In this document: positions 1 through 64,000 of the stretch, one piece after another | Layout of the letters: the number at the start of each line of letters is the position of its first letter | Numbering within the stretch: the first letter of the stretch is position 1 | DNA from: Gammaproteobacteria bacterium | GTDB taxonomy: Bacteria > Pseudomonadota > Gammaproteobacteria > Arenicellales > Poriferihabitantaceae | Length of the DNA stretch: 64,000 nt | Reading direction: 5' to 3' | Assembly: GCA_028817405.1 (NCBI GenBank) | Contig: JAPPPS010000006.1 | Span: 1-64,000 of the forward strand | The notes under the pieces: generated by a model | What the model was told of the DNA's origin: nothing | Databases searched by the model: none | The model's input: the letters and a program-made list of their open reading frames with translations, nothing else | Translations under genes and position numbers: made by a program

Positions 1-129
1 AACGCCGCGACATCTGGGAAGAAATTGAGAGCATCGGGTTGGGGGTTTGTGGGGTGGGGGTTTGAAATCCGCGGCGAGCAATTGCTCTCGGCGTTGCAGT
101 TTCCACAAACAACGTTTTATGTTTGTTTG

Positions 130-846
130 CTAATAATTGTTTTGGTGAACATCCCATTTGTTTGGGTTGCTTGAGCCATTAAACCGTTGCCGCGAAACAT
201 TATACGAAAAAGAAAATTCTCCCTCGTGTGAATCGGAAGATTGGGAAAAATCGATTCTCTTGTGTATGGAAAAACCATGTCTCAAAACGCAGACATGAAA
301 AAAGACAGCCTTGCTTTTTCCGTTCAAATTTAATTCTGGCATTTGCAAACCCTTGGAAAATTCCGAACATAAGCGATACAAAATTTTTCCCAGAGTTTCG
401 GTATTCACGGATTCGACTAAATGAAACCACATACCCGGTGCCGATTCGCGCAATAATTTTTGCACATCTTTGTATACGGCAACGTCATCCTGTGTATCAA
501 TATCTGTGTCTTTTTTAAATTCCACATTTAGAGTGTGCGCATTTGTCTTGTCGAGAATAGTAAAATCGGTTTGTGCTGCACGCGCATATTCCCCCTTAAA
601 TTGATACTGTTCGTTGGTAGGCGTTTCCACCGAGTAGAAAAAACCGCTCTCAAGAACAGATTCCAAAAATGCAAAACGGGCTTCTTGCTCACTTACTCTA
701 ATGTCCCCATTAGCATCAGTTGGAAAAAGCAAGCGAGAAAACGGCTCTTCCGGACGCGATTTACCTTCATGGATGCCATACGCGTTCCACAATCTCCGGT
801 CAGTTTTCCGGCATATTTCTCTAATGGCAGATGGGGCGATTAACAT
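130..846 (-). CDS. hypothetical protein, possible PD-(D/E)XK-like nuclease fold
   Basis: 238-aa ORF; segment TDFTILDKTNAHTLNVEFKKD has a D-X(n)-E-X-K arrangement. Fold assignment tentative. Confidence 0.5.
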   Translation of the reverse strand: MLIAPSAIREICRKTDRRLWNAYGIHEGKSRPEEPFSRLLFPTDANGDIRVSEQEARFAFLESVLESGFFYSVETPTNEQYQFKGEYARAAQTDFTILDKTNAHTLNVEFKKDTDIDTQDDVAVYKDVQKLLRESAPGMWFHLVESVNTETLGKILYRLCSEFSKGLQMPELNLNGKSKAVFFHVCVLRHGFSIHKRIDFSQSSDSHEGEFSFSYNVSRQRFNGSSNPNKWDVHQNNY

Positions 847-913
847 AACAAACGGGTTCGAGCGAACGGTTGGTTGGGTTGCCGGGATGCGGCGTTTTCG
901 GGAATCTATTCAG

Positions 914-1321
914 TCACTCGCTTCTGCGCTTCAATGATAATACGTGTTTCATCAGAGCGATACCGCTTCTGGCGCTTTCGTTTCCTTGCGCCGCCCCCAG
1001 ACTAAACCATTTATAAGCCTCTACGTAATCTTGCGGCACCCCCCTACCCATACCGTACAGCCAACCGAGACCGGCTTGTGCATCCGCATGCCCTTGCTCG
1101 GCAGCCTTGCGAAACCAACGCGCTGCTTGCGCATGATTCCTTGGCACCTTACTACCTTCGTTATACATCACGCCGAGATCGAATTGCGCATCCGCATCGC
1201 CTTGTTTGGCAAGTTGCAAACATTCTTGATAACCGCCTGAACATCCGTTCTGCGCCCATACAGGAACTATCAACGCGCAACAAAGCGCGCCGAGAAACGC
1301 CATACGAAGTTTCATGTTCAT
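914..1321 (-). CDS. Sel1-repeat (TPR-like) protein with signal peptide
   Basis: Start chosen at MNMKLRMAFLGALCCALIVPVWAQ (signal peptide-like); repeats such as [48 protein letters not shown]. Confidence 0.85.
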   Translation of the reverse strand: MNMKLRMAFLGALCCALIVPVWAQNGCSGGYQECLQLAKQGDADAQFDLGVMYNEGSKVPRNHAQAARWFRKAAEQGHADAQAGLGWLYGMGRGVPQDYVEAYKWFSLGAAQGNESARSGIALMKHVLSLKRRSE

Positions 1322-1379
1322 GGTGATTTGCTCCGAGAGTGTCCGCCAAAAGCGGCGGGAATTGGGCGAGATTATGGCC

Positions 1380-1650
1380 GCCCCCGCCACCGCTGTCAAT
1401 CCCCGAACAACGGCAAAACCCGCCATTCCGTGCAGAAACACGGAATCCAGACGCCAAGCCTGCCCCCGTCACCGAGCGGGGGGACGGCAATTGACACCAC
1501 ACCGAAAAATCGCCCACTCCGTCATTCCGGACGATTGGAAAACAAGGAGCGCAGCGCCACTATTTTCCATTGACCCGGAATCCAGAGTCTTTAATTGACC
1601 TGGCGAGAATGCAAAAAAAGACTCTGGATTCGGGCGTCCAAGCCGGAAAA
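1380..1650. repeat. dispersed repeat family copy
   Basis: CCCGCCATTCCGTGCAGAAACACGGAATCCAGACGCC; GGAAAACAAGGAGCGCAGCGCCACTATTTTCC; shared with 3390-3535 and 51000-51140. Confidence 0.75.
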
Positions 1651-1666
1651 ATCCGCCGGGCGCGGT

Positions 1667-2548
1667 TTAATTTTCCGGGAAATACCGTTGGGCGAGGTAT
1701 TCTCTATATGCCTGATACTCCTTGTGTGAGTCGCCCAATTTTTTCGGCAAGCGCTTAAAAAGATTCTGGTATGTCATCGCGCGAATCTTTCCGCCGTCGC
1801 CGACCACTCCGTCATCGTTGCCGACCGCTTTGATGAACTCGTCAATTTCTTGCTTGTGGTGTTCCGCCGCCTTTCCGGTGGAGTCAAACCACAGATATAA
1901 AATTTCCCATTTACCATAATGCTTGGGCTGATTGTTTTTAGAATTCGCAAGGCCGAGCATGTGCTTCAGCAATTGAGCGGCGTCTAAATGGTGATAGCAC
2001 AATTCTTCCTCCCGCAACTGTTGCGCGACATTCTGACAACCACGCAACTCTTTGTCTCCCCACAATTCTTTATTTTGCCCGTTCTTGTGGAGAAAACATG
2101 AATCCACTAAACGATTCTTTTTGGCAATGTCGCCGCTATACGGCTCGGTGAACTTGCATTCAATCGCAAGCATTGAATCATCGGACACCTGAAAAACGAC
2201 ATCGAGATTGGGTGGATTTCCAGGAAGTCCCGTTGGAAATTTTTGTTCGAAGCAAAGACCACGGACATCCGCAACGCTAAGTGCGTCAGCGAGCGGTTTG
2301 GTCTCTTTACCTTGCCGCCAGTAATCAAAGAAATTGCACGCCAATGCGGATGAAGAATTTAACGCGCGCATTTTTCCGTCCAATTCATCACCGTCCCCCT
2401 TCTTGAATTCGTCAAATGTGTCGGAATTCATGGGTCGAAATAAATTGTCCTCAAGCCGCAAGCAAGAATAGCCGGTCGAAGAAAGTTCAAGGGGTTCTGC
2501 GCGAGCCCACTTTCTTTGACAATTTTCAATTTTGTCCGCGATATTCAT
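1667..2548 (-). CDS. putative PD-(D/E)XK nuclease-like protein
   Basis: PGNPPNLDVVFQVSDDSMLAIECKF resembles a restriction-endonuclease-like catalytic motif (D...ExK). ORF open to 2644; internal ATG at 2548 avoids overlap with the next gene. Confidence 0.55.
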   Translation of the reverse strand: MNIADKIENCQRKWARAEPLELSSTGYSCLRLEDNLFRPMNSDTFDEFKKGDGDELDGKMRALNSSSALACNFFDYWRQGKETKPLADALSVADVRGLCFEQKFPTGLPGNPPNLDVVFQVSDDSMLAIECKFTEPYSGDIAKKNRLVDSCFLHKNGQNKELWGDKELRGCQNVAQQLREEELCYHHLDAAQLLKHMLGLANSKNNQPKHYGKWEILYLWFDSTGKAAEHHKQEIDEFIKAVGNDDGVVGDGGKIRAMTYQNLFKRLPKKLGDSHKEYQAYREYLAQRYFPEN

Positions 2549-2601
2549 TGGTCTCACACTTGTGTAAGCCGCTTTCACCCGGTCGATGCTCGGCCGAACA
2601 T

Positions 2602-3324
2602 TTAGCTTTCTTGTTTGATAATATTCTGATGCGCCCGAAGCCACTGGTCAGCCTGCTTTTTGGCCTCGACAATTTCGTCATGTGACATGCTCTCTTCCAG
2701 CAAGCCGAGATACTCCCTCCTGTCATCATTTCCCTGTGCAACGACCACGCTGTACCATTTGTGAGCCGCTATGTATTCCCCTTCCTCTTCATATATCGAA
2801 CCGAGATTGTCTTGCGCTTCCGCATGGTTTTGTTCGGCGGCCTTGAGACACCAGTACGCCGCCTGCTCATCATTTTTATTGTTTTCTGACTCGGCAATGT
2901 ACCCTCTATACATCATGCCAAGGCTGAATTGTGCGGCCGCATCACCTTGTTCGGCGGCCTTATGAAACCAGTGCGCGGCTTGCGGAAAACAGTGCGCGGC
3001 TTGTGCATAATCTTGTTCACACCCCTTGCCTAAGTAGTATGCACCGAGATTGCATTGCGCTTCCACATGGCCTTGTTCAGCGGCTTTACGAAACCAATGC
3101 ACGGCCTGCGCATCATCTTCCGCCAAACCTTTGCCATTAAAATACATCCAGCCGAGGTTGAATTGCCCTTCCGCATTGCCTTGTTCAGCGGCTTTGCGAA
3201 ACCAATGCGTGGCTTGCGCATAATCTTTCGTCATGCTTTCGCCAAAGTAATACTTCTCGCCGAGACGGATCTGCGCTTTCGGCTCGCCTTGTTCGGCGCG
3301 AAGTTTCAGGTCTTTTATGTCCAT
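2602..3324 (-). CDS. Sel1-repeat protein
   Basis: Multiple [23 protein letters not shown] repeats; start at [13 protein letters not shown]. Confidence 0.9.
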
Positions 3325-3379
3325 CAGACGGTTTGCTCCGGGAATGGTTATCAAAATCGGCGAGGATTTGACCATTTCT

Positions 3380-3535
3380 CGCCGCTACCGTCAATCCCCG
3401 AACAACGGCAAAAACCCGCCATTCCGTGCGGGAACACGGAATCCAGACGCCATGGATGGCAATCTAAACGCATCGAAATATCGACGAAAAAGCAAAGACT
3501 CTGGACTCCGGCTGCCGCCGGAGTGGCGGCATGAA
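3380..3535. repeat. dispersed repeat family copy
   Basis: GTCAATCCCCGAACAACGGCAAAAACCCGCCATTCCGTGCGGGAACACGGAATCCAGACGCC and AAAGACTCTGGACTCCGGCTGCCGCCGGAGTGGC. Confidence 0.75.
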
Positions 3536-3589
3536 ACTCCGCCCACTTTACCTTACAATCCCACCCCCACAACCCCGCCGCCACCGACC

Positions 3590-4879
3590 ATGAAAGCCAC
3601 CCACGTCACCGACATCAACGCTGCCGACGCCCGCGATTACATGCGCCGTCTCGGCCAGGCGGCGCGGGAATCCGCGGTGGTGGTGGCCGAGGCCGCGACG
3701 GCGGATAAGAATGCGGCGTTGGAGGCGGTGGCGCAATGTCTGCGCGATGATGAGGCGCGCATCATCGAAGCCAACGCCGAAGATTTAACCGCCGGCAAAC
3801 GGGCAAAGTTGAGCGACGCGTTGCTCGACCGTCTCGCGCTGGACGCCGGGCGCATCGCCGCCATGGCCGAAGGCTGCCGCCAAGTCGCGGCGCTGCCGGA
3901 CCCGGTCGGCGAAGTCAGCGGCATGGCGTACCGGCCGAGCGGCATTCAGGTCGGGCGCATGCGCGTGCCGCTCGGCGTCATCGGCATCATCTACGAGTCG
4001 CGGCCGAATGTCACCGTCGACGCCGCGGCGTTGTGTTTGAAAGCCGGCAACGCGGTGCTCTTGCGCGGCGGCTCCGAGGCGATTCACTCCAACCGCGCCA
4101 TCGCCGAATCATTGCGCGCCGGCCTGCAGCAAGCGCAACTGCCGGCGGCCGCGGCGCAGTTGGTCGAGACCACCGACCGGGCCGCGGTCGGCGAGATGCT
4201 GCGCATGCGCGAGTGCATCGATGTCATCGTGCCGCGCGGCGGCAAAAGTTTAATCGAGCGCGTGAGTCGCGACGCCATGGTGCCGGTCATCCGTCATCTC
4301 GACGGCGTCTGCCATGTGTATGTCGACGACGACGCCGATTTAGGAAAAGCCATGCGCGTGGCGTTCAACGCCAAGGCGCGACGCTACGGCATCTGCGGCG
4401 CGATGGAAACGTTGTTGGTCGCCGAGAGCGTCGCGCGCCGGTTGCTTCCCCAACTGTCGCGGCAGTACATCGAGCGCGGCATCGAGTTGCGCGGCTGCGA
4501 CAAGTCGCGCGCCATCGTGCCGCGGATGAAACCCGCCACCGAGGACGATTGGTACGCCGAATATCTCGACGCCATTCTCGCGGTGCGCGTGGTCGACGGT
4601 TTGCAACAAGCCATCGCGCACATCAACACCTTCGGCTCGCGCCACACCGATTCCATCGTCACCGAAAACCTTGCAAGCGCGCGCCGCTTTTTGCGCCGGG
4701 TGGATTCCAGTTCGGTGATGGTGAACGCCTCGACGCAGTTCGCCGACGGTTTTGAATACGGCCTCGGCGCGGAAATCGGCATCAGCACCGACAAACTGCA
4801 TGCGCGCGGCCCGGTCGGCTTGGAAGGTTTGACCTGCCAAAAATACATCGTGGTCGGCGACGGACATGTCCGACCGTGA
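3590..4879 (+). CDS. proA: glutamate-5-semialdehyde dehydrogenase (gamma-glutamyl phosphate reductase)
   Basis: Motifs [37 protein letters not shown] and [18 protein letters not shown] open from 3317, start placed at 3590. Confidence 0.95.
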
Positions 4880-4987
4880 GTGACGGTCGCGACGGCGGCA
4901 TCGCCGCCGGTTAACTTCGCTTCGCTTAACTTCGCTTCGCTTCATTGCATTTCGCCGGCGCGCCAACCAGTTAACGCTTAACGCCGC

Positions 4988-5980
4988 ATGGACGCTTACC
5001 GCCGCGCGCTGCTAAACAGTTTCACCGTCAGCAATCTCGACCGCTGCGCCGAGCGGCGCGGCGATGACGACTGGTTGGCGGCGCGCCGATGCGATGCCGC
5101 GAGTTTGTTCGTGACGGTGCGCGGCGGCGATTGCTTAATTAACATGGAGCACGCCGCGCCGGTGTTTTTGAACTGCGAACAAGTCGATGATGATGCGTTG
5201 GCCGATGCCATGTTCCTCGGCTGCATCGACGGCGGCGCGGTGTTTGCGGTGGACGCCGGTGACGGTGAAGTCGATAGCGGTGTCGACAGCGGCGTCGATA
5301 ACAACGGTGGCATCGACAACAGTGTCATCGCCAACGCAACAAGCAACGGTGACTTCATCGACCTGCGCATCGCCGCATCAAACATGAACGCCGAACATGC
5401 ATCGCTGCTCGCCTACGCCAAAACCCTGGTGCACTGGCGGCGTTGCCACCGCCATTGCCCGGCCTGCGCCGCGCCGTTGCGGGCGGAAAGCGGCGGCCAT
5501 GTTTTGCGCTGCGGCGGTTGCGGGCGCGCGCAGTTTCCGCGCACCGACCCGGCCGTCATCGTATTAGTGGAACACGCCGGCGCATGCCTCCTGGCGCGCC
5601 AGGCCGGCTGGGAGCAGCAAAGGTATTCGGTGCTGGCCGGCTTTGTCGAGCCGGGCGAATCGGCGGAGCAAACCGTGCTGCGCGAAGTGCGCGAAGAAGC
5701 CGGCGTTATCGTCACCGCCCTGCGCTACCACGCCTCGCAACCGTGGCCCTTCCCCGGCGCGCTGATGCTCGGCTACTTCGCGCAAGCGCAAGACGCGCGC
5801 ATCAAAGTCGACGGCGATGAACTGGAGCACGCGCAATGGTTCACTCGCGACGCGTTAACGCGCGCGTTGCAACAAAACCAACTGCGCTTGTCGCCGGCGA
5901 TTTCCATCTCTCACCGTCTCATCGAGCATTGGTTCGATGCGGAAAGCAAAACACCGTTGCGCGAACTGTTGGCGAAATGA
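4988..5980 (+). CDS. nudC: NAD+ diphosphatase (Nudix hydrolase, NudC type)
   Basis: Zinc motif CPACAAPLRAESGGHVLRCGGC; Nudix box GFVEPGESAEQTVLREVREEAGV. Confidence 0.92.
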   Translation: MDAYRRALLNSFTVSNLDRCAERRGDDDWLAARRCDAASLFVTVRGGDCLINMEHAAPVFLNCEQVDDDALADAMFLGCIDGGAVFAVDAGDGEVDSGVDSGVDNNGGIDNSVIANATSNGDFIDLRIAASNMNAEHASLLAYAKTLVHWRRCHRHCPACAAPLRAESGGHVLRCGGCGRAQFPRTDPAVIVLVEHAGACLLARQAGWEQQRYSVLAGFVEPGESAEQTVLREVREEAGVIVTALRYHASQPWPFPGALMLGYFAQAQDARIKVDGDELEHAQWFTRDALTRALQQNQLRLSPAISISHRLIEHWFDAESKTPLRELLAK

Positions 5981-6022
5981 AAACGCCAACGCCGCCTCCG
6001 AGCGCGCCGTTATAATCGCGCG

Positions 6023-6589
6023 ATGAAACGACGCGACGACAACCGCGGTCACCACCCCGGCCGCGACATCAGTCAACGCCGCGGCGCCCGGCGCGACATC
6101 AGTCAACGCCGCGGTGACCGGCGCAGCGGCGACTGGCGGACCGTGGCCGGTTTGCTGGCGGCGTTGCCGGTCGCCGCGGCCGAGCGGCCGGCCGATGATG
6201 CGGCGCAACGGCGGCTGGCGGATTTCTGGACGCGGCATTTCGGCCCCGCGGCCGCGCGCTCGACGCCGCTGCTGTTCGCGTCCGGCCGGCTGGTGGTGTT
6301 CGTCGAGGCCGCGGCGTGGGGCCATGAAATCCGCCACCGCGCGCCGGGCTTGCTCCAAGAATTAACCCGCAACGGCATCGCCGCCAACTCCATCACGGTA
6401 AAAACCCGCCCGCCCCCGCCCGCCCCGCCCCCGCGCAAAACCCGCCCGCCGTTCCGCCTCTCCCCCGCCAGCGCCGCGCACCTCAAATCATTGGCCGAAA
6501 CCATCGACCACCCCCCATTAGCGCAAGCCCTGCGGAGGTTGGCGAAGCGCGCGACGGCGGCGGCGGAAAGGCAAGCAACGGATAAATAA
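6023..6589 (+). CDS. DUF721 / DciA-like protein
   Basis: GRLVVFVEAAAWGHEIRHRAPGLLQELTRNGI matches the DUF721 signature; N-terminus has a tandem duplication RDISQRRGxRR. Confidence 0.65.
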   Translation: MKRRDDNRGHHPGRDISQRRGARRDISQRRGDRRSGDWRTVAGLLAALPVAAAERPADDAAQRRLADFWTRHFGPAAARSTPLLFASGRLVVFVEAAAWGHEIRHRAPGLLQELTRNGIAANSITVKTRPPPPAPPPRKTRPPFRLSPASAAHLKSLAETIDHPPLAQALRRLAKRATAAAERQATDK

Positions 6590-6595
6590 AAGACG

Positions 6596-6632
6596 CTGGA
6601 CTCCGAGCCAAAGCCTGGAGTCTTTATCTTTC
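6596..6632 (+). terminator. possible intrinsic terminator between convergent genes
   Basis: GGACTCC-GAGCCAAAGCC-TGGAGTC hairpin followed by TTTATCTTT; overlaps a dispersed repeat family. Confidence 0.4.
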
Positions 6633-6663
6633 CGCCAACCGCCCTTATCGGCCGTCCTTCAAA

Positions 6664-7068
6664 TCAATCGCCGGGATGGGAGGCATGGGCTTTGTTGATG
6701 AGGATTTTTTGCTTTTTCTCTAGCACCGGGCATTTTTGCGCGGCGTTTTTGACTTGGTGTCGGGCGGCCGGAGAAAGAAAGCCTTTTTTGCCGGTCAGTT
6801 CCTGCAATGTGAACGGAAACAGGCGGTCGCAGGCGATATATGAATGATGGCTGAGAAAGCGGTGTTCTTCAGCGGAAATCGCGGCGTAACATTTCATGCG
6901 GTGCTGGTTTTCGCGGAGAAACCGCGGAATGCTGGAATTGATAAACAAGCCCAAGGGCCGGGGCTGGGCGGCGACAACAACGACGAACTTGTCTTTAACG
7001 GGTTTGGAGTGGCGGCACTGTGGCACCCAAAATACATCCCATTCCCCGATTCGGGCGGGGCGGCTCAA
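6664..7068 (-). CDS. putative toxin partner of Panacea/SocA-like protein
   Basis: ORF coupled to the upstream Panacea gene via TTGA overlap (TTG start 7066-7068, TGA stop 7065-7067); IGEWDVFWVP...DKFVVVVAAQPRPLGLFINSS suggests a small beta-barrel domain. Start uncertain (ORF open to 7170). Confidence 0.5.
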   Translation of the reverse strand: MSRPARIGEWDVFWVPQCRHSKPVKDKFVVVVAAQPRPLGLFINSSIPRFLRENQHRMKCYAAISAEEHRFLSHHSYIACDRLFPFTLQELTGKKGFLSPAARHQVKNAAQKCPVLEKKQKILINKAHASHPGD

Positions 7069-7628
7069 GGAGCGGTGTTCCGGAGATAATTCAGCAACGC
7101 CCCCCGCCCCCTGCAGTGCGTGGTCATTGCCTCCAAGGAAATGGCGGTGTTTGGCGGCGTACTTTTCCACGCCGCGTCATGGCTGACATGGGTTAACTCA
7201 TTAAACAAACAGCGGCCGTATTTTTTGACCGCCCATTCGATGCACTCCACATCGGAATCACTGAGTTCCATCAGGTCGGCTTCGCGCAACGGTTTGACCC
7301 GGCAACCGCTCACCGCCAGCGCATCCTTGGCGCGTTTAACAACAGCGCGGCGCGGAGTCCACTGGTCGCGCGCATCGCCGCGCACCGCTTTCAGCATGCC
7401 GTATATCGCGCTCGGCACCGGGCCGTATTTCATCGCCACATAACTGTCGCCGCAAATCAGCCGGCCGTATTCGCGCAGGTGGCGTTTGTCGGCAAAGTAA
7501 AAAATCTTGGCGATGTTATGCAGCCCCGGGCGCGGCAAGCGGGCGGCAAGATACAGCACACACTCCACCGCCTTCGCCGGCTCGAAAGGAAAAGGATATT
7601 GCATCGAACGCTCGGTCGCTGACTTCAC
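7065..7628 (-). CDS. Panacea-domain (SocA/GepA-like, formerly DUF4065) protein
   Basis: LHNIAKIFYFADKRHLREYGRLICGDSYVAMKYGPVPSAIYGMLKAV is a characteristic Panacea/SocA signature. Confidence 0.8.
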   Translation of the reverse strand: MKSATERSMQYPFPFEPAKAVECVLYLAARLPRPGLHNIAKIFYFADKRHLREYGRLICGDSYVAMKYGPVPSAIYGMLKAVRGDARDQWTPRRAVVKRAKDALAVSGCRVKPLREADLMELSDSDVECIEWAVKKYGRCLFNELTHVSHDAAWKSTPPNTAISLEAMTTHCRGRGALLNYLRNTAP

Positions 7629-7682
7629 TTGTGGGAATACTAAAACTGCGTCTTCGCCGTTGTCAACACAACAAACGCCGAC

Positions 7683-8594
7683 TCAAACTTCCGCCACGGT
7701 GCGGACGAAGGCGATGGGGAGTTCGGTTTCGTCTTCGTAGGAGATGAGTTCCCAGGCCGATTGGTCTGCGGTTAACTTGCGCAGTAGGCGGTTGTTTAAG
7801 GCGTGGCCGGATTTGTGGGCGCTGAAGGCGCCGATGAGGGGGTGGCCGAGCAGGTATAAATCGCCGATGGCGTCCAGGACTTTGTGTTTGACGAATTCGT
7901 CTTTGTATCTGAGGCCGTCGTCGTTGAGGATGTGGAACGAGTCCAGCACGATGGCGTTGTCGAAACTGCCGCCTTGCGCCAGGCCGGCGTTGCGCAGCGC
8001 TTCCAAGTCTTCCATAAAACCGAAGGTGCGCGCGCGGCTGACATCTTTGACGAACGAGGTGGTGGAAAAATCCACCGACGCGACTTGCGTGGAGTTTTGC
8101 AAAATCGGATGCTTGAAGTCGATGGCGAATGACACTTTGAAACCGTTGAACGGCTCGAACTTGACCCACTTGTCGCCATCTGCGATGCGCAACGGTTTTT
8201 TGATGCGGATGAATTGCTTGGGGCGGTTTTGTTCGCGAATGCCGGCTGATTGCAGGAGGAACACGAACGGGCCGGCGCTGCCGTCCATTATCGGCACTTC
8301 CGGGGCGCTGACTTCGACGAAGGCGTTGTCGATGCCGAGGCCGGCGAACGCCGACATTAAATGCTCGACGGTGGAGATTTTTACGCCGTCGGCTTCCAGC
8401 GTGGTGGACAGCCGGGTGTCGGTGACATTGCCGGGCCGGGCCGCGATTTCCACCGCCCGCTCTAAATCCACGCGCAAGAAAATGATGCCGGTGTCGGCCG
8501 GGGCCGGGCGCAAGGTCAGGTAGATTTTCTCCCCGGTATGCAGGCCGACGCCGGTGGCGCGGATGATGTTTTTTAGGGTGCGCTGTTTAATCAC
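7683..8594 (-). CDS. lpxC: UDP-3-O-acyl-N-acetylglucosamine deacetylase
   Basis: [81 protein letters not shown] start at 8594. Confidence 0.95.
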
Positions 8595-8823
8595 GCGGCT
8601 GCCGCGCTCACGGTGGGGCTGGTGGGGTTGGTGGGGTTGGGTGACGGTGTCGGTTGCGGAACGAGGGCGCGACACTACCACACCACGGCGCGTCAAGCAA
8701 ACTCGGTTGGCGAATCCAATTCCGCGGCGCATGGATTTCGTGGGGGCGACCGGGCGGCGACCGGCCGACCGACGCCGGCGACCGACGACGGCACCGCCGA
8801 CGGCGACAGCGCCCTCCCCGCCG

Positions 8824-9957
8824 TCAGTCCGCTTGCCGGCGCAGAAACGGCGGCAGGTCGTAGTCCTGGGCGTTCAGGCCGAGGGCCTCGGCGGCCGAGG
8901 TCGCGGCGCGCTGCGGCGGCAGGCGGCGCGGCTGCGGCACCGGGCGCAAATGCGAATTGGCCGGCGATTGAGCGTTGCCACCGCCGCTGCGCTGCGCTTT
9001 CGGGTCCGCCAGGCCGGTGGCCACCATCGTCACCCGCAACTGCTCCTGCATGCCGGCGTCGAGCGCGGTGCCGATGACCACATTGGCGTCGCCGGCCGCG
9101 AACTCGCCGACCGCGGTGCCGACCGCCTCGTATTCGCCGATGGTCATCTCCTTGGAGGCGGTGATGTTCACTAACATGCCGCGCGCGCCGTGCAGGTCGA
9201 CATCCTCCAGCAGCGGGCTGGAAATCGCCAGTTTGGCCGCCTCCGCGGCGCGGTTCTCGCCGCTGGCGACCGCCGAGCCCATCATCGCCATGCCCATCTC
9301 CGACATCACCGTGCGCACATCGGCGAAGTCGACATTGATGAATCCGGGCCGGGTAATCAACTCGGAAATCCCCTGCACCGCGTTGAACAGCACCTTGTCG
9401 GCTTCGTGAAACGCCTCGACCATGGTCGCGCTCTGGCCCATCACCGCCAACACCTTCTCGTTGGGGATGACAATCAGCGAGTCGACATGCGCCTGCAATT
9501 CGCGGATGCCTTCGTGCGCGACTTGCATGCGCTTCGGGCCCTCGAACGGGAACGGCCGCGTGACCACCGCCACCGCGAGCATTTTCATCTCGCGCGCCAA
9601 CTCGGCGATGACCGGGGTGGCGCCGGTGCCGGTGCCGCCGCCCATGCCCGCGGCGATGAACACCATGTCCGCGCCCTTGATGGATTCGGCGATGCGCTCG
9701 CGGTCCTCGACCGCGGCCTGGCGGCCGATGTCGGGGTTTGCGCCGGCGCCGAGGCCTTTGGTCAGGCCCTCGCCGATTTGCAGCACCGTGGCCGCGCCTG
9801 AGCGGGTCAAGGCTTGGGCGTCGGTGTTGGCGTTGATGACGCCGACACCGTCGAGTTCGGCGTCGACCATGTGCTCGACCGCGTTGCCGCCGCCGCCGCC
9901 GACGCCGATGACTTTGATGACCGCCTGTTTGCACGGCGTTTCTTGAAACTCTAACAT
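8824..9957 (-). CDS. ftsZ: cell division protein FtsZ
   Basis: [34 protein letters not shown]-terminal peptide [13 protein letters not shown]; start [21 protein letters not shown]. Confidence 0.97.
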
Positions 9958-10057
9958 GGGAATGCCCTCTGTTGGAAAACCGGTTGGAGCCCGCGCGCGC
10001 GAATTGATGAGACGCCGGCGCGCGGAGTGGAATGAATTCGATGGATGCGATGGCGCG

Positions 10058-11305
10058 CTAAAAACTGCCTTTGAACCAGCCCTTGGCGCGGCCCCAGGCG
10101 CGCATCCACGCGCCGCGCAAGCGGCCCGGCTCGACCGCCAACTGCGCCAGGCGCACACGGTTGGCGTGGCCGAACTGCGCTAGGCCTATGCCGGTGGCGT
10201 AAATCGGATTGCGCACCACTTCGGCCAGGCCGCCGTCGTAGTTCGGCAAGCCCAAACGCACCGGCAGATGAAATATTTCCTCCGCCAATTCGACGATGCC
10301 CTCGGTGCGCGAACTGCCGCCGGTCAGCACCACGCCGGAGCGCACTAACGCTTCCAAGCCGCTGCGCCGCAGTTCGGCTTGCACCAGAAGCAGGAGTTCT
10401 TCGACCCGCGGTTCGATGATTTCGGCCAGGTTCTGGCGCGACAAAGTGCGCGACGGCCGCCCGCCCATGCTTGGCGTTTGGATGGTCTGTCCCTCGTCCA
10501 CTAACTGTACCAATGTGCAGCCGTATTTCTTTTTGATTTCCTCGGCCGACTGGGCCGGGGTGCGAAACGCCACCGCGATGTCGTTGGTCACCTGGTCGCC
10601 GGCGATGGGAATCACCGAGGAATGCCGAATCGCGCCGTCCGAGAACACCGCGATGTCGGTGGTGCCGCCGCCGATGTCAATCATGCACACGCCGAGTTCG
10701 CGCTCGTCGTCGGTCAGCACCGACTCGCTGGACGCCAACTGCTCGAGAATGATGTCGTCCACTTCCAAGCCGCAACGGCGCACGCACTTGACGATGTTGC
10801 GCGCCGCGCTGTCGGCGCCGGTAATCATGTGCACGCGCGCTTCCAGCCGCACGCCGCACATGCCGGCCGGCTCGCGGATGCCGTCTTGGCCGTCGATGAT
10901 GAAGTCCTGCGGAAGCACATGCAGGATGCGCTGGTCGTTGGGAATCGCCAGCGCGCGCGCCGCGTCGATGACCGCGGCGATGTCGCGTTTGGTGACTTCG
11001 CCGTCGCGGATGGCGACCACGCCGTGCGAGTTGACGCTGTTGACATGCGCGCCGGCGATGCCGACGAACACCGAATAGATTTGGCAGTCGGCCATCATCT
11101 CGGCTTCCTCGACGGCGCGGCGAATCGACTGCACCGTGGATTCGATGTCGGCGACCACGCCCTTGCGCAGGCCGCGGCTGGGGTGGTGGCCGATGCCGAT
11201 GACTTCGATGCCGCCGTGCGCGTTCACTTCGCCGACAATCGCCAGCACTTTGGAAGTGCCGATGTCGAGGCCGACGATGAGGTCGCTGTTGGAGGGTTTG
11301 GGCAT
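10058..11305 (-). CDS. ftsA: cell division protein FtsA
   Basis: LIVGLDIGTSKVLAIVGEV; DIGGGTTDIAVFSDGAIRH; between ftsQ and ftsZ. Confidence 0.97.
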   Translation of the reverse strand: MPKPSNSDLIVGLDIGTSKVLAIVGEVNAHGGIEVIGIGHHPSRGLRKGVVADIESTVQSIRRAVEEAEMMADCQIYSVFVGIAGAHVNSVNSHGVVAIRDGEVTKRDIAAVIDAARALAIPNDQRILHVLPQDFIIDGQDGIREPAGMCGVRLEARVHMITGADSAARNIVKCVRRCGLEVDDIILEQLASSESVLTDDERELGVCMIDIGGGTTDIAVFSDGAIRHSSVIPIAGDQVTNDIAVAFRTPAQSAEEIKKKYGCTLVQLVDEGQTIQTPSMGGRPSRTLSRQNLAEIIEPRVEELLLLVQAELRRSGLEALVRSGVVLTGGSSRTEGIVELAEEIFHLPVRLGLPNYDGGLAEVVRNPIYATGIGLAQFGHANRVRLAQLAVEPGRLRGAWMRAWGRAKGWFKGSF

Positions 11306-11307
11306 GG

Positions 11308-12237
11308 TTAATGCGCCTCAGCGTGGGTGGGGGTGGAGGGGGCGGCCGCGGTGGCCGGGGTGGTTGCGACGGTGGTGGCGCTCACCGTGACCGGCTCGGC
11401 CGGCGCGGCGCGACTGACGGCGAAACCGTTCGGGTAACGCAAATCCACCGTGCGCAAGGCCGCGAAGTCGCCGAGCAATGGATGCCGCAATGCGCCGGTG
11501 AAACGCGCGATGCGCGCCGCCGCGTGTTGCTGCGGCACAATCAAACGGATGGATGGCGGTGACGGTGATGACGGTGACGGTGACGACGGCGCTCCAGCGC
11601 CTTGCCCGGCCCGGCCGAGCAACGCGCTGACCGACAGCGTGAGGTAACACAAGCCGCGCGCGTCGACATGCAACGCGTCCAACTGCAAGCCCTTGGCCGC
11701 GAACGCCTTCGACCAGGTTTGATAGGCGCGCCATACTTTCTCGCGCGCCGCGCGCGATTCGGCGCGCGCGCTGGGGCCGGATAACTTGGGCAAGTCGCGC
11801 CATTCCGCGGCGTGCGCCTCGGCCGGCCGCGCCACCAACGCGCCGGTGGAATGCAGCCACCGGTCATCGCCCCATTGCGCCACCGGCTGCACTTCGGTGA
11901 CTTCCACCACCAGCGCGTCCGGCCATCGTCGCCGCAGCGATGCGCTGAACACCCACGGCAGTTGCTCGATGCGCGCCTCCAAGTCGTCGAGTTCGACCGA
12001 GAAGTAAGTCGCCGGCAACGCGCGCTCCACCACCGCCCGCACTTGGCCGCCGTCGACGCGCGTGACATGGCCGCGCACTTCGACCGCGCGAATGCGGAAT
12101 TGCTCCGCGTGGTAGACGCGGTCGAGAACGAACAGCGCGCCCACGGTCAGCAGCGCCAGCAACGCCAGCGAGACCACCCAGCCGGCGACCGCCGGTTTGG
12201 CCGGTTTGGCGTGGGCATGAACGCGCGCGCGGCTCAT
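11308..12237 (-). CDS. ftsQ: cell division protein FtsQ
   Basis: N-terminal TM then POTRA-like RAVEVRGHVTRVDGGQVRAVVERAL; position between murB and ftsA; start MSRARVHAHAK. Confidence 0.9.
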   Translation of the reverse strand: MSRARVHAHAKPAKPAVAGWVVSLALLALLTVGALFVLDRVYHAEQFRIRAVEVRGHVTRVDGGQVRAVVERALPATYFSVELDDLEARIEQLPWVFSASLRRRWPDALVVEVTEVQPVAQWGDDRWLHSTGALVARPAEAHAAEWRDLPKLSGPSARAESRAAREKVWRAYQTWSKAFAAKGLQLDALHVDARGLCYLTLSVSALLGRAGQGAGAPSSPSPSSPSPPSIRLIVPQQHAAARIARFTGALRHPLLGDFAALRTVDLRYPNGFAVSRAAPAEPVTVSATTVATTPATAAAPSTPTHAEAH

Positions 12238-13160
12238 GACGGATGCCTCCCGATGATGCGCACTTCGGGAATCAACTCGACCCCGGCATGGGTTTTGACT
12301 TCGCGGCGGATGCGCTCGAGCAACGCCTCGATGTCGGCCGCGGTGGCGCGGCCGCGGTTGATGATGAAGTTGGCGTGGGTGTCGGACACCGTCGCATCGC
12401 CGGCGCGCGCGCCTTTCAAGCCCGCGGCCTCGATGAGTCGCGCCGCGAAATCGCCGGGCGGATTGCGGAACACCGAGCCGGCGCTGGCATGCGTCACCGG
12501 CTGGGTCGCGCCGCGCTTCTCCATCAAACGGCGGATGCGTTGTTTGCCGTCGCGGCCGCCCGGCTGCAGCACGATGTCGGCGCTCAGCAAACCGTGGCCG
12601 GCCGGCAATTCGACTTGGCGGTAGCCGACCGCGATGTCGGCGGCCGGCAGTTTCCGGACGCGACCGTCGCGGCTGACCACCTCGACACTGTCGACCCAGT
12701 CCCAAGTTTCGCCGCCGAATGCGCCGGCGTTCATCGCCAGCGCGCCGCCGAACGAGCCGGGCACGCCGGCCAAAAATTCCGCGCCGCTTAAGTTTGCCGC
12801 GGCCGCCGCGCGCGCGACTTTGGCGCATGACACCCCGGCTTCGACGCTGCCGCGCCCGGATTTTTCCAAGCGCAGCGCCGTCAACCCTTTTGCGGTGCGC
12901 ACCACCATGCCGGCCACGCCGCCGTCGCGCACCAACAAGTTGCTGCCGAGGCCGAGCCAGATTAGCGGCATGCCGGCCGGCAGTTGCGCCAAGAGACGCA
13001 GCAAGTCATCTTTGTCGGCCGGGGTGTAAAACCACTCGGCCGCGCCGCCGACCCGCCAACTGGTGTGGCGCGCCAGCGGCTCATTGGCGCGCAACTTACC
13101 GCGCAAACCGCGCATGAACGGCGGCTCGGCGACGCCCCGGTGTTTGCGTTGCGCCATCAT
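12234..13160 (-). CDS. murB: UDP-N-acetylenolpyruvoylglucosamine reductase
   Basis: HTSWRVGGAAEWFYTPADKDDL; WLGLGSNLLVRDGG; GVPGSFGGALAMNAGAFGGE. Confidence 0.95.
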   Translation of the reverse strand: MMAQRKHRGVAEPPFMRGLRGKLRANEPLARHTSWRVGGAAEWFYTPADKDDLLRLLAQLPAGMPLIWLGLGSNLLVRDGGVAGMVVRTAKGLTALRLEKSGRGSVEAGVSCAKVARAAAAANLSGAEFLAGVPGSFGGALAMNAGAFGGETWDWVDSVEVVSRDGRVRKLPAADIAVGYRQVELPAGHGLLSADIVLQPGGRDGKQRIRRLMEKRGATQPVTHASAGSVFRNPPGDFAARLIEAAGLKGARAGDATVSDTHANFIINRGRATAADIEALLERIRREVKTHAGVELIPEVRIIGRHPS

Positions 13161-14764
13161 GCTGCGGCTCCGCCGGTGCCGGCACCGTCGCCGGCACCGT
13201 CGCCATCGTCGCGCCCGGCGAACTCGCGCGCGAAGCGGCCGATGTCGCCGGCGCCTAAGGTGAGCAGCACATCGCCGCCGCGCAGCATGCCCGGCAAGTA
13301 TTCGCCGAGCGCGGGCAAGTCCTCGATGAACACCGGCTCGCGGCCGAGCGCGCGCAACGCCCGGCACAGCGATTTGGAATCGGCCGCGGGGTTGAATTCC
13401 TCCCCGGCCGCGTAAACTTGGGTGACCACCAGATGCTCGACGCCGGCCAGCACCTGCACGAAATCGTCAAACAAATCGCGGGTGCGGGTGTATCGGTGCG
13501 GCTGAAACACCACCACCAATCGGCGGCCGGGCCAGCAGTCGCGGGCCGCGGCCAGGGTCGCGGCCAGTTCGGTTGGGTGATGCGCGTAGTCGTCGACCAA
13601 CTCCACGGTGCCGGCGCCGCCACCGTCACCGTCACCGTCACCGCCACCGTCGCCATCGACCGCGATTTCCCCCAACGCCTGAAACCGCCGCCCGATGCCT
13701 TCGAATTCCGCCAGCGCTTGCGCCACCGCGGCCTCCGGCAAGTTCAACCGCGCGGCGATGGCGATGGCGGCCAAGGCGTTGAGAACATTGTGCCGGCCCG
13801 GCAGCGCCAGACGGTATTCGCGCGCGCCGATGCCGTCCGCGGTCTCGACCCGGAAGAAACTGTCGCGCCCGACTTGGCGGACCTCCACGCCGCGAAAATC
13901 CACGCCGGCGCCGAAACCGTAAGTCACCGCCGGCTTGCGCAAATCCGCGGCGATGTCGCGCACCGCCGCGTCTTCGGCGCACAACGCCGCCAAGCCGTAG
14001 AACGGCAGGTTGCGCAGGAACGCCAGGCAGGTGGCTTTCAGTTGCTCGAAGTCGCCGCCGTAGGTCGCCAAGTGGTCGGCGTCGATGTTGGTCAGAACCG
14101 CCATCTGCGGCTGCAGGTGCAGGAACGAGGCGTCGCTTTCGTCCGCTTCCACCACCATGAACTCGCCGCGGCCGAGCCGGGCGTTGCTGCGCACGCTGTT
14201 GACCACGCCGCCGACGATGAAGGTCGGGTCCAGGCCGGCGCGCGCCAACACCGCGGCCACCAAACTGGTGGTGGTGGTTTTGCCGTGCGTGCCGGCCACG
14301 GCGATGGCGCGGCGGAAACGCATCAATTCGCCGAGCATTTGCGCGCGCGGGAGGAGCGGAATGTTGGCGGCGCGCGCCGCCGCGAGTTCGGGGTTGGCGT
14401 CGCCGACCGCGCTGGAGGCCACGACCACTTCCGCGCCGTCGATGTTCTCGGCGCGGTGGCCAATCTCGATGCGCGCGCCGGCCGCGCGCAAGCGCGCCAG
14501 TTGCGCGCTGTCGGAGGCGTCCGAGCCGGACACTTGGAAGCCCAACTCCAGCAGCACTTCCGCGATGCCGCTCATGCCGATGCCGCCGATGCCGACGAAG
14601 TGAATGCGCTCGACGAAACCGCCGAAGCGGGCAAACTCAACCGCCGGCGGGGTCGCCGGCGCGGCGGTGGGGGCCGGCGACGGTGCCGCCGGCGCGGCCG
14701 TGGCCTTGGCGGCCGCGGCGCTCGACACCGGAGCCGCGGCCGCGGATTTCGCGCGCTTAACCAT
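13157..14764 (-). CDS. murC: UDP-N-acetylmuramate--L-alanine ligase
   Basis: IHFVGIGGIGMSGIAEVL; AVAGTHGKTTTTSLVA; DDYAHHPTELAATL. Carries an Ala/Pro-rich N-terminal extension and an internal GDGDGDGGG insertion. Confidence 0.95.
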   Translation of the reverse strand: MVKRAKSAAAAPVSSAAAAKATAAPAAPSPAPTAAPATPPAVEFARFGGFVERIHFVGIGGIGMSGIAEVLLELGFQVSGSDASDSAQLARLRAAGARIEIGHRAENIDGAEVVVASSAVGDANPELAAARAANIPLLPRAQMLGELMRFRRAIAVAGTHGKTTTTSLVAAVLARAGLDPTFIVGGVVNSVRSNARLGRGEFMVVEADESDASFLHLQPQMAVLTNIDADHLATYGGDFEQLKATCLAFLRNLPFYGLAALCAEDAAVRDIAADLRKPAVTYGFGAGVDFRGVEVRQVGRDSFFRVETADGIGAREYRLALPGRHNVLNALAAIAIAARLNLPEAAVAQALAEFEGIGRRFQALGEIAVDGDGGGDGDGDGGGAGTVELVDDYAHHPTELAATLAAARDCWPGRRLVVVFQPHRYTRTRDLFDDFVQVLAGVEHLVVTQVYAAGEEFNPAADSKSLCRALRALGREPVFIEDLPALGEYLPGMLRGGDVLLTLGAGDIGRFAREFAGRDDGDGAGDGAGTGGAAA

Positions 14765-15824
14765 TGGCCGCCTCCAGGCAAATCCGCGCCACCTCATCGG
14801 CTGCATCGGGGCGCGCCAACCGCCGCGCCGCGGCCGCCATGGCCGCCAACGGCGCGCGCTCGCGCTGCCACTCGCCCAGCGCGCCGAGCCAGTCGCCGCG
14901 CACCAAGTCATCCTGCGCCACTAACCGCGCCGCGCCCTGCGATTGCAGCCACGCGGCGTTGGCGGTTTGGTGGTCGCTGACCGCATGCGGATACGGCACC
15001 AACAGCGCGGCCGCGCCGGCCGCGCACACTTCGGCCACGGTGAGCGCGCCGGCGCGGCAAATCGCCAAGTCGCACCACGCGTACGCCGACGCCATGTCGT
15101 CGATGAAAGCATGCACTTGCGCGCGGATGCCGGCGTCGCGGTACCTGGCGGCCACCGCATCGGCGTTGTTCGCGCCGCATTGATGGCGAATCTCCGGCCG
15201 CGGTTGCAAGCGCGCCAGCAAGTTTGGCAAGTGACGGTTGAACGCTTCGGCCCCGCGGCTACCGCCGACCACTAACACGCGCAACGCGCCGCTGCGCCCG
15301 GCGAATCGCGTCTGCGGCGGCGGCAAGTCAGCGATTGCGCGCCGCACCGGATTGCCCACCCACTCCGCGCCGGGCAGGCCGCGCGCGTCGGGGAAGCCGC
15401 TGAGTCGCCGCTGCGCCACCTTCGCCAGCAGCCGGTTGGTCAGCCCGGCCACGCGGTTTTGCTCGTGAATCACCAGCGGCCGGCGCAGCAACGCCGCCAC
15501 CAAACCGCCGGGCGCGGCCGCGAATCCGCCCATGCCGAGCGCCGCATGCGGCCGCCGCCGGCGCATCACCGCCGCGGCCTGCGCGAGCGCCCACGCCAAC
15601 ATGAACGGCATCGCCGCGGCCCGCGCCGCGCCGCTTTTGCGCAAGCCCTTGATGCGAATGAAGTCGATGTCGATGCCGGCGCGCGCCACCAGTTCCGCCT
15701 CCACGCCGGCCGCGGTGCCGAGCCACGACAGCGTCGCGCCGCGCGCCCGCAGTGCCTCGGCCACCGCCAACCCCGGCATGACATGCCCGCCGGTGCCGCC
15801 GGCCATGATGAGCACGCGAATCAC
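14757..15824 (-). CDS. murG: UDP-GlcNAc--N-acetylmuramyl-(pentapeptide) pyrophosphoryl-undecaprenol GlcNAc transferase
   Basis: RVLIMAGGTGGHVMPGLAVAEALR; VVGGSRGAEAFNRHLP. GTG start at 15824 overlapping ftsW end. Confidence 0.95.
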   Translation of the reverse strand: MIRVLIMAGGTGGHVMPGLAVAEALRARGATLSWLGTAAGVEAELVARAGIDIDFIRIKGLRKSGAARAAAMPFMLAWALAQAAAVMRRRRPHAALGMGGFAAAPGGLVAALLRRPLVIHEQNRVAGLTNRLLAKVAQRRLSGFPDARGLPGAEWVGNPVRRAIADLPPPQTRFAGRSGALRVLVVGGSRGAEAFNRHLPNLLARLQPRPEIRHQCGANNADAVAARYRDAGIRAQVHAFIDDMASAYAWCDLAICRAGALTVAEVCAAGAAALLVPYPHAVSDHQTANAAWLQSQGAARLVAQDDLVRGDWLGALGEWQRERAPLAAMAAAARRLARPDAADEVARICLEAANG

Positions 15825-17035
15825 GACCGCCCCCGCGCCGGCGACGGTAACGATGGCGGCGACGGCGCAGGCGCCGGCCCCGGCGATGATAGTTTCGGCG
15901 GCCGCGCGCGCGTATGCCGGTCCGCGGCGAACAACAAGCCGACCGCGGCCATGCTGCTCAGCAGGCTGGAGCCGCCGTAACTCAGCAGCGGCAAGGTCAA
16001 GCCCTTGGTCGGTAGGAGGCCGGTGTTGACGCCGATATGCACCGCCGCTTGCAGGGTGAACAGGAGGCCGATGCCTTGCGCCAAAAACGCGGCGAATCGG
16101 TGCCCCTGCGCCAGGCCGCGCCGGCCGATGGCGAACGCCCGCCACAGCAGCGCCGCGTACAACAGCAGCGCCGCGAACACCCCGGCCGCGCCCAATTCCT
16201 CGGCGATGACCGCGGCCAAAAAGTCGGTGGCCGCATGCGGCAGGTAGAAGAGTTTTTGGATACTGTTGCCGAGGCCGGCGCCGAACCATTCGCCGCGGCC
16301 GATGGCAATCAACGCCTGCACCAACTGGAAGCCGCCGTCGAACGGGTCGGCCCACGGGTCGCGGTGCGCCAGCAGTCGCTTGACCCGGTACGGTTCCATC
16401 CACGCCAGCGCGGTGAGCAGCCCGCCGGCCGCGCCGATGCCGGCGCAGAAATGCCACAACTTGACCCCGGCGATGAACATCATGCCGGCGACGGTGGCGG
16501 CGATGACCGTGGCCGCGCCGAAGTCCGGCTCCAGCAGGAGGAGAAATCCGATGGCCCCGGCCGCCAAACCGGCGTTGATGACGCCGACTCTGAACCTGTG
16601 CAGTTGCTCGTATTTGCGCGCGAAGTAGTCGGCGAAGTAAATCACCGCGGCGATTTTCACCGCCTCGGACGGCTGCACGCGCACGCCGCCGAACTCCAGC
16701 CACCGCAGACTGCCGTTGACTTCCACGCCGACGCCCGGCAGCAGCACCGCCACCAGCGCCGCCATGCCGGCCAACAACAGCATGCGGCTGGCGCGCTGCA
16801 GCCAGTCGAGTTTGAGGCGCGCGCACAACCCCAACAACGCCAGGCCCAGCCCGAGGTGCGCGAGTTGCCGCAGCAGCGGGCCGAAGTTGGTGTCGAGGGT
16901 GGCGGAGTCGGTGGCGATGGAGGCCGAGAACACCATCACGATGCCGCCGGACAGCAGCGCGGCCACGGTGACCACCAGAATGCGGTCGGGGCCGGCCGCG
17001 GCCGCGGCGCGACGCGCTTGCAAGGTGGCGGTCAT
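15821..17035 (-). CDS. ftsW: lipid II polymerase/flippase-family SEDS protein FtsW
   Basis: Polytopic; LQAAVHIGVNTGLLPTKGLTLPLLSYGGSSLLSSMAAVGLL. Confidence 0.95.
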   Translation of the reverse strand: MTATLQARRAAAAAGPDRILVVTVAALLSGGIVMVFSASIATDSATLDTNFGPLLRQLAHLGLGLALLGLCARLKLDWLQRASRMLLLAGMAALVAVLLPGVGVEVNGSLRWLEFGGVRVQPSEAVKIAAVIYFADYFARKYEQLHRFRVGVINAGLAAGAIGFLLLLEPDFGAATVIAATVAGMMFIAGVKLWHFCAGIGAAGGLLTALAWMEPYRVKRLLAHRDPWADPFDGGFQLVQALIAIGRGEWFGAGLGNSIQKLFYLPHAATDFLAAVIAEELGAAGVFAALLLYAALLWRAFAIGRRGLAQGHRFAAFLAQGIGLLFTLQAAVHIGVNTGLLPTKGLTLPLLSYGGSSLLSSMAAVGLLFAADRHTRARPPKLSSPGPAPAPSPPSLPSPARGRS

Positions 17036-18540
17036 GAGGCGGCCTCGGTGGCCGGGGTTTTTGCGGCCGCGGGGGTGGCGGGCGCGGGGTTTGCGACGCT
17101 CACGGTGGCTTTGCCGGCCGGGCGGTCGGCCAATGCCGCGACCAACTTTTTGAACGCCCGGCCGCGCGCTTGGTAGTCGTCGAACTGGTCGAAACTGGCG
17201 CAGGCCGGCGAGAACAGCGCGGTCTGGCCCGGCTGGGCGGCGCGCGCCACCGCGGCCACGGCCGCGCGCAAGTCATCAGTGCGGATGATGCGCGCGCAGC
17301 CGTCCAGCGCCGCCGCCAAGCGCGGCGCGTCTTCGCCGAACAACGCCACGCAACTCACATGCCGGCCGACCGGCGCGCGCAGCGGCGCGAAGTCCGCGCC
17401 CTTGCCGAGGCCGCCGGCGATGAGAAGCAACTTCTCGGCCGGGGGCTGGGCCGCGGGGGTTTCACCGGCCGCGGTGGGAGCGCCGGCGCACAAACCGGCA
17501 ATCGCGGCCACGGTCGCGCCGACATTGGTGGCTTTGGAATCGTTGACCCACTTCACACCGTCGATGTCCGCGACCACTTCGCAACGGTGTTCCAGGCCGC
17601 GGTACGCGCGCAGCGCATCGAGCGCGGCCGGCGCAATTTCCACCCCCGCGCATTGCGCCAGCGCCAGCGCGGCCAACGCGTTGGCGAGGTTGTGCGCGCC
17701 GGGCGCGGATAACGCACTGGCCGCGACCAACCGCGCCTCCCCATGGCACAAGAAGCGACCGTCCGCGGCGTCGACAACGCCGAAGTCGCGCGCGCCCGGC
17801 GGCGGGTTCAAGCCGAAAGTGACCGCCTCCGGATGCGCATCTCGCAGTTCGGCCAGGGCCGGGTCATCACGGTTTAACACGCAAGCGCCGGCCGGCGCGC
17901 CGCGCAGAATTCGCGCTTTGGCTGCGGCGTAACTCGGCATATCCGGGTGACGGTCGAAGTGGTCGGCGCTCAGGTTGAGAATCGCCGCGGCCGCCAACCG
18001 CAGGCGGCGCGTGGTCTCCAACTGGAAACTGGACAGTTCGAGGACATAAAAATCCGGGCGCGGCGCTTCCAGCAATTCCAGCGCCGGCGGGCCGAGGTTG
18101 CCGCCGCTTAAACAGCGTCGCCCGGCCGCTTCCAACAACGCCGCGACCATGGTGGTGACCGTGGATTTGCCGTTGGAGCCGGTGACCGCGATGACCGGCG
18201 CGCCGGCGCTCTCGCGCAGGCATTGCGCGAACAGTTCGATGTCGCCGACCACGGCCGGCGCGGCCCGGCCGGCGCGGCGCGGCGCCGCATCGGCGGCCGG
18301 CGGCGCCAGCCCGGGGCTGACCACGATGCGGTCAAACTCCGGGTAACGCTCGGCCGGCAACCGCCCGGTGATGACCTCGATTTGCGGGTAACGCCGGCGC
18401 AGTCGCGCCAAAAACGGCGGCTGCGCGCGCGAGTCGGCGACCACCACGGTCTCGCCCAGCGCGCGCAAGTGCCGCGCCGCGGAGTAGCCGGTGCGGCCCA
18501 AGCCGAGCACTAAATTCGAGAACGGGCGTTTGGCAATCAT
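17032..18540 (-). CDS. murD: UDP-N-acetylmuramoylalanine--D-glutamate ligase
   Basis: [51 protein letters not shown]. Start [10 protein letters not shown] at 18540. Confidence 0.95.
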
Positions 18541-19625
18541 CGGATTTTCAGCGTGGATAAGCCGACCAACACCAGAATCAGCGAGATAATCCACAGGCGC
18601 ACCACCACCCGTGGCTCGGGCCAGCCTTTCAGTTCGAAATGATGGTGCAGCGGCGCCATGCGGAAGATGCGCCGGCCGACCAATTTGTACGACGCGACTT
18701 GCAGAATCACCGACACCGTCTCGACCACGAACACCCCGCCCATAATCACCAGCACGATTTCTTGCCGCACGATGACCGCGACCACGCCGATGGCGGCGCC
18801 CAACGACAGCGCGCCGATGTCGCCCATGAACACCTGCGCCGGGTAGGTGTTGAACCACAAGAATCCTAAGCCGGCGCCGACCAGCGTGGTGCAAAACACC
18901 AGCACTTCGCCGGCCCCGGGGATGTACGGAATGCCGAGATACGCGGAATAAATCGCGTTGCCGGTGGCGTACGCGAAGATGCCGAGCGCGCCCGCGACCA
19001 TCACCGTCGGCATAATCGCCAAGCCGTCCAAGCCGTCGGTCAGGTTGACGGCGTTGCTGGAGCCGACGATGACCAACCAAGTCAAAACCACGAATCCCCA
19101 GCCCAGCGGCAGCGCGATGTCTTTGAACAGCGGCAGCAGCAGCGCGGTCTCGGCCGCCGATTCCGCGGTGTGGTAGAGGAACAGCGCCGCCGCCAGGCCG
19201 GCCACGCCTTGGCAGATAAATTTGTTGCGCGCGCCCATGCCGCGCGGGTTGGCGTCCGCGAGTTTGCGGTAGTCGTCGAACCAGCCGATGACGCCGAACG
19301 CGGTGGTGGTGAACAAAATCACCCAGATGAAACGGTTGGCGAGGTCGCCCCACAGCAGCGTCGAAAGTAACACCGAGAGCAGAATCAACGCCCCGCCCAT
19401 GGTCGGCGTGCCGACTTTGCCGGCGTGCGTCGGCGGCCCGTCGGCGCGCACCGTCTGGCTGATTTGATGCGCGCTCAATTTGCGAATCACGCGCGGCCCG
19501 AACACGAAGAAAATGCCGATGGCGGTCAGCACACCGCAGATGCCGCGGAAGGTCAGGTAGCGGAACACATTGAACGCGCCGATGCCGTATTCGCGCGCGA
19601 GGTGCTCGAAGAGGTAGGTCAGCAT
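18537..19625 (-). CDS. mraY: phospho-N-acetylmuramoyl-pentapeptide transferase
   Basis: [57 protein letters not shown]. Confidence 0.97.
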
Positions 19626-21178
19626 GGGGGGCCTCCGGGTTTTGGGGCGGGGGTTTTGACGGTGGATTCGGCCGCGGTTTCGGAGCCGGCGGGGGCGACG
19701 GTGGATGCCGCGGCGGTGGAATTGTCCGGCGACGGTTTCAGTTGCGCCGCCACCCGGCTCATGTCGGTTGAGCGCGAGCCTTTAATTAGCACCGTGGCGT
19801 TGTCGTCCAACAACGGCAGCAACCGCGCCAACAACCGTTCGAGGCGGTCAAACCGTTCGCCGCCGCCGAAGCCGCGCAAGTACGCGTCGATGTCGTCGGC
19901 GCCGTGGGATTCGCCGGCCGCGCCTAAACACAGCAGATGTTCGACGCCGCATTCGCGCGCGTGGCGGCCGATGTCACGGTGCATTTGCGCGCTTTGTTCG
20001 CCGAGTTCCGCCATCGCGCCGAGCGCCGCAATGCGCGCGCCGCCGGCGGCCGCCAGATGTTCGAGCGCGACGCGCATGGAGGCCGGGTTGGCGTTGTAAC
20101 TGTCGTCGATGACGGTGGCGCCGCGCAGCCCGGTGAAGGTGAACAACCGGCCCGGCAGCGCGCCGGGGAAGGCGCTCAAACCCGCGCCGATGCGCGCGGC
20201 GGTGGCCCCGGCCGCATGCGCGGCGGCCGCGGCGGCCGCGGCGTTGGCTAAGTTGTGCGCGCCCGGCAGTTGCCAGTCAACGGCGACGGTTTTTCCTGCG
20301 ATGTCGAGTTGGATGCGCGAATCGGAAATGCGCGCGGCGCGGATGTCGGCATCACCGTCACCGTCGGCGCGCGCGGTGAATCGCACCATGCGCCGCACCT
20401 TCAACCGTCGCAATTCGGCGCGCCAAAAATCATGGAAGCGGTCATCGGCGTTCAACACCGCGATTCCATCCGCGCCAAGCCCCCGGAAAATCTCGGCTTT
20501 GGCCGCGGCCACACCGTGCAAGTCGGTCAAGCCGGCCAGATGCGCCGGCGCGACATTGTTGATGAGCGCGACATCCGGGCGCGCCAAGCCGGTCAAATAC
20601 GCGAGTTCGCCGGCGTGGTTCATGCCCATCTCGATGACCGCGTGGGTGTGCGATTCGCGCAGGCGCAGCAGCGTCAGCGGCACCCCCCACTGGTTGTTGA
20701 AACTGGCGCGTGGGGCGAGGCAATTGCCGCCGGCGTTGAAAATCGACGCGACCAGCGCGGTGACGGTGGTCTTGCCGTTGCTGCCGGTGACCGCCACCAC
20801 CGGCAGGTCAAACCGCCGCCGCCAGTGCGCGCCGAGCGCGCCCAAGGCCGCGGTGGTGTCGCCGACATGTACAGTGGGGAAACCCGCGGGCCCGGCATCG
20901 CGCGACACTAACGCCGCGGCCGCGCCCTGCTCTGCGGCCGCGGCGATGAAGTCATGCCCGTCGCGCCCGCCGCCACCGTCGTGGATGGCGACGAACAAAT
21001 CGCCGGACCGTGTGCTGCGCGAGTCGGTGGCGACGCCGCTGAATCGGATGTCACCGTCGCGCCGCGCATCACCGTCGCGCCGGGCGTCACCGTCGCGCCG
21101 GGCGTCCGCGCCGCGTCGGGCGCTCGCGCCGCGTAGTTGCCCGCGCGTCACTTCCGCGACTTCGGACAGACTCATCAC
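19619..21178 (-). CDS. murF: UDP-N-acetylmuramoyl-tripeptide--D-alanyl-D-alanine ligase
   Basis: [70 protein letters not shown]. Confidence 0.95.
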
Positions 21179-22863
21179 TTCGCCGCCTCCCGCGCCAAGG
21201 CCGCGGCCGCGACATAGCGGTCGCTGAATTCCAATACGCGCGCGCCGACGCTTTGCGTGCTCTCGTGGCCCTTGCCGGCGACAAGCACGAAATCCTCGGG
21301 CGCGGCCGCGGCCACCGCGGTTTCAATCGCGCGGCGACGCTCGTGAATCACGGTGGCGTTGCCGGGCGCAACCATGCCGGCGGTGATTTGCGCGGTGATG
21401 TCGGCCGGCTCTTCCCCGCGCGGGTTGTCGTCGGTGACGATGACGCGGCATGCCAAGCGCTCCGCCACCCGCCCCATCACCGCGCGTTTGCCGGCGTCGC
21501 GCTCGCCGCCGCAGCCGAACACCAGATGGATTTTCCCGGCGCAGATTTCCGCCAGCGACGCCAGCGCGCGTTGCAGCGCATCCGGCGTGTGCGCGTAGTC
21601 GACCACCACGGCCGGGCGGCGCGGCGCGCGCGGCAGTAATTCCATGCGGCCCGGCGGCGCGCGCCAGTGCCGGGCCGCGGCCGCCAATTCGCCCAAACCG
21701 TGGCCGCAACACAAACCGACCGCCAACGCCGCCAACAAGTTCGGCGCATGCACCGCGCCGATGAGCGGCGCGCGCACCACCGCCGCCTCGCCGCGGAAGT
21801 CGGCTTCGAAAGCGATGCCGTGCGCGTCCGCGTTGATGTCGCGCGCGCGCAAGTCGGCCGCGGGGTCGTCGATGGCGTAGGTGAATTGTTCCACCGCCGC
21901 GCCGCCGCTTGCCAGCAGTTCGCGGCCGAAGTCGTCGTCCAAGTTGATGACCGCGCAGCCGAGGCCCGCGACTTCAAACAAGCGGCGTTTGGCGGCGCGG
22001 TACGCTTCCATGTCACGGTGGTAGTCGAGGTGGTCGCGGCTCAAGTTGGTGAGCAGCGCGACATCGAAATCGACGCCGCCGAGCCGCCCTTGCGCCAAGC
22101 CGTGCGACGATGCCTCGACGCACACCGCGGCCGCATCGCGCGCCGCAAACTCGGCCAACGCGCGTTGCGTGGACAGCGCATCGGCGGTGGTTAATGGCGA
22201 CGGTTGCAGGTCGCCATCACCGGGGCCGGAGCCGGGGCCGCCGCCATCGCCATCGCCGGGGCCGGCGGCGATAAACCCGCTGCCGACCGTGCTCATGAGC
22301 GCGCAACGCGTACCGAAACCGCCCAAGGCTTGCGCAATCAACCACGCGCAGGTGGTTTTGCCGTTGGTGCCGGTGATGCCGATGACGCGCATGCGCGCCG
22401 ACGGTTGGCCGTAAAACCGCGCCGCGATAACACCGATGCGCCGGCGCAAATCGTCGATGTCGAGTTGCGGTACGGTGATTTTTTCGCGGCCGCGGGGGTT
22501 GCGGCCGGGGTCGCGGCCGGGGTTGACGGTGCCGTCGCCATCGCCGGGGTCACCGTCGCCATCCCCATCGCCGCCGGCCTCCCGCGCCACCGCCACCGCG
22601 CCGCGCGCCACCGCTTGCGCGATGAAGTCGCGGCCGTCGCGCCGCAATCCCGGCAGCGCGAAGAATAAATCGCCCGGGGCCACCGCGCGACTGTCCAGAC
22701 TCAAACCGGTGACGGTTCGGTCGACCGTCACCTCCGCAAAACCATCCAACAACGCGCGCAAGGATTGCTCCGGTCGGGCCGCCGCGGCCGCCCTGCCCGC
22801 GCCCGGCGAGCGCGCCCCCGTCGCCGGCCCCGGCATCGACGCCAACATCTCCGAGGTACTCAT
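21175..22863 (-). CDS. murE: UDP-N-acetylmuramoyl-L-alanyl-D-glutamate--2,6-diaminopimelate ligase
   Basis: VIGITGTNGKTTCAWLIAQAL; EASSHGLAQGRLGGVDFDVALLTNLSRDHLDYH; DYAHTPDALQRALASL; TDDNPRGEEP. Start MSTSEMLASMPG at 22863. Confidence 0.95.
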   Translation of the reverse strand: MSTSEMLASMPGPATGARSPGAGRAAAAARPEQSLRALLDGFAEVTVDRTVTGLSLDSRAVAPGDLFFALPGLRRDGRDFIAQAVARGAVAVAREAGGDGDGDGDPGDGDGTVNPGRDPGRNPRGREKITVPQLDIDDLRRRIGVIAARFYGQPSARMRVIGITGTNGKTTCAWLIAQALGGFGTRCALMSTVGSGFIAAGPGDGDGGGPGSGPGDGDLQPSPLTTADALSTQRALAEFAARDAAAVCVEASSHGLAQGRLGGVDFDVALLTNLSRDHLDYHRDMEAYRAAKRRLFEVAGLGCAVINLDDDFGRELLASGGAAVEQFTYAIDDPAADLRARDINADAHGIAFEADFRGEAAVVRAPLIGAVHAPNLLAALAVGLCCGHGLGELAAAARHWRAPPGRMELLPRAPRRPAVVVDYAHTPDALQRALASLAEICAGKIHLVFGCGGERDAGKRAVMGRVAERLACRVIVTDDNPRGEEPADITAQITAGMVAPGNATVIHERRRAIETAVAAAAPEDFVLVAGKGHESTQSVGARVLEFSDRYVAAAALAREAAK

Positions 22864-24605
22864 GCGCCGTCCCCGCCGGCCGCGGTTGTTGCGGTCGCCC
22901 CGGCCGCGGCCGCCGCCGGCAACGCATCCGGCGCGATGTTGTACAAGCGCATCAAGTCCGCGGTCAGTTTGGCGAACACCGGCGCCGCGACATCGCCGCC
23001 GTAGTGGAATTGGCCGCGCGGTTCGTCCACCACCACCGCCACCACGAAGCGCGGCCGGCTGAGCGGCGCGAAGCCGATGAACGCCGACTGGTATCGCCGC
23101 TCGTGGTATGCGCCGTCGACCAACTTGTGGATGGTGCCGGTCTTGCCGCCGATGCGGTACCGCTCGATGCGCGCCTGGCGGGCGGTGCCGGCCGGGCTGG
23201 CGGCGGCCTCCAGCATCGCGCGCAACGCGGCCACGGTGCGCGAGTTGAACACCCGCGGCCCGCGCGCGCGATGCCCCGGCGGCCGGCGTTGCAGCGTGAC
23301 CGGCAGCAGCACCCCGTCGGTGGCGAACACCGTGTACGCGCGCGCCAGTTGCAGCGGCGTGGCCGAGACGCCGTAGCCGTACGACAGCGTGGCGTGCTCG
23401 ATGGCGCGGGTGCGGTGCGGCAAACTGCCGCCGACTTCGCCGGGCAGTTGCGCGGCGCGCCGGCCGAAACCGGCCGCGGATAAAGCGTCGTAGAGTTCGT
23501 CGTACGGCAACTGCAGCGCGATTTTGGTCACGCCGACATTGCTGGACTTCACCACCACATCGGCCAGCGACAATTCGCCGTAGTTGTGGTCGCGCGCCTC
23601 GGTGATGGTGTGGCCGCCGACGGTGATGCGGCCCGGCGCGGTGTCGACCAAACTGCGGGAGTCGAACGCGCCGCTCTCCAGCGCCATGGCCGCGGTGAAT
23701 GGTTTGAGCGTCGAGCCCGGCTCCAAAACATCGGTCACGCTGCGGTTGCGGAACGCGCCGCCGGTGATGGTGCGGCGGTCGTTGGGGTTGAACTGCGGCG
23801 AGTTGACCATGGCCATGATTTCGCCGCTGGGCACCGCCAGCGCCACCACGCTGCCGCCGGCCGCATCGTGCGCTCGCACCGCGGCCTCGAGATAATCGCC
23901 GGCCAATGCCTGCAACCGCTGGTCGATGCTGAGCGTTAGGTCCTTGCCGTGCCGCACTTGGCGGATACTTTCGACGCTCTCGACATAGTTGCCGGCGCGG
24001 TCTTTGAGGACGCGGATGCGCCCCGGCGCGCCGGATAATGACGCGTCGTGCGCCGCTTCCAGCCCTTCCTGGCCCGCGTCGTCGACATCGGTGAAGCCGA
24101 TGAGTTGCGCGCCGGCCGGCCCGCCTGGGTAGAACCGTTTGTATTCGCGCTGCAACGCCAAACCCGGCACGCCGAGGCGCATGAGGTCCTGCGCCAAGAA
24201 CGGCGGCAGGCGGCGCTGGATGTACATAAAACCGGCATCGGCGCGGCGCGCGCAAGCGGCCGCCAATTGCGCCGCGGAGCGGTCGATGCGCGCCAGCAAC
24301 GGTTGCCACATGGCGCGCGCGTCGGCGGCGCAGAACACCGCGGGATTCGCCCACAACGATTCCACCGGCGTGCTGACCGCCAGCACCCGGCCGTCACGGT
24401 CGAGGATGCGCCCGCGCTGCGGGGCCACCGCCAACTGGCGCAAATGCCGCGCGTCGCCTTGTGCGCGCAGGTGCGCTTGCTCGGCGGTCGAGAGGTGCAC
24501 GACGCGCCAGCCGAGGCCGGCGAACCCCGCCAACAGCGCGGCCACGATGAGATGCTGCCGCCAGCGAGGCGGCGGGTTGCCGGGGCGTTTGCGCGGGTTT
24601 GGCAT
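22860..24605 (-). CDS. ftsI: peptidoglycan D,D-transpeptidase FtsI (PBP3)
   Basis: Active-site motifs EPGSTLKPFTAAMALE (SxxK), KSSNVG (SxN), GGKTGT (KTG); N-terminal TM; start MPNPRKRPGNPPPRWRQH. Confidence 0.95.
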   Translation of the reverse strand: MPNPRKRPGNPPPRWRQHLIVAALLAGFAGLGWRVVHLSTAEQAHLRAQGDARHLRQLAVAPQRGRILDRDGRVLAVSTPVESLWANPAVFCAADARAMWQPLLARIDRSAAQLAAACARRADAGFMYIQRRLPPFLAQDLMRLGVPGLALQREYKRFYPGGPAGAQLIGFTDVDDAGQEGLEAAHDASLSGAPGRIRVLKDRAGNYVESVESIRQVRHGKDLTLSIDQRLQALAGDYLEAAVRAHDAAGGSVVALAVPSGEIMAMVNSPQFNPNDRRTITGGAFRNRSVTDVLEPGSTLKPFTAAMALESGAFDSRSLVDTAPGRITVGGHTITEARDHNYGELSLADVVVKSSNVGVTKIALQLPYDELYDALSAAGFGRRAAQLPGEVGGSLPHRTRAIEHATLSYGYGVSATPLQLARAYTVFATDGVLLPVTLQRRPPGHRARGPRVFNSRTVAALRAMLEAAASPAGTARQARIERYRIGGKTGTIHKLVDGAYHERRYQSAFIGFAPLSRPRFVVAVVVDEPRGQFHYGGDVAAPVFAKLTADLMRLYNIAPDALPAAAAAGATATTAAGGDGA

Positions 24606-24678
24606 GGGGTTTCGGTGGTGTCGGTGGCGGTGACGGTGGCGGTGACGGTGACGGTGACGGTGTCGGTGGCGGTGACGG

Positions 24679-24975
24679 TTATCCGCCGGTCGCGCCGGCC
24701 CGCCGCAAGGTGATGATGTGGTCGGCGGCCGGCGCGGCCATCTGCAATCTCGCGCGCGCGTCGTCGACCACATTGCGCCGCCCGGCCCAAGTCGCGCGCT
24801 CCAGCAGCAGCCGCCCCTGCTCGGCTTGCAGTTCCAACTGCGCGGCCTCGGCGGCGCGCCACTCGATGAACGCGAGACGGTTCTCGTGGCGGACCGTCAC
24901 CACCGCCAGCGCGCTGGCGAGCACCGCTAACCACAGCGCGATGACGGTGCGGTGGCGTTTCACGGCGGCGCGCAT
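24679..24975 (-). CDS. ftsL: cell division protein FtsL
   Basis: 98-aa single-TM coiled-coil protein between rsmH and ftsI. Confidence 0.85.
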   Translation of the reverse strand: MRAAVKRHRTVIALWLAVLASALAVVTVRHENRLAFIEWRAAEAAQLELQAEQGRLLLERATWAGRRNVVDDARARLQMAAPAADHIITLRRAGATGG

Positions 24976-26070
24976 TTACATCGCCCCGGCCGGCGCGGCC
25001 CCGGCCACCCCGCCGGCCCCGGCCACCGCGAGTTTTTCGGCCACGCGCATCACCGCGCTGCGCGCGCGACGGTTGGCTTCGACCTCGGCCGCGGCCGGCC
25101 GGCGCGCCTTGCCGATGAGTTTCACGGACGGGCGGAGTTGGCTGACGGTGACCGGCGCGTCCGGCGGATACGGGTCGCCGCGCGCCGCCTCGCGCAGGAA
25201 GCGTTTGACGATGCGGTCTTCCAACGAATGAAAACTGATGACCACCAGCCGCCCGCCCGCGGCCAGGCCGGCCACCGCCTGCGGCAGCGCGCGGCGCACC
25301 TCGCCGAGTTCGTCGTTCACGGCGATGCGGATGGCTTGGAAAGTGCGGGTGGCCGGGTGTTTGCGCGCGGCTGGTTTGGGTTTGCCGGCGCCGGCCCGGC
25401 GCGGCTGGCGGGATTTGTGGGGCGCGGCGGCGGCGACCAACCGCGCCAACTCCACGGTGTCGGCAATCGGGCCGCGCGCCAAAGCGCGTTTAATCGCGCC
25501 GGCGATGGCGCGGGCAAAACGCTCCTCGCCGAACGCGCGCAGCGCCGCCGCCAACTCGCGCTCGTCAACCCGCGCCAACCACTCGGCCGCGGTCGCGCCG
25601 GCGGTGGCGTCCATGCGCATGTCCAGCGGCCCGGCGGCGGTGAAACTGAAGCCGCGCGCGGGCGTGTCCAACTGCGCCGACGACACGCCGAAGTCAAACA
25701 GCATGCCGGCCACCCGGCCGCGCAAGCCGCGCGATTCGAGGATTTCGCCCAAGCGCGAGAACGGCGCGTGGATGATTTCGACTCGCGCCCCGCCGTCCCC
25801 GCCATCGCCGCTACCGTCACCGCCGCCGCCGTCCCCGTCGCCCAATGCCAGCCGCGCGCAGGCCACGGCCTCGGCGTCGCGGTCAATCGCCAGCAGCCGG
25901 CCGCCGGGCCCGAGCGCGCGCAGGCGGCCGAGAATCGCGCGCGCATGGCCGCCGCCGCCGCAGGTGGCGTCGACCACGCAGTCGCCGGGCGCGAGGTTCA
26001 GCGCCGCCACGGCTGCGTCTTTCATGACCGGAATGTGGGCCGGGCCGGCCACGGTGGCGGCGGCGTTCAT
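24976..26070 (-). CDS. rsmH: 16S rRNA (cytosine1402-N4)-methyltransferase
   Basis: HIPVMKDAAVAALNLAPGDCVVDATCGGGGHARAIL; FDFGVSSAQLDTPARGFSF; VISFHSLEDRIVKRFLRE. Contains GDGDGGGGDGSGDGGDGG insertion. Confidence 0.95.
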   Translation of the reverse strand: MNAAATVAGPAHIPVMKDAAVAALNLAPGDCVVDATCGGGGHARAILGRLRALGPGGRLLAIDRDAEAVACARLALGDGDGGGGDGSGDGGDGGARVEIIHAPFSRLGEILESRGLRGRVAGMLFDFGVSSAQLDTPARGFSFTAAGPLDMRMDATAGATAAEWLARVDERELAAALRAFGEERFARAIAGAIKRALARGPIADTVELARLVAAAAPHKSRQPRRAGAGKPKPAARKHPATRTFQAIRIAVNDELGEVRRALPQAVAGLAAGGRLVVISFHSLEDRIVKRFLREAARGDPYPPDAPVTVSQLRPSVKLIGKARRPAAAEVEANRRARSAVMRVAEKLAVAGAGGVAGAAPAGAM

Positions 26071-26540
26071 AGCGACAGTTGCTCCAGTTCCGGCGAAATC
26101 TTGTCCATGTCGATGGCATCGGCGAGCCACTGGTCGTGGCGGGCGCGCCATTTTTCCTCGCTCCAGAGTTCGAATTTGTTGCTCTGGCCGATGAGGCAGA
26201 CGCCCTTGCCGATGGCGGCGAAGTCGCGCAGCAACGCCGGCAGCAGCACCCGCCCGCTGCGGTCCATTTCCATGTCGCTGGCGTAGCCGATGAAAAACCG
26301 CTTGAACACGCGGTGGTTGGCGTCGAAGTCCGGCAACGCCGCGACTTTCTTGGCGACGCGCTTCCAGGCGTCGCGCGGATACATCCACAAACTGCGGTCG
26401 TCGCGCTCCTTGCCGACCGAGAAACTGACCGTGGTCACCAACTGGCCGCCGCTGCGCGCGGCCAACGCCTCACGGTAGCGGCTGGGAATCGCCAGCCGCC
26501 CCTTGGCGTCCAACTGGATGATACTGGCTCCGGTGAGCAT
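26067..26540 (-). CDS. mraZ: transcriptional regulator MraZ
   Basis: LDAKGRLAIPSRYREAL; first gene of the dcw cluster; start MLTGASIIQLDAKGR at 26540. Confidence 0.93.
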   Translation of the reverse strand: MLTGASIIQLDAKGRLAIPSRYREALAARSGGQLVTTVSFSVGKERDDRSLWMYPRDAWKRVAKKVAALPDFDANHRVFKRFFIGYASDMEMDRSGRVLLPALLRDFAAIGKGVCLIGQSNKFELWSEEKWRARHDQWLADAIDMDKISPELEQLSL

Positions 26541-26549
26541 GACGGTTTG

Positions 26550-26735
26550 GTGGTGGGTGACGGTGGTTTGGGTGGCGCGGCGATGGCGACGGTTGCGGGT
26601 GGCGATGGCGACGGTTGCGGGTGGCGATGGCGGCGATTGGCGACGGTGGTGGCGGCGATGGCGACGGTTGCGGGTGGCGACGGCGATGGCGACGGTTGCG
26701 GGCGACGGCGATGGCGACGGTTTGGCACGGTGGCG
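26550..26735. repeat. tandem repeat upstream of mraZ (22-bp unit GGTTGCGGGTGGCGATGGCGAC with 6-bp expansions)
   Basis: GGTTGCGGG units begin at 26591, 26613, 26666 and 26694 (spacings 22 and 28 = 22+6), embedded in GGCGAC/GGTGGC hexamers. Confidence 0.85.
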
Positions 26736-26873
26736 GCGCGCGGCCGGCCGCGCCACAATGCGGCGCACGCTGAGGAATTCCGGGAAAATTCCCCACAACC
26801 CACCACTTTTCCGCTACATTTCTCCACTATACGGACGCGCCGCGCCGAATGTCAAGCGAAAATCGAGGAAAAA

Positions 26874-28349
26874 ATGACCCGCTTACCGACCCAAAAATCG
26901 CGCCGAATTCGGCCCACCGCGCCGCCCAAGCCCACGGTAGCGGGGAAGTCCGGGGCCCCGGCCGCGGGGAAGTCCGGGCCCGGGTCCGCGGCCGCCGCGG
27001 CCGCGACGGTCGCCCCCGCATCGCCGCCCGGCCGCCCGGCCCGGCCGCCGCTGGCGTTGTACGCGCATTTCCCGTGGTGCGTGAAAAAATGCCCGTATTG
27101 CGACTTCAACTCGCATCCGCTGCGCGCCGCCATCGACCAAGACGCGTATATCGACGCCCTGCTGCGCGACTTGGACGGCGACATCGCGCGCTACGCCTTG
27201 AACGAAAGTGGCCGCCGCAAGCGGCAACTGGCGGCGATTTTCTTGGGCGGCGGCACGCCGAGTTTGTTCAGCGCGGCCGCGATTGGCCGCCTGCTGCGCG
27301 GAATTGGCGACCGTCTGCCGCTCGCGCGCGGCATCGAAATCACCCTGGAAGCCAACCCCGGCGGCGTTGAACATGACGATTTCGCCGCCTACCGCGCCGC
27401 CGGCGTGAACCGCTTGTCGCTCGGCGCGCAGAGTTTTGAAGACGCGCAGTTGGCGAAACTCGGGCGAATCCACTCAGCCGACGACACCCGACGCGCGGTC
27501 GCGGCCGCGCGCGCAGCCGGTTTCGACAACCTCAACCTCGACTTGATGCACGGCCTGCCTGGCCAGACAACCGCCGATGCCGGGCGCGATTTGGACGCGG
27601 CGTTGGCGCTCGCGCCGGCGCATTTGTCGCTGTACCAACTCACCATCGAGCCGCACACCGCCTTCCACCGTCGCCCGCCGCGCCTGCCAAACGCCGACCG
27701 CATCCTCGACATGCAGCGCGCGTTGACGGCCGGGGCCGCGCGCGCCGGCTACCGCCGATACGAAGTGTCGAGTTATGCCCGGCCCGGCATGCGCTGCCGC
27801 CACAACCTCAACTACTGGCGCTTCGGCGACTACCTCGGCATCGGCGCCGGCGCGCACGGCAAAATCACCGTCGGCGCGGCGGCCCCGCGGCAATTCCCGC
27901 CGGGCCCGCTCCCGCCCACGAGCGGGGGACGCGGGAAACCGGACGCCGGGACTGCCCCCGCCGCCGAGCGGGGGGACGGCAATTTTTCGGCCGCGGACCA
28001 CGCATCGAGCGCGCAAAAAAACCCCGGCGCGGTGCAGCGATACTGGAAAATCCGGCATCCGGGCCGATACCTGGCGACCGCCGGCGGCCCCCGGGCCCTC
28101 GCCGGCGCGCGCCCAATCGCCGACGCCGACCTCCTGTTCGAGTTCTTAATGAACGCGCTGCGCCTCACCGACGGCTTCCCGCTGTCCCTGGCCCGCGCCC
28201 GCACCCGCCTCCCCACCGCCGAAATCACCGCCGCCCTCGCCAACCCCGTCAACCGCCGATGGCTGCTGCTCAACCACCACCGCATCCGATGCAGCGCCAC
28301 CGGCTACCGTCTACTCAACGAAATCCTGCAAGAACTTCTGCCGGAATAA
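26874..28349 (+). CDS. hemW: HemW-like radical SAM protein (coproporphyrinogen III oxidase-like)
   Basis: LYAHFPWCVKKCPYCDFNSH (CxxxCxxC), LGGGTPSLFS, LEANPGGVEHDDFAAYRAAGVNRLSLGAQSF. Contains an in-frame dispersed-repeat insertion (about 27895-27990). Confidence 0.92.
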   Translation: MTRLPTQKSRRIRPTAPPKPTVAGKSGAPAAGKSGPGSAAAAAATVAPASPPGRPARPPLALYAHFPWCVKKCPYCDFNSHPLRAAIDQDAYIDALLRDLDGDIARYALNESGRRKRQLAAIFLGGGTPSLFSAAAIGRLLRGIGDRLPLARGIEITLEANPGGVEHDDFAAYRAAGVNRLSLGAQSFEDAQLAKLGRIHSADDTRRAVAAARAAGFDNLNLDLMHGLPGQTTADAGRDLDAALALAPAHLSLYQLTIEPHTAFHRRPPRLPNADRILDMQRALTAGAARAGYRRYEVSSYARPGMRCRHNLNYWRFGDYLGIGAGAHGKITVGAAAPRQFPPGPLPPTSGGRGKPDAGTAPAAERGDGNFSAADHASSAQKNPGAVQRYWKIRHPGRYLATAGGPRALAGARPIADADLLFEFLMNALRLTDGFPLSLARARTRLPTAEITAALANPVNRRWLLLNHHRIRCSATGYRLLNEILQELLPE

Positions 28350-28377
28350 CGCGCCCGCGATTCGGGGTGTTGCTGAT

Positions 28378-29547
28378 TCAGCGTTCCACTAAATCGAGTT
28401 TGTGGCGGCTTAATCGTTCGACGGCGGAGTCGGTTACGCGCACCGAATGGCCGAGGCACATGGCCAGGCCGGCGGCGGAGTCCATGAGAATCATGTGCAG
28501 GAAAAATACATTGTCAGTTTCCATCAGCAACGGGTTGCCGCGGTGGAACATCGGCTGTTCCATCCAGCACGGCGTGTAGGTCGCGCCCATGCCGTAGCCG
28601 CAGGCGTTCAGGCGCGCGTGGCTGAAGCCATGGGCGTCGAACACCCGCGCATGCGCGTCGAACACATCGCCCATCGGCGCGCCGGGGCGGACCGCTTCTT
28701 CGCATGCCAGCAACGCTTCGACCGCCGCCGCGTGCATGCGTTTTTGTTTGTCGTTTGCCGCGCCGACGAGTAGCGTGCGCATCATCGCCGCGTGGTAGCG
28801 GCGGTGCGCGCCGGACCATTCCAGCGTGAGTTGGTCGCGCGCGTCGAGATGCCGCCGCCCGGAAAAGTACCGGCACAGCAGCGCGCCGGGACCGGAGCCG
28901 ATGATGAATTCGTTGCCGGGATAGTCGCCGCCGCCGGCGAAAATCGCGCTGTGCATCGCGGCCAAGATGTCGCCTTCAAAAGCGCCGGCGCGGGTTGTAC
29001 GCAGCGCCGCGTCCAACGCGTCGTCGCTCAATTCCGCGGCGCGACGGTGGCAGGCGATTTCGGCCGCGCTTTTGCGCCGGCGCAACTCGCGCACCAAGTC
29101 GGAGGCGTCGACTAACTCGACTTTGCCGACCTTGCCGTCCAGCGCCGCTTCCACGCGGCGGCCGTGATGCGCGGTCAAGCCGGCGGTCTGCGTCTCAACG
29201 CCCAATCGTTTGCCGCGGCCGAGCAGTTCGAGTCGCGCCAACAACGCCGCCAACCGCGCATGCGGGTCGTCTTCGCCGTCGCGCCAGATGTGAATTTGCG
29301 CGTCGGAAAGAATCGAAGTTTGCTGCGCTTGGCGCAAGTCCGGCGCGCGCGTGAGCAACTGCAAGTCGCCATCGGCCGGCAACACCATGCACTGAAACAA
29401 CGCAAAGCCGAAAGTGTCGTAGCCGCTCAAGTAGTAGTGACTCTCCGGCGCGAACAGCAACAAGCCGTCGAGTCCGCGCGCCGCCATGCCGGCCCGCGCG
29501 GCGTCGATGCGCGACTGAAATTCGCTGTTGTCGAAGTGCAATGCCAT
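28378..29547 (-). CDS. M24 family metallopeptidase (Xaa-Pro peptidase/ectoine hydrolase-like)
   Basis: Creatinase N-domain plus M24 domain: ELRRRKSAAEIACHRRAAELSDDALDAAL...CGYGMGATYTPCWMEQPMF. Confidence 0.8.
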   Translation of the reverse strand: MALHFDNSEFQSRIDAARAGMAARGLDGLLLFAPESHYYLSGYDTFGFALFQCMVLPADGDLQLLTRAPDLRQAQQTSILSDAQIHIWRDGEDDPHARLAALLARLELLGRGKRLGVETQTAGLTAHHGRRVEAALDGKVGKVELVDASDLVRELRRRKSAAEIACHRRAAELSDDALDAALRTTRAGAFEGDILAAMHSAIFAGGGDYPGNEFIIGSGPGALLCRYFSGRRHLDARDQLTLEWSGAHRRYHAAMMRTLLVGAANDKQKRMHAAAVEALLACEEAVRPGAPMGDVFDAHARVFDAHGFSHARLNACGYGMGATYTPCWMEQPMFHRGNPLLMETDNVFFLHMILMDSAAGLAMCLGHSVRVTDSAVERLSRHKLDLVER

Positions 29548-29556
29548 GCGCGGAGT

Positions 29557-30741
29557 TTAACAAAACGCCTGCAACCCGGTCTGCGCGCGGCCGAGCACCA
29601 AGGCGTGGATGTCGTGCGTGCCTTCGTAGGTGTTGACGGTTTCCAAGTTTGCCATGTGGCGGATGACATGATATTCGTCGGCGATGCCGTTGGCGCCGTG
29701 CATGTCGCGGGACTGGCGGGCGATGTCCAGCGCTTTGCCGCAGTTGTTGCGCTTGATAAGCGAGATGTTTTCCGGCGCGCAGCGGTGTTCATCGAGCAAC
29801 CGGCCGATGCGCAGCGCGGCCTGCAAGCCGAGCGCGATTTCGGTTTGCATGTCGGCGAGTTTTTTCTGCACCAGTTGGTTTTGCGCCAGCGGCCGGCCGA
29901 ATTGTTGGCGCGCCAAAGTGTAGTCGCGCGCCGCGTGCCAGCAAAACTCGGCCGCGCCCATGACGCCCCAAGCGATGCCGTATCGCGCTTTGTTGAGGCA
30001 GCCGAACGGCGCGGCCAAGCCGCGCGCGCCGGGCAGACGGTTCTCTTCCGGCACGAATACTTTGTCGAGCGCGAGGCCGCCGGTTGATGACGCGCGCAAA
30101 CTCATTTTGCCTTCGATTTTCGAGGCGCTGAAACCGTCCATGCCGCGTTCGACGATGAAGCCGTTGATGACGCCGTCGAGTTTCGCCCACACGATGGCGA
30201 GGTCGGCGATGGGCGCGTTGGTGAGCCAGGTTTTTGCGCCGGTTAGCCGGTAACCACCCGCGACTTTTTCGGCGCGCGTTAGCATGCCGCCGGGGTCCGA
30301 GCCGTGTTCCGGTTCGGTCAAGCCGAAGCAGCCGATGCATTCCCCGCGCGCCAGCAGCGGCAGGTATTTTTGCTTCTGCGCGTCCGTACCGTACGCATCA
30401 ATCGGATGCATCACCAGCGACGACTGCACGCTCACGCATGAACGGTAGCCGCTGTCGACGCGCTCGACTTCGCGCGCCAATAAACCGTACGCGACATGAT
30501 TCAATTCCGCGCCGCCGTATTGCGCCGGCAGCATCGCGCCAAGCATGCCCAGTTCGCCGAAACGCCGCATTAAGTTGGCGTCGAAATTCTCACCGCGGTT
30601 GGCGGCGACGATGCCGGGCATTAACTCGCGCTCGCAAAACGCGCGCGCGCTGTCGCGCACGGTTTTTTCCTCCGCGTTCAACTGCGATTCCAAATCGAAC
30701 GGGTCATCCCATTGAAACGGGAACGGTGGCGTCGCCATCAT
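29557..30741 (-). CDS. acyl-CoA dehydrogenase, glutaryl-CoA dehydrogenase-like
   Basis: [66 protein letters not shown]. Confidence 0.88.
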
Positions 30742-30757
30742 GCTCTCCGGTTGACGG

Positions 30758-32539
30758 TTATCGTTTGCGTTTGCGGCGGCCGCCGAAGCATGCGCTCGCC
30801 AACGCCGCGATGCTTAATATTAACAACGCGCCGCCGGCCCATGCGATGCCGGTGGTGACGGTTGCCGGCGCGACCAATAACAGCAGCGCGCCCAACAACA
30901 ACCCCACGCCGGTGATGGCGCGCGCGGCGCGCAGTTGCCCGGCGTCGATGCGCTTGGATAACGCGGCGATTTCTTCATCGCGCGTGGCCACCGTCAACTC
31001 GCCGGTTTTCAATCTGCGCATGAGGTGGTGCAGCAGCCCCGGCAGTTCCGGCGCGGCGGTGAACAGGTTCGGCAGTTCGCGGCGCAAGGTGCGCAGCGCG
31101 GCGCGCGGGCCGATTTGCTCGCGCGTCCATTTTTCCAAAAACGGTTTGGCGGTTTCCCACAAGTCGAGTTGCGGGTATAACTGGCGGCCGAGGCCTTCGA
31201 TGTTAAGCAGGGTTTTTTGCAGCAGCACCAACTGCGGCTGCACCGGCATTTGAAAACGATGCGCGACGCGGAACAAGTCGATGAGAAAACCGCCGAAAGA
31301 AATTTCGCTGATGGGTTTGGCGAACACCGGCTCGCATACGCGGCGAATCGCGCTCTCGAAGTCTTCGGTGACGGTGCCGGGCGGCACCCAGCCGGCGCGA
31401 ATGTGCGCATCGGCGACGCGACGGTAGTCGCGGTCGAAGAACGCCAACAAGTTTTCCGCGAGGTAACGTTTGTCGGTGGCGCTTAATGTCCCCATGATGC
31501 CGAAGTCAACCGCGCGGTATTGGCCGGTCTCGGATACAAAAATGTTGCCGGGATGCATGTCGGCGTGGAAGAAACCGTCGCGAAACGCCTGGGTGAAAAA
31601 TATTTCAACACCGTCGTGCGCGAGTTTTTTCAGGTCGATGCCGGCCGCGGTGATTTCATCCACGCAGCGAATCGGAATGCCGCGAATGCGCTCCATCACC
31701 ATGACATTGCGCCGCGTGTGTTCCCAGTAAACTTGCGGCACATAAATCAAATCCGAGCCGGCGAAGTTGGCTTTCAACTGGCTGGCGTTCGCCGCTTCAT
31801 GCAGCAAGTCGAGTTCGTTGTGAATGGTCTTGTCGTAGTCGGTGACGATTTCTTTCGGCTTGACGCGCGGCGCTTCGCTCCAGTACCGCTCAGCCAAGTC
31901 GGCCAACGCATGCAGCAGTTCCAAGTCGCGCTCGATGATGTCATGCACGCCGGGCCGCAGCACCTTGACCACCACTTCGCTGCCGTCTTTGAGTTCGGCG
32001 AAGTGCACTTGCGCGACCGAGGCCGAGGCGGTCGACACCGGGTCGAATGACTGAAAATGTTGCGCGATGGAATCGCCGTACGCGCGTTCAACAATCGCGC
32101 GCGCCTCGGCGCCGGGAAACGGCGGCACTTTGTCCTGCAGGCGCACCAGTTCCGCGGCGATGTCGGCCGGCAGCAAGTCCGGGCGGGTGGAAAGCGCCTG
32201 GCCGAACTTGACGAACACCGGGCCCAATTCTTCCAGCGCCTCGCGCAAGCGGCGGCCGCGCGGAATGCCGGCGTCTTTGCGTCGCCATCGATTCGGCAAT
32301 GCCTTGAACAGAAACGCGTACGGCTTGAACAAGTTCAACGCGCAGATGAACTCATCCAGGTTGTGCCGGATTAATACGCGGGCGATGCGCAGCAGATGGA
32401 AGAAGTTTTTGCCCACAGGAATCGCCGGTTCAGTTTCGACCGCGGTTTTGTTCGCGGCTTTGGTCACGGTCGCGCGCGCCATCGCGGCCGTCGATGGCGC
32501 GTTTGATGCGCTGCACGCGCTGCGCGAGACGGTCGACAT
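30758..32539 (-). CDS. ubiB: ubiquinone biosynthesis ABC1-family protein UbiB
   Basis: [51 protein letters not shown]. True start probably an internal Met. Confidence 0.92.
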
Positions 32540-33194
32540 CGGCGCGCGTTTGGTCGACTTGGTGTTCGAAACGCCGCGCCGCGGTGTCGGTCGCGAGCGT
32601 TTGTTTTTCTTCGCTTAAATAATCGGCCGCGTTTTCGCGCGCGAAAGCAAAAGACTGTTCAGCCCATTCGCCTAATCCGCGCAACGCGTTGCCGAGTTTG
32701 CGCGCCGGGGTGTCGCCGATGTTGCGCGCCAATAATTCTTCCCAGTCCAAGTCGAGTTCGGCGATGATTTTGCGAAACGCTTGGCCGACTTCGGCGTCGC
32801 CGCGCACCGTCACCCGGTGTTTTTCATGCGCGCCGTTGGCATGTTTTGCTCCTGTGTTTGTGGCGTTGCCGGTTGCATTGCTTGAGCCGCGGCGGCCGGC
32901 CGCCAAGTTGGCAAGCGCCAACGCCGAGCCGCTGATGGTTACATCCGCTTGGTTGTCGACGCGGCCATGGCCGTCGCCGCCACCGTCGCCATCATCGCCC
33001 AGGTCGCGGCGAAACTCGATGCCGGTGACGGCCGGCAGTACGTACAGTACCAACGGCGGCGCGGTCACTTCAATGCACAATACTTTGCCTTGCAACTGCG
33101 CCAAGCGGCGGCGGCCGTCGGGGTCGGAACTGAGGACTGTATCGGCCGCGGCGTTCAGCGCGCCGAGCAAGGCATCGGTGAGTTGGTGTTTCAT
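32430..33194 (-). CDS. ubiJ: SCP2-domain ubiquinone biosynthesis accessory factor UbiJ
   Basis: Located between ubiE and ubiB; GSALALANLAAGRR...VTVRGDAEVGQAFRKIIAELDLDWEELLARNIGDTPARKLGNALRG. Confidence 0.8.
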   Translation of the reverse strand: MKHQLTDALLGALNAAADTVLSSDPDGRRRLAQLQGKVLCIEVTAPPLVLYVLPAVTGIEFRRDLGDDGDGGGDGHGRVDNQADVTISGSALALANLAAGRRGSSNATGNATNTGAKHANGAHEKHRVTVRGDAEVGQAFRKIIAELDLDWEELLARNIGDTPARKLGNALRGLGEWAEQSFAFARENAADYLSEEKQTLATDTAARRFEHQVDQTRADVDRLAQRVQRIKRAIDGRDGARDRDQSREQNRGRN

Positions 33195-33236
33195 CGGGCG
33201 GCGTTCATGGTTTATGCCGGCATGGCGGAACCGGAG

Positions 33237-34124
33237 TCAATACTTAAACCCGATGTGCAACGCGACGATGCCGGCGCTTAAGTTGTGAATCTTAACTTCG
33301 TCAAACCCCGCGCCGCGCATCAGCGCTTTCAACGCATGCTGGTCGGGATGGCGGCGGATGGATTCAACCAGATAACGGTAACTCGATTCGTCACCCGCGA
33401 CCAATTTACCAAGCGCGGGGATGACCGCGAATGAATAACCGTCGTAGATTTTATTCAACCACGGAATGAGCGGTTTGGAAAACTCCAGCACCAACAACCG
33501 GCCGCCGGGCCGCAACACGCGATGGAGCGACGCCAACGCCTCGCGCGGATGCGTCACATTGCGCAAGCCGAACGCCATCGACACGCAGTCGAAAGTATCG
33601 TCATCGAACGGCAGTTGTTCAGCGTCGGCCAATGCGTATTCCATGTTGGCGAGGCCCGCATCCAACATCCGACTCTTGCCCTCGGCCAACATCGCGGCGT
33701 TGATGTCGGTCAGCACGACCCGGCCGGCGCGCCCGACTTGGCGCGCCAACAACTTCGCCATGTCGCCGCTGCCGCCGGCCGCATCCAGCACCGCATCACC
33801 GTGCCGCAGCGCGCTCTGCGACGCCGCGAAACGCTTCCACCCCCGATGCGCGCCGAACGACATCAAGTCGTTCATTAAATCATAACGCCCGGCCACCGAG
33901 CGAAACACCTCGCCGACCAGTCGCGCTTTGTCGGCCGCATCGACGGTCTGGTAACCGAAATGCGTTGTCCGCTCCGGTGACGGTTGCGCCGGCATCGATT
34001 CCGCGCCCACCGATTGCGCGCCGGCCGGTTGCGCCGGCCTCGATTCCGCGCTTTGCACACCGGCCGATTGCGCGCTGGCAGGTTGCGCGCCGGCCCGCGC
34101 GGTTTGGTTTTGCGTTGACATCAT
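33237..34124 (-). CDS. ubiE: demethylmenaquinone/2-methoxy-6-polyprenyl-1,4-benzoquinol methyltransferase
   Basis: HFGYQTVDAADKARLVGEVFRSVAGRYDLMNDLMSFGAHRGWKRF; AFGLRNVTHPREALASLHRVLRPGGRLLVLEFSKP. Ala/Gln/Ser-rich N-terminal extension. Confidence 0.95.
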   Translation of the reverse strand: MMSTQNQTARAGAQPASAQSAGVQSAESRPAQPAGAQSVGAESMPAQPSPERTTHFGYQTVDAADKARLVGEVFRSVAGRYDLMNDLMSFGAHRGWKRFAASQSALRHGDAVLDAAGGSGDMAKLLARQVGRAGRVVLTDINAAMLAEGKSRMLDAGLANMEYALADAEQLPFDDDTFDCVSMAFGLRNVTHPREALASLHRVLRPGGRLLVLEFSKPLIPWLNKIYDGYSFAVIPALGKLVAGDESSYRYLVESIRRHPDQHALKALMRGAGFDEVKIHNLSAGIVALHIGFKY

Positions 34125-34142
34125 TCGCCGGCCCGGCCGCGG

Positions 34143-34508
34143 TCACGAATCCAGTTGGCGTTCATGCCCGGCAGATTTCAGTTGCGCAAGATAGTCGCGC
34201 CAGTTCTCGGCCTGATTCACGCCGAGCGTATACAGCGTGTCCCACGAATAAATGCCGGTGTCGTGGCCGTCGTCAAACACCGGCTTGATGGCGTAGTTGC
34301 CGACCGGCTCGATGCGCTCGATATTGACCCGCTCCTTGCCGACCTGCAGCACGCCCTGCCCGGGCCCATGCCCCTGCACCTCCGCCGACGGCGAATGCAC
34401 GCGCAAATACTCGCAACTCATCTCAAACGAAGCGCCGTCGTCAAACGCCACGGTCAGCATGCGCGTCTTGCGGTTAAGATTAATTTCGGTTGGGGTGTGT
34501 TTGCTCAT
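34143..34508 (-). CDS. DUF971 (gamma-butyrobetaine hydroxylase-like N-terminal) protein
   Basis: SKHTPTEINLNRKTRMLTVAFDDGASFEMSCEYLRVHSPSAEVQGHG; adjacent to ubiE. Confidence 0.88.
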   Translation of the reverse strand: MSKHTPTEINLNRKTRMLTVAFDDGASFEMSCEYLRVHSPSAEVQGHGPGQGVLQVGKERVNIERIEPVGNYAIKPVFDDGHDTGIYSWDTLYTLGVNQAENWRDYLAQLKSAGHERQLDS

Positions 34509-34512
34509 GGGC
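34461..34512. repeat. direct repeat (copy 1) flanking the Type II R-M locus
   Basis: 52 bp matching 36166-36217 with one mismatch; contains the DUF971 start codon. Confidence 0.9.
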
Positions 34513-34621
34513 GGCATGTTGCTGAAAGGGCGGTTATTTTACGCCAGAAAAACGGCGGCGGCTTGTTTTTTGCTGCGCCGGTTGCCGCGCAACAATGGCC
34601 GGGCGTGTATAATGGCGCGCC

Positions 34622-35437
34622 ATGAACGACCGCATCATTTTTTCGGGGGACTGCCTCGCCGTTACGGGCGGGATGCAGGAAGCGTCGGTAGACCTGTCCG
34701 TGTTCTCGCCGCCCTACGACGGCATTCGGGATTACAAAAAGGGATGGGTTTTTGATTTCCCCGCGCTGGGTAGCCAGCTGTACCGAATCACCAAAGACGG
34801 CGGCGTGTGCGCAGTCGTCATCGGCGACGGCACGCGGGATTTCGCCAAATCGCTGACCACTTTCAAGCTGGCGGTTGACTGGTGCGAAAACGCGGGTTGG
34901 CGGTTGTTTGAAACCTGCGTTTATCACCGGAGCGGCAACCCCGGCGCCTGGTGGAACCGCCGATTCCGGGTTGACCATGAATACATACTGCTGTTTTTCA
35001 AAGGCGCCAAGCCGAAGACTTTCAACAAAAAACCGCTCATGGTGCCGAGCAAACACGCCGGCAAGGTTTATTCGGGCACCGACCGCCTGACGAACGGGGG
35101 CTTCAAGAGAATTCGTCCCAAGGCGGTTAATCCGATGAAATGCAGGGGCACCGTCTGGCAATACAGAACCAGCAACACCGAGCGCAACCGCCTGAAACTC
35201 AAGCATCCCGCGACTTACCCGGACAAATTAGCGGAGGATTTAATCTTGTGCTTTTCCAATCCGGGCGAGATGGTGCTTGACCCGATGTGCGGCAGCGGCA
35301 CCACCTGCGTGATGGCGGTCAGAAACTGCCGCCGGACGATTGGCGTGGAAATCAACGAGGATTACTGCGCGATCGCCGATGAGCGCATTAGAAACGAAAC
35401 CACTCAACAGGGGGTCCTTTTTGAGGATTCGGCGTGA
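34622..35437 (+). CDS. DNA methyltransferase (SPPY motif; m4C or m6A type)
   Basis: FSGDCLAVTGGMQEASVDLSVFSPPYDGIRDY (motif IV SPPY) then C-terminal DPMCGSGTTCVMAV (motif I). Confidence 0.9.
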   Translation: MNDRIIFSGDCLAVTGGMQEASVDLSVFSPPYDGIRDYKKGWVFDFPALGSQLYRITKDGGVCAVVIGDGTRDFAKSLTTFKLAVDWCENAGWRLFETCVYHRSGNPGAWWNRRFRVDHEYILLFFKGAKPKTFNKKPLMVPSKHAGKVYSGTDRLTNGGFKRIRPKAVNPMKCRGTVWQYRTSNTERNRLKLKHPATYPDKLAEDLILCFSNPGEMVLDPMCGSGTTCVMAVRNCRRTIGVEINEDYCAIADERIRNETTQQGVLFEDSA

Positions 35438-35438
35438 A

Positions 35439-36095
35439 ATGAAACAAGGCGGCCATCAACAAGACATGGAAATCATCATCAAAACGCTGAGCGAAATACC
35501 GGCCTACTGGGACGGGAAGCGCGCCGTGCTGGAGTTGAAAGAACATGACCACCAGTGGAAGCAGATGGAGTGGATTGGGTTTTACTTCGAGTATCTGTGC
35601 CAAAAACGCCTGATGAGCGCGGACTTTGAGATACCGGGCGAGAAATACGGCAAGGTCGAATTCGACTCTTTTCGCAGCATCAACTGGGACATGAAAGCAA
35701 GCGCCATTAAGTCGCACAGTCACAAAATCATTTTGAATGACACGCGGGCAATCGATGAAAGCATCGGGAAGCACGGCGCCCACGGCCTGATTTTGGCTTT
35801 GCTGGATGTCGATTACAACGATGTCGACCGCAATTTTCAGAAATGGCATACCGCATTAAAGGGCGGGCAATCGCAATACGAAAAAGACAGAATCGCAAGA
35901 AAAGCGATTTCTCGCTACCGCAAGACAAGCGCCAGCTTGGTCCAGATATTGTTGCTCGTGCTGAACGACAGCAATCGGGAATATCTGGATATTCACAAGC
36001 AAGGCAGAAATTCGGACGGCAGTCCCAGGAACCCAAAATATATGCTCGATATTGAGCGGGCGGATTGTTTCGATGCGCGCGGAATGGATTTTTAA
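35439..36095 (+). CDS. putative Type II restriction endonuclease
   Basis: Immediately downstream of the SPPY methyltransferase; KVEFDSFRSINWDMKASAIKSHSHKIILND is compatible with a PD-(D/E)XK-like site. Confidence 0.65.
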   Translation: MKQGGHQQDMEIIIKTLSEIPAYWDGKRAVLELKEHDHQWKQMEWIGFYFEYLCQKRLMSADFEIPGEKYGKVEFDSFRSINWDMKASAIKSHSHKIILNDTRAIDESIGKHGAHGLILALLDVDYNDVDRNFQKWHTALKGGQSQYEKDRIARKAISRYRKTSASLVQILLLVLNDSNREYLDIHKQGRNSDGSPRNPKYMLDIERADCFDARGMDF

Positions 36096-36099
36096 GCGG

Positions 36100-36172
36100 C
36101 TGCTCGTTACCCCCAGCCACCCCGCAATCTCCTCGGTGCAGTAACTCCGCACCCCATCACAACCGGCGCGTT
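36100..36172 (-). pseudogene. degraded 3'-terminal fragment of hemB
   Basis: Encodes [21 protein letters not shown] versus HemB C-terminus [21 protein letters not shown]; 47/57 nt identity over the core; frame shifted past the hemB stop. Confidence 0.85.
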
Positions 36173-36217
36173 TTGCGGTTAAGATTAATTTCGGTTGGGG
36201 TGTGTTTGCTCATGGGC
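36166..36217 (-). pseudogene. 5'-terminal fragment of DUF971 gene (direct repeat copy 2)
   Basis: 52 bp, 51 identical to 34461-34512; encodes MSKHTPTEINLNRKTR then runs into the hemB fragment. Confidence 0.92.
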
Positions 36218-36263
36218 TTGGTCAGTAAAGGAAGATGGGGCGATGAAAGGGGATTGTAATCTA

Positions 36264-36980
36264 TCACCGCGCCTCGGCGCGACTTAACACTTGGTTGAGT
36301 CCGCGCATATCCAGCCACGGGCGCCGGTAATGCACCATGCGGTGGCAGTTGGAGCACAGCAACGCCAAATCATCCGGCGTGGTTTCCTCCCCCGGTCGCA
36401 GTTCGGACAGCGGCTTGATGTGATGGCATTCAATATAACCGTCGCCGTGCCGCGGATAGCGGTTGGCGAAATCAAAATCGCATGCCTCGCAGTATAACCG
36501 CCCATTGTTCTCGTCTTGAAATTTTTCCTTTTTCAGTCGGACGATGGTTCGGTCGCGCTCCCGGACGGCGTGGACGCGCGTGAGTATCCGACTTTCAACC
36601 ACGCTGTAGTTGTGTTCCATGTCGGTTTCCTCGACTTCCCGAACTTCTTTCGCGGTGGTGCATTTTTTAATGGCTTCGGCGATGCGCGCAATTTCCGCAT
36701 GCGGCTTTTCGCCGAATGCGTTCCACACCTCGCGCGCCCGCTTTGGCTTTGGCGCGCATACATGCTTCTCGTCGAGATGCTTAAATTCCAATACTCGACG
36801 CAACACGCCAACCGGCGGACGGAAACGCTTTGACGGCCCGGCAAGCGCGGCGCGGATGCGCCGCATGGATTCGCTTAACTCGCGTATCGCGCGCGCGTTT
36901 TCTTTCGGCAATCGACCGCGATGCCGCAGATAAACCTCGAGACACAGTATCCACTCGTCTTGGGATAAGCGAAATGCCAT
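36264..36980 (-). CDS. HNH endonuclease (McrA-like), paralog A
   Basis: CEACDFDFANRYPRHGDGYIECHHIKPLSELRPGEETTPDDLALLCSNCHRMVHY. Confidence 0.88.
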   Translation of the reverse strand: MAFRLSQDEWILCLEVYLRHRGRLPKENARAIRELSESMRRIRAALAGPSKRFRPPVGVLRRVLEFKHLDEKHVCAPKPKRAREVWNAFGEKPHAEIARIAEAIKKCTTAKEVREVEETDMEHNYSVVESRILTRVHAVRERDRTIVRLKKEKFQDENNGRLYCEACDFDFANRYPRHGDGYIECHHIKPLSELRPGEETTPDDLALLCSNCHRMVHYRRPWLDMRGLNQVLSRAEAR

Positions 36981-37218
36981 GTGAAAAGTCTCCGGGTATG
37001 CCCTTTCAAATTGCCGCTATTCGACGCGATTCGCTCGCAACGCCAAACCATGCGCTAATGTAGCGTGGGCTGGGCCGCCGCCGCTGGACGCGCGGATTAT
37101 GCCCGGTTATCCAATCGGGCGCAAATAACCGCACGACTCCGTGGAATCGGCATATTGAAAATGCACGCGCCACTAAGTGTGGCGATTTGTCATGAAATAT
37201 CGAATGGCCGCGCATAAT

Positions 37219-38001
37219 TCACCTCGCATCGGCGCGGTTTAGCACTTGCTCAAGTCCGCGCATATCCAGCCACGGTCGCCGGTAATGCACCATGCGGTGG
37301 CAGTTGGAGCACAGCAACGCCAAATCATCCAGCGCGGTTTCCTCACCCGGTCGCAGTTCGGACAGCGGTTTGATGTGATGGCATTCAATATAACCGTCGC
37401 CGTGCCGCGGATAGCGGTTGGCGAAATCAAAATCGCATGCCTCGCAAAACAACCGCCCTTTGTTTTCGTCTTGAAATTTTTCTTTTTTCAATATGACGAT
37501 TCTTTGATTGCGTTCACGGACGGTATGCACGCGAGTGAGGATTTGGCTCTCGACCACATGGTAGTTGTATTCCAAGTGCACGTCTCCGACGGCTTGAACT
37601 TCTTCCGCGACAATGCATTTTTTGATGGCTTCGGCGATTTGCGCGACTGTCGCATGCGGTTTTTCACCCCATACATTCCACACATCACACGCTCGTTTTG
37701 GTTTTTTATCCGCGCATTCCGGGTCGCGGTCGAGATATTGAAACTCCTGCACTCTGCGCAATACACCGTACGGCGGGCGAAAATGTTCCGCGGGCTTGCC
37801 GGCAAGCGCCGCGCGGATGCGCCGCATGGATTCGCTTAACTCATGCATCTCGCGCGAATTGCCTTTCGGCAATCGACCGCGATGCCGCAAATAGACTTCG
37901 AGGCACAATATCCACTCGTCTTGGGAGAGCGGAACATTCTTAGGCGTCGAGTTTGCCTTTGGCGAGCGGTATAAGGCCGGCGGCGAGTTATTCCGAGCCA
38001 T
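37219..38001 (-). CDS. HNH endonuclease (McrA-like), paralog B
   Basis: Same HNH domain as paralog A: CEACDFDFANRYPRHGDGYIECHHIKPLSELRPGEETALDDLALLCSNCHRMVHY; overlaps end of the GmrSD-like gene. Confidence 0.88.
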   Translation of the reverse strand: MARNNSPPALYRSPKANSTPKNVPLSQDEWILCLEVYLRHRGRLPKGNSREMHELSESMRRIRAALAGKPAEHFRPPYGVLRRVQEFQYLDRDPECADKKPKRACDVWNVWGEKPHATVAQIAEAIKKCIVAEEVQAVGDVHLEYNYHVVESQILTRVHTVRERNQRIVILKKEKFQDENKGRLFCEACDFDFANRYPRHGDGYIECHHIKPLSELRPGEETALDDLALLCSNCHRMVHYRRPWLDMRGLEQVLNRADAR

Positions 38002-39730
38002 CGCAAAGCGATTGGATTTTCGCCGCAATCAACTTTGCGCGCGCATGGATAAATTCCCCGTACATATCGCCAAGGGGACGGGCGTTGTCTTTGGTGCAAC
38101 GCATCAGTATGTCCGCCGGAATCAGGTGGGATTCAAGGCGGCGACTGACTTCGCCTTCGGGGTACCGGTGGCGGCTGTTCTTGATTCGGTCGAGCAAGTA
38201 GTCGCCGGGATATTTCGCGCCGACTGTTTTGTCGGTGAAACCGTAAGTCCACATTAAGTTTAACGCCAAGTCGGGGTCTTCGCTTTTGGATTTTGCCGCC
38301 AACAAGGCCTTGGGAAAGATATGATGCTTTTGGCGGGAATCGCAGTTTGACCGAAAATATTTCTCGCCATCGGAAATATCTCGGGCGCCGCCCTGCAAGG
38401 ATGCCACGAGAACGCCTCTCGTGATAACACCAAGAGCGCCTTTGCCGTGATGACGCAAATCGTCCACGGATGGAACGGCGAAGTCATCCTTTGCCGTAAA
38501 AACTTCATCGGCGGGCGGAAAGCGCTTTGCCTTGAACAGCGCTTTCATGCGATGGAAGTCGTCACGCAAACGGTTGTTTGCTTGGCGGCTGTATCGATTG
38601 GTGCAAAAAGCGCGCCAAAGGTAAGCGCGAACAAGGCGCATCGCGCTGTCTCTGTCGCCTCCTCTTTTCGGCATTTCCCGCCACAAAGCGGGGAGCACTC
38701 GAAGGGGAACATGGGTCGGTAAAACTGTTTCGTTGTATATTTTGAGTTCATCGAGAAGGTTGACCGTTCCTTTGACACCGTCGCAGAAAACATACCAATC
38801 TTTTTCCAATCGACGCATGTCCAACTTCATAAAATTGGAAAGAGTCGGGGAAATATCTTGAGTCAGGCAAGCCCATAACAGCGCCATGTCGCCGACACCA
38901 CCGCTTCGAGCGGTTTTATCTTCGAAGGAATCGATTTCAGGAACTTCCTCTCGGATTCGTTCAATGAAGTCGGGCAGTTTTTTGCGCGTCTTGGCTTCAA
39001 ACTGGGCGACCGCTATATCAAAGTGGGACAAAGGCGGCGAGGATGTATTCATCTCGATGAATACATCGATGGCTTCGGATGCGTCGGTGCTTGGCGGCAA
39101 AGGCAAGTAGGGGATGCGTTTGCTGTTTAAAGCCATTCTTGCTTTGATTATGAATGTCATTAATTTGTTGTAGTTGCGCGCAGAAGCATTCTGAGCCCAC
39201 TCCATAAAAGATGCATCATCTTCAGGATTGAGCAGGCGAATGGGGAGTAGACCATTCTTATACTCCTCACTGGGGTTGCCGTAGAACGACTCTTTTTTGG
39301 AGCGCATGGCGACCCCCACATCTTCGTCCTCCAAATCAAGATTGGGCTTGGTGGACGCCAAGGCAAAGTAACCATCTGGATTCTCAACGAACCTGATATA
39401 GTAGGTATCCTTGTCGTAGTTGTCATGGAATGACCGCAACAAAGCGGTTACTCTTTGTTGCCCGTCCAAAAGATACGAAGTGCATTTTTCGGAATCCCTA
39501 TCGAACGCCGGGAATCCACTAATGGGTTTGGTGGCGAACACTTTCTTGCCGGGGGTGTTCTCAAGGACCAGGAGAACTCCCACCGGGCGGGATTTGTAAA
39601 TCAAGGTGGTCAGGAATTTCCTAACCCGCTTGCGGTCCCAGGATTCTTCCCGCTGAAAACTGGGCAGGCGCACCACCCCTCGGATGGTACCGTGGACCCA
39701 GTCCTCGACAGAACGACTCATTGCATCCAT
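37988..39730 (-). CDS. DUF262/DUF1524 (GmrSD-like) protein
   Basis: N-terminal DUF262 with LLDGQQRVTALL; C-terminal HNH-like RQKHHIFPKALL. Confidence 0.88.
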   Translation of the reverse strand: MDAMSRSVEDWVHGTIRGVVRLPSFQREESWDRKRVRKFLTTLIYKSRPVGVLLVLENTPGKKVFATKPISGFPAFDRDSEKCTSYLLDGQQRVTALLRSFHDNYDKDTYYIRFVENPDGYFALASTKPNLDLEDEDVGVAMRSKKESFYGNPSEEYKNGLLPIRLLNPEDDASFMEWAQNASARNYNKLMTFIIKARMALNSKRIPYLPLPPSTDASEAIDVFIEMNTSSPPLSHFDIAVAQFEAKTRKKLPDFIERIREEVPEIDSFEDKTARSGGVGDMALLWACLTQDISPTLSNFMKLDMRRLEKDWYVFCDGVKGTVNLLDELKIYNETVLPTHVPLRVLPALWREMPKRGGDRDSAMRLVRAYLWRAFCTNRYSRQANNRLRDDFHRMKALFKAKRFPPADEVFTAKDDFAVPSVDDLRHHGKGALGVITRGVLVASLQGGARDISDGEKYFRSNCDSRQKHHIFPKALLAAKSKSEDPDLALNLMWTYGFTDKTVGAKYPGDYLLDRIKNSRHRYPEGEVSRRLESHLIPADILMRCTKDNARPLGDMYGEFIHARAKLIAAKIQSLCDGSE

Positions 39731-39844
39731 GGTTAATGTGCCTCTTTGATGAAGTGGTGAATGCGATGGGGAAAGTGGCGCGGGGTTTGCGACGAAAGTT
39801 GGCGTTTGTAAATCCCGTTGAGTATATCAGAGAACCGCCGCCGC

Positions 39845-42026
<2,182 letters not shown>

Positions 42027-42362
42027 GTTTGGGTGCTGGAAGTGGGGCGCGCGAAAGGCGCGCCCGCTGTGGAACGGGGCGGGAATTTACACCGCGCGGC
42101 GGCGACGGTCAAGCGGCGGGGTTGCGGCGTTGTCGGCGGCCGACGCGCGGCGGCGGCGGCCCGCCACGGTTGTGATTTGGCACGGGGGCGATGCGCGGGG
42201 GCGGTGACACCGTGCGCGTTTTTTTCTTATACTGGCGTTCTTAACTTGCGCCGCCGAATCGCCGCACCACCGTCCGCCGCACCACCGTCGCCGAGCGACG
42301 CTGACCGTCACCGCCGAGCGACCGTCGCCGCCCACAGTCTAACTGTACGTACAAACGCCGCC

Positions 42363-43484
42363 ATGAACCGCCCGCCGCGCATCCCCCAAACCGACGACCT
42401 GCGCATCACCAACATCGCGCATGTCATCAACCCCGAAGCGTTGATAGCGCGCCTGCCGCCGAGCCCGGAGGCGGTGCAAACCACGGTCAGAACGCGGCGC
42501 GAAATCCACCGCCTGCTGCAAGGCGAGGACGACCGCGTGTTAGTGGTCACCGGCCCGTGTTCGATTCACGACCCCGTCGCCGCGCTCGATTACGCCGCGC
42601 GCCTGCGCCCGTTGCTGCAGCGCCACCGCGACGACTTGCTGGTCATCATGCGCGTGTATTTCGAGAAGCCGCGCACCACGGTCGGCTGGAAGGGCCTCAT
42701 CAACGACCCGGACTTGAACGACACTTTCGACATCAACAAGGGCCTGGCGCTGGCGCGCCAACTGTTGCTCGACTTGAACCGCAGCGGCGTGCCGGCCGGC
42801 ACCGAATATCTCGACATCATCACGCCGCAGTATGTCGCGGATTTAATCTCGTGGGGCGCCATCGGCGCGCGCACCACCGAGAGCCAGGTGCACCGCGAGT
42901 TATCGTCCGGCTTGTCGTGTCCGGTCGGTTTCAAAAACGGCACCAACGGCAACCTCGACATCGCGGTCGACGGTGTGCGCGCGGCCGGCCGCCCGCATCA
43001 TTTTCTCACCCTCACCAAGGCCGGCCACTCGGCGATTTACACCACCGCCGGCAACCGCGACTGCCACATCATTCTGCGCGGCGGGCGCGCGCCGAACTAC
43101 GACGCCGCCAGCGTCAACGAAGCCTGCGACAAACTGCGCGCGGCCGGCTTGACGCCGCAAGTGATGATTGATTTCAGCCACGCCAACAGCCGCAAAATCC
43201 CTGAGAATCAAGTCGGCATCTGCGGCGATGTGGCGGCGCAAATCGCGGCCGGCGACCGCCGCATCATGGGCGTGATGATTGAGAGCCACTTGGTTGCCGG
43301 GCGGCAGGATGTGGTCGACGGCAAGGCGGCGGTTTACGGCCAGAGCATCACCGACGCGTGCATCGACATCGACACCACCGAGGGCATGCTGGACGACTTG
43401 GCGGCCGCGGTGCGCGCGCGACGGCCGGGCCGGCCGGCGACCGGCGCCGGCGATGCTCCCATGCGCGCGCAAAGCGGCGCATGA
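42363..43484 (+). CDS. 3-deoxy-7-phosphoheptulonate synthase, class I
   Basis: VVTGPCSIHDPVAALDYAARL; RVYFEKPRTTVGWKGLINDP; GFKNGTNGNLDIAVDGVRAAGRPHHFL; VMIDFSHANSRK; GVMIESHLVAGRQ. Confidence 0.96.
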   Translation: MNRPPRIPQTDDLRITNIAHVINPEALIARLPPSPEAVQTTVRTRREIHRLLQGEDDRVLVVTGPCSIHDPVAALDYAARLRPLLQRHRDDLLVIMRVYFEKPRTTVGWKGLINDPDLNDTFDINKGLALARQLLLDLNRSGVPAGTEYLDIITPQYVADLISWGAIGARTTESQVHRELSSGLSCPVGFKNGTNGNLDIAVDGVRAAGRPHHFLTLTKAGHSAIYTTAGNRDCHIILRGGRAPNYDAASVNEACDKLRAAGLTPQVMIDFSHANSRKIPENQVGICGDVAAQIAAGDRRIMGVMIESHLVAGRQDVVDGKAAVYGQSITDACIDIDTTEGMLDDLAAAVRARRPGRPATGAGDAPMRAQSGA

Positions 43485-43501
43485 GTCGATGCGGTTGCTG
43501 A

Positions 43502-43546
43502 GTCGAATGTGTCGAATGCGTCGAGCGTGTCGAATGCATCGATATG
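43502..43546. repeat. 5 x 9-bp tandem repeat (GTCGAATGY) upstream of sat
   Basis: GTCGAATGT GTCGAATGC GTCGAGCGT GTCGAATGC ATCGATATG. Confidence 0.85.
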
Positions 43547-43595
43547 GGTTGCATGCGCCGCCGAGTTGCATGCAGCACCGTCGCAAACCAACGCC

Positions 43596-44816
43596 ATGAT
43601 TAAACCGCACGGCTCGGCGCAACTGCATCCACTGCATGTCGACGACCCGGCCGAGAATCGGGACCTGACCGCGCAAGCGCATGCGCTGCCGTCGGCGCGG
43701 CTGAGTTCCTCGGCCGCGGCCAATGCGGTGATGTTGGGCGGCGGCTACTTCAACCCGCTGCGCGGTTTTATGGACAAACGCGATGCGCTGAGCGTGGCCG
43801 ATTCCATGCGCATGAGCGACGGTCTGTTCTGGCCGGTGCCGGTGTTGTGTTTGGTTGAAACCGCGCGACTCGATGACGGCGGTGACGGTGGCGGCCGCGA
43901 GGCCGGCGCCGGCGACTTCATCGCGCTGCGCGACCCGAATGTCGCGGGCCAGCCGCCGCTGGCGGTGCTGGAAGTGGCCGCGGTCGAGGCGTTCTCGGAA
44001 GCGGAAATGACGCATCTTTGCGAGAAAATATTCGCCACCGCCGACACCAAACATCCCGGCGTGGCCGCGTTCATGGCGCAAGGGCGGGTGGCGTTGTCGG
44101 GCGCGATTCGGGTGCTGAACTTCAGTTATTTCGCCGCCGAGTTCGCCGCCACCTTCCGCACCGCGGTGCAAATCCGCGCGCACATCGAGGCCAGCGGCTG
44201 GCGCAAAACCGTCGCTTTCCAAACCCGCAACCCGATGCACCGCGCGCACGAAGAACTCTGCCGCCTCGCCATGCAGCGCATCGGCGCCGACGGCTGCGTG
44301 ATTCACATGCTCCTCGGCAAACTCAAACCCGGCGACATTCCGGCCGAAGTGCGCGACGCCGCGATTCGCAAAATGGTGGAGGTGTATTTCCCGCCCGGCC
44401 GCGCGTTGATTAGCGGCTACGGCTTCGACATGCTGTACGCCGGCCCGCGCGAGGCGGTACTGCACGCGCTGTTCCGCCAAAACATGGGCGCGACGCATCT
44501 CATCATCGGCCGCGACCACGCCGGCGTCGGCGACTACTACGGCGCGTTCGATGCGCAGACCATCTTCGACCACCCGGCCGTGGCCGGCGCGCTCGACATC
44601 GAAATTTTCCGCGCCGACCACACCGCGTATTCCAAAAAATTAAACCAAGTGGTGATGATGCGCGAGGCGCCGAACCACGGCGAGGAGGATTTCGTGCTGC
44701 TGTCCGGCACCAAAGTGCGCGAGATGTTAAGCCGCGGCATCGCCCCGCCGCCGGAATTCTCCCGCCCCGAAGTCGCGCGGATTTTGATGGATTATTATCA
44801 AGGGTTGCAGGCGTGA
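43596..44816 (+). CDS. sat: sulfate adenylyltransferase
   Basis: MLGGGYFNPLRGFMDKRDA; FQTRNPMHRAHEELCRLAMQ; IIGRDHAGVGDYYGAFDAQTIFD; LSGTKVREMLSRGIAPPPEFSRPEVARIL. Confidence 0.94.
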   Translation: MIKPHGSAQLHPLHVDDPAENRDLTAQAHALPSARLSSSAAANAVMLGGGYFNPLRGFMDKRDALSVADSMRMSDGLFWPVPVLCLVETARLDDGGDGGGREAGAGDFIALRDPNVAGQPPLAVLEVAAVEAFSEAEMTHLCEKIFATADTKHPGVAAFMAQGRVALSGAIRVLNFSYFAAEFAATFRTAVQIRAHIEASGWRKTVAFQTRNPMHRAHEELCRLAMQRIGADGCVIHMLLGKLKPGDIPAEVRDAAIRKMVEVYFPPGRALISGYGFDMLYAGPREAVLHALFRQNMGATHLIIGRDHAGVGDYYGAFDAQTIFDHPAVAGALDIEIFRADHTAYSKKLNQVVMMREAPNHGEEDFVLLSGTKVREMLSRGIAPPPEFSRPEVARILMDYYQGLQA

Positions 44817-44926
44817 TGCGGCGGCATGAAACGCGCGGATGGGGTTTGGTGTTGGCGACGGTCCGCAACCGTGAAATTTAACGGGTATAATCCGGCGGCA
44901 AACCACCCGCAACGGAAGTCGTTCCG

Positions 44927-46453
44927 ATGAGCATCGACCTGCACTTAAAGCCCAACACGCTGTATCACGGCGACTGCCTTGACATTATGCGGGTGTGGGC
45001 GAAGACGCATCCGGATGGTTGCGCGGATTTGATTTATCTGGACCCGCCGTTCAACTCCAACGCCAACTACAATGTGCTTTACGGCAAGGACCAGAAAGGC
45101 AAGCCGCTGGATGAGCGCGCGCAGTTCATCGCGTTCAACGACACTTGGTATTGGAGCATTGAGGCGTCCGAGCGTGTGAACAACATTAAGAATGCGGTCG
45201 GTCATCCGGCGCATAAGGCGATTTGGGGGTTGTCGGAGATGCTGCCGGAGAGCGGCATGCTGGCGTATCTGTCGTATATGGCCGAGCGGCTGGCGGTGAT
45301 GCGCGGCATCCTGAAAGACACCGGCAGCATTTATCTGCACTGCGACCCGACCGCTTCGCATTACTTGAAGACCATTATGGACTGCATCTTCGGGTCAAAG
45401 CGGTTTCGCAATGAACTGATTTGGTGCTACAAAGAGCGCGAGTTGTCCAAAAGGCAGTGGAACAAAAAACACGATGTGATTTTGTTTTACACCAAATCCG
45501 ACCGGTATACTTTTAATTGGAAGCCGGTCGCGGCCGAATACAGCGCGTATACCGTCGAGAAAAAATTCAAATACACCGACGATGACGGAAAACGCTACCG
45601 CCTCAGATACAAGGACGGGCGCAACGACCCGCCCGAAGAAAGCGAGGACACTTACCGGCAGTACATGGATGTCGGCGTTCCGCCGCGCGACTGGATTGAG
45701 ATTCCAATCTTAAATCAGGCTGCCCGGGAACGTCTCGGCTATCCCACGCAAAAACCGCTGGCGTTGCTTGACCGCATCGTCAAAGCGTCCAGCAACAAAG
45801 GCGACTTGGTCATCGACCCCTTCTGCGGTTGCGGCACCACCATCGAGGCGGCGTGGAAACTCGGGCGGAAATTCCTCGGCATCGACATCTCGCCATACGC
45901 CATCACCCGCGTATGCAAAGACCGCATGAAGCGCGCCGGCGGCGTGTCGGTGATGGGCTTGCCCACCGACATGCGCAGCGCGCGCGCGTTATGCGCCGCC
46001 GACCCGTTTGCGTTCGAGCATTGGGCGATTAGTTTGCTGGAAGGTTATGCGCCGAACGACAAGCAAGTCGCCGACGGCGGCATTGACGGCCGCGGCCGAT
46101 TGTTGAATCCGCCGTTGGACGAGAGCGGCAAACCGGAAAAAGGCCTCTGCGTCGCGCAAGTCAAGGGCGGCAAGCCCGGCGCCGATGCGCTGCGCGCTTT
46201 TCTTTCGCAAATCGCCGGCGGGGCGTTCAGCATGGGCGTGTTTGTCACCTTGGAGAAACCGCGCGAGACGCCGACCATGCGCGAAGTGGCGACCAAAGCC
46301 GGCGCTTTCCAGTCGCCGGGCGGCGCGAAAACTTACGACCGCATCGTGTTCTGGTCGATAGAAGAATACTTTGACGGTATCGAGGCAAAACTGCCGGACA
46401 TGACGCACCCCTTCACCGGCAAAGCGCTGCACCCGGAAATCCCGGCCGACTGA
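44927..46453 (+). CDS. DNA methyltransferase fused to Mrr-like restriction nuclease domain, copy 1
   Basis: YHGDCLDIM...LIYLDPPFNSNANYN; DPFCGCGTTIEAAWKLGRKFLGIDIS; C-terminal VADGGIDGRGR...GLCVAQVKGG (Mrr-like D...QxK). Confidence 0.9.
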   Translation: MSIDLHLKPNTLYHGDCLDIMRVWAKTHPDGCADLIYLDPPFNSNANYNVLYGKDQKGKPLDERAQFIAFNDTWYWSIEASERVNNIKNAVGHPAHKAIWGLSEMLPESGMLAYLSYMAERLAVMRGILKDTGSIYLHCDPTASHYLKTIMDCIFGSKRFRNELIWCYKERELSKRQWNKKHDVILFYTKSDRYTFNWKPVAAEYSAYTVEKKFKYTDDDGKRYRLRYKDGRNDPPEESEDTYRQYMDVGVPPRDWIEIPILNQAARERLGYPTQKPLALLDRIVKASSNKGDLVIDPFCGCGTTIEAAWKLGRKFLGIDISPYAITRVCKDRMKRAGGVSVMGLPTDMRSARALCAADPFAFEHWAISLLEGYAPNDKQVADGGIDGRGRLLNPPLDESGKPEKGLCVAQVKGGKPGADALRAFLSQIAGGAFSMGVFVTLEKPRETPTMREVATKAGAFQSPGGAKTYDRIVFWSIEEYFDGIEAKLPDMTHPFTGKALHPEIPAD

Positions 46454-46461
46454 ACGCCGGT

Positions 46462-46491
46462 TTGACAACCGCAACCGAAACACCGTATCCT
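46462..46491 (+). promoter_or_regulatory. putative sigma70-type promoter
   Basis: TTGACA (46462-46467) - 18 bp - TATCCT (46486-46491), 20 bp upstream of the copy 2 region; duplicated at 48125-48154. Confidence 0.5.
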
Positions 46492-46520
46492 CCGCGGTAA
46501 ACCATCCGTAACCCGTTCCG

Positions 46521-48116
46521 ATGAGTATCGACCTGCACTTAAAGCCCAACACGCTGTATCACGGCGACTGCCTTGACATTATGCGGGTGTGGGCGAAGAC
46601 GCATCCGGATGGTTGCGCGGATTTGATTTATCTGGACCCGCCGTTCAACTCCAACGCCAACTACAATGTGCTTTACGGCAAGGACCAGAAAGGCAAGCCG
46701 CTGGATGAGCGCGCGCAGTTCATCGCGTTCAACGACACTTGGTATTGGAGCATTGAGGCGTCCGAGCGTGTGAACAACATTAAGAATGCGGTCGGTCATC
46801 CGGCGCATAAGGCGATTTGGGGGTTGTCGGAGATGCTGCCGGAGAGCGGCATGCTGGCGTATCTGTCGTATATGGCCGAGCGGCTGGCGGTGATGCGCGG
46901 CATCCTGAAAGACACCGGCAGCATTTATCTGCACTGCGACCCGACCGCTTCGCATTACTTGAAGACCATTATGGACTGCGTGTTCGGCGTGGGGAATTTT
47001 ATGAACGAAGTGATTTGGCGTTATGACGGGCCGCAGAGTCCGTCGAAAACGAAGTTCGCCACCAAACATGATGTGTTGCTGCGCTATGCAAAAACCAAAA
47101 AAGTGTTCGTCGCCGAGGAAAAGATGTACGCGCATAAAGAAGTCTCGGAGCCCGAGTTGCGTCAAAAATACAAAAAAGATGCGGACGGGTGGTTTTACGA
47201 TTTGCCGCGCGGAAGTTACACGGATGCCTCGATTCGAAAATTGGAATCCGAAGGCCGAATCCGCAGAACCAAAACCGGGAATGTAAGAATCAAATACTAC
47301 CTGCTCCACAGTAACGGCGCCTATTACAGAAAAAAGAAAATCCCCAGCGTGTGGGATGACATTCCCTCGCTTGGGCAGGCGGGCGGCAAGGAACGTCTCG
47401 GCTACCCCACGCAGAAGCCGCTTGCTTTGCTGGAGCGCATCATCGAAGTATCCAGCAACAAAGGCGACATGGTTCTCGACCCTTTCTGCGGCTGCGGCAC
47501 CACCGCCGAAGCGGCCTGGAAACTTAAACGCCGGTTCGTCGGCATTGACATCTCTTCATACGCCATCACCCGCGTATGCAAAGACCGCATGAAACGCGCC
47601 GGCGGCGTGTCGGTGATGGGCTTGCCCACCGACATGCGCAGCGCGCGCGCGTTATGCGCCGCCGACCCGTTTGCGTTCGAGCATTGGGCGATTAGTTTGC
47701 TGGAAGGTTATGCGCCGAACGACAAGCAAGTCGCCGACGGCGGCATTGACGGCCGCGGCCGATTGTTGAATCCGCCGTTGGACGAGAGCGGCAAACCGGA
47801 AAAAGGCCTCTGCGTCGCGCAAGTCAAGGGCGGCAAGCCCGGCGCCGATGCGCTGCGCGCTTTTCTTTCGCAAATCGCCGGCGGGGCGTTCAGCATGGGC
47901 GTGTTTGTCACCTTGGAGAAACCGCGCGAGACGCCGACCATGCGCGAAGTGGCGACCAAAGCCGGCGCTTTCCAGTCGCCGGGCGGCGCGAAAACTTACG
48001 ACCGCATCGTGTTCTGGTCGATAGAAGAATACTTTGACGGTATCGAGGCAAAACTGCCGGACATGACGCACCCCTTCACCGGCAAAGCGCTGCACCCGGA
48101 AATCCCGGCCGACTGA
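46521..48116 (+). CDS. DNA methyltransferase fused to Mrr-like restriction nuclease domain, copy 2
   Basis: N-terminal ~150 aa and C-terminal ~200 aa identical to copy 1; central domain unrelated. Confidence 0.9.
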   Translation: MSIDLHLKPNTLYHGDCLDIMRVWAKTHPDGCADLIYLDPPFNSNANYNVLYGKDQKGKPLDERAQFIAFNDTWYWSIEASERVNNIKNAVGHPAHKAIWGLSEMLPESGMLAYLSYMAERLAVMRGILKDTGSIYLHCDPTASHYLKTIMDCVFGVGNFMNEVIWRYDGPQSPSKTKFATKHDVLLRYAKTKKVFVAEEKMYAHKEVSEPELRQKYKKDADGWFYDLPRGSYTDASIRKLESEGRIRRTKTGNVRIKYYLLHSNGAYYRKKKIPSVWDDIPSLGQAGGKERLGYPTQKPLALLERIIEVSSNKGDMVLDPFCGCGTTAEAAWKLKRRFVGIDISSYAITRVCKDRMKRAGGVSVMGLPTDMRSARALCAADPFAFEHWAISLLEGYAPNDKQVADGGIDGRGRLLNPPLDESGKPEKGLCVAQVKGGKPGADALRAFLSQIAGGAFSMGVFVTLEKPRETPTMREVATKAGAFQSPGGAKTYDRIVFWSIEEYFDGIEAKLPDMTHPFTGKALHPEIPAD

Positions 48117-48124
48117 ACGCCGGT

Positions 48125-48154
48125 TTGACAACCGCAACCGAAACACCGTATCCT
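48125..48154 (+). promoter_or_regulatory. putative sigma70-type promoter (duplicate copy) upstream of TA pair
   Basis: TTGACA (48125-48130) - 18 bp - TATCCT (48149-48154), identical to 46462-46491. Confidence 0.5.
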
Positions 48155-48185
48155 CCGCGGTAAACCATCCGCAGCAAGATTTCCC

Positions 48186-48407
48186 ATGACTAAACTGCTG
48201 AAACAAGCGTTTGACCAAGTGTCGAACCTCCCGCCGGCGGAGCAGAATGCTTTTGCCGAGCGCATTTTGCATGAACTGCGCATGGACGCGCAGTGGGACA
48301 AAACGCTCGAAGAGTCGGCCGATGCGCTGGCGCAACTGGCCGCCGATGCGCTCGACCAGCATGAACGCGGCGAAACCGCGTTGCTCGACATCAAGCGGCT
48401 GGCGTAG
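48186..48407 (+). CDS. small antitoxin-like protein
   Basis: 73 aa, acidic/helical, directly upstream of a RelE/ParE-like ORF. Confidence 0.6.
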   Translation: MTKLLKQAFDQVSNLPPAEQNAFAERILHELRMDAQWDKTLEESADALAQLAADALDQHERGETALLDIKRLA

Positions 48408-48410
48408 CGC

Positions 48411-48686
48411 GTGTTGCAATCGTATACCGCGCCGCAGTTCTGGCGGCACCACGCGAATCTGCCGCAACCTGTCAAGGCGCATGCCAAGAGGCGTTATGTG
48501 TTGTTCATGACGAATCCGAACCATCCCAGTTTGAAGTTCAAAGCCATTCGGCGGTTGCCGCATGTGTATTCGGTGCGCATCAGCGATGATTACCGGGCGC
48601 TCGGCGTCCGCAAGCGCAACGAAATAACATGGTTTTGGATTGGTTCGCACACCGACTACACGGCGCTCATCAAACGCCTGCGATGA
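48411..48686 (+). CDS. RelE/ParE-superfamily toxin-like protein
   Basis: NHPSLKFKAIRRLPHVYSVRISDDYRALGVRKRNEITWFWIGSHTDYTALIKRL. Confidence 0.75.
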   Translation: MLQSYTAPQFWRHHANLPQPVKAHAKRRYVLFMTNPNHPSLKFKAIRRLPHVYSVRISDDYRALGVRKRNEITWFWIGSHTDYTALIKRLR

Positions 48687-48707
48687 ACGCGACACTTCGA
48701 TAATCCC

Positions 48708-49706
48708 ATGTTCCGTTATGTTTTCAAACGCCTCGCGGTGATGCTTCCCACGCTGGTGGTGATTAGTTTCATCATCTTCGTGATTATCCAACTGCCGCCG
48801 GGGGATTATCTGGAGACGCATATCGCCGAACTGGAGAGCCAGGGCGAGTCGGTGGACCCGGAGAAAATCGAGTTCCTGCGCCGGCAATACGGACTCGACC
48901 AGCCGTTTGCGGTGCAGTATGTCAGATGGGTCGGCGGGTTTTTCCACGGCGACTGGGGTTATTCGTTTGAGCATGACTTGCCGGTGCGCGAAGTCATCGG
49001 CGACCGCCTCTGGCTGACCATCTTGGTGTCCATCGCCACCATCATTTTCACCTGGATTATCGCCTTCCCCATCGGCATTTACTCGGCCACGCATCAGTAC
49101 AGTTGGGGCGACTACGGCCTCACCCTGCTCGGCTTCATCGGCTTGGCAACGCCGAACTTTCTTCTGGCGTTGGTTATGCTCTATCTCGCCAACATCTGGT
49201 TTGGCACTTCCATCGGCGGCTTGATGGACCCGCAGTATCTCGACCAGCCATGGAGTTGGGGCAAGGTGGCGTCGGTGCTGGAGCATTTATGGATTCCGGT
49301 GGTGGTCATCGGCACCGCCGGCACCGCCGGCATGATTCGCCGCCTGCGCGCCAACCTTCTCGACGAACTGGAAAAGCAGTATGTTCTCACCGGCAAGGCG
49401 AAGGGTTTGCCGCCGGCCAAGTTGCTGGTGAAATACCCGCTGCGCGCGGCATTGAACTTCTTCATCGCCGACATCGGTTCGCTGCTGCCGAGCGTCATCT
49501 CCGGCGCCGAAATCGTCGCCATCGTATTGTCGCTGCCGACCACCGGCCCGATGCTTTTATCCGCGCTGCAGAGTCAGGACATGTATCTCGCCGGCACCTT
49601 CCTGCTGTTCCTCGCGCTGCTCACCGTGGTCGGTCTCCTTATCTCCGATTTGTTGTTGGCGTGGCTCGACCCGCGCATCCGCCTGCAGGGGGCGGCGGTG
49701 CAATGA
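48708..49706 (+). CDS. ABC transporter permease (YejB/DppB/OppB-like)
   Basis: MFRYVFKRLAVMLPTLVVISFIIFVIIQLPPGDYLE; BPD_transp_1 EKQYVLTGKAKGLPPAKLLVKYPLRAAL. Confidence 0.92.
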   Translation: MFRYVFKRLAVMLPTLVVISFIIFVIIQLPPGDYLETHIAELESQGESVDPEKIEFLRRQYGLDQPFAVQYVRWVGGFFHGDWGYSFEHDLPVREVIGDRLWLTILVSIATIIFTWIIAFPIGIYSATHQYSWGDYGLTLLGFIGLATPNFLLALVMLYLANIWFGTSIGGLMDPQYLDQPWSWGKVASVLEHLWIPVVVIGTAGTAGMIRRLRANLLDELEKQYVLTGKAKGLPPAKLLVKYPLRAALNFFIADIGSLLPSVISGAEIVAIVLSLPTTGPMLLSALQSQDMYLAGTFLLFLALLTVVGLLISDLLLAWLDPRIRLQGAAVQ

Positions 49707-50941
49707 ACGCGCATAACACCGGCCGCGACGTCGATAACAACACCGACCCCGGCGCTGAAAGAAACATGGACCGCGGCGCCGCGCGCAACAACGCGCGCGA
49801 CGAACATTATGTCTCCGACGCGCCGTTCGACCCGCATTCGGTCGAGCGGTTGACCGCTGACCAGGAAAAATATTTCTTCGCCTCGCGCCGCCAACTGATG
49901 TGGTGGAAGTTCAAGCGGCATAAAGTCGCGGTCACCTGCGGTTTCATTCTTCTGGCGTTGTATACCTCGACGCTCATCTCCGAATTCATCGCGCCGTACA
50001 ACTTGCACTCGCGCGACACGCATCACATCTACGCGCCGCCGCAGGGTTTGCATTTGTTTCACCGCGGCCAATGGGTCGGCCCGTTCGTCTACGGCTATGA
50101 CTACCGTCTCAACCTCGACAACTTGAAGCGCGAATACATCGCCAACCCGGACAAGGTGCAACGCTTGCGTTTCTTTTGCAGCGGCGACGCGTACCGATTC
50201 TGGGGGCGCATCGACATGGACTTCCACTTCGTCTGCCCGGCCGAAGACGGCACATTGTTTTTGCTCGGCACCGACCGCTTGGGCCGCGACATGTTCTCGC
50301 GCGTGGTCTACGGCGCGCGCATCTCGCTGCTCATCGGCTTGGTCGGCATCGCCGCCAGTTTGTTTCTCGGCCTGCTGCTCGGCGGCTTGGCTGGTTACTA
50401 CGGCGGCTGGGTCGACTCCGGCATTCAGCGTCTCATCGAAATCTTAAGGTCGTTCCCGGAACTGCCGTTGTGGATGGCGTTGTCGGCGATTTTGCCGGTG
50501 ACATGGAGTCCGATTCTGGTGTTCTTCGGCATCACTTTAATCTTGGCGCTGCTGGACTGGACCGGCCTGGCGCGCGCGGTGCGTTCCAAACTGTTGGCGC
50601 TGCGCGAGGAGGACTACTGCGCCGCGGCCCGCCTGCTCGGCGCGCGCCCGAAGCGCATCATCGCCCGCCACCTGCTGCCCGGTTTCGCCAGCCACATCAT
50701 CGCCTCGGCCACGCTGTCGATTCCCGGCATGATCCTCGGCGAAACCGCGCTGTCGTTCCTCGGCCTCGGCCTGCGCCCGCCCATCACCAGTTGGGGCGTG
50801 CTGTTGAACGAAGCGCAAAACATGAATGTCGTGGCGTTGTATCCGTGGCTGATTCTGCCGGTGGTGCCGGTCATCATTATCATCCTCGCGTTCAACTTCT
50901 TCGGCGACGGCCTGCGCGACGCGGCCGACCCGTATAAATAG
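49703..50941 (+). CDS. ABC transporter permease (YejE/DppC/OppC-like)
   Basis: FFASRRQLMWWKFKRHKVAVTCGFILLALY; LLGTDRLGRDMFSRVVYGARISLLIGLVG; REEDYCAAARLLGARPKRIIARHLLP. Confidence 0.92.
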   Translation: MNAHNTGRDVDNNTDPGAERNMDRGAARNNARDEHYVSDAPFDPHSVERLTADQEKYFFASRRQLMWWKFKRHKVAVTCGFILLALYTSTLISEFIAPYNLHSRDTHHIYAPPQGLHLFHRGQWVGPFVYGYDYRLNLDNLKREYIANPDKVQRLRFFCSGDAYRFWGRIDMDFHFVCPAEDGTLFLLGTDRLGRDMFSRVVYGARISLLIGLVGIAASLFLGLLLGGLAGYYGGWVDSGIQRLIEILRSFPELPLWMALSAILPVTWSPILVFFGITLILALLDWTGLARAVRSKLLALREEDYCAAARLLGARPKRIIARHLLPGFASHIIASATLSIPGMILGETALSFLGLGLRPPITSWGVLLNEAQNMNVVALYPWLILPVVPVIIIILAFNFFGDGLRDAADPYK

Positions 50942-50999
50942 CAAAAACGCGCAAACAAATCGCGCGGCGCGAAGCGTCGCGCAATTAAGTACCGGCGCG

Positions 51000-51346
51000 A
51001 GGGGCCGTCATTCCGTGCGGTTGGAAAACAAGGAGCGCAGCGCCACTGTTTTCCTCCGATACGGAATCCAGAGTCTTTAATTGAACCAGCGAATAATCGA
51101 ACCAAAGACTCTGGACTCCGGTTGTCACCGGAGTGGCAGTGGTGGCGGCGCCAGCGATTCAAACCGGCATCGTCGAGTCGGCAAATTTGCCATCCTTGGC
51201 GTCTGGATTCCCGCGTCCCAGCGGGAATGACGGCGCTTCGCGCCGCCACACCCACAGTTCCCCCCACCCGCTACGCCCTCAGTCCACCCCACCGCCACGC
51301 CCGCAATCTGTTGAGCGGGCGTCAGCCCCCCGCTCGTGGGCGGAGC
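51000..51346. repeat. cluster of dispersed imperfect-palindromic repeats
   Basis: Segments shared with 1380-1650, 3390-3535, 27906-27930 and 55600-55637 (e.g. GGAAAACAAGGAGCGCAGCGCCACTRTTTTCC; AAAGACTCTGGACTCCGG..CCGGAGTGGC). Confidence 0.75.
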
Positions 51347-51751
51347 AAGCGCATCTTTCCGCCATTCTGGGCTTGACACGGGACCGGAAAATTTCTTTTC
51401 CAGACCGCTTGACACCGCCGCCGGAATGGGTATTATCCCGCTTGCGATTATTCTTGCGGTGAGCGCAAGGTGGCGTGACTCCAATTATGCCGATGAACCA
51501 CAAATTCTACGACCGGATTTTCCCGAGACAGGGGAAGAGAGCGTTTCTTGCGCTGCTTGCCGATGAGGATAAGTATCGCCAATCGAGGTATTGTGCGCCA
51601 TGTCGTGCCATCAGGCGCGCGTGGAAAAAAGTAAAACCGAGTGTCTGGAAATGGGTGTCCGGGGTGTCGGTGGCTGTGGCAAGCTTATTTTTGTACGATT
51701 TCATGACGCGGTGATGCCGCATTTAGTTCAATCCCGCCTGGGTGCGGTTTT

Positions 51752-52999
51752 TTATTCCACCGGCTCCAACCGTAACAACCGGCCGCGGCGTGCGTCGGTG
51801 ATGAGGTACAGGTAACCGTCCGGGCCGTTCGCCACATCGCGGATGCGCGCGATGCCGTCGAGTAAAACTTCTTGCGCCGTCACCGTGTCGCCGCGCATTT
51901 CCAGCCGGCGCAAGTGCCGCAACTTTAGCGCGCCGACAAACAAATCGCCGCGCCAGTTGGGGAACTTGTCGCCGTGGTAAAACGCCATGCCGCTCGGCGC
52001 GATGGACGGCGACCAGTAAACCACCGGCTGCTGCATGCCCGGCGCATGCGTTTGGTCGGAAATAATTCTGCCGCTGTAATCGATGCCGTAGGTAATCGCG
52101 GGCCAGCCGTAGTTGGCGCCGGGTTTGTCGAGTTTGTTGACTTCGTCGCCGCCGCGCGGGCCGTGTTCGTGCATCCAAACGGTGTTATCGAGCGGGCGCA
52201 GCGCGATGCCCTGGCCGTTGCGGTGGCCGTAGGAATAAATTTCCGGCTTGGCATCGTCGCGCGCGGTGAAAGGATTGTCGGCCGGCGTCGAACCGTCGTC
52301 GTTGAGTCGCAGCACCGTACCCAAATGATTGGACCGGTCCTGCGCGTCGTGCAAGCGGTGACGGCGGTCGCCGGTGGTGATAAACAATGAACCGTCGGCG
52401 GCGAACAACAAGCGCGAACCGTAATGCCCGGTCCCCCGCGTTTTCGGCGTGGCGGTGAAAATCGTCTGCAAGTTTTCCAGCGCATAACCGCGCAGTTGTC
52501 CGCGCGCTACCTCCGTGCCGGCCCCGCCCGGCCCGCTTCCCGAATAGGAAACATACACCAAACGGTTGCGCGCGAAGTTTGGATGCACTGCGACATCCAG
52601 CAAGCCGCCTTGGCCGCCGAAAGCGATGTTGTCCGGCAAGCCGGTAACCGGCCGCGGGTCGAGTTTGCCGCCGCTGACACCGTCGATGTCGCGGATACCG
52701 CGAACTAAGTTGATGTCGCGGATGCCGCGAACCAAGCGCAACCGCCCTTTGACCTTTTCGGTCACTAACAAGTCGCCGTTCGGCAAAAACGCCATGCCCC
52801 ATGGATAATGCAAGCCGGTCGCCACCACGCGCACGCGAAACTTTTCTTGCTCGGATGGAACGACATCGGCATGTGCAAACGATGCGACGCATGCTAATAA
52901 CGCGGCGGCAATTCCAACAGCGCGACCGGCGCGACCGACGCGACCGATGCATGCGAACCGGCAACGAATGAAACGCCGAGTCGGTTGATAAATTTTCAT
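51752..52999 (-). CDS. PQQ-dependent sugar dehydrogenase-like (glucose/sorbosone dehydrogenase family), secreted
   Basis: LHYPWGMAFLPNGDLLVTEKVKGRLRLV; GGQGGLLDVAVHPNF; YSYGHRNGQGIALRP; HEHGPRGGDEVNKLDKPGANYGWPAITYGIDY. Confidence 0.9.
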   Translation of the reverse strand: MKIYQPTRRFIRCRFACIGRVGRAGRAVGIAAALLACVASFAHADVVPSEQEKFRVRVVATGLHYPWGMAFLPNGDLLVTEKVKGRLRLVRGIRDINLVRGIRDIDGVSGGKLDPRPVTGLPDNIAFGGQGGLLDVAVHPNFARNRLVYVSYSGSGPGGAGTEVARGQLRGYALENLQTIFTATPKTRGTGHYGSRLLFAADGSLFITTGDRRHRLHDAQDRSNHLGTVLRLNDDGSTPADNPFTARDDAKPEIYSYGHRNGQGIALRPLDNTVWMHEHGPRGGDEVNKLDKPGANYGWPAITYGIDYSGRIISDQTHAPGMQQPVVYWSPSIAPSGMAFYHGDKFPNWRGDLFVGALKLRHLRRLEMRGDTVTAQEVLLDGIARIRDVANGPDGYLYLITDARRGRLLRLEPVE

Positions 53000-53000
53000 A

Positions 53001-53033
53001 TCAAACATGCATTGAACATGCGTCAAACATGCA
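53001..53033. repeat. 3 x 11-bp tandem repeat in divergent promoter region
   Basis: TCAAACATGCA / TTGAACATGCG / TCAAACATGCA at 53001, 53012, 53023. Confidence 0.9.
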
Positions 53034-53165
53034 TCGTTAACCGCGCGCCGATTGATGACGCGCGCGCGGCCGAGGTTGCGGCAAAATAACCGATAACTTC
53101 CATCATTTCCACCGCGCTTTATCGACTACACTTTCCGCTTCAAGTTCCGCAAACAACCGTTCGAC

Positions 53166-54722
53166 ATGAAAGGAGCCGTCGCGGCCGGCCACCGCCTAAC
53201 CGCCGGGGCCGCCGCCGAAATTTTGCGCGCCGGCGGCAACGCTTTCGACGCCGCCGTCGGCGGATTCTTCGCCGCCTGCGTGGCCGAGCCGGCGCTGGCG
53301 TCGCTCGGCGGCGGCGGTTATCTCCTTGCGCGCGAGCGCGGCGGACGCGCAAGCGTGTTCGACTTCTTCACCCACACGCCCGGCGCCGGCCCGCGCTCCC
53401 GCGACCTCGACTTTTACCCGGTCACGGTTGACTTCGGCGCGGCCCGGCAAGTGTTTCACATCGGCCTCGGCGCATGCGCGGCGCCGGGCGCAGTGCGCGG
53501 TATGTTCGCGGTTCACCGCGACTTGGGCAAGTTGCCGATGAACGAATTGATTCGACCGGCGGTCGAGTTGGCGCGCGGCGGCGTGGCGGTCAACCGCTTT
53601 CAATCGTATCTGCTGGAGTTGCTCGCTCCCATCTTCCGCACCGAGTCAGCGTTGCCGCTGTACGCCGGCGCCGCGCCGGACAAACTGCTGCAACCCGGCG
53701 ATGTGTTTCATAACCCGCCGTTGGCAGATGCGCTGGAAGCGTTGGCGGCGGAAGGCGATGCGTTGTTCTACGAAGGCGATTTAGGCAAGCGCATCGTCCG
53801 CGCCTGCAGCGATGGCGGCGGTTATCTAACCCGCGACGATTTAAAAAACTACCGCGCATACCGTCGCGCGCCGCTGCTCGCCGACTACCGCGGCCGGCGA
53901 TTGGCGACCAACCCCGCGCCGGCCGCCGGCGGCTTGTTGGTCGCTTTCGGTTTGGAGTTTTTGAAGACGGTCGAGTTGGGCAAACGCGGTTTTGAATTCG
54001 GTAGCATCGCGGCAGTGAAAGCGTTGAGCGACGCGCAACTTGCGACTTGCCGCTTGCGGGACGGTGGCGACGGTGACGGTAACTTCGGCGACGACGGTGA
54101 ACTCGACAACGCGATGCGAGACCCGCAACGCATGCAACAATACCGCGAACAATACCGCCGCGTGCAAACTCGTACGCATGCGCGGCGCGGCACCACGCAT
54201 ATCAGCGTCATCGATGCCGCGCGCAACATCGCATCGCTGAGCGTCTCCAACGGCGAAGGCTGCGGCCGCGTGGTCGACGGCTTCATGCTCAACAACATGT
54301 TGGGCGAGGAAGATGTCAACCCGCGCGGCTTTCACAAGTGGCGGCCGAATCAACGCATGGCGTCGATGATGGCGCCGAGCGTCATCGCCGACCGCGGCGC
54401 GCTCACCGCGCTCGGCTCCGGCGGCTCCAACCGCATCCGCAGCGCGCTGCTGCAAGTCATCAGCAACTTGGCTGACTTCCGCATGGATGCGGCGGCCGCG
54501 GTCGCCGCCCCGCGCCTGCATGTCGAAGGCGCTCAGTTGCGCATGGAAGCCGGCTTCCCCGCGGCGACGATTAACGCCGCCACGCGCGACCTTGGTGACC
54601 ACCGCGTGTTCAACGAGCCGCACATGTTCTTCGGCGGCGTCCACCTCGCGCAAGTCACCCGCCACGGCAAACTATCCGCCATCGGCGACCCCCGAAGAGA
54701 CGGCGCGGGGGTGGTGGTTTAG
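53166..54722 (+). CDS. gamma-glutamyltransferase family protein
   Basis: AAAEILRAGGNAFDAAVGGFFAACVAEPALASLGGGGYLLAR; RRGTTHISVIDAARNIASLSVSNGEGCG; LGSGGSNRIRSALLQVISN. Confidence 0.88.
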   Translation: MKGAVAAGHRLTAGAAAEILRAGGNAFDAAVGGFFAACVAEPALASLGGGGYLLARERGGRASVFDFFTHTPGAGPRSRDLDFYPVTVDFGAARQVFHIGLGACAAPGAVRGMFAVHRDLGKLPMNELIRPAVELARGGVAVNRFQSYLLELLAPIFRTESALPLYAGAAPDKLLQPGDVFHNPPLADALEALAAEGDALFYEGDLGKRIVRACSDGGGYLTRDDLKNYRAYRRAPLLADYRGRRLATNPAPAAGGLLVAFGLEFLKTVELGKRGFEFGSIAAVKALSDAQLATCRLRDGGDGDGNFGDDGELDNAMRDPQRMQQYREQYRRVQTRTHARRGTTHISVIDAARNIASLSVSNGEGCGRVVDGFMLNNMLGEEDVNPRGFHKWRPNQRMASMMAPSVIADRGALTALGSGGSNRIRSALLQVISNLADFRMDAAAAVAAPRLHVEGAQLRMEAGFPAATINAATRDLGDHRVFNEPHMFFGGVHLAQVTRHGKLSAIGDPRRDGAGVVV

Positions 54723-54725
54723 GGG

Positions 54726-55427
54726 TTATTGTTCAGCGGTTTTTTGATGCGCTTGAAGCCATTCGGATGCTTGTCGTTTGGCTTTGGTGATATGTCTGCG
54801 TGACATCTCAACATCCAGTATGTCGAGATTCTTTATGGCGCTTTCTTCTCCTTGCACAGCGGCCAAACTAAACCATTTATAAGCCGCTATGTCGTCTTTC
54901 GGCAAGGTGATGCCATCGGTATACATCACGCCGAGGAAGGCTTGCGCCACCGCATCGCCTTGTTCAGCGGCCTTGCGCCACCAGTGTACCGCTTGTTCGG
55001 AATCCCTTAACACACTTTCGCCGTTTTTATACATCAAGCCGAGATTGCATTGCGCTCCCGCGTTGCCTTGCTCGGCGGCCTTGCGCCACCACCGCAATGC
55101 TTGCGCACCATCTCTTGGCACGCCTTCGCCGTTTTTATACATCAGGCCGAGATTGCATTGCGCCGCGGCGTCGCCCTGCTCGGCGGCTTTGCGACACCAG
55201 TGCGCGGACTGCGCATCATCTTTTGCTACGCCTTCGCCGTGGTAATACATCGTGCCGAGAATGCGTTGCGCCGCCGCGTCGCCTTGCTCGGCCGCTTTGC
55301 GACACCAGTGCGCGGCTTGCGCATCATCTTTTACCACGCCTTCGCCGTGGTAATACACCGCGCCGAGATTGAATTGCGCTTCCACATCGCCCTTTTCGGC
55401 GCGAAGTTTCAGGTCATTTATGTTCAT
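54726..55427 (-). CDS. Sel1-repeat protein
   Basis: Tandem repeats [29 protein letters not shown]; start MNINDLKLRAEKGDVEAQFNLG. Confidence 0.9.
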   Translation of the reverse strand: MNINDLKLRAEKGDVEAQFNLGAVYYHGEGVVKDDAQAAHWCRKAAEQGDAAAQRILGTMYYHGEGVAKDDAQSAHWCRKAAEQGDAAAQCNLGLMYKNGEGVPRDGAQALRWWRKAAEQGNAGAQCNLGLMYKNGESVLRDSEQAVHWWRKAAEQGDAVAQAFLGVMYTDGITLPKDDIAAYKWFSLAAVQGEESAIKNLDILDVEMSRRHITKAKRQASEWLQAHQKTAEQ

Positions 55428-55695
55428 CAGATGTTTTGCTTCGAGAATGTTCGCCAAAACGGCGGGAACTGGACGGGCATTATGACCGTTCCCCGTCTTC
55501 ACTGTCAATTCCCGCGGGCGACGGTTTTGCCGCAACAAAGGGCTTGCGCTCGCGTCCAGCAGTATCTTTTGGCAGGGATGACAAGAAAAAAACACCGGGC
55601 GCCCGCTCAACAGACTGCGGGCGTAGCGGGTGGGGGGACCGCGGACGCGGAGAAGAACTGTCAGTCCGGCAAAGACAGCGGCAACACCGTCGCGG

Positions 55696-56472
55696 TTACT
55701 CGTCTTGCGCCAGCAAGAATCGTTTGAGCGGCGGCAGGACGCGTTGCGGGGATTCCAGCAGGACGGCGTGTTTTAGGTTGTCGAGAATTACCAGTTCGGC
55801 GTTTGGCAAGGCGCGGGCGATGGCGCGGTTCAGGCGCGGCGGGCAGCCGCCATCGAGTGCGCCGGTCAGCGCCAGGCACGGGCAGCCGACTTCGCCTAAC
55901 CACGCCGCCATTTCGGTCTGCGCGTAGAGTCGGAACACTTCCCGGAACACCGCCGGCGGGGTGTCGATGATTTGCCGGATGCGCGCGTCGATGACCGCCG
56001 GTTCGGCTTGGATGAACGCGTCGGTGAACCACCGCGCGACGAATGCATCGAGCGCCGATTCGACACCGTGCGCGCGCATGGTTTCGCCGAGCGATTGCAA
56101 TCGCGCGCGGTCATCGGCGGTGCGGAAGGCGGCGGTACTGATGAGCGCGGCCGAGCGCGCGCGCTTTGGATGCCGGCGCGCGTACGCCGGCGCAATCATG
56201 CCGCCCAATGAATGCCCGGCGATGTGAATCGCCGCGTGGCCCAAGCGCCGGCGCAACGCTTCCACATCATCGACCAGTTGCGCCAGCGAATAGGGCGGCG
56301 GCGGCGCGGCGCTGTTGCCGTGGCCGCGCAAGTCGAATCGCACGCAGGTGAAGTGCGCGGTCAAACCCGGCACGATGCCATCCCAGGCGCTGTGGCGCGC
56401 GCCGATGCCGTGAATCAAATACAACGGCGGGCCGCGGCCGTCGACTTGATAGTGCAAATCAACCGCGTTCAT
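55696..56472 (-). CDS. alpha/beta-hydrolase
   Basis: PLYLIHGIGARHSAWDGIVPGL; IAGHSLGGMIAPAYARRHP. Confidence 0.88.
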   Translation of the reverse strand: MNAVDLHYQVDGRGPPLYLIHGIGARHSAWDGIVPGLTAHFTCVRFDLRGHGNSAAPPPPYSLAQLVDDVEALRRRLGHAAIHIAGHSLGGMIAPAYARRHPKRARSAALISTAAFRTADDRARLQSLGETMRAHGVESALDAFVARWFTDAFIQAEPAVIDARIRQIIDTPPAVFREVFRLYAQTEMAAWLGEVGCPCLALTGALDGGCPPRLNRAIARALPNAELVILDNLKHAVLLESPQRVLPPLKRFLLAQDE

Positions 56473-57529
56473 GTTGACGCGCCGGCGCCGGCGAATCAGC
56501 GCAACATTTGGCGACGGTGAAGTGCGGCATCACTTCCTCGGCGAAGCGTTGAATCGACTCCAGCGTCTCGGTCTGGCCGGCGCCGAAGTTGACATTGAGA
56601 ATGAAACGGTCGACGCCGGCCTCGGCGTATGGCATGAGTTGTTCAACCATTTCCGGCGCGGTGCAGATGTGCAAGTTGCGCGCGGTCTCTTCGATTGGCG
56701 CGCGGCGCGGCAACGGCGCAATCAAACCGCGCTCGACGATGCCGGGGCCGTCGAATACATTATCGAACTGGCCGTAGTAATGATGCGCGAGTTTGGTTTT
56801 GGCGCGCGCATCGGTCTCATCCGCGGCCGCGAACGCGACTCGCGACAACGACAAAGTCAACGCCTCGCCGCGGTCGCCGGCTTCGACTCGGCCGCGGTGA
56901 AACGCATCGACTTGCTCAAGCATGCGCCGGCGGTCGCCGGACAGCGGCGTGGTTTGGATGTGAAAACCGCGACGCGCGCAGTGGTAGATGGCCTCCGGCG
57001 CCAGCGCGCTCAGCATCATCGGCGGGCCGCCGGCGGTGGCCGGGCGCGGCATGATGGTCAGCGGCGCGAACTGATAGTATTTACCGTCCCACGACACTTC
57101 CTCCTCACTAAGCAACTTCTGCAGCACCGTCAGCGACTCGTCGAACTTCTCGCGACTGTCGGCAAGCGGCACACCCATGCGTTCCATCTCAAACGCAAAC
57201 GCGCCGCGTCCGACGCCGGCCAACAATCGGCCGTCGGTGAAGATGTCGGCGCACACCAATTGCCCGGCCAGGACGCGCATGTCGTGCAGCGGCAGCACCA
57301 GCACCGAGGTGATGATGTTGACGCGCGCGGTGACGGCGGCGATTTTTACCGCAAACTGCAGCGGCGCCGGCATCAGGAGAATGTTGATTAGATGATGCTC
57401 GGTAACCGACACCGAATCGAAACCGAGGCAGTCGGCAAGCGCCGCCTGGTCGAGCATGTTTTGGTATAATCGCCGCCCGCCCAACCGATGGTCGGGGCAG
57501 TAGGCGGACAGTTGAATGCAAAAATTCAT
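56459..57529 (-). CDS. LLM-class flavin-dependent oxidoreductase (luciferase-like)
   Basis: FDSVSVTEHHLINILLMPAPLQFAVKIAAVTARVNIITSVLVLPLHDMRVLAGQLVCADIFTDGRLLAGVGRG. Confidence 0.88.
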   Translation of the reverse strand: MNFCIQLSAYCPDHRLGGRRLYQNMLDQAALADCLGFDSVSVTEHHLINILLMPAPLQFAVKIAAVTARVNIITSVLVLPLHDMRVLAGQLVCADIFTDGRLLAGVGRGAFAFEMERMGVPLADSREKFDESLTVLQKLLSEEEVSWDGKYYQFAPLTIMPRPATAGGPPMMLSALAPEAIYHCARRGFHIQTTPLSGDRRRMLEQVDAFHRGRVEAGDRGEALTLSLSRVAFAAADETDARAKTKLAHHYYGQFDNVFDGPGIVERGLIAPLPRRAPIEETARNLHICTAPEMVEQLMPYAEAGVDRFILNVNFGAGQTETLESIQRFAEEVMPHFTVAKCCADSPAPARQHERG

Positions 57530-57606
57530 CGTCGCGCATTATTCCGCATCAGCCGCGGGATAACAACGCGCCGCCGCCATGAACGCCATTAAATTCACCG
57601 TCGAAC

Positions 57607-58560
57607 ATGAACACCACCGCTTCCAACATCGATGATGCCGCCCGCGCGCGGCGCAGTTTTATTTTTACGCCGGGGTTGCGCCCGGATATGTTCCCGAAGG
57701 CGCTTGCCGGCGGCGCGGACATGGTTTGCGTGGAGTTGGAAGACGGCATCGCGCCGAAGGATAAAGTCGAAGCGCGGCGCAAGGGGTTGGCGTTGTTCGC
57801 CGGGGCCGGCGGCGGCGTTGAGTCGACCGGCGACACCGTTAAATCGGGCGGCGCCGAATCAACCGGCGACATCGCCGAGTCAAACCGTGATGTGGAATGC
57901 ATCGTGCGCATCAATTCTCTCGCCACCGCTTTTGGTCTCGACGATGTGCAGGCGGTGTTGGCGGCGAGCGCCATCGATGCGCCGCCGGCGTTGATGCTGC
58001 CGAAGGTCAAGTCGCCGGATGAAATCGTGTGGCTGGATGACTTGCTGACCGAACGCGGCCACGCTTGCCGGCTGCACATCATCATCGAGACCAACGAAGG
58101 ATTGGAAGCCGCGCACGACATCGCCCACGCATCGGCGCGCATCGACGCGTTGTTCTTCGGCGGCATCGACATGGCGGCGGAGTTGCGCTGCAAAAGCGCG
58201 TGGCAGCCGCTGTTGTATGCGCGGTCGCGAGTGGTGCATGCCGCGGCATCGGCCGGCGTCGATGTCATCGATGTGCCGTATCTTGACTTGCAGGACGCGG
58301 CCGGCATGACGCGCGAAGCGGAGTTGGCGCGCGACTTGGGATTCTGCGGCAAGGGCGCGATTCATCCGAAGCAAATCGACGCCATCAACCGCGTGTTCAC
58401 GCCGGATAAAGCGGCCATCGACAAAGCGCGCAAAGTTTTGAAAGCGTTCGATGAAGCCGACACCGGTCTGGTGGTGGTCGACGGCAAACTCATCGAAGCG
58501 CCGGTGCTGCGTGAGATGCGCCGCATCATGGCGGTGGCGGAACGGGTGGCGGAACGGTGA
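57607..58560 (+). CDS. HpcH/HpaI aldolase / CitE-like CoA-ester lyase
   Basis: RRSFIFTPGLRPDMFPKALAGGADMVCVELEDGIAPKDKVEAR; LHIIIETNEGLEAAHDIAHASARIDALFFGGIDMAAEL; CGKGAIHPKQIDAINRVFTP. Confidence 0.9.
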   Translation: MNTTASNIDDAARARRSFIFTPGLRPDMFPKALAGGADMVCVELEDGIAPKDKVEARRKGLALFAGAGGGVESTGDTVKSGGAESTGDIAESNRDVECIVRINSLATAFGLDDVQAVLAASAIDAPPALMLPKVKSPDEIVWLDDLLTERGHACRLHIIIETNEGLEAAHDIAHASARIDALFFGGIDMAAELRCKSAWQPLLYARSRVVHAAASAGVDVIDVPYLDLQDAAGMTREAELARDLGFCGKGAIHPKQIDAINRVFTPDKAAIDKARKVLKAFDEADTGLVVVDGKLIEAPVLREMRRIMAVAERVAER

Positions 58561-58721
58561 CGGTCAACGCGCGACGGTGAACGATGCGCGCGCCGGGCGT
58601 CAAACACCAAATGACAACACCGCGACAACACCGCAACAACACCGTCGCGCCGCTGAACAACAAATAACAAACAACAAACGACAAAACAACACCGCATATT
58701 TTTTTATCGCCGCACAACCCA

Positions 58722-59828
58722 TCAAGCAAACGGCAACACCGTCAGCGTCGCGCCGATGCGCGCGTCGCCCTTCACCACTTCCACGCGCATGCCGGCCGTC
58801 ATGTCGCGCGCCACCAAACCGAAGCCGATGTTGCGCGCCAACCGGTATGACCAGATGCCGCAAGTCATGTCGCCGACTTTGCGGCCGTCGACGGTGATGT
58901 CATACCACAACGGATGCGGCGGCGCCGGCGCATCACCGTCGAGAATAACGCCGAGTTGATGGCGCGCCGGACCGTCGCGACGAATACGGCGCAACGCATC
59001 GATGCCGACCACCTCATCCGCGCCGTCGAAGTCCAAGTCGACAAACTTGCCCAAGCGCACTTCAAACGGATTGGTCGCGTCATCGGTGTCGCCGCCCCAC
59101 GACAACAAGCCGCTCTCGATGCGCTCGTTCGCGTTCGGACTGCCGGCCGCGATGTCCCACGCCGCGCCGGCCTCGGCCACCGTGTTCCACAACCGCATGC
59201 CATGCGCGCGGTCGAGAAGATAAATCTCAAACCCGCCTTGCTTCGACCAACCGGAACGCGCCAACAACAGCGGCATGCGGTCCAAGTCGGCGCGGCGAAA
59301 GTGAAAGTATTTCATGCCGCGCGTCCACTCGCCGAACAGCGCGGCGATGACCTCCGCCGCCTGCGGCCCCTGCACCGCCAACGGCGAAACATCCGGCTCG
59401 GTGACCGCAGCATCCAGCCGGCGCTCGGCGGCGATGGCGCGCGCCCAAAACAAAATATTGGAATCGGCGATGGAAAACCAATAGGTGTCGTCGTCCAACT
59501 TCAACGCAATCGGGTCGTTGATGAGCGCGCCCGCGTGGTTGCAGAGCGCGACATACTTGCCCTGCCCGGCCGCGCAACGCGACAAATCGCGCGGCGCAAG
59601 AATCTGCGCCAACTTGCCGGCGTCCGGCCCGCGCAACTCAACCTGCCGCTGCGCCGCGACATCCCACATCGACACGCCGCGCCGCAGCCGCCAATACTCG
59701 CCCTCCGGGTCGCCGTAGCCGGCCGGCAGCAGCATGTGGTTGTAAGTCGTAAACCCGGCCGCGCCCGCGGACACGGTCGCCTCAAAAAACGGCGACCGAC
59801 GAATGCGAGTATGCGGGGTGAATTGCAT
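58722..59828 (-). CDS. DmdA-like dimethylsulfoniopropionate demethylase / GcvT-family aminomethyltransferase
   Basis: TTYNHMLLPAGY, GVSMWDVAAQRQVELRGPDA, EPDVSPLAVQGPQAAEVIAALFGE, LARSGWSKQGGFEIYL, NANERIESGLLSWGGD match remembered DmdA signatures. Confidence 0.75.
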   Translation of the reverse strand: MQFTPHTRIRRSPFFEATVSAGAAGFTTYNHMLLPAGYGDPEGEYWRLRRGVSMWDVAAQRQVELRGPDAGKLAQILAPRDLSRCAAGQGKYVALCNHAGALINDPIALKLDDDTYWFSIADSNILFWARAIAAERRLDAAVTEPDVSPLAVQGPQAAEVIAALFGEWTRGMKYFHFRRADLDRMPLLLARSGWSKQGGFEIYLLDRAHGMRLWNTVAEAGAAWDIAAGSPNANERIESGLLSWGGDTDDATNPFEVRLGKFVDLDFDGADEVVGIDALRRIRRDGPARHQLGVILDGDAPAPPHPLWYDITVDGRKVGDMTCGIWSYRLARNIGFGLVARDMTAGMRVEVVKGDARIGATLTVLPFA

Positions 59829-60079
59829 GGGCGGTGTCGGAAATGTTGTCGTTCGGTAGCGTGTCGGCGACTCAGCGGCGCGCAAAGCCGCGGCATGGAA
59901 CAAGCGCGATGTCGGCGCGGCGCGACCGGATTATGCGTCAAAACCTTGCGCATGTTAAATGTTAAAACCGCGCGGCGGATTCGGGCGGACTCAAACGAAC
60001 CCGGCGAACCCAGGTCAACTTAGGCGAACTCAAACCGCCGGCCCGTGGTCGCGCGCGCTTGATGGTGTAGCATATCGGC

Positions 60080-61627
60080 ATGAAATATCTGCCGTTGCAT
60101 CACGACTTCGTCGGTCGCCGTTGTTTGGTGGTCGGCGGCGGGCGGGTCGCGGCGCGGCGCGCGGCGCGGGTTATCGACGCCGGCGGGCGCGTGGATGTGG
60201 TCGCGGTCGCGGCCGGCGATGAACTCAAACGCCAAGTGGAAGCGGCCGGCGGCACGGTACAGTTGCGCGCGTTCGCGCCCAGCGACTTGGACGGCGCGGC
60301 GGTAGCGTCGGCCGCATCGCCATCGCCGGCCACACCGTCATCGCCGGCATCATCGCCATCACCGGCATCATCGCCCGCGTCGCCCCCATCGAACCCGTCG
60401 GACCCATCACCCGCGGCAACCCCATCACCCGCATCGCCCCCGTCACAGTACCAATTGGTCATCGCCGCCACCGACGACCGCGCGGTCAACCGCCGAGTCG
60501 CGGCCGAGTGCAATCGGCGCGGTCTCCCGGTCAATGTCGTCGACGATGCGCGGTTGTGCGATGTCGTGTTTCCGCTCACCATCGACCGCGACCCCATCAC
60601 CATCAGCGTGGCCAGCGGCGCCGCCTCGCCGACCCTCGCGCGGCTGCTCGGCGCGCGCATCCAGTCGTTGCTGCCGTCCGGCTACGGCGAGTTGGCGCGC
60701 TTGGTCAGTCGCTTTCGCAAACAAGCGCAAGCGCGCATCCCGGACACCGCCGCGCGCATCAAATTCTGGGAAGACATCCTGCAAGGCGTGGTCGCCGAGA
60801 GCGTATTCTCCGGCCAGTTCGACGAAGCCGAACGGTTGTTGACGCAAGCCTTGGAATCGCCGGCGCATGCGACCGGCGCAGCCGGCAAAATCGGCGAGGT
60901 CTATCTCATCGGCGCCGGCCCCGGCGACCCCGACCTGCTCACCTTGCGCGCGTTCCGCCTGCTGCAGTCGGCCGATGTGGTGTTATACGACCGCTTAGTC
61001 GCGCCGGAAATCTTGCGCATGCTGCGCGCCGACACCGAGTCCATCTATGTCGGCAAACAACGCGCCGCGCATGCGCTGCCGCAGCCCGGCATCAACCGCA
61101 TGCTGAGCGATTATGCGCGCGCCGGCAAACGCGTGGCGCGGCTGAAAGGCGGCGACCCATTCATCTTCGGCCGCGGCGGCGAGGAAATCGAACACTTGGC
61201 GGATGAGGGAATTCCGTTTCAAGTCATCCCCGGCATCACCGCGGCCAGCGGCTGCGCCAGTTACGCCGGCATCCCGCTGACGCATCGCGAGCACGCGCAG
61301 TCGGTGCGCTTCGTCACCGGCCAGTTGCAGGACGGCAGCGTCAACCTCGACTGGGAATCGTTGGTCGCGCCGGGCCAAACCTTGGTGTTCTACATGAGTT
61401 TGAACGGCTTGCCGCTCATTTGCGAGAAGTTGCTCGCGTTCGGCTTGTCGCCCAGTTTGCCGGTGGCGTTGATTGAAAAAGGCACCACGCTGCGCCAGAA
61501 AGTTTATGTCAGCACCTTAGGCGAGATGCGCGCCGAGTTAACCCGCGCCGCCCCCCGCGCCCCCACCCTCTTCATCGCCGGCAAAGTCGTCTCCCTCCGC
61601 CGCAAGTTGAATTGGTTTGGGACATGA
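60080..61627 (+). CDS. cysG: siroheme synthase (uroporphyrinogen methyltransferase / precorrin-2 dehydrogenase / ferrochelatase)
   Basis: MKYLPLHHDFVGRRCLVVGGGRVAARRAARVIDAGG; VYLIGAGPGDPDLLTLRAFRLLQSADVVLYDRLV; RLKGGDPFIFGRGGEE. Ser/Pro/Ala-rich insertion at about 60300-60450. Confidence 0.95.
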   Translation: MKYLPLHHDFVGRRCLVVGGGRVAARRAARVIDAGGRVDVVAVAAGDELKRQVEAAGGTVQLRAFAPSDLDGAAVASAASPSPATPSSPASSPSPASSPASPPSNPSDPSPAATPSPASPPSQYQLVIAATDDRAVNRRVAAECNRRGLPVNVVDDARLCDVVFPLTIDRDPITISVASGAASPTLARLLGARIQSLLPSGYGELARLVSRFRKQAQARIPDTAARIKFWEDILQGVVAESVFSGQFDEAERLLTQALESPAHATGAAGKIGEVYLIGAGPGDPDLLTLRAFRLLQSADVVLYDRLVAPEILRMLRADTESIYVGKQRAAHALPQPGINRMLSDYARAGKRVARLKGGDPFIFGRGGEEIEHLADEGIPFQVIPGITAASGCASYAGIPLTHREHAQSVRFVTGQLQDGSVNLDWESLVAPGQTLVFYMSLNGLPLICEKLLAFGLSPSLPVALIEKGTTLRQKVYVSTLGEMRAELTRAAPRAPTLFIAGKVVSLRRKLNWFGT

Positions 61628-61639
61628 AAGCATCGCAGA

Positions 61640-62770
61640 TTGTCCGCGCTTGTTATAGTCGCGGGAATCGTGAATGTTATGCGTGACAAATCCACTGCAT
61701 CTGACGCGGCTGGCGGCAAGGGCGGCGACGGTTCTGGCGGCGGCGACTCGGCTGCCGGCGTCGACGCCACCGTCGGCGGCGCGTTTTTTCGGCGCGCTTT
61801 TTGTCTTGACGGGCGCGTGGCGGTGGTCACCGGCGCGTCATCGGGGTTGGGCGCGCACATGGCCGCGACTTTGGCGCGGGCCGGGTGCAAGGTGGCGCTG
61901 GCGGCGCGGCGCGCGGCGCGTCTGGAGGCGGTGGCCGAGTCCATCGCCGAGGTCATCGCCGACGCCACCGACACCGGCACCGTCGCCAACACCAACGCCA
62001 GCGCCAACACCAACACTGTCGCCAACGCCGGCACCGTCGCCAACGCCAACACCGTCGCCAACACCAACGCCGGCACCAACACCGGCGCCAACGCCACCGA
62101 CACCGGCGCGGCGGCCGACACTGGCACCGTCGCCGGCACCGGCACCGGCACCACCACCGCGGTCGAAAGCAACAGCCGCCTCTTGACGGTAACCATGGAT
62201 GTGCGCGAGCGCGATGCGGTGGAGGCGGCGTTTGCGCGCATCGACGCGCATTTCGGCCGCGTCGATATTCTGGTCAACAACGCCGGGGTGGCCGCGCCGC
62301 GGCGGTTCTTGGACATGAGCGAGGCCGAGTGGCAAGGCGTGGTGGACACCGATTTGAGCGCGGTGTGGCGGGTCGGCCAGGCGGCGGCGCGGCGGATGGT
62401 CGCGCAGGATTCCGGCGGCGCAATTATCAACATCGCCTCCATGCTTGGCGTCGGCGTGCAGCGCGGGCAGGCGAACTACGGCGCGGCCAAGGCCGGGGTG
62501 ATTCAACTCACGCGCAGCATGGCGTTGGAACTGGCGCGCCATGGGGTGCGCGTGAATGCGCTGGCGCCGGGCTATTTCGCCACCGAAATGAACCGCGAGT
62601 TTTTGGAAAGCGCGCGCGGCCGGGAATATGTCGCGGGGTTGTTGCCGGGCCGCGCCGGCCGCCTGCACGAACTGGACGGCGCGCTGTTGTTGTTGGCCAG
62701 CGACGCCGGCGGTTATATCAACGGCAGCGTGCTGAGCGTCGACGGTGGCGCGCTACTCGGCGGTTTGTGA
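61640..62770 (+). CDS. short-chain dehydrogenase/reductase (SDR)
   Basis: [64 protein letters not shown]. Thr/Ala/Asn-rich insertion at about 61955-62165. Exact start uncertain. Confidence 0.92.
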
Positions 62771-62921
62771 TTGCGCCGGCGTTCAACCGCGGCCGGGGAA
62801 ACAGGGCGGCGACAACGATAACAACAACACGCGCGGCGGGAAAAATGACGCGAAAAAAACAACGCGAAAAAAACAACGCGGAAAAAACCACGCGACCGCG
62901 CGACAAAACCAAAAGAAAGGA

Positions 62922-63009
62922 TGGCGGAGAGCGAGGGATTCGAACCCCCGGACCTGTTACAGTCAACGGTTTTCAAGACCGCCGCATTCGACCGCTCTGC
63001 CAGCTCTCC
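62922..63009 (-). tRNA. tRNA-Ser (anticodon UGA)
   Basis: Reverse strand GGAGAGCTGGCAGAGCGGTCGAATGCGGCGGTCTTGAAAACCG...GGTTCGAATCCCTCGCTCTCCGCCA; class II variable arm, CCA encoded. Confidence 0.95.
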
Positions 63010-63174
63010 GGTGGCGCGCATCCGTGGGCGCGGATGCGCGGATTATAATCGAACCCCGAATCGGCGGCCCGGGCGGCCCCGGGCGAATCGGCGCAGGGCA
63101 AAACGCAGGGAAAAACCGCGGCGCGCGGCAACCCCGCCCGGCGCCGGTTCCGCCGCCGAGGTTCGCGCGCGCGG

Positions 63175-63549
63175 TTAACCGCAACCCCGGCAAGCGCGCT
63201 GGTCGCCGCTGATGTGGTCGCCCATGCCGGGGTAGTGAAGCGTGCCGCTGTTGTTCAGCATGGAGTTGATGCGCGCGCGCGCGGCGGCCGAGATGCAGCC
63301 GGCCGCTTGCACGCCGGCCAAGTCATCCTCGGTCAACTCTTCGCGGATTGTGTCCACCGCCATGTGGCAGGTGTCGGCGCGGTCGGTGACCACCTTGACG
63401 GCCACCGTCGCGGCGTCGCCGTCGGCCGGGGCGACGCCGAACGCGGCTAACGCTTCGGGGTCCAACTTGCGCAGTTTGGCGCGAAACGCCGGGTCAAACA
63501 TGGCCGCGCGCAGGGCGCGGGTGTCGGTCGGGTTGAGGGCGGTTTGCAT
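63175..63549 (-). CDS. NHLP-leader (nitrile hydratase-like leader) RiPP precursor peptide 1
   Basis: Leader DPAFRAKLRKLDPEALAAFGVAPADGDAATVAVKVVTDRADTCHMAVDTIREELTEDDLAGVQAAG; core CISAAARARINSMLNNSGTLHYPGMGDHISGDQRACRGCG. ATG at 63549. Confidence 0.85.
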   Translation of the reverse strand: MQTALNPTDTRALRAAMFDPAFRAKLRKLDPEALAAFGVAPADGDAATVAVKVVTDRADTCHMAVDTIREELTEDDLAGVQAAGCISAAARARINSMLNNSGTLHYPGMGDHISGDQRACRGCG

Positions 63550-63671
63550 GGTCTGATTCCTGGTTTGAATGACCGGCAAAGATAGCACAAATCCCCGCCG
63601 CCGGCGCGGACGCCGGAGCGGGGTTTGGGCCGGTTTTGGCTGGTTGGCGCGGCGCCGATTTGCGCAGCGCG

Positions 63672-63709
63672 GGGAATCTTGCGCGGCGCCGGGAATCTTG
63701 CGCGGCGCG
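63672..63709. repeat. 2 x 19-bp tandem repeat GGGAATCTTGCGCGGCGCS between RiPP precursor genes
   Basis: GGGAATCTTGCGCGGCGCC (63672-63690) followed by GGGAATCTTGCGCGGCGCG (63691-63709). Confidence 0.85.
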
Positions 63710-63773
63710 GGCCGGCCGGGCGCCGGCGCGCCGGGCGTTGCAACGGGGGGTGCGCCGGCGCGCCGGCCTCGGT

Positions 63774-64000
63774 TTAGCCGCCGCGGTCCTCGGATTGCGG
63801 ATGGCTGATGTGGTCGCCCATGCCGGGGTAAAACCAACTGTTTTTCATCTGCGCTTTCGCCCATTCCTGAGCCGCGCTGCCCGCGGCCGAGATGTTCTCC
63901 AAGTCGGCGGCGCTCAGGTTGTCCGGCAACTCGCGCGGCAGCGAGATGTGCAGCGTGTCGCTGCGGTCGGTGACCACCCGGATTTCCGGCTGGTGGTCTT
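63774..64000 (-). CDS. NHLP-leader RiPP precursor peptide 2 (partial, 5' end beyond window)
   Basis: Frame reads ...DHQPEIRVVTDRSDTLHISLPRELPDNLSAADLENISAAGSAAQEWAKAQMKNSWFYPGMGDHISHPQSEDRGG*; leader features plus the same YPGMGDHIS motif. Confidence 0.85.
   Translation of the reverse strand, partial: DHQPEIRVVTDRSDTLHISLPRELPDNLSAADLENISAAGSAAQEWAKAQMKNSWFYPGMGDHISHPQSEDRGG

What the first reader, a model, noticed from the sequence alone, without database searches (positions are those of the whole stretch)
36264..39730. Candidate defense operon: GmrSD-like protein plus two McrA-like HNH nucleases
Three minus-strand genes with overlapping/short spacing: a DUF262-DUF1524 protein (DGQQR and HHIFPK motifs) followed by two paralogous HNH proteins with an unassigned N-terminal domain (LSQDEWILCLEVYLRHRGRLPK). 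GmrSD enzymes restrict glucosylated-hmC DNA and McrA-type HNH proteins cleave modified DNA. A conserved three-gene association would be a composite modification-dependent system that I do not recognise.
Basis: partly seen in the sequence, partly recalled or inferred. Interest (0 to 1): 0.65.

Follow-up and report, generated by a model that had tools for sequence, protein, structure and literature searches.

The report
GmrSD-type enzyme beside duplicated HNH nucleases
This stretch is a small, acquired anti-virus gene island in which a GmrSD/BrxU-type DNA-cutting enzyme sits next to two copies of an unrelated nuclease gene; the three genes do not travel together in other genomes, so it is probably a stack of known kinds of defence genes rather than a new three-part system.

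Summary
The three minus-strand genes exist as described. The first (37988-39730) is a GmrSD-superfamily protein: DUF262 with DGQQR, a DUF1524-like HHIFP tail, and BrxU as its only significant structural match. HNH1 overlaps its stop by 14 nt; HNH2 is a 79% identical tandem copy.

The proposed conserved three-gene system is not supported. None of 50 related DUF262 loci (14 close) encodes this HNH family. None of 19 full-length HNH loci encodes DUF262; six instead have an adjacent DNA methyltransferase, including the closest relative (75-79%). The HNH N-terminal domain is modelled as all-helical, so it is not EcoKMcrA's NEco domain, and it is a widespread module.

The genes lie in a 5.3-kb island between hemB and a DUF971 gene, which are neighbours in 10 relatives. 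A 105-bp relic fusing the DUF971 start to a diverged hemB end separates this unit from an adjacent restriction-modification pair, so the two probably arrived separately.

The DUF262 protein is most likely a DNA-mark-sensing, NTP-dependent nickase. Two homologues sit beside sulfur-transfer genes and this genome carries two dndC genes, hinting at phosphorothioate; glucosyl-hmC specificity has no support. Its metal-binding Asn is Asp (D500), so its nuclease may be altered. Interest is modest.

The parts
37988..39730 (-). DUF262/DUF1524-type protein (GmrSD/BrxU/SspE/DndI superfamily), 580 aa; P23-S-F25-Q26-R27, D89GQQR93, H469-H470-IFP, N491, D500
   Evidence: Pfam GmrSD_N 1.9e-18; profile to BrxU 7p9k E 3.9e-18; Foldseek top hit BrxU E 4.9e-8; motif table
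37219..38001 (-). HNH1, 260 aa: helical N-terminal domain plus HNH with CxxC...ECHH...LCSNCH...H; ATG overlaps the DUF262 stop by 14 nt
   Evidence: Pfam HNH 1.4e-9; A1/A3 alignments; intact motif; model pLDDT 73.8
36264..36980 (-). HNH2, 238 aa, tandem paralogue of HNH1 (79% aa identity)
   Evidence: Pfam HNH 7.9e-11; repeats D2/D4; own-genome search
36113..36217 (-). Relic junction: 52 bp of the DUF971 gene start (98% to 34461-34512) fused, over a few shared bases, to 61 bp of a hemB 3' end (82% to 39850-39910); boundary between the two island units
35439..36095 (+). Putative restriction endonuclease of the neighbouring R-M unit (possible PD-(D/E)XK signature, inferred by eye; no Pfam, PDB, PADLOC or plasmid match)
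34622..35437 (+). Beta-class DNA methyltransferase (SPPY motif, probably N4-cytosine), partner of 35439-36095
   Evidence: Pfam N6_N4_Mtase 1.3e-33; PADLOC oMTase/MTase_II
34143..34517 (-). DUF971 gene (Pfam GBBH-like_N), right-hand flank of the insertion in minus-strand reading order
39845..40915 (-). hemB, the other flank; directly adjacent to the DUF971 gene in 10 relatives

Best explanation
A foreign defence island built in at least two steps between hemB and the DUF971 gene. Unit A holds a single-chain GmrSD-superfamily enzyme and a tandemly duplicated stand-alone HNH nuclease; unit B is a Type II-like R-M pair. The DUF262 domain most likely binds NTP through DGQQR and senses a DNA mark through its N-terminal aromatic patch (P-x-F-Q-R, where SspE and DndI have Y-Q), and NTP hydrolysis gates nicking by the DUF1524 domain. 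The mark is inferred: phosphorothioate is slightly favoured over modified cytosine. HNH1 and HNH2 are most likely separate modification-dependent or R-M-companion endonucleases that bind DNA with a helical N-terminal domain and cut with HNH. The three genes form a local transcription unit, not a conserved system. Shown: gene content, motifs, fold family, inserted state, relic junction, lack of co-occurrence in the sample. Inferred: substrates, NTP gating, defence role, order of events.
For: DUF262: GmrSD_N, BrxU by profile and by fold, QR, DGQQR and FxxxN motifs intact. Island: hemB and DUF971 genes adjacent in 10 relatives versus 5.3 kb apart here; GC 0.54 versus 0.63 for the window; relic 36113-36217 with 8 of 11 hemB differences synonymous, as expected from another lineage's working gene. 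No co-occurrence: 0 of 50 and 0 of 19 loci. Closest HNH relative L004 (75-79%) starts 10 bp from a divergent D12-type methyltransferase, with no DUF262 on its 4.6-kb contig; L030, L031, L101, L102 and L113 also have a nearby methyltransferase. Sulfur link: homologues L032 and L035 sit beside a cysteine desulfurase and a PAPS-reductase-like gene; two dndC genes over the curated cut-off, plus dndD and DGQHR/DndB-like genes, in this genome; dndC in 2 of the 5 class genomes with a DUF262 homologue versus 5 of 274 overall (hypergeometric P 0.003).
Against: The 14-nt overlap of HNH1 with DUF262 suggests coupled translation, and HNH1 keeps an N-terminal extension resembling L004's, so a real pairing in this lineage is possible. 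D500 replaces the metal-binding Asn found in all 14 homologues; N-to-A in the HNH motif abolishes or strongly reduces activity in SspE, DndI and TgvB, so the DUF1524 nuclease may be impaired. The PT-sensing Tyr of SspE/DndI is Phe here and in this whole subfamily. The dndC association drops to P 0.058 without the query genome. Most DUF262 homologues have no sulfur genes nearby. No DUF262 homologue closer than 41% was available, so a recent association could be missed.
Confidence: 0.62

Rival explanations
1. A lineage-specific composite system: the DUF262 protein, with a weakened DUF1524 site (N to D), serves as the NTP-driven mark sensor and hands cutting to the two co-translated HNH nucleases.
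For: 14-nt overlap of DUF262 and HNH1; D500 unique among 14 homologues and K468 in place of the conserved Tyr; intact catalytic motifs in both HNH copies; DUF262 proteins without DUF1524 are paired with a separate predicted nuclease in Menshen (PMC10952713).
Against: No other genome shows the pairing; Asp could still bind metal; the 238-nt gap before HNH2 argues against a tight operon.
Confidence: 0.14
2. The HNH genes are companions of the neighbouring R-M unit, a back-up nuclease as in R-M loci elsewhere, and only happen to abut DUF262.
For: 6 of 19 HNH loci have a nearby methyltransferase, including the closest relative; HNH2 ends 168 bp from the REase gene. PcaRCII (PMC8989522) is an HNH enzyme with a predicted helical DNA-binding N-terminus that restricts 5mC DNA and is silenced by an R-M methyltransferase.
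Against: The relic of DUF971 start plus hemB end lies between HNH2 and the REase gene, which is hard to explain unless the two units arrived separately; 13 of 19 HNH loci have no methyltransferase detected nearby, several being prophage- or integrase-linked.
Confidence: 0.14
3. Classical GmrSD plus two McrA enzymes acting jointly on hydroxymethylated or glucosylated phage DNA.
For: Superfamily membership of the DUF262 protein and HNH similarity to EcoKMcrA.
Against: No conserved association; no NEco-like domain; BrxU, not a glucosyl-hmC-specific GmrSD, is the nearest solved relative.
Confidence: 0.06
4. A decaying, non-functional gene cluster.
For: D500 in the DUF1524 site; relic sequences nearby; incomplete-looking dnd genes elsewhere in the genome.
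Against: All three frames are open with intact HNH motifs in both copies; the 79% identical HNH copies differ with their catalytic and zinc residues kept.
Confidence: 0.04

Closest known systems
BrxU (= PADLOC HEC-05), single-chain GmrSD-family Type IV enzyme, PDB 7p9k/7p9m
   Same: DUF262 plus DUF1524-type layout, DGQQR; best profile and fold match
   Different: Only about 14% identity; (E/D)H motif is HH here; window has D500 for the metal-binding Asn; no BREX or Hma genes recognised beside it
SspE and DndI, PT-sensing DUF262-DUF1524 nickases (PMC9646914, PMC11662687)
   Same: Domain order; DGQQR; P-x-(aromatic)-Q-R patch at matching positions (P23, F25, Q26); two subfamily members lie beside sulfur-transfer genes and this genome has dndC
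   Different: Phe in place of the PT-sensing Tyr; no ssp/dnd genes in the island; PADLOC SspE score is weak (E 1e-4)
EcoKMcrA (PDB 6ghc)
   Same: C-terminal HNH domain (E 2.3e-6 single sequence, 5.8e-9 profile)
   Different: N-terminal domain modelled as all-helical, unlike the beta-sheet NEco domain
PcaRCII HNH endonuclease of Pectobacterium (PMC8989522)
   Same: Described as a small helical N-terminal DNA-binding domain plus HNH; linked to R-M methylation; restricts 5mC DNA
HNH genes beside C5-methyltransferase R-M loci (here L030, L031, L101, L102, L113)
   Same: Same N-terminal plus HNH architecture
   Different: Window copies are tandem and abut DUF262; the nearby methyltransferase is of another class and in a separate unit

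Membership tests
GmrSD superfamily (DUF262-DUF1524) | DUF262 domain with QR, DGQQR and FxxxN motifs | tested here: met
   GmrSD_N 1.9e-18; QR 26-27, DGQQR 89-93, F224-I-E-M-N228
GmrSD superfamily (DUF262-DUF1524) | DUF1524 HNH site (E/D)H...N...N | tested here: inconclusive
   H470 and N491 present; preceding residue is H469; last Asn is D500 here, N in 14 of 14 homologues; Pfam DUF1524 not called
GmrSD superfamily (DUF262-DUF1524) | Cleavage of glucosyl-hmC or other modified-cytosine DNA | not testable with these tools
   needs an assay
SspE/DndI (PT-sensing) | Tyr (Y30/Y25) in the N-terminal hydrophobic patch | tested here: not met
   F25 in the window and F in all aligned homologues that cover the site; Q26 kept (PMC9646914, PMC11662687)
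SspE/DndI (PT-sensing) | Encoded with ssp or dnd modification genes | tested here: inconclusive
   Not in the island; two dndC, a split dndD and a DGQHR/DndB-like gene elsewhere in the genome; two homologues beside sulfur-transfer genes
McrA (EcoKMcrA) | C-terminal HNH nuclease | tested here: met
   6ghc E 2.3e-6 and 5.8e-9; motif intact
McrA (EcoKMcrA) | NEco beta-sheet specificity domain | tested here: not met
   Residues 27-132 modelled all-helical at good confidence; no 6ghc match in the Foldseek rows shown; NEco is a six-stranded sheet
Conserved DUF262-HNH-HNH system | Co-occurrence of the genes in other genomes | tested here: not met
   0 of 50 DUF262 loci and 0 of 19 full-length HNH loci

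The most novel reading that the evidence does not exclude
The DUF262 protein has become a nuclease-weakened, NTP-driven DNA-mark sensor that works through two acquired, co-translated HNH nucleases, tied to the host's phosphorothioate marks: a sensor-plus-separate-cutter version of the SspE/DndI idea found so far in one lineage.
Probability: 0.09. Interest if true: 0.6.

Novelty: new member of a known kind. Interest (0 to 1): 0.3.

Why it matters
It corrects a tempting reading: adjacency and a 14-nt overlap suggested a new three-part restriction system, but the parts are mobile separately. Two leads are worth keeping. The subfamily of DUF262 proteins includes members beside sulfur-transfer genes, which makes a phosphorothioate role testable. 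And the relic junction is a clear footprint of how defence units can stack at one chromosomal site with no integrase gene recognised in the island.

Tried and rejected
Conserved three-gene system: rejected by neighbourhood scans. N-terminal HNH domain as NEco or another solved fold: sequence profile and Foldseek gave no significant match; a ScoMcrA-type sulfur-binding domain was considered from memory and got no support from the PDB profile search. Close viral relatives of HNH2: none by single-sequence search. SspD profile in the own genome: unspecific, it also matches E. coli and other controls, so replaced by the curated dndC model. Identity of the unit B REase: no match in Pfam, PADLOC, PDB or plasmids. 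Promoter and terminator scan: promoters no more than chance, terminator-like sites somewhat above shuffles but scattered, not interpretable. hemB-DUF971 as a general hotspot: 10 relatives are empty there; in others (L055, L056, L058, L064) hemB was not found next to the DUF971 gene. Papers on PADLOC HEC-05 gave only HEC-05 = BrxU.

Full report
Observation. The 580-aa product matches Pfam GmrSD_N (DUF262) at E 1.9e-18 and carries DGQQR at 89-93 and HHIFP at 469-473. Pfam does not call DUF1524; that half is recognised from the motif and from homologues. HNH1 (ATG 38001, 260 aa) overlaps the DUF262 stop by 14 nt; HNH2 (238 aa) follows after 238 nt. The two HNH proteins are 79% identical and their DNA is about 90% identical over 300 bp, so this is a tandem duplication. 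Both keep the full CxxC...ECHH...LCSNCH...H motif.

Setting. hemB, the DUF971 gene and ubiE are consecutive in 10 relatives in which hemB and the DUF971 gene lie on the same fetched stretch, with gaps of at most about 420 bp. In the window hemB and the DUF971 gene are 5.3 kb apart, and the inserted genes have GC 0.54 against 0.63 for the window. The insert has two units: A (DUF262, HNH1, HNH2; minus strand) and B (a beta-class methyltransferase with SPPY and a putative REase; plus strand). Between them, at 36113-36217, lies a relic: the first 52 bp or so of the DUF971 gene (98% identical) joined to a 61-bp hemB 3' end that is only 82% identical to the resident copy. Eight of its eleven differences are synonymous (read from the alignment). 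The simplest account, inferred, is that unit A was inserted first and that DNA from another lineage (hemB tail, unit B, DUF971 gene) was then joined to the resident DUF971 gene by microhomology and homologous recombination. It implies that units A and B arrived separately.

DUF262 protein. A profile of seven homologues finds BrxU (7p9k) at E 3.9e-18, and the predicted structure (pLDDT 69, moderate) has BrxU as its only significant Foldseek hits (E 4.9e-8). PADLOC's best model is HEC-05, which is BrxU (PMC11411939). SspE and DndI sense phosphorothioate through Tyr-Gln in the N-terminal patch (PMC9646914, PMC11662687); the window and its homologues have Phe-Gln at the matching site. The third HNH residue is His or Asn in known enzymes, and replacing an HNH-motif Asn by Ala abolished or strongly reduced activity in SspE, DndI and TgvB; it is Asp500 here and Asn in all 14 homologues.

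Phosphorothioate lead. Homologues L032 (41%) and L035 sit in a shared module: GHKL ATPase and a second protein (PADLOC PDC-M33A/B for the L032 copies), a third unknown, a PAPS-reductase-like protein, a cysteine desulfurase (SspA/DndA) and DUF262. The window's own genome has two dndC genes above the curated cut-off, a dndD in two ORFs and a DGQHR/DndB-like gene. In 274 class genomes, dndC occurs in 5 and the DUF262 homologue in 5, with 2 shared (P 0.003); without the query genome P is 0.058. This is suggestive only.

HNH proteins. The N-terminal domain recurs as RDELILALDLY...FRNPNGV..KL.NF in many HNH proteins of bacteria and prophages. It has no Pfam family. The model (pLDDT mostly 74-96 over residues 21-130) is all-helical there with no significant PDB match; NEco of EcoKMcrA is a beta-sheet domain. 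Of 19 loci with the full architecture, six have a nearby methyltransferase gene, and the closest relative, L004 (75-79%), starts 10 bp from a divergent D12-type methyltransferase next to a gene resembling an HNH-type REase. Others stand alone in prophages or near integrases. An HNH enzyme described in similar terms, PcaRCII, restricts 5mC DNA (PMC8989522), but homology could not be tested.

Association test. Profiles of both families were run over all fetched loci. None of 50 DUF262 loci (14 close) has a gene of this HNH family, and none of 19 HNH loci has DUF262. Limits: some loci end at contig edges, some are near-duplicates, methyltransferases were sought with three seeds and motifs only, and no DUF262 homologue above 41% identity was found in the sampled genomes.

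Verdict. A real but mostly ordinary defence island: one GmrSD-superfamily enzyme of an under-studied subfamily and a duplicated stand-alone HNH nuclease, next to a separately acquired R-M pair. The three-gene system is not supported. A sensor-plus-cutter pairing in this lineage alone remains possible because of the gene overlap and D500.

Noticed in passing
window 36113-36217: Chimeric relic joining the DUF971 gene start to a diverged hemB 3' end; looks like a microhomology joint left by stacking of two insertions.
   Followed up: yes
L032 179-8125 and L035 27-8247: Conserved module of GHKL ATPase, two unknown proteins, PAPS-reductase-like protein, cysteine desulfurase and DUF262: a possible unrecognised phosphorothioate-type defence system.
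   Followed up: partly
L168 405-5045 and L169 9886-13526 (own genome): Two dndC genes; one has an in-frame TGA and is followed by a dndD in two ORFs, the other is followed by an unknown ORF and a DGQHR/DndB-like gene. Intactness unclear.
   Followed up: partly
window 34622-36095: Methyltransferase (probable m4C) with an adjacent putative REase that has no match in Pfam, PADLOC, PDB or plasmid records.
   Followed up: partly
window 40842-42026 (-): Adenylate kinase with a long Lys/Ala/Pro-rich, histone H1-like C-terminal tail.
   Followed up: no
L004 1-4595: 4.6-kb contig whose ends overlap by about 99 bp (98 identical), so possibly circular, carrying an R-M pair and this HNH gene.
   Followed up: partly
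L113 4167-6771: C5 methyltransferase followed by two tandem HNH genes, the second with a different N-terminal domain; L110 also has an HNH tandem.
   Followed up: no
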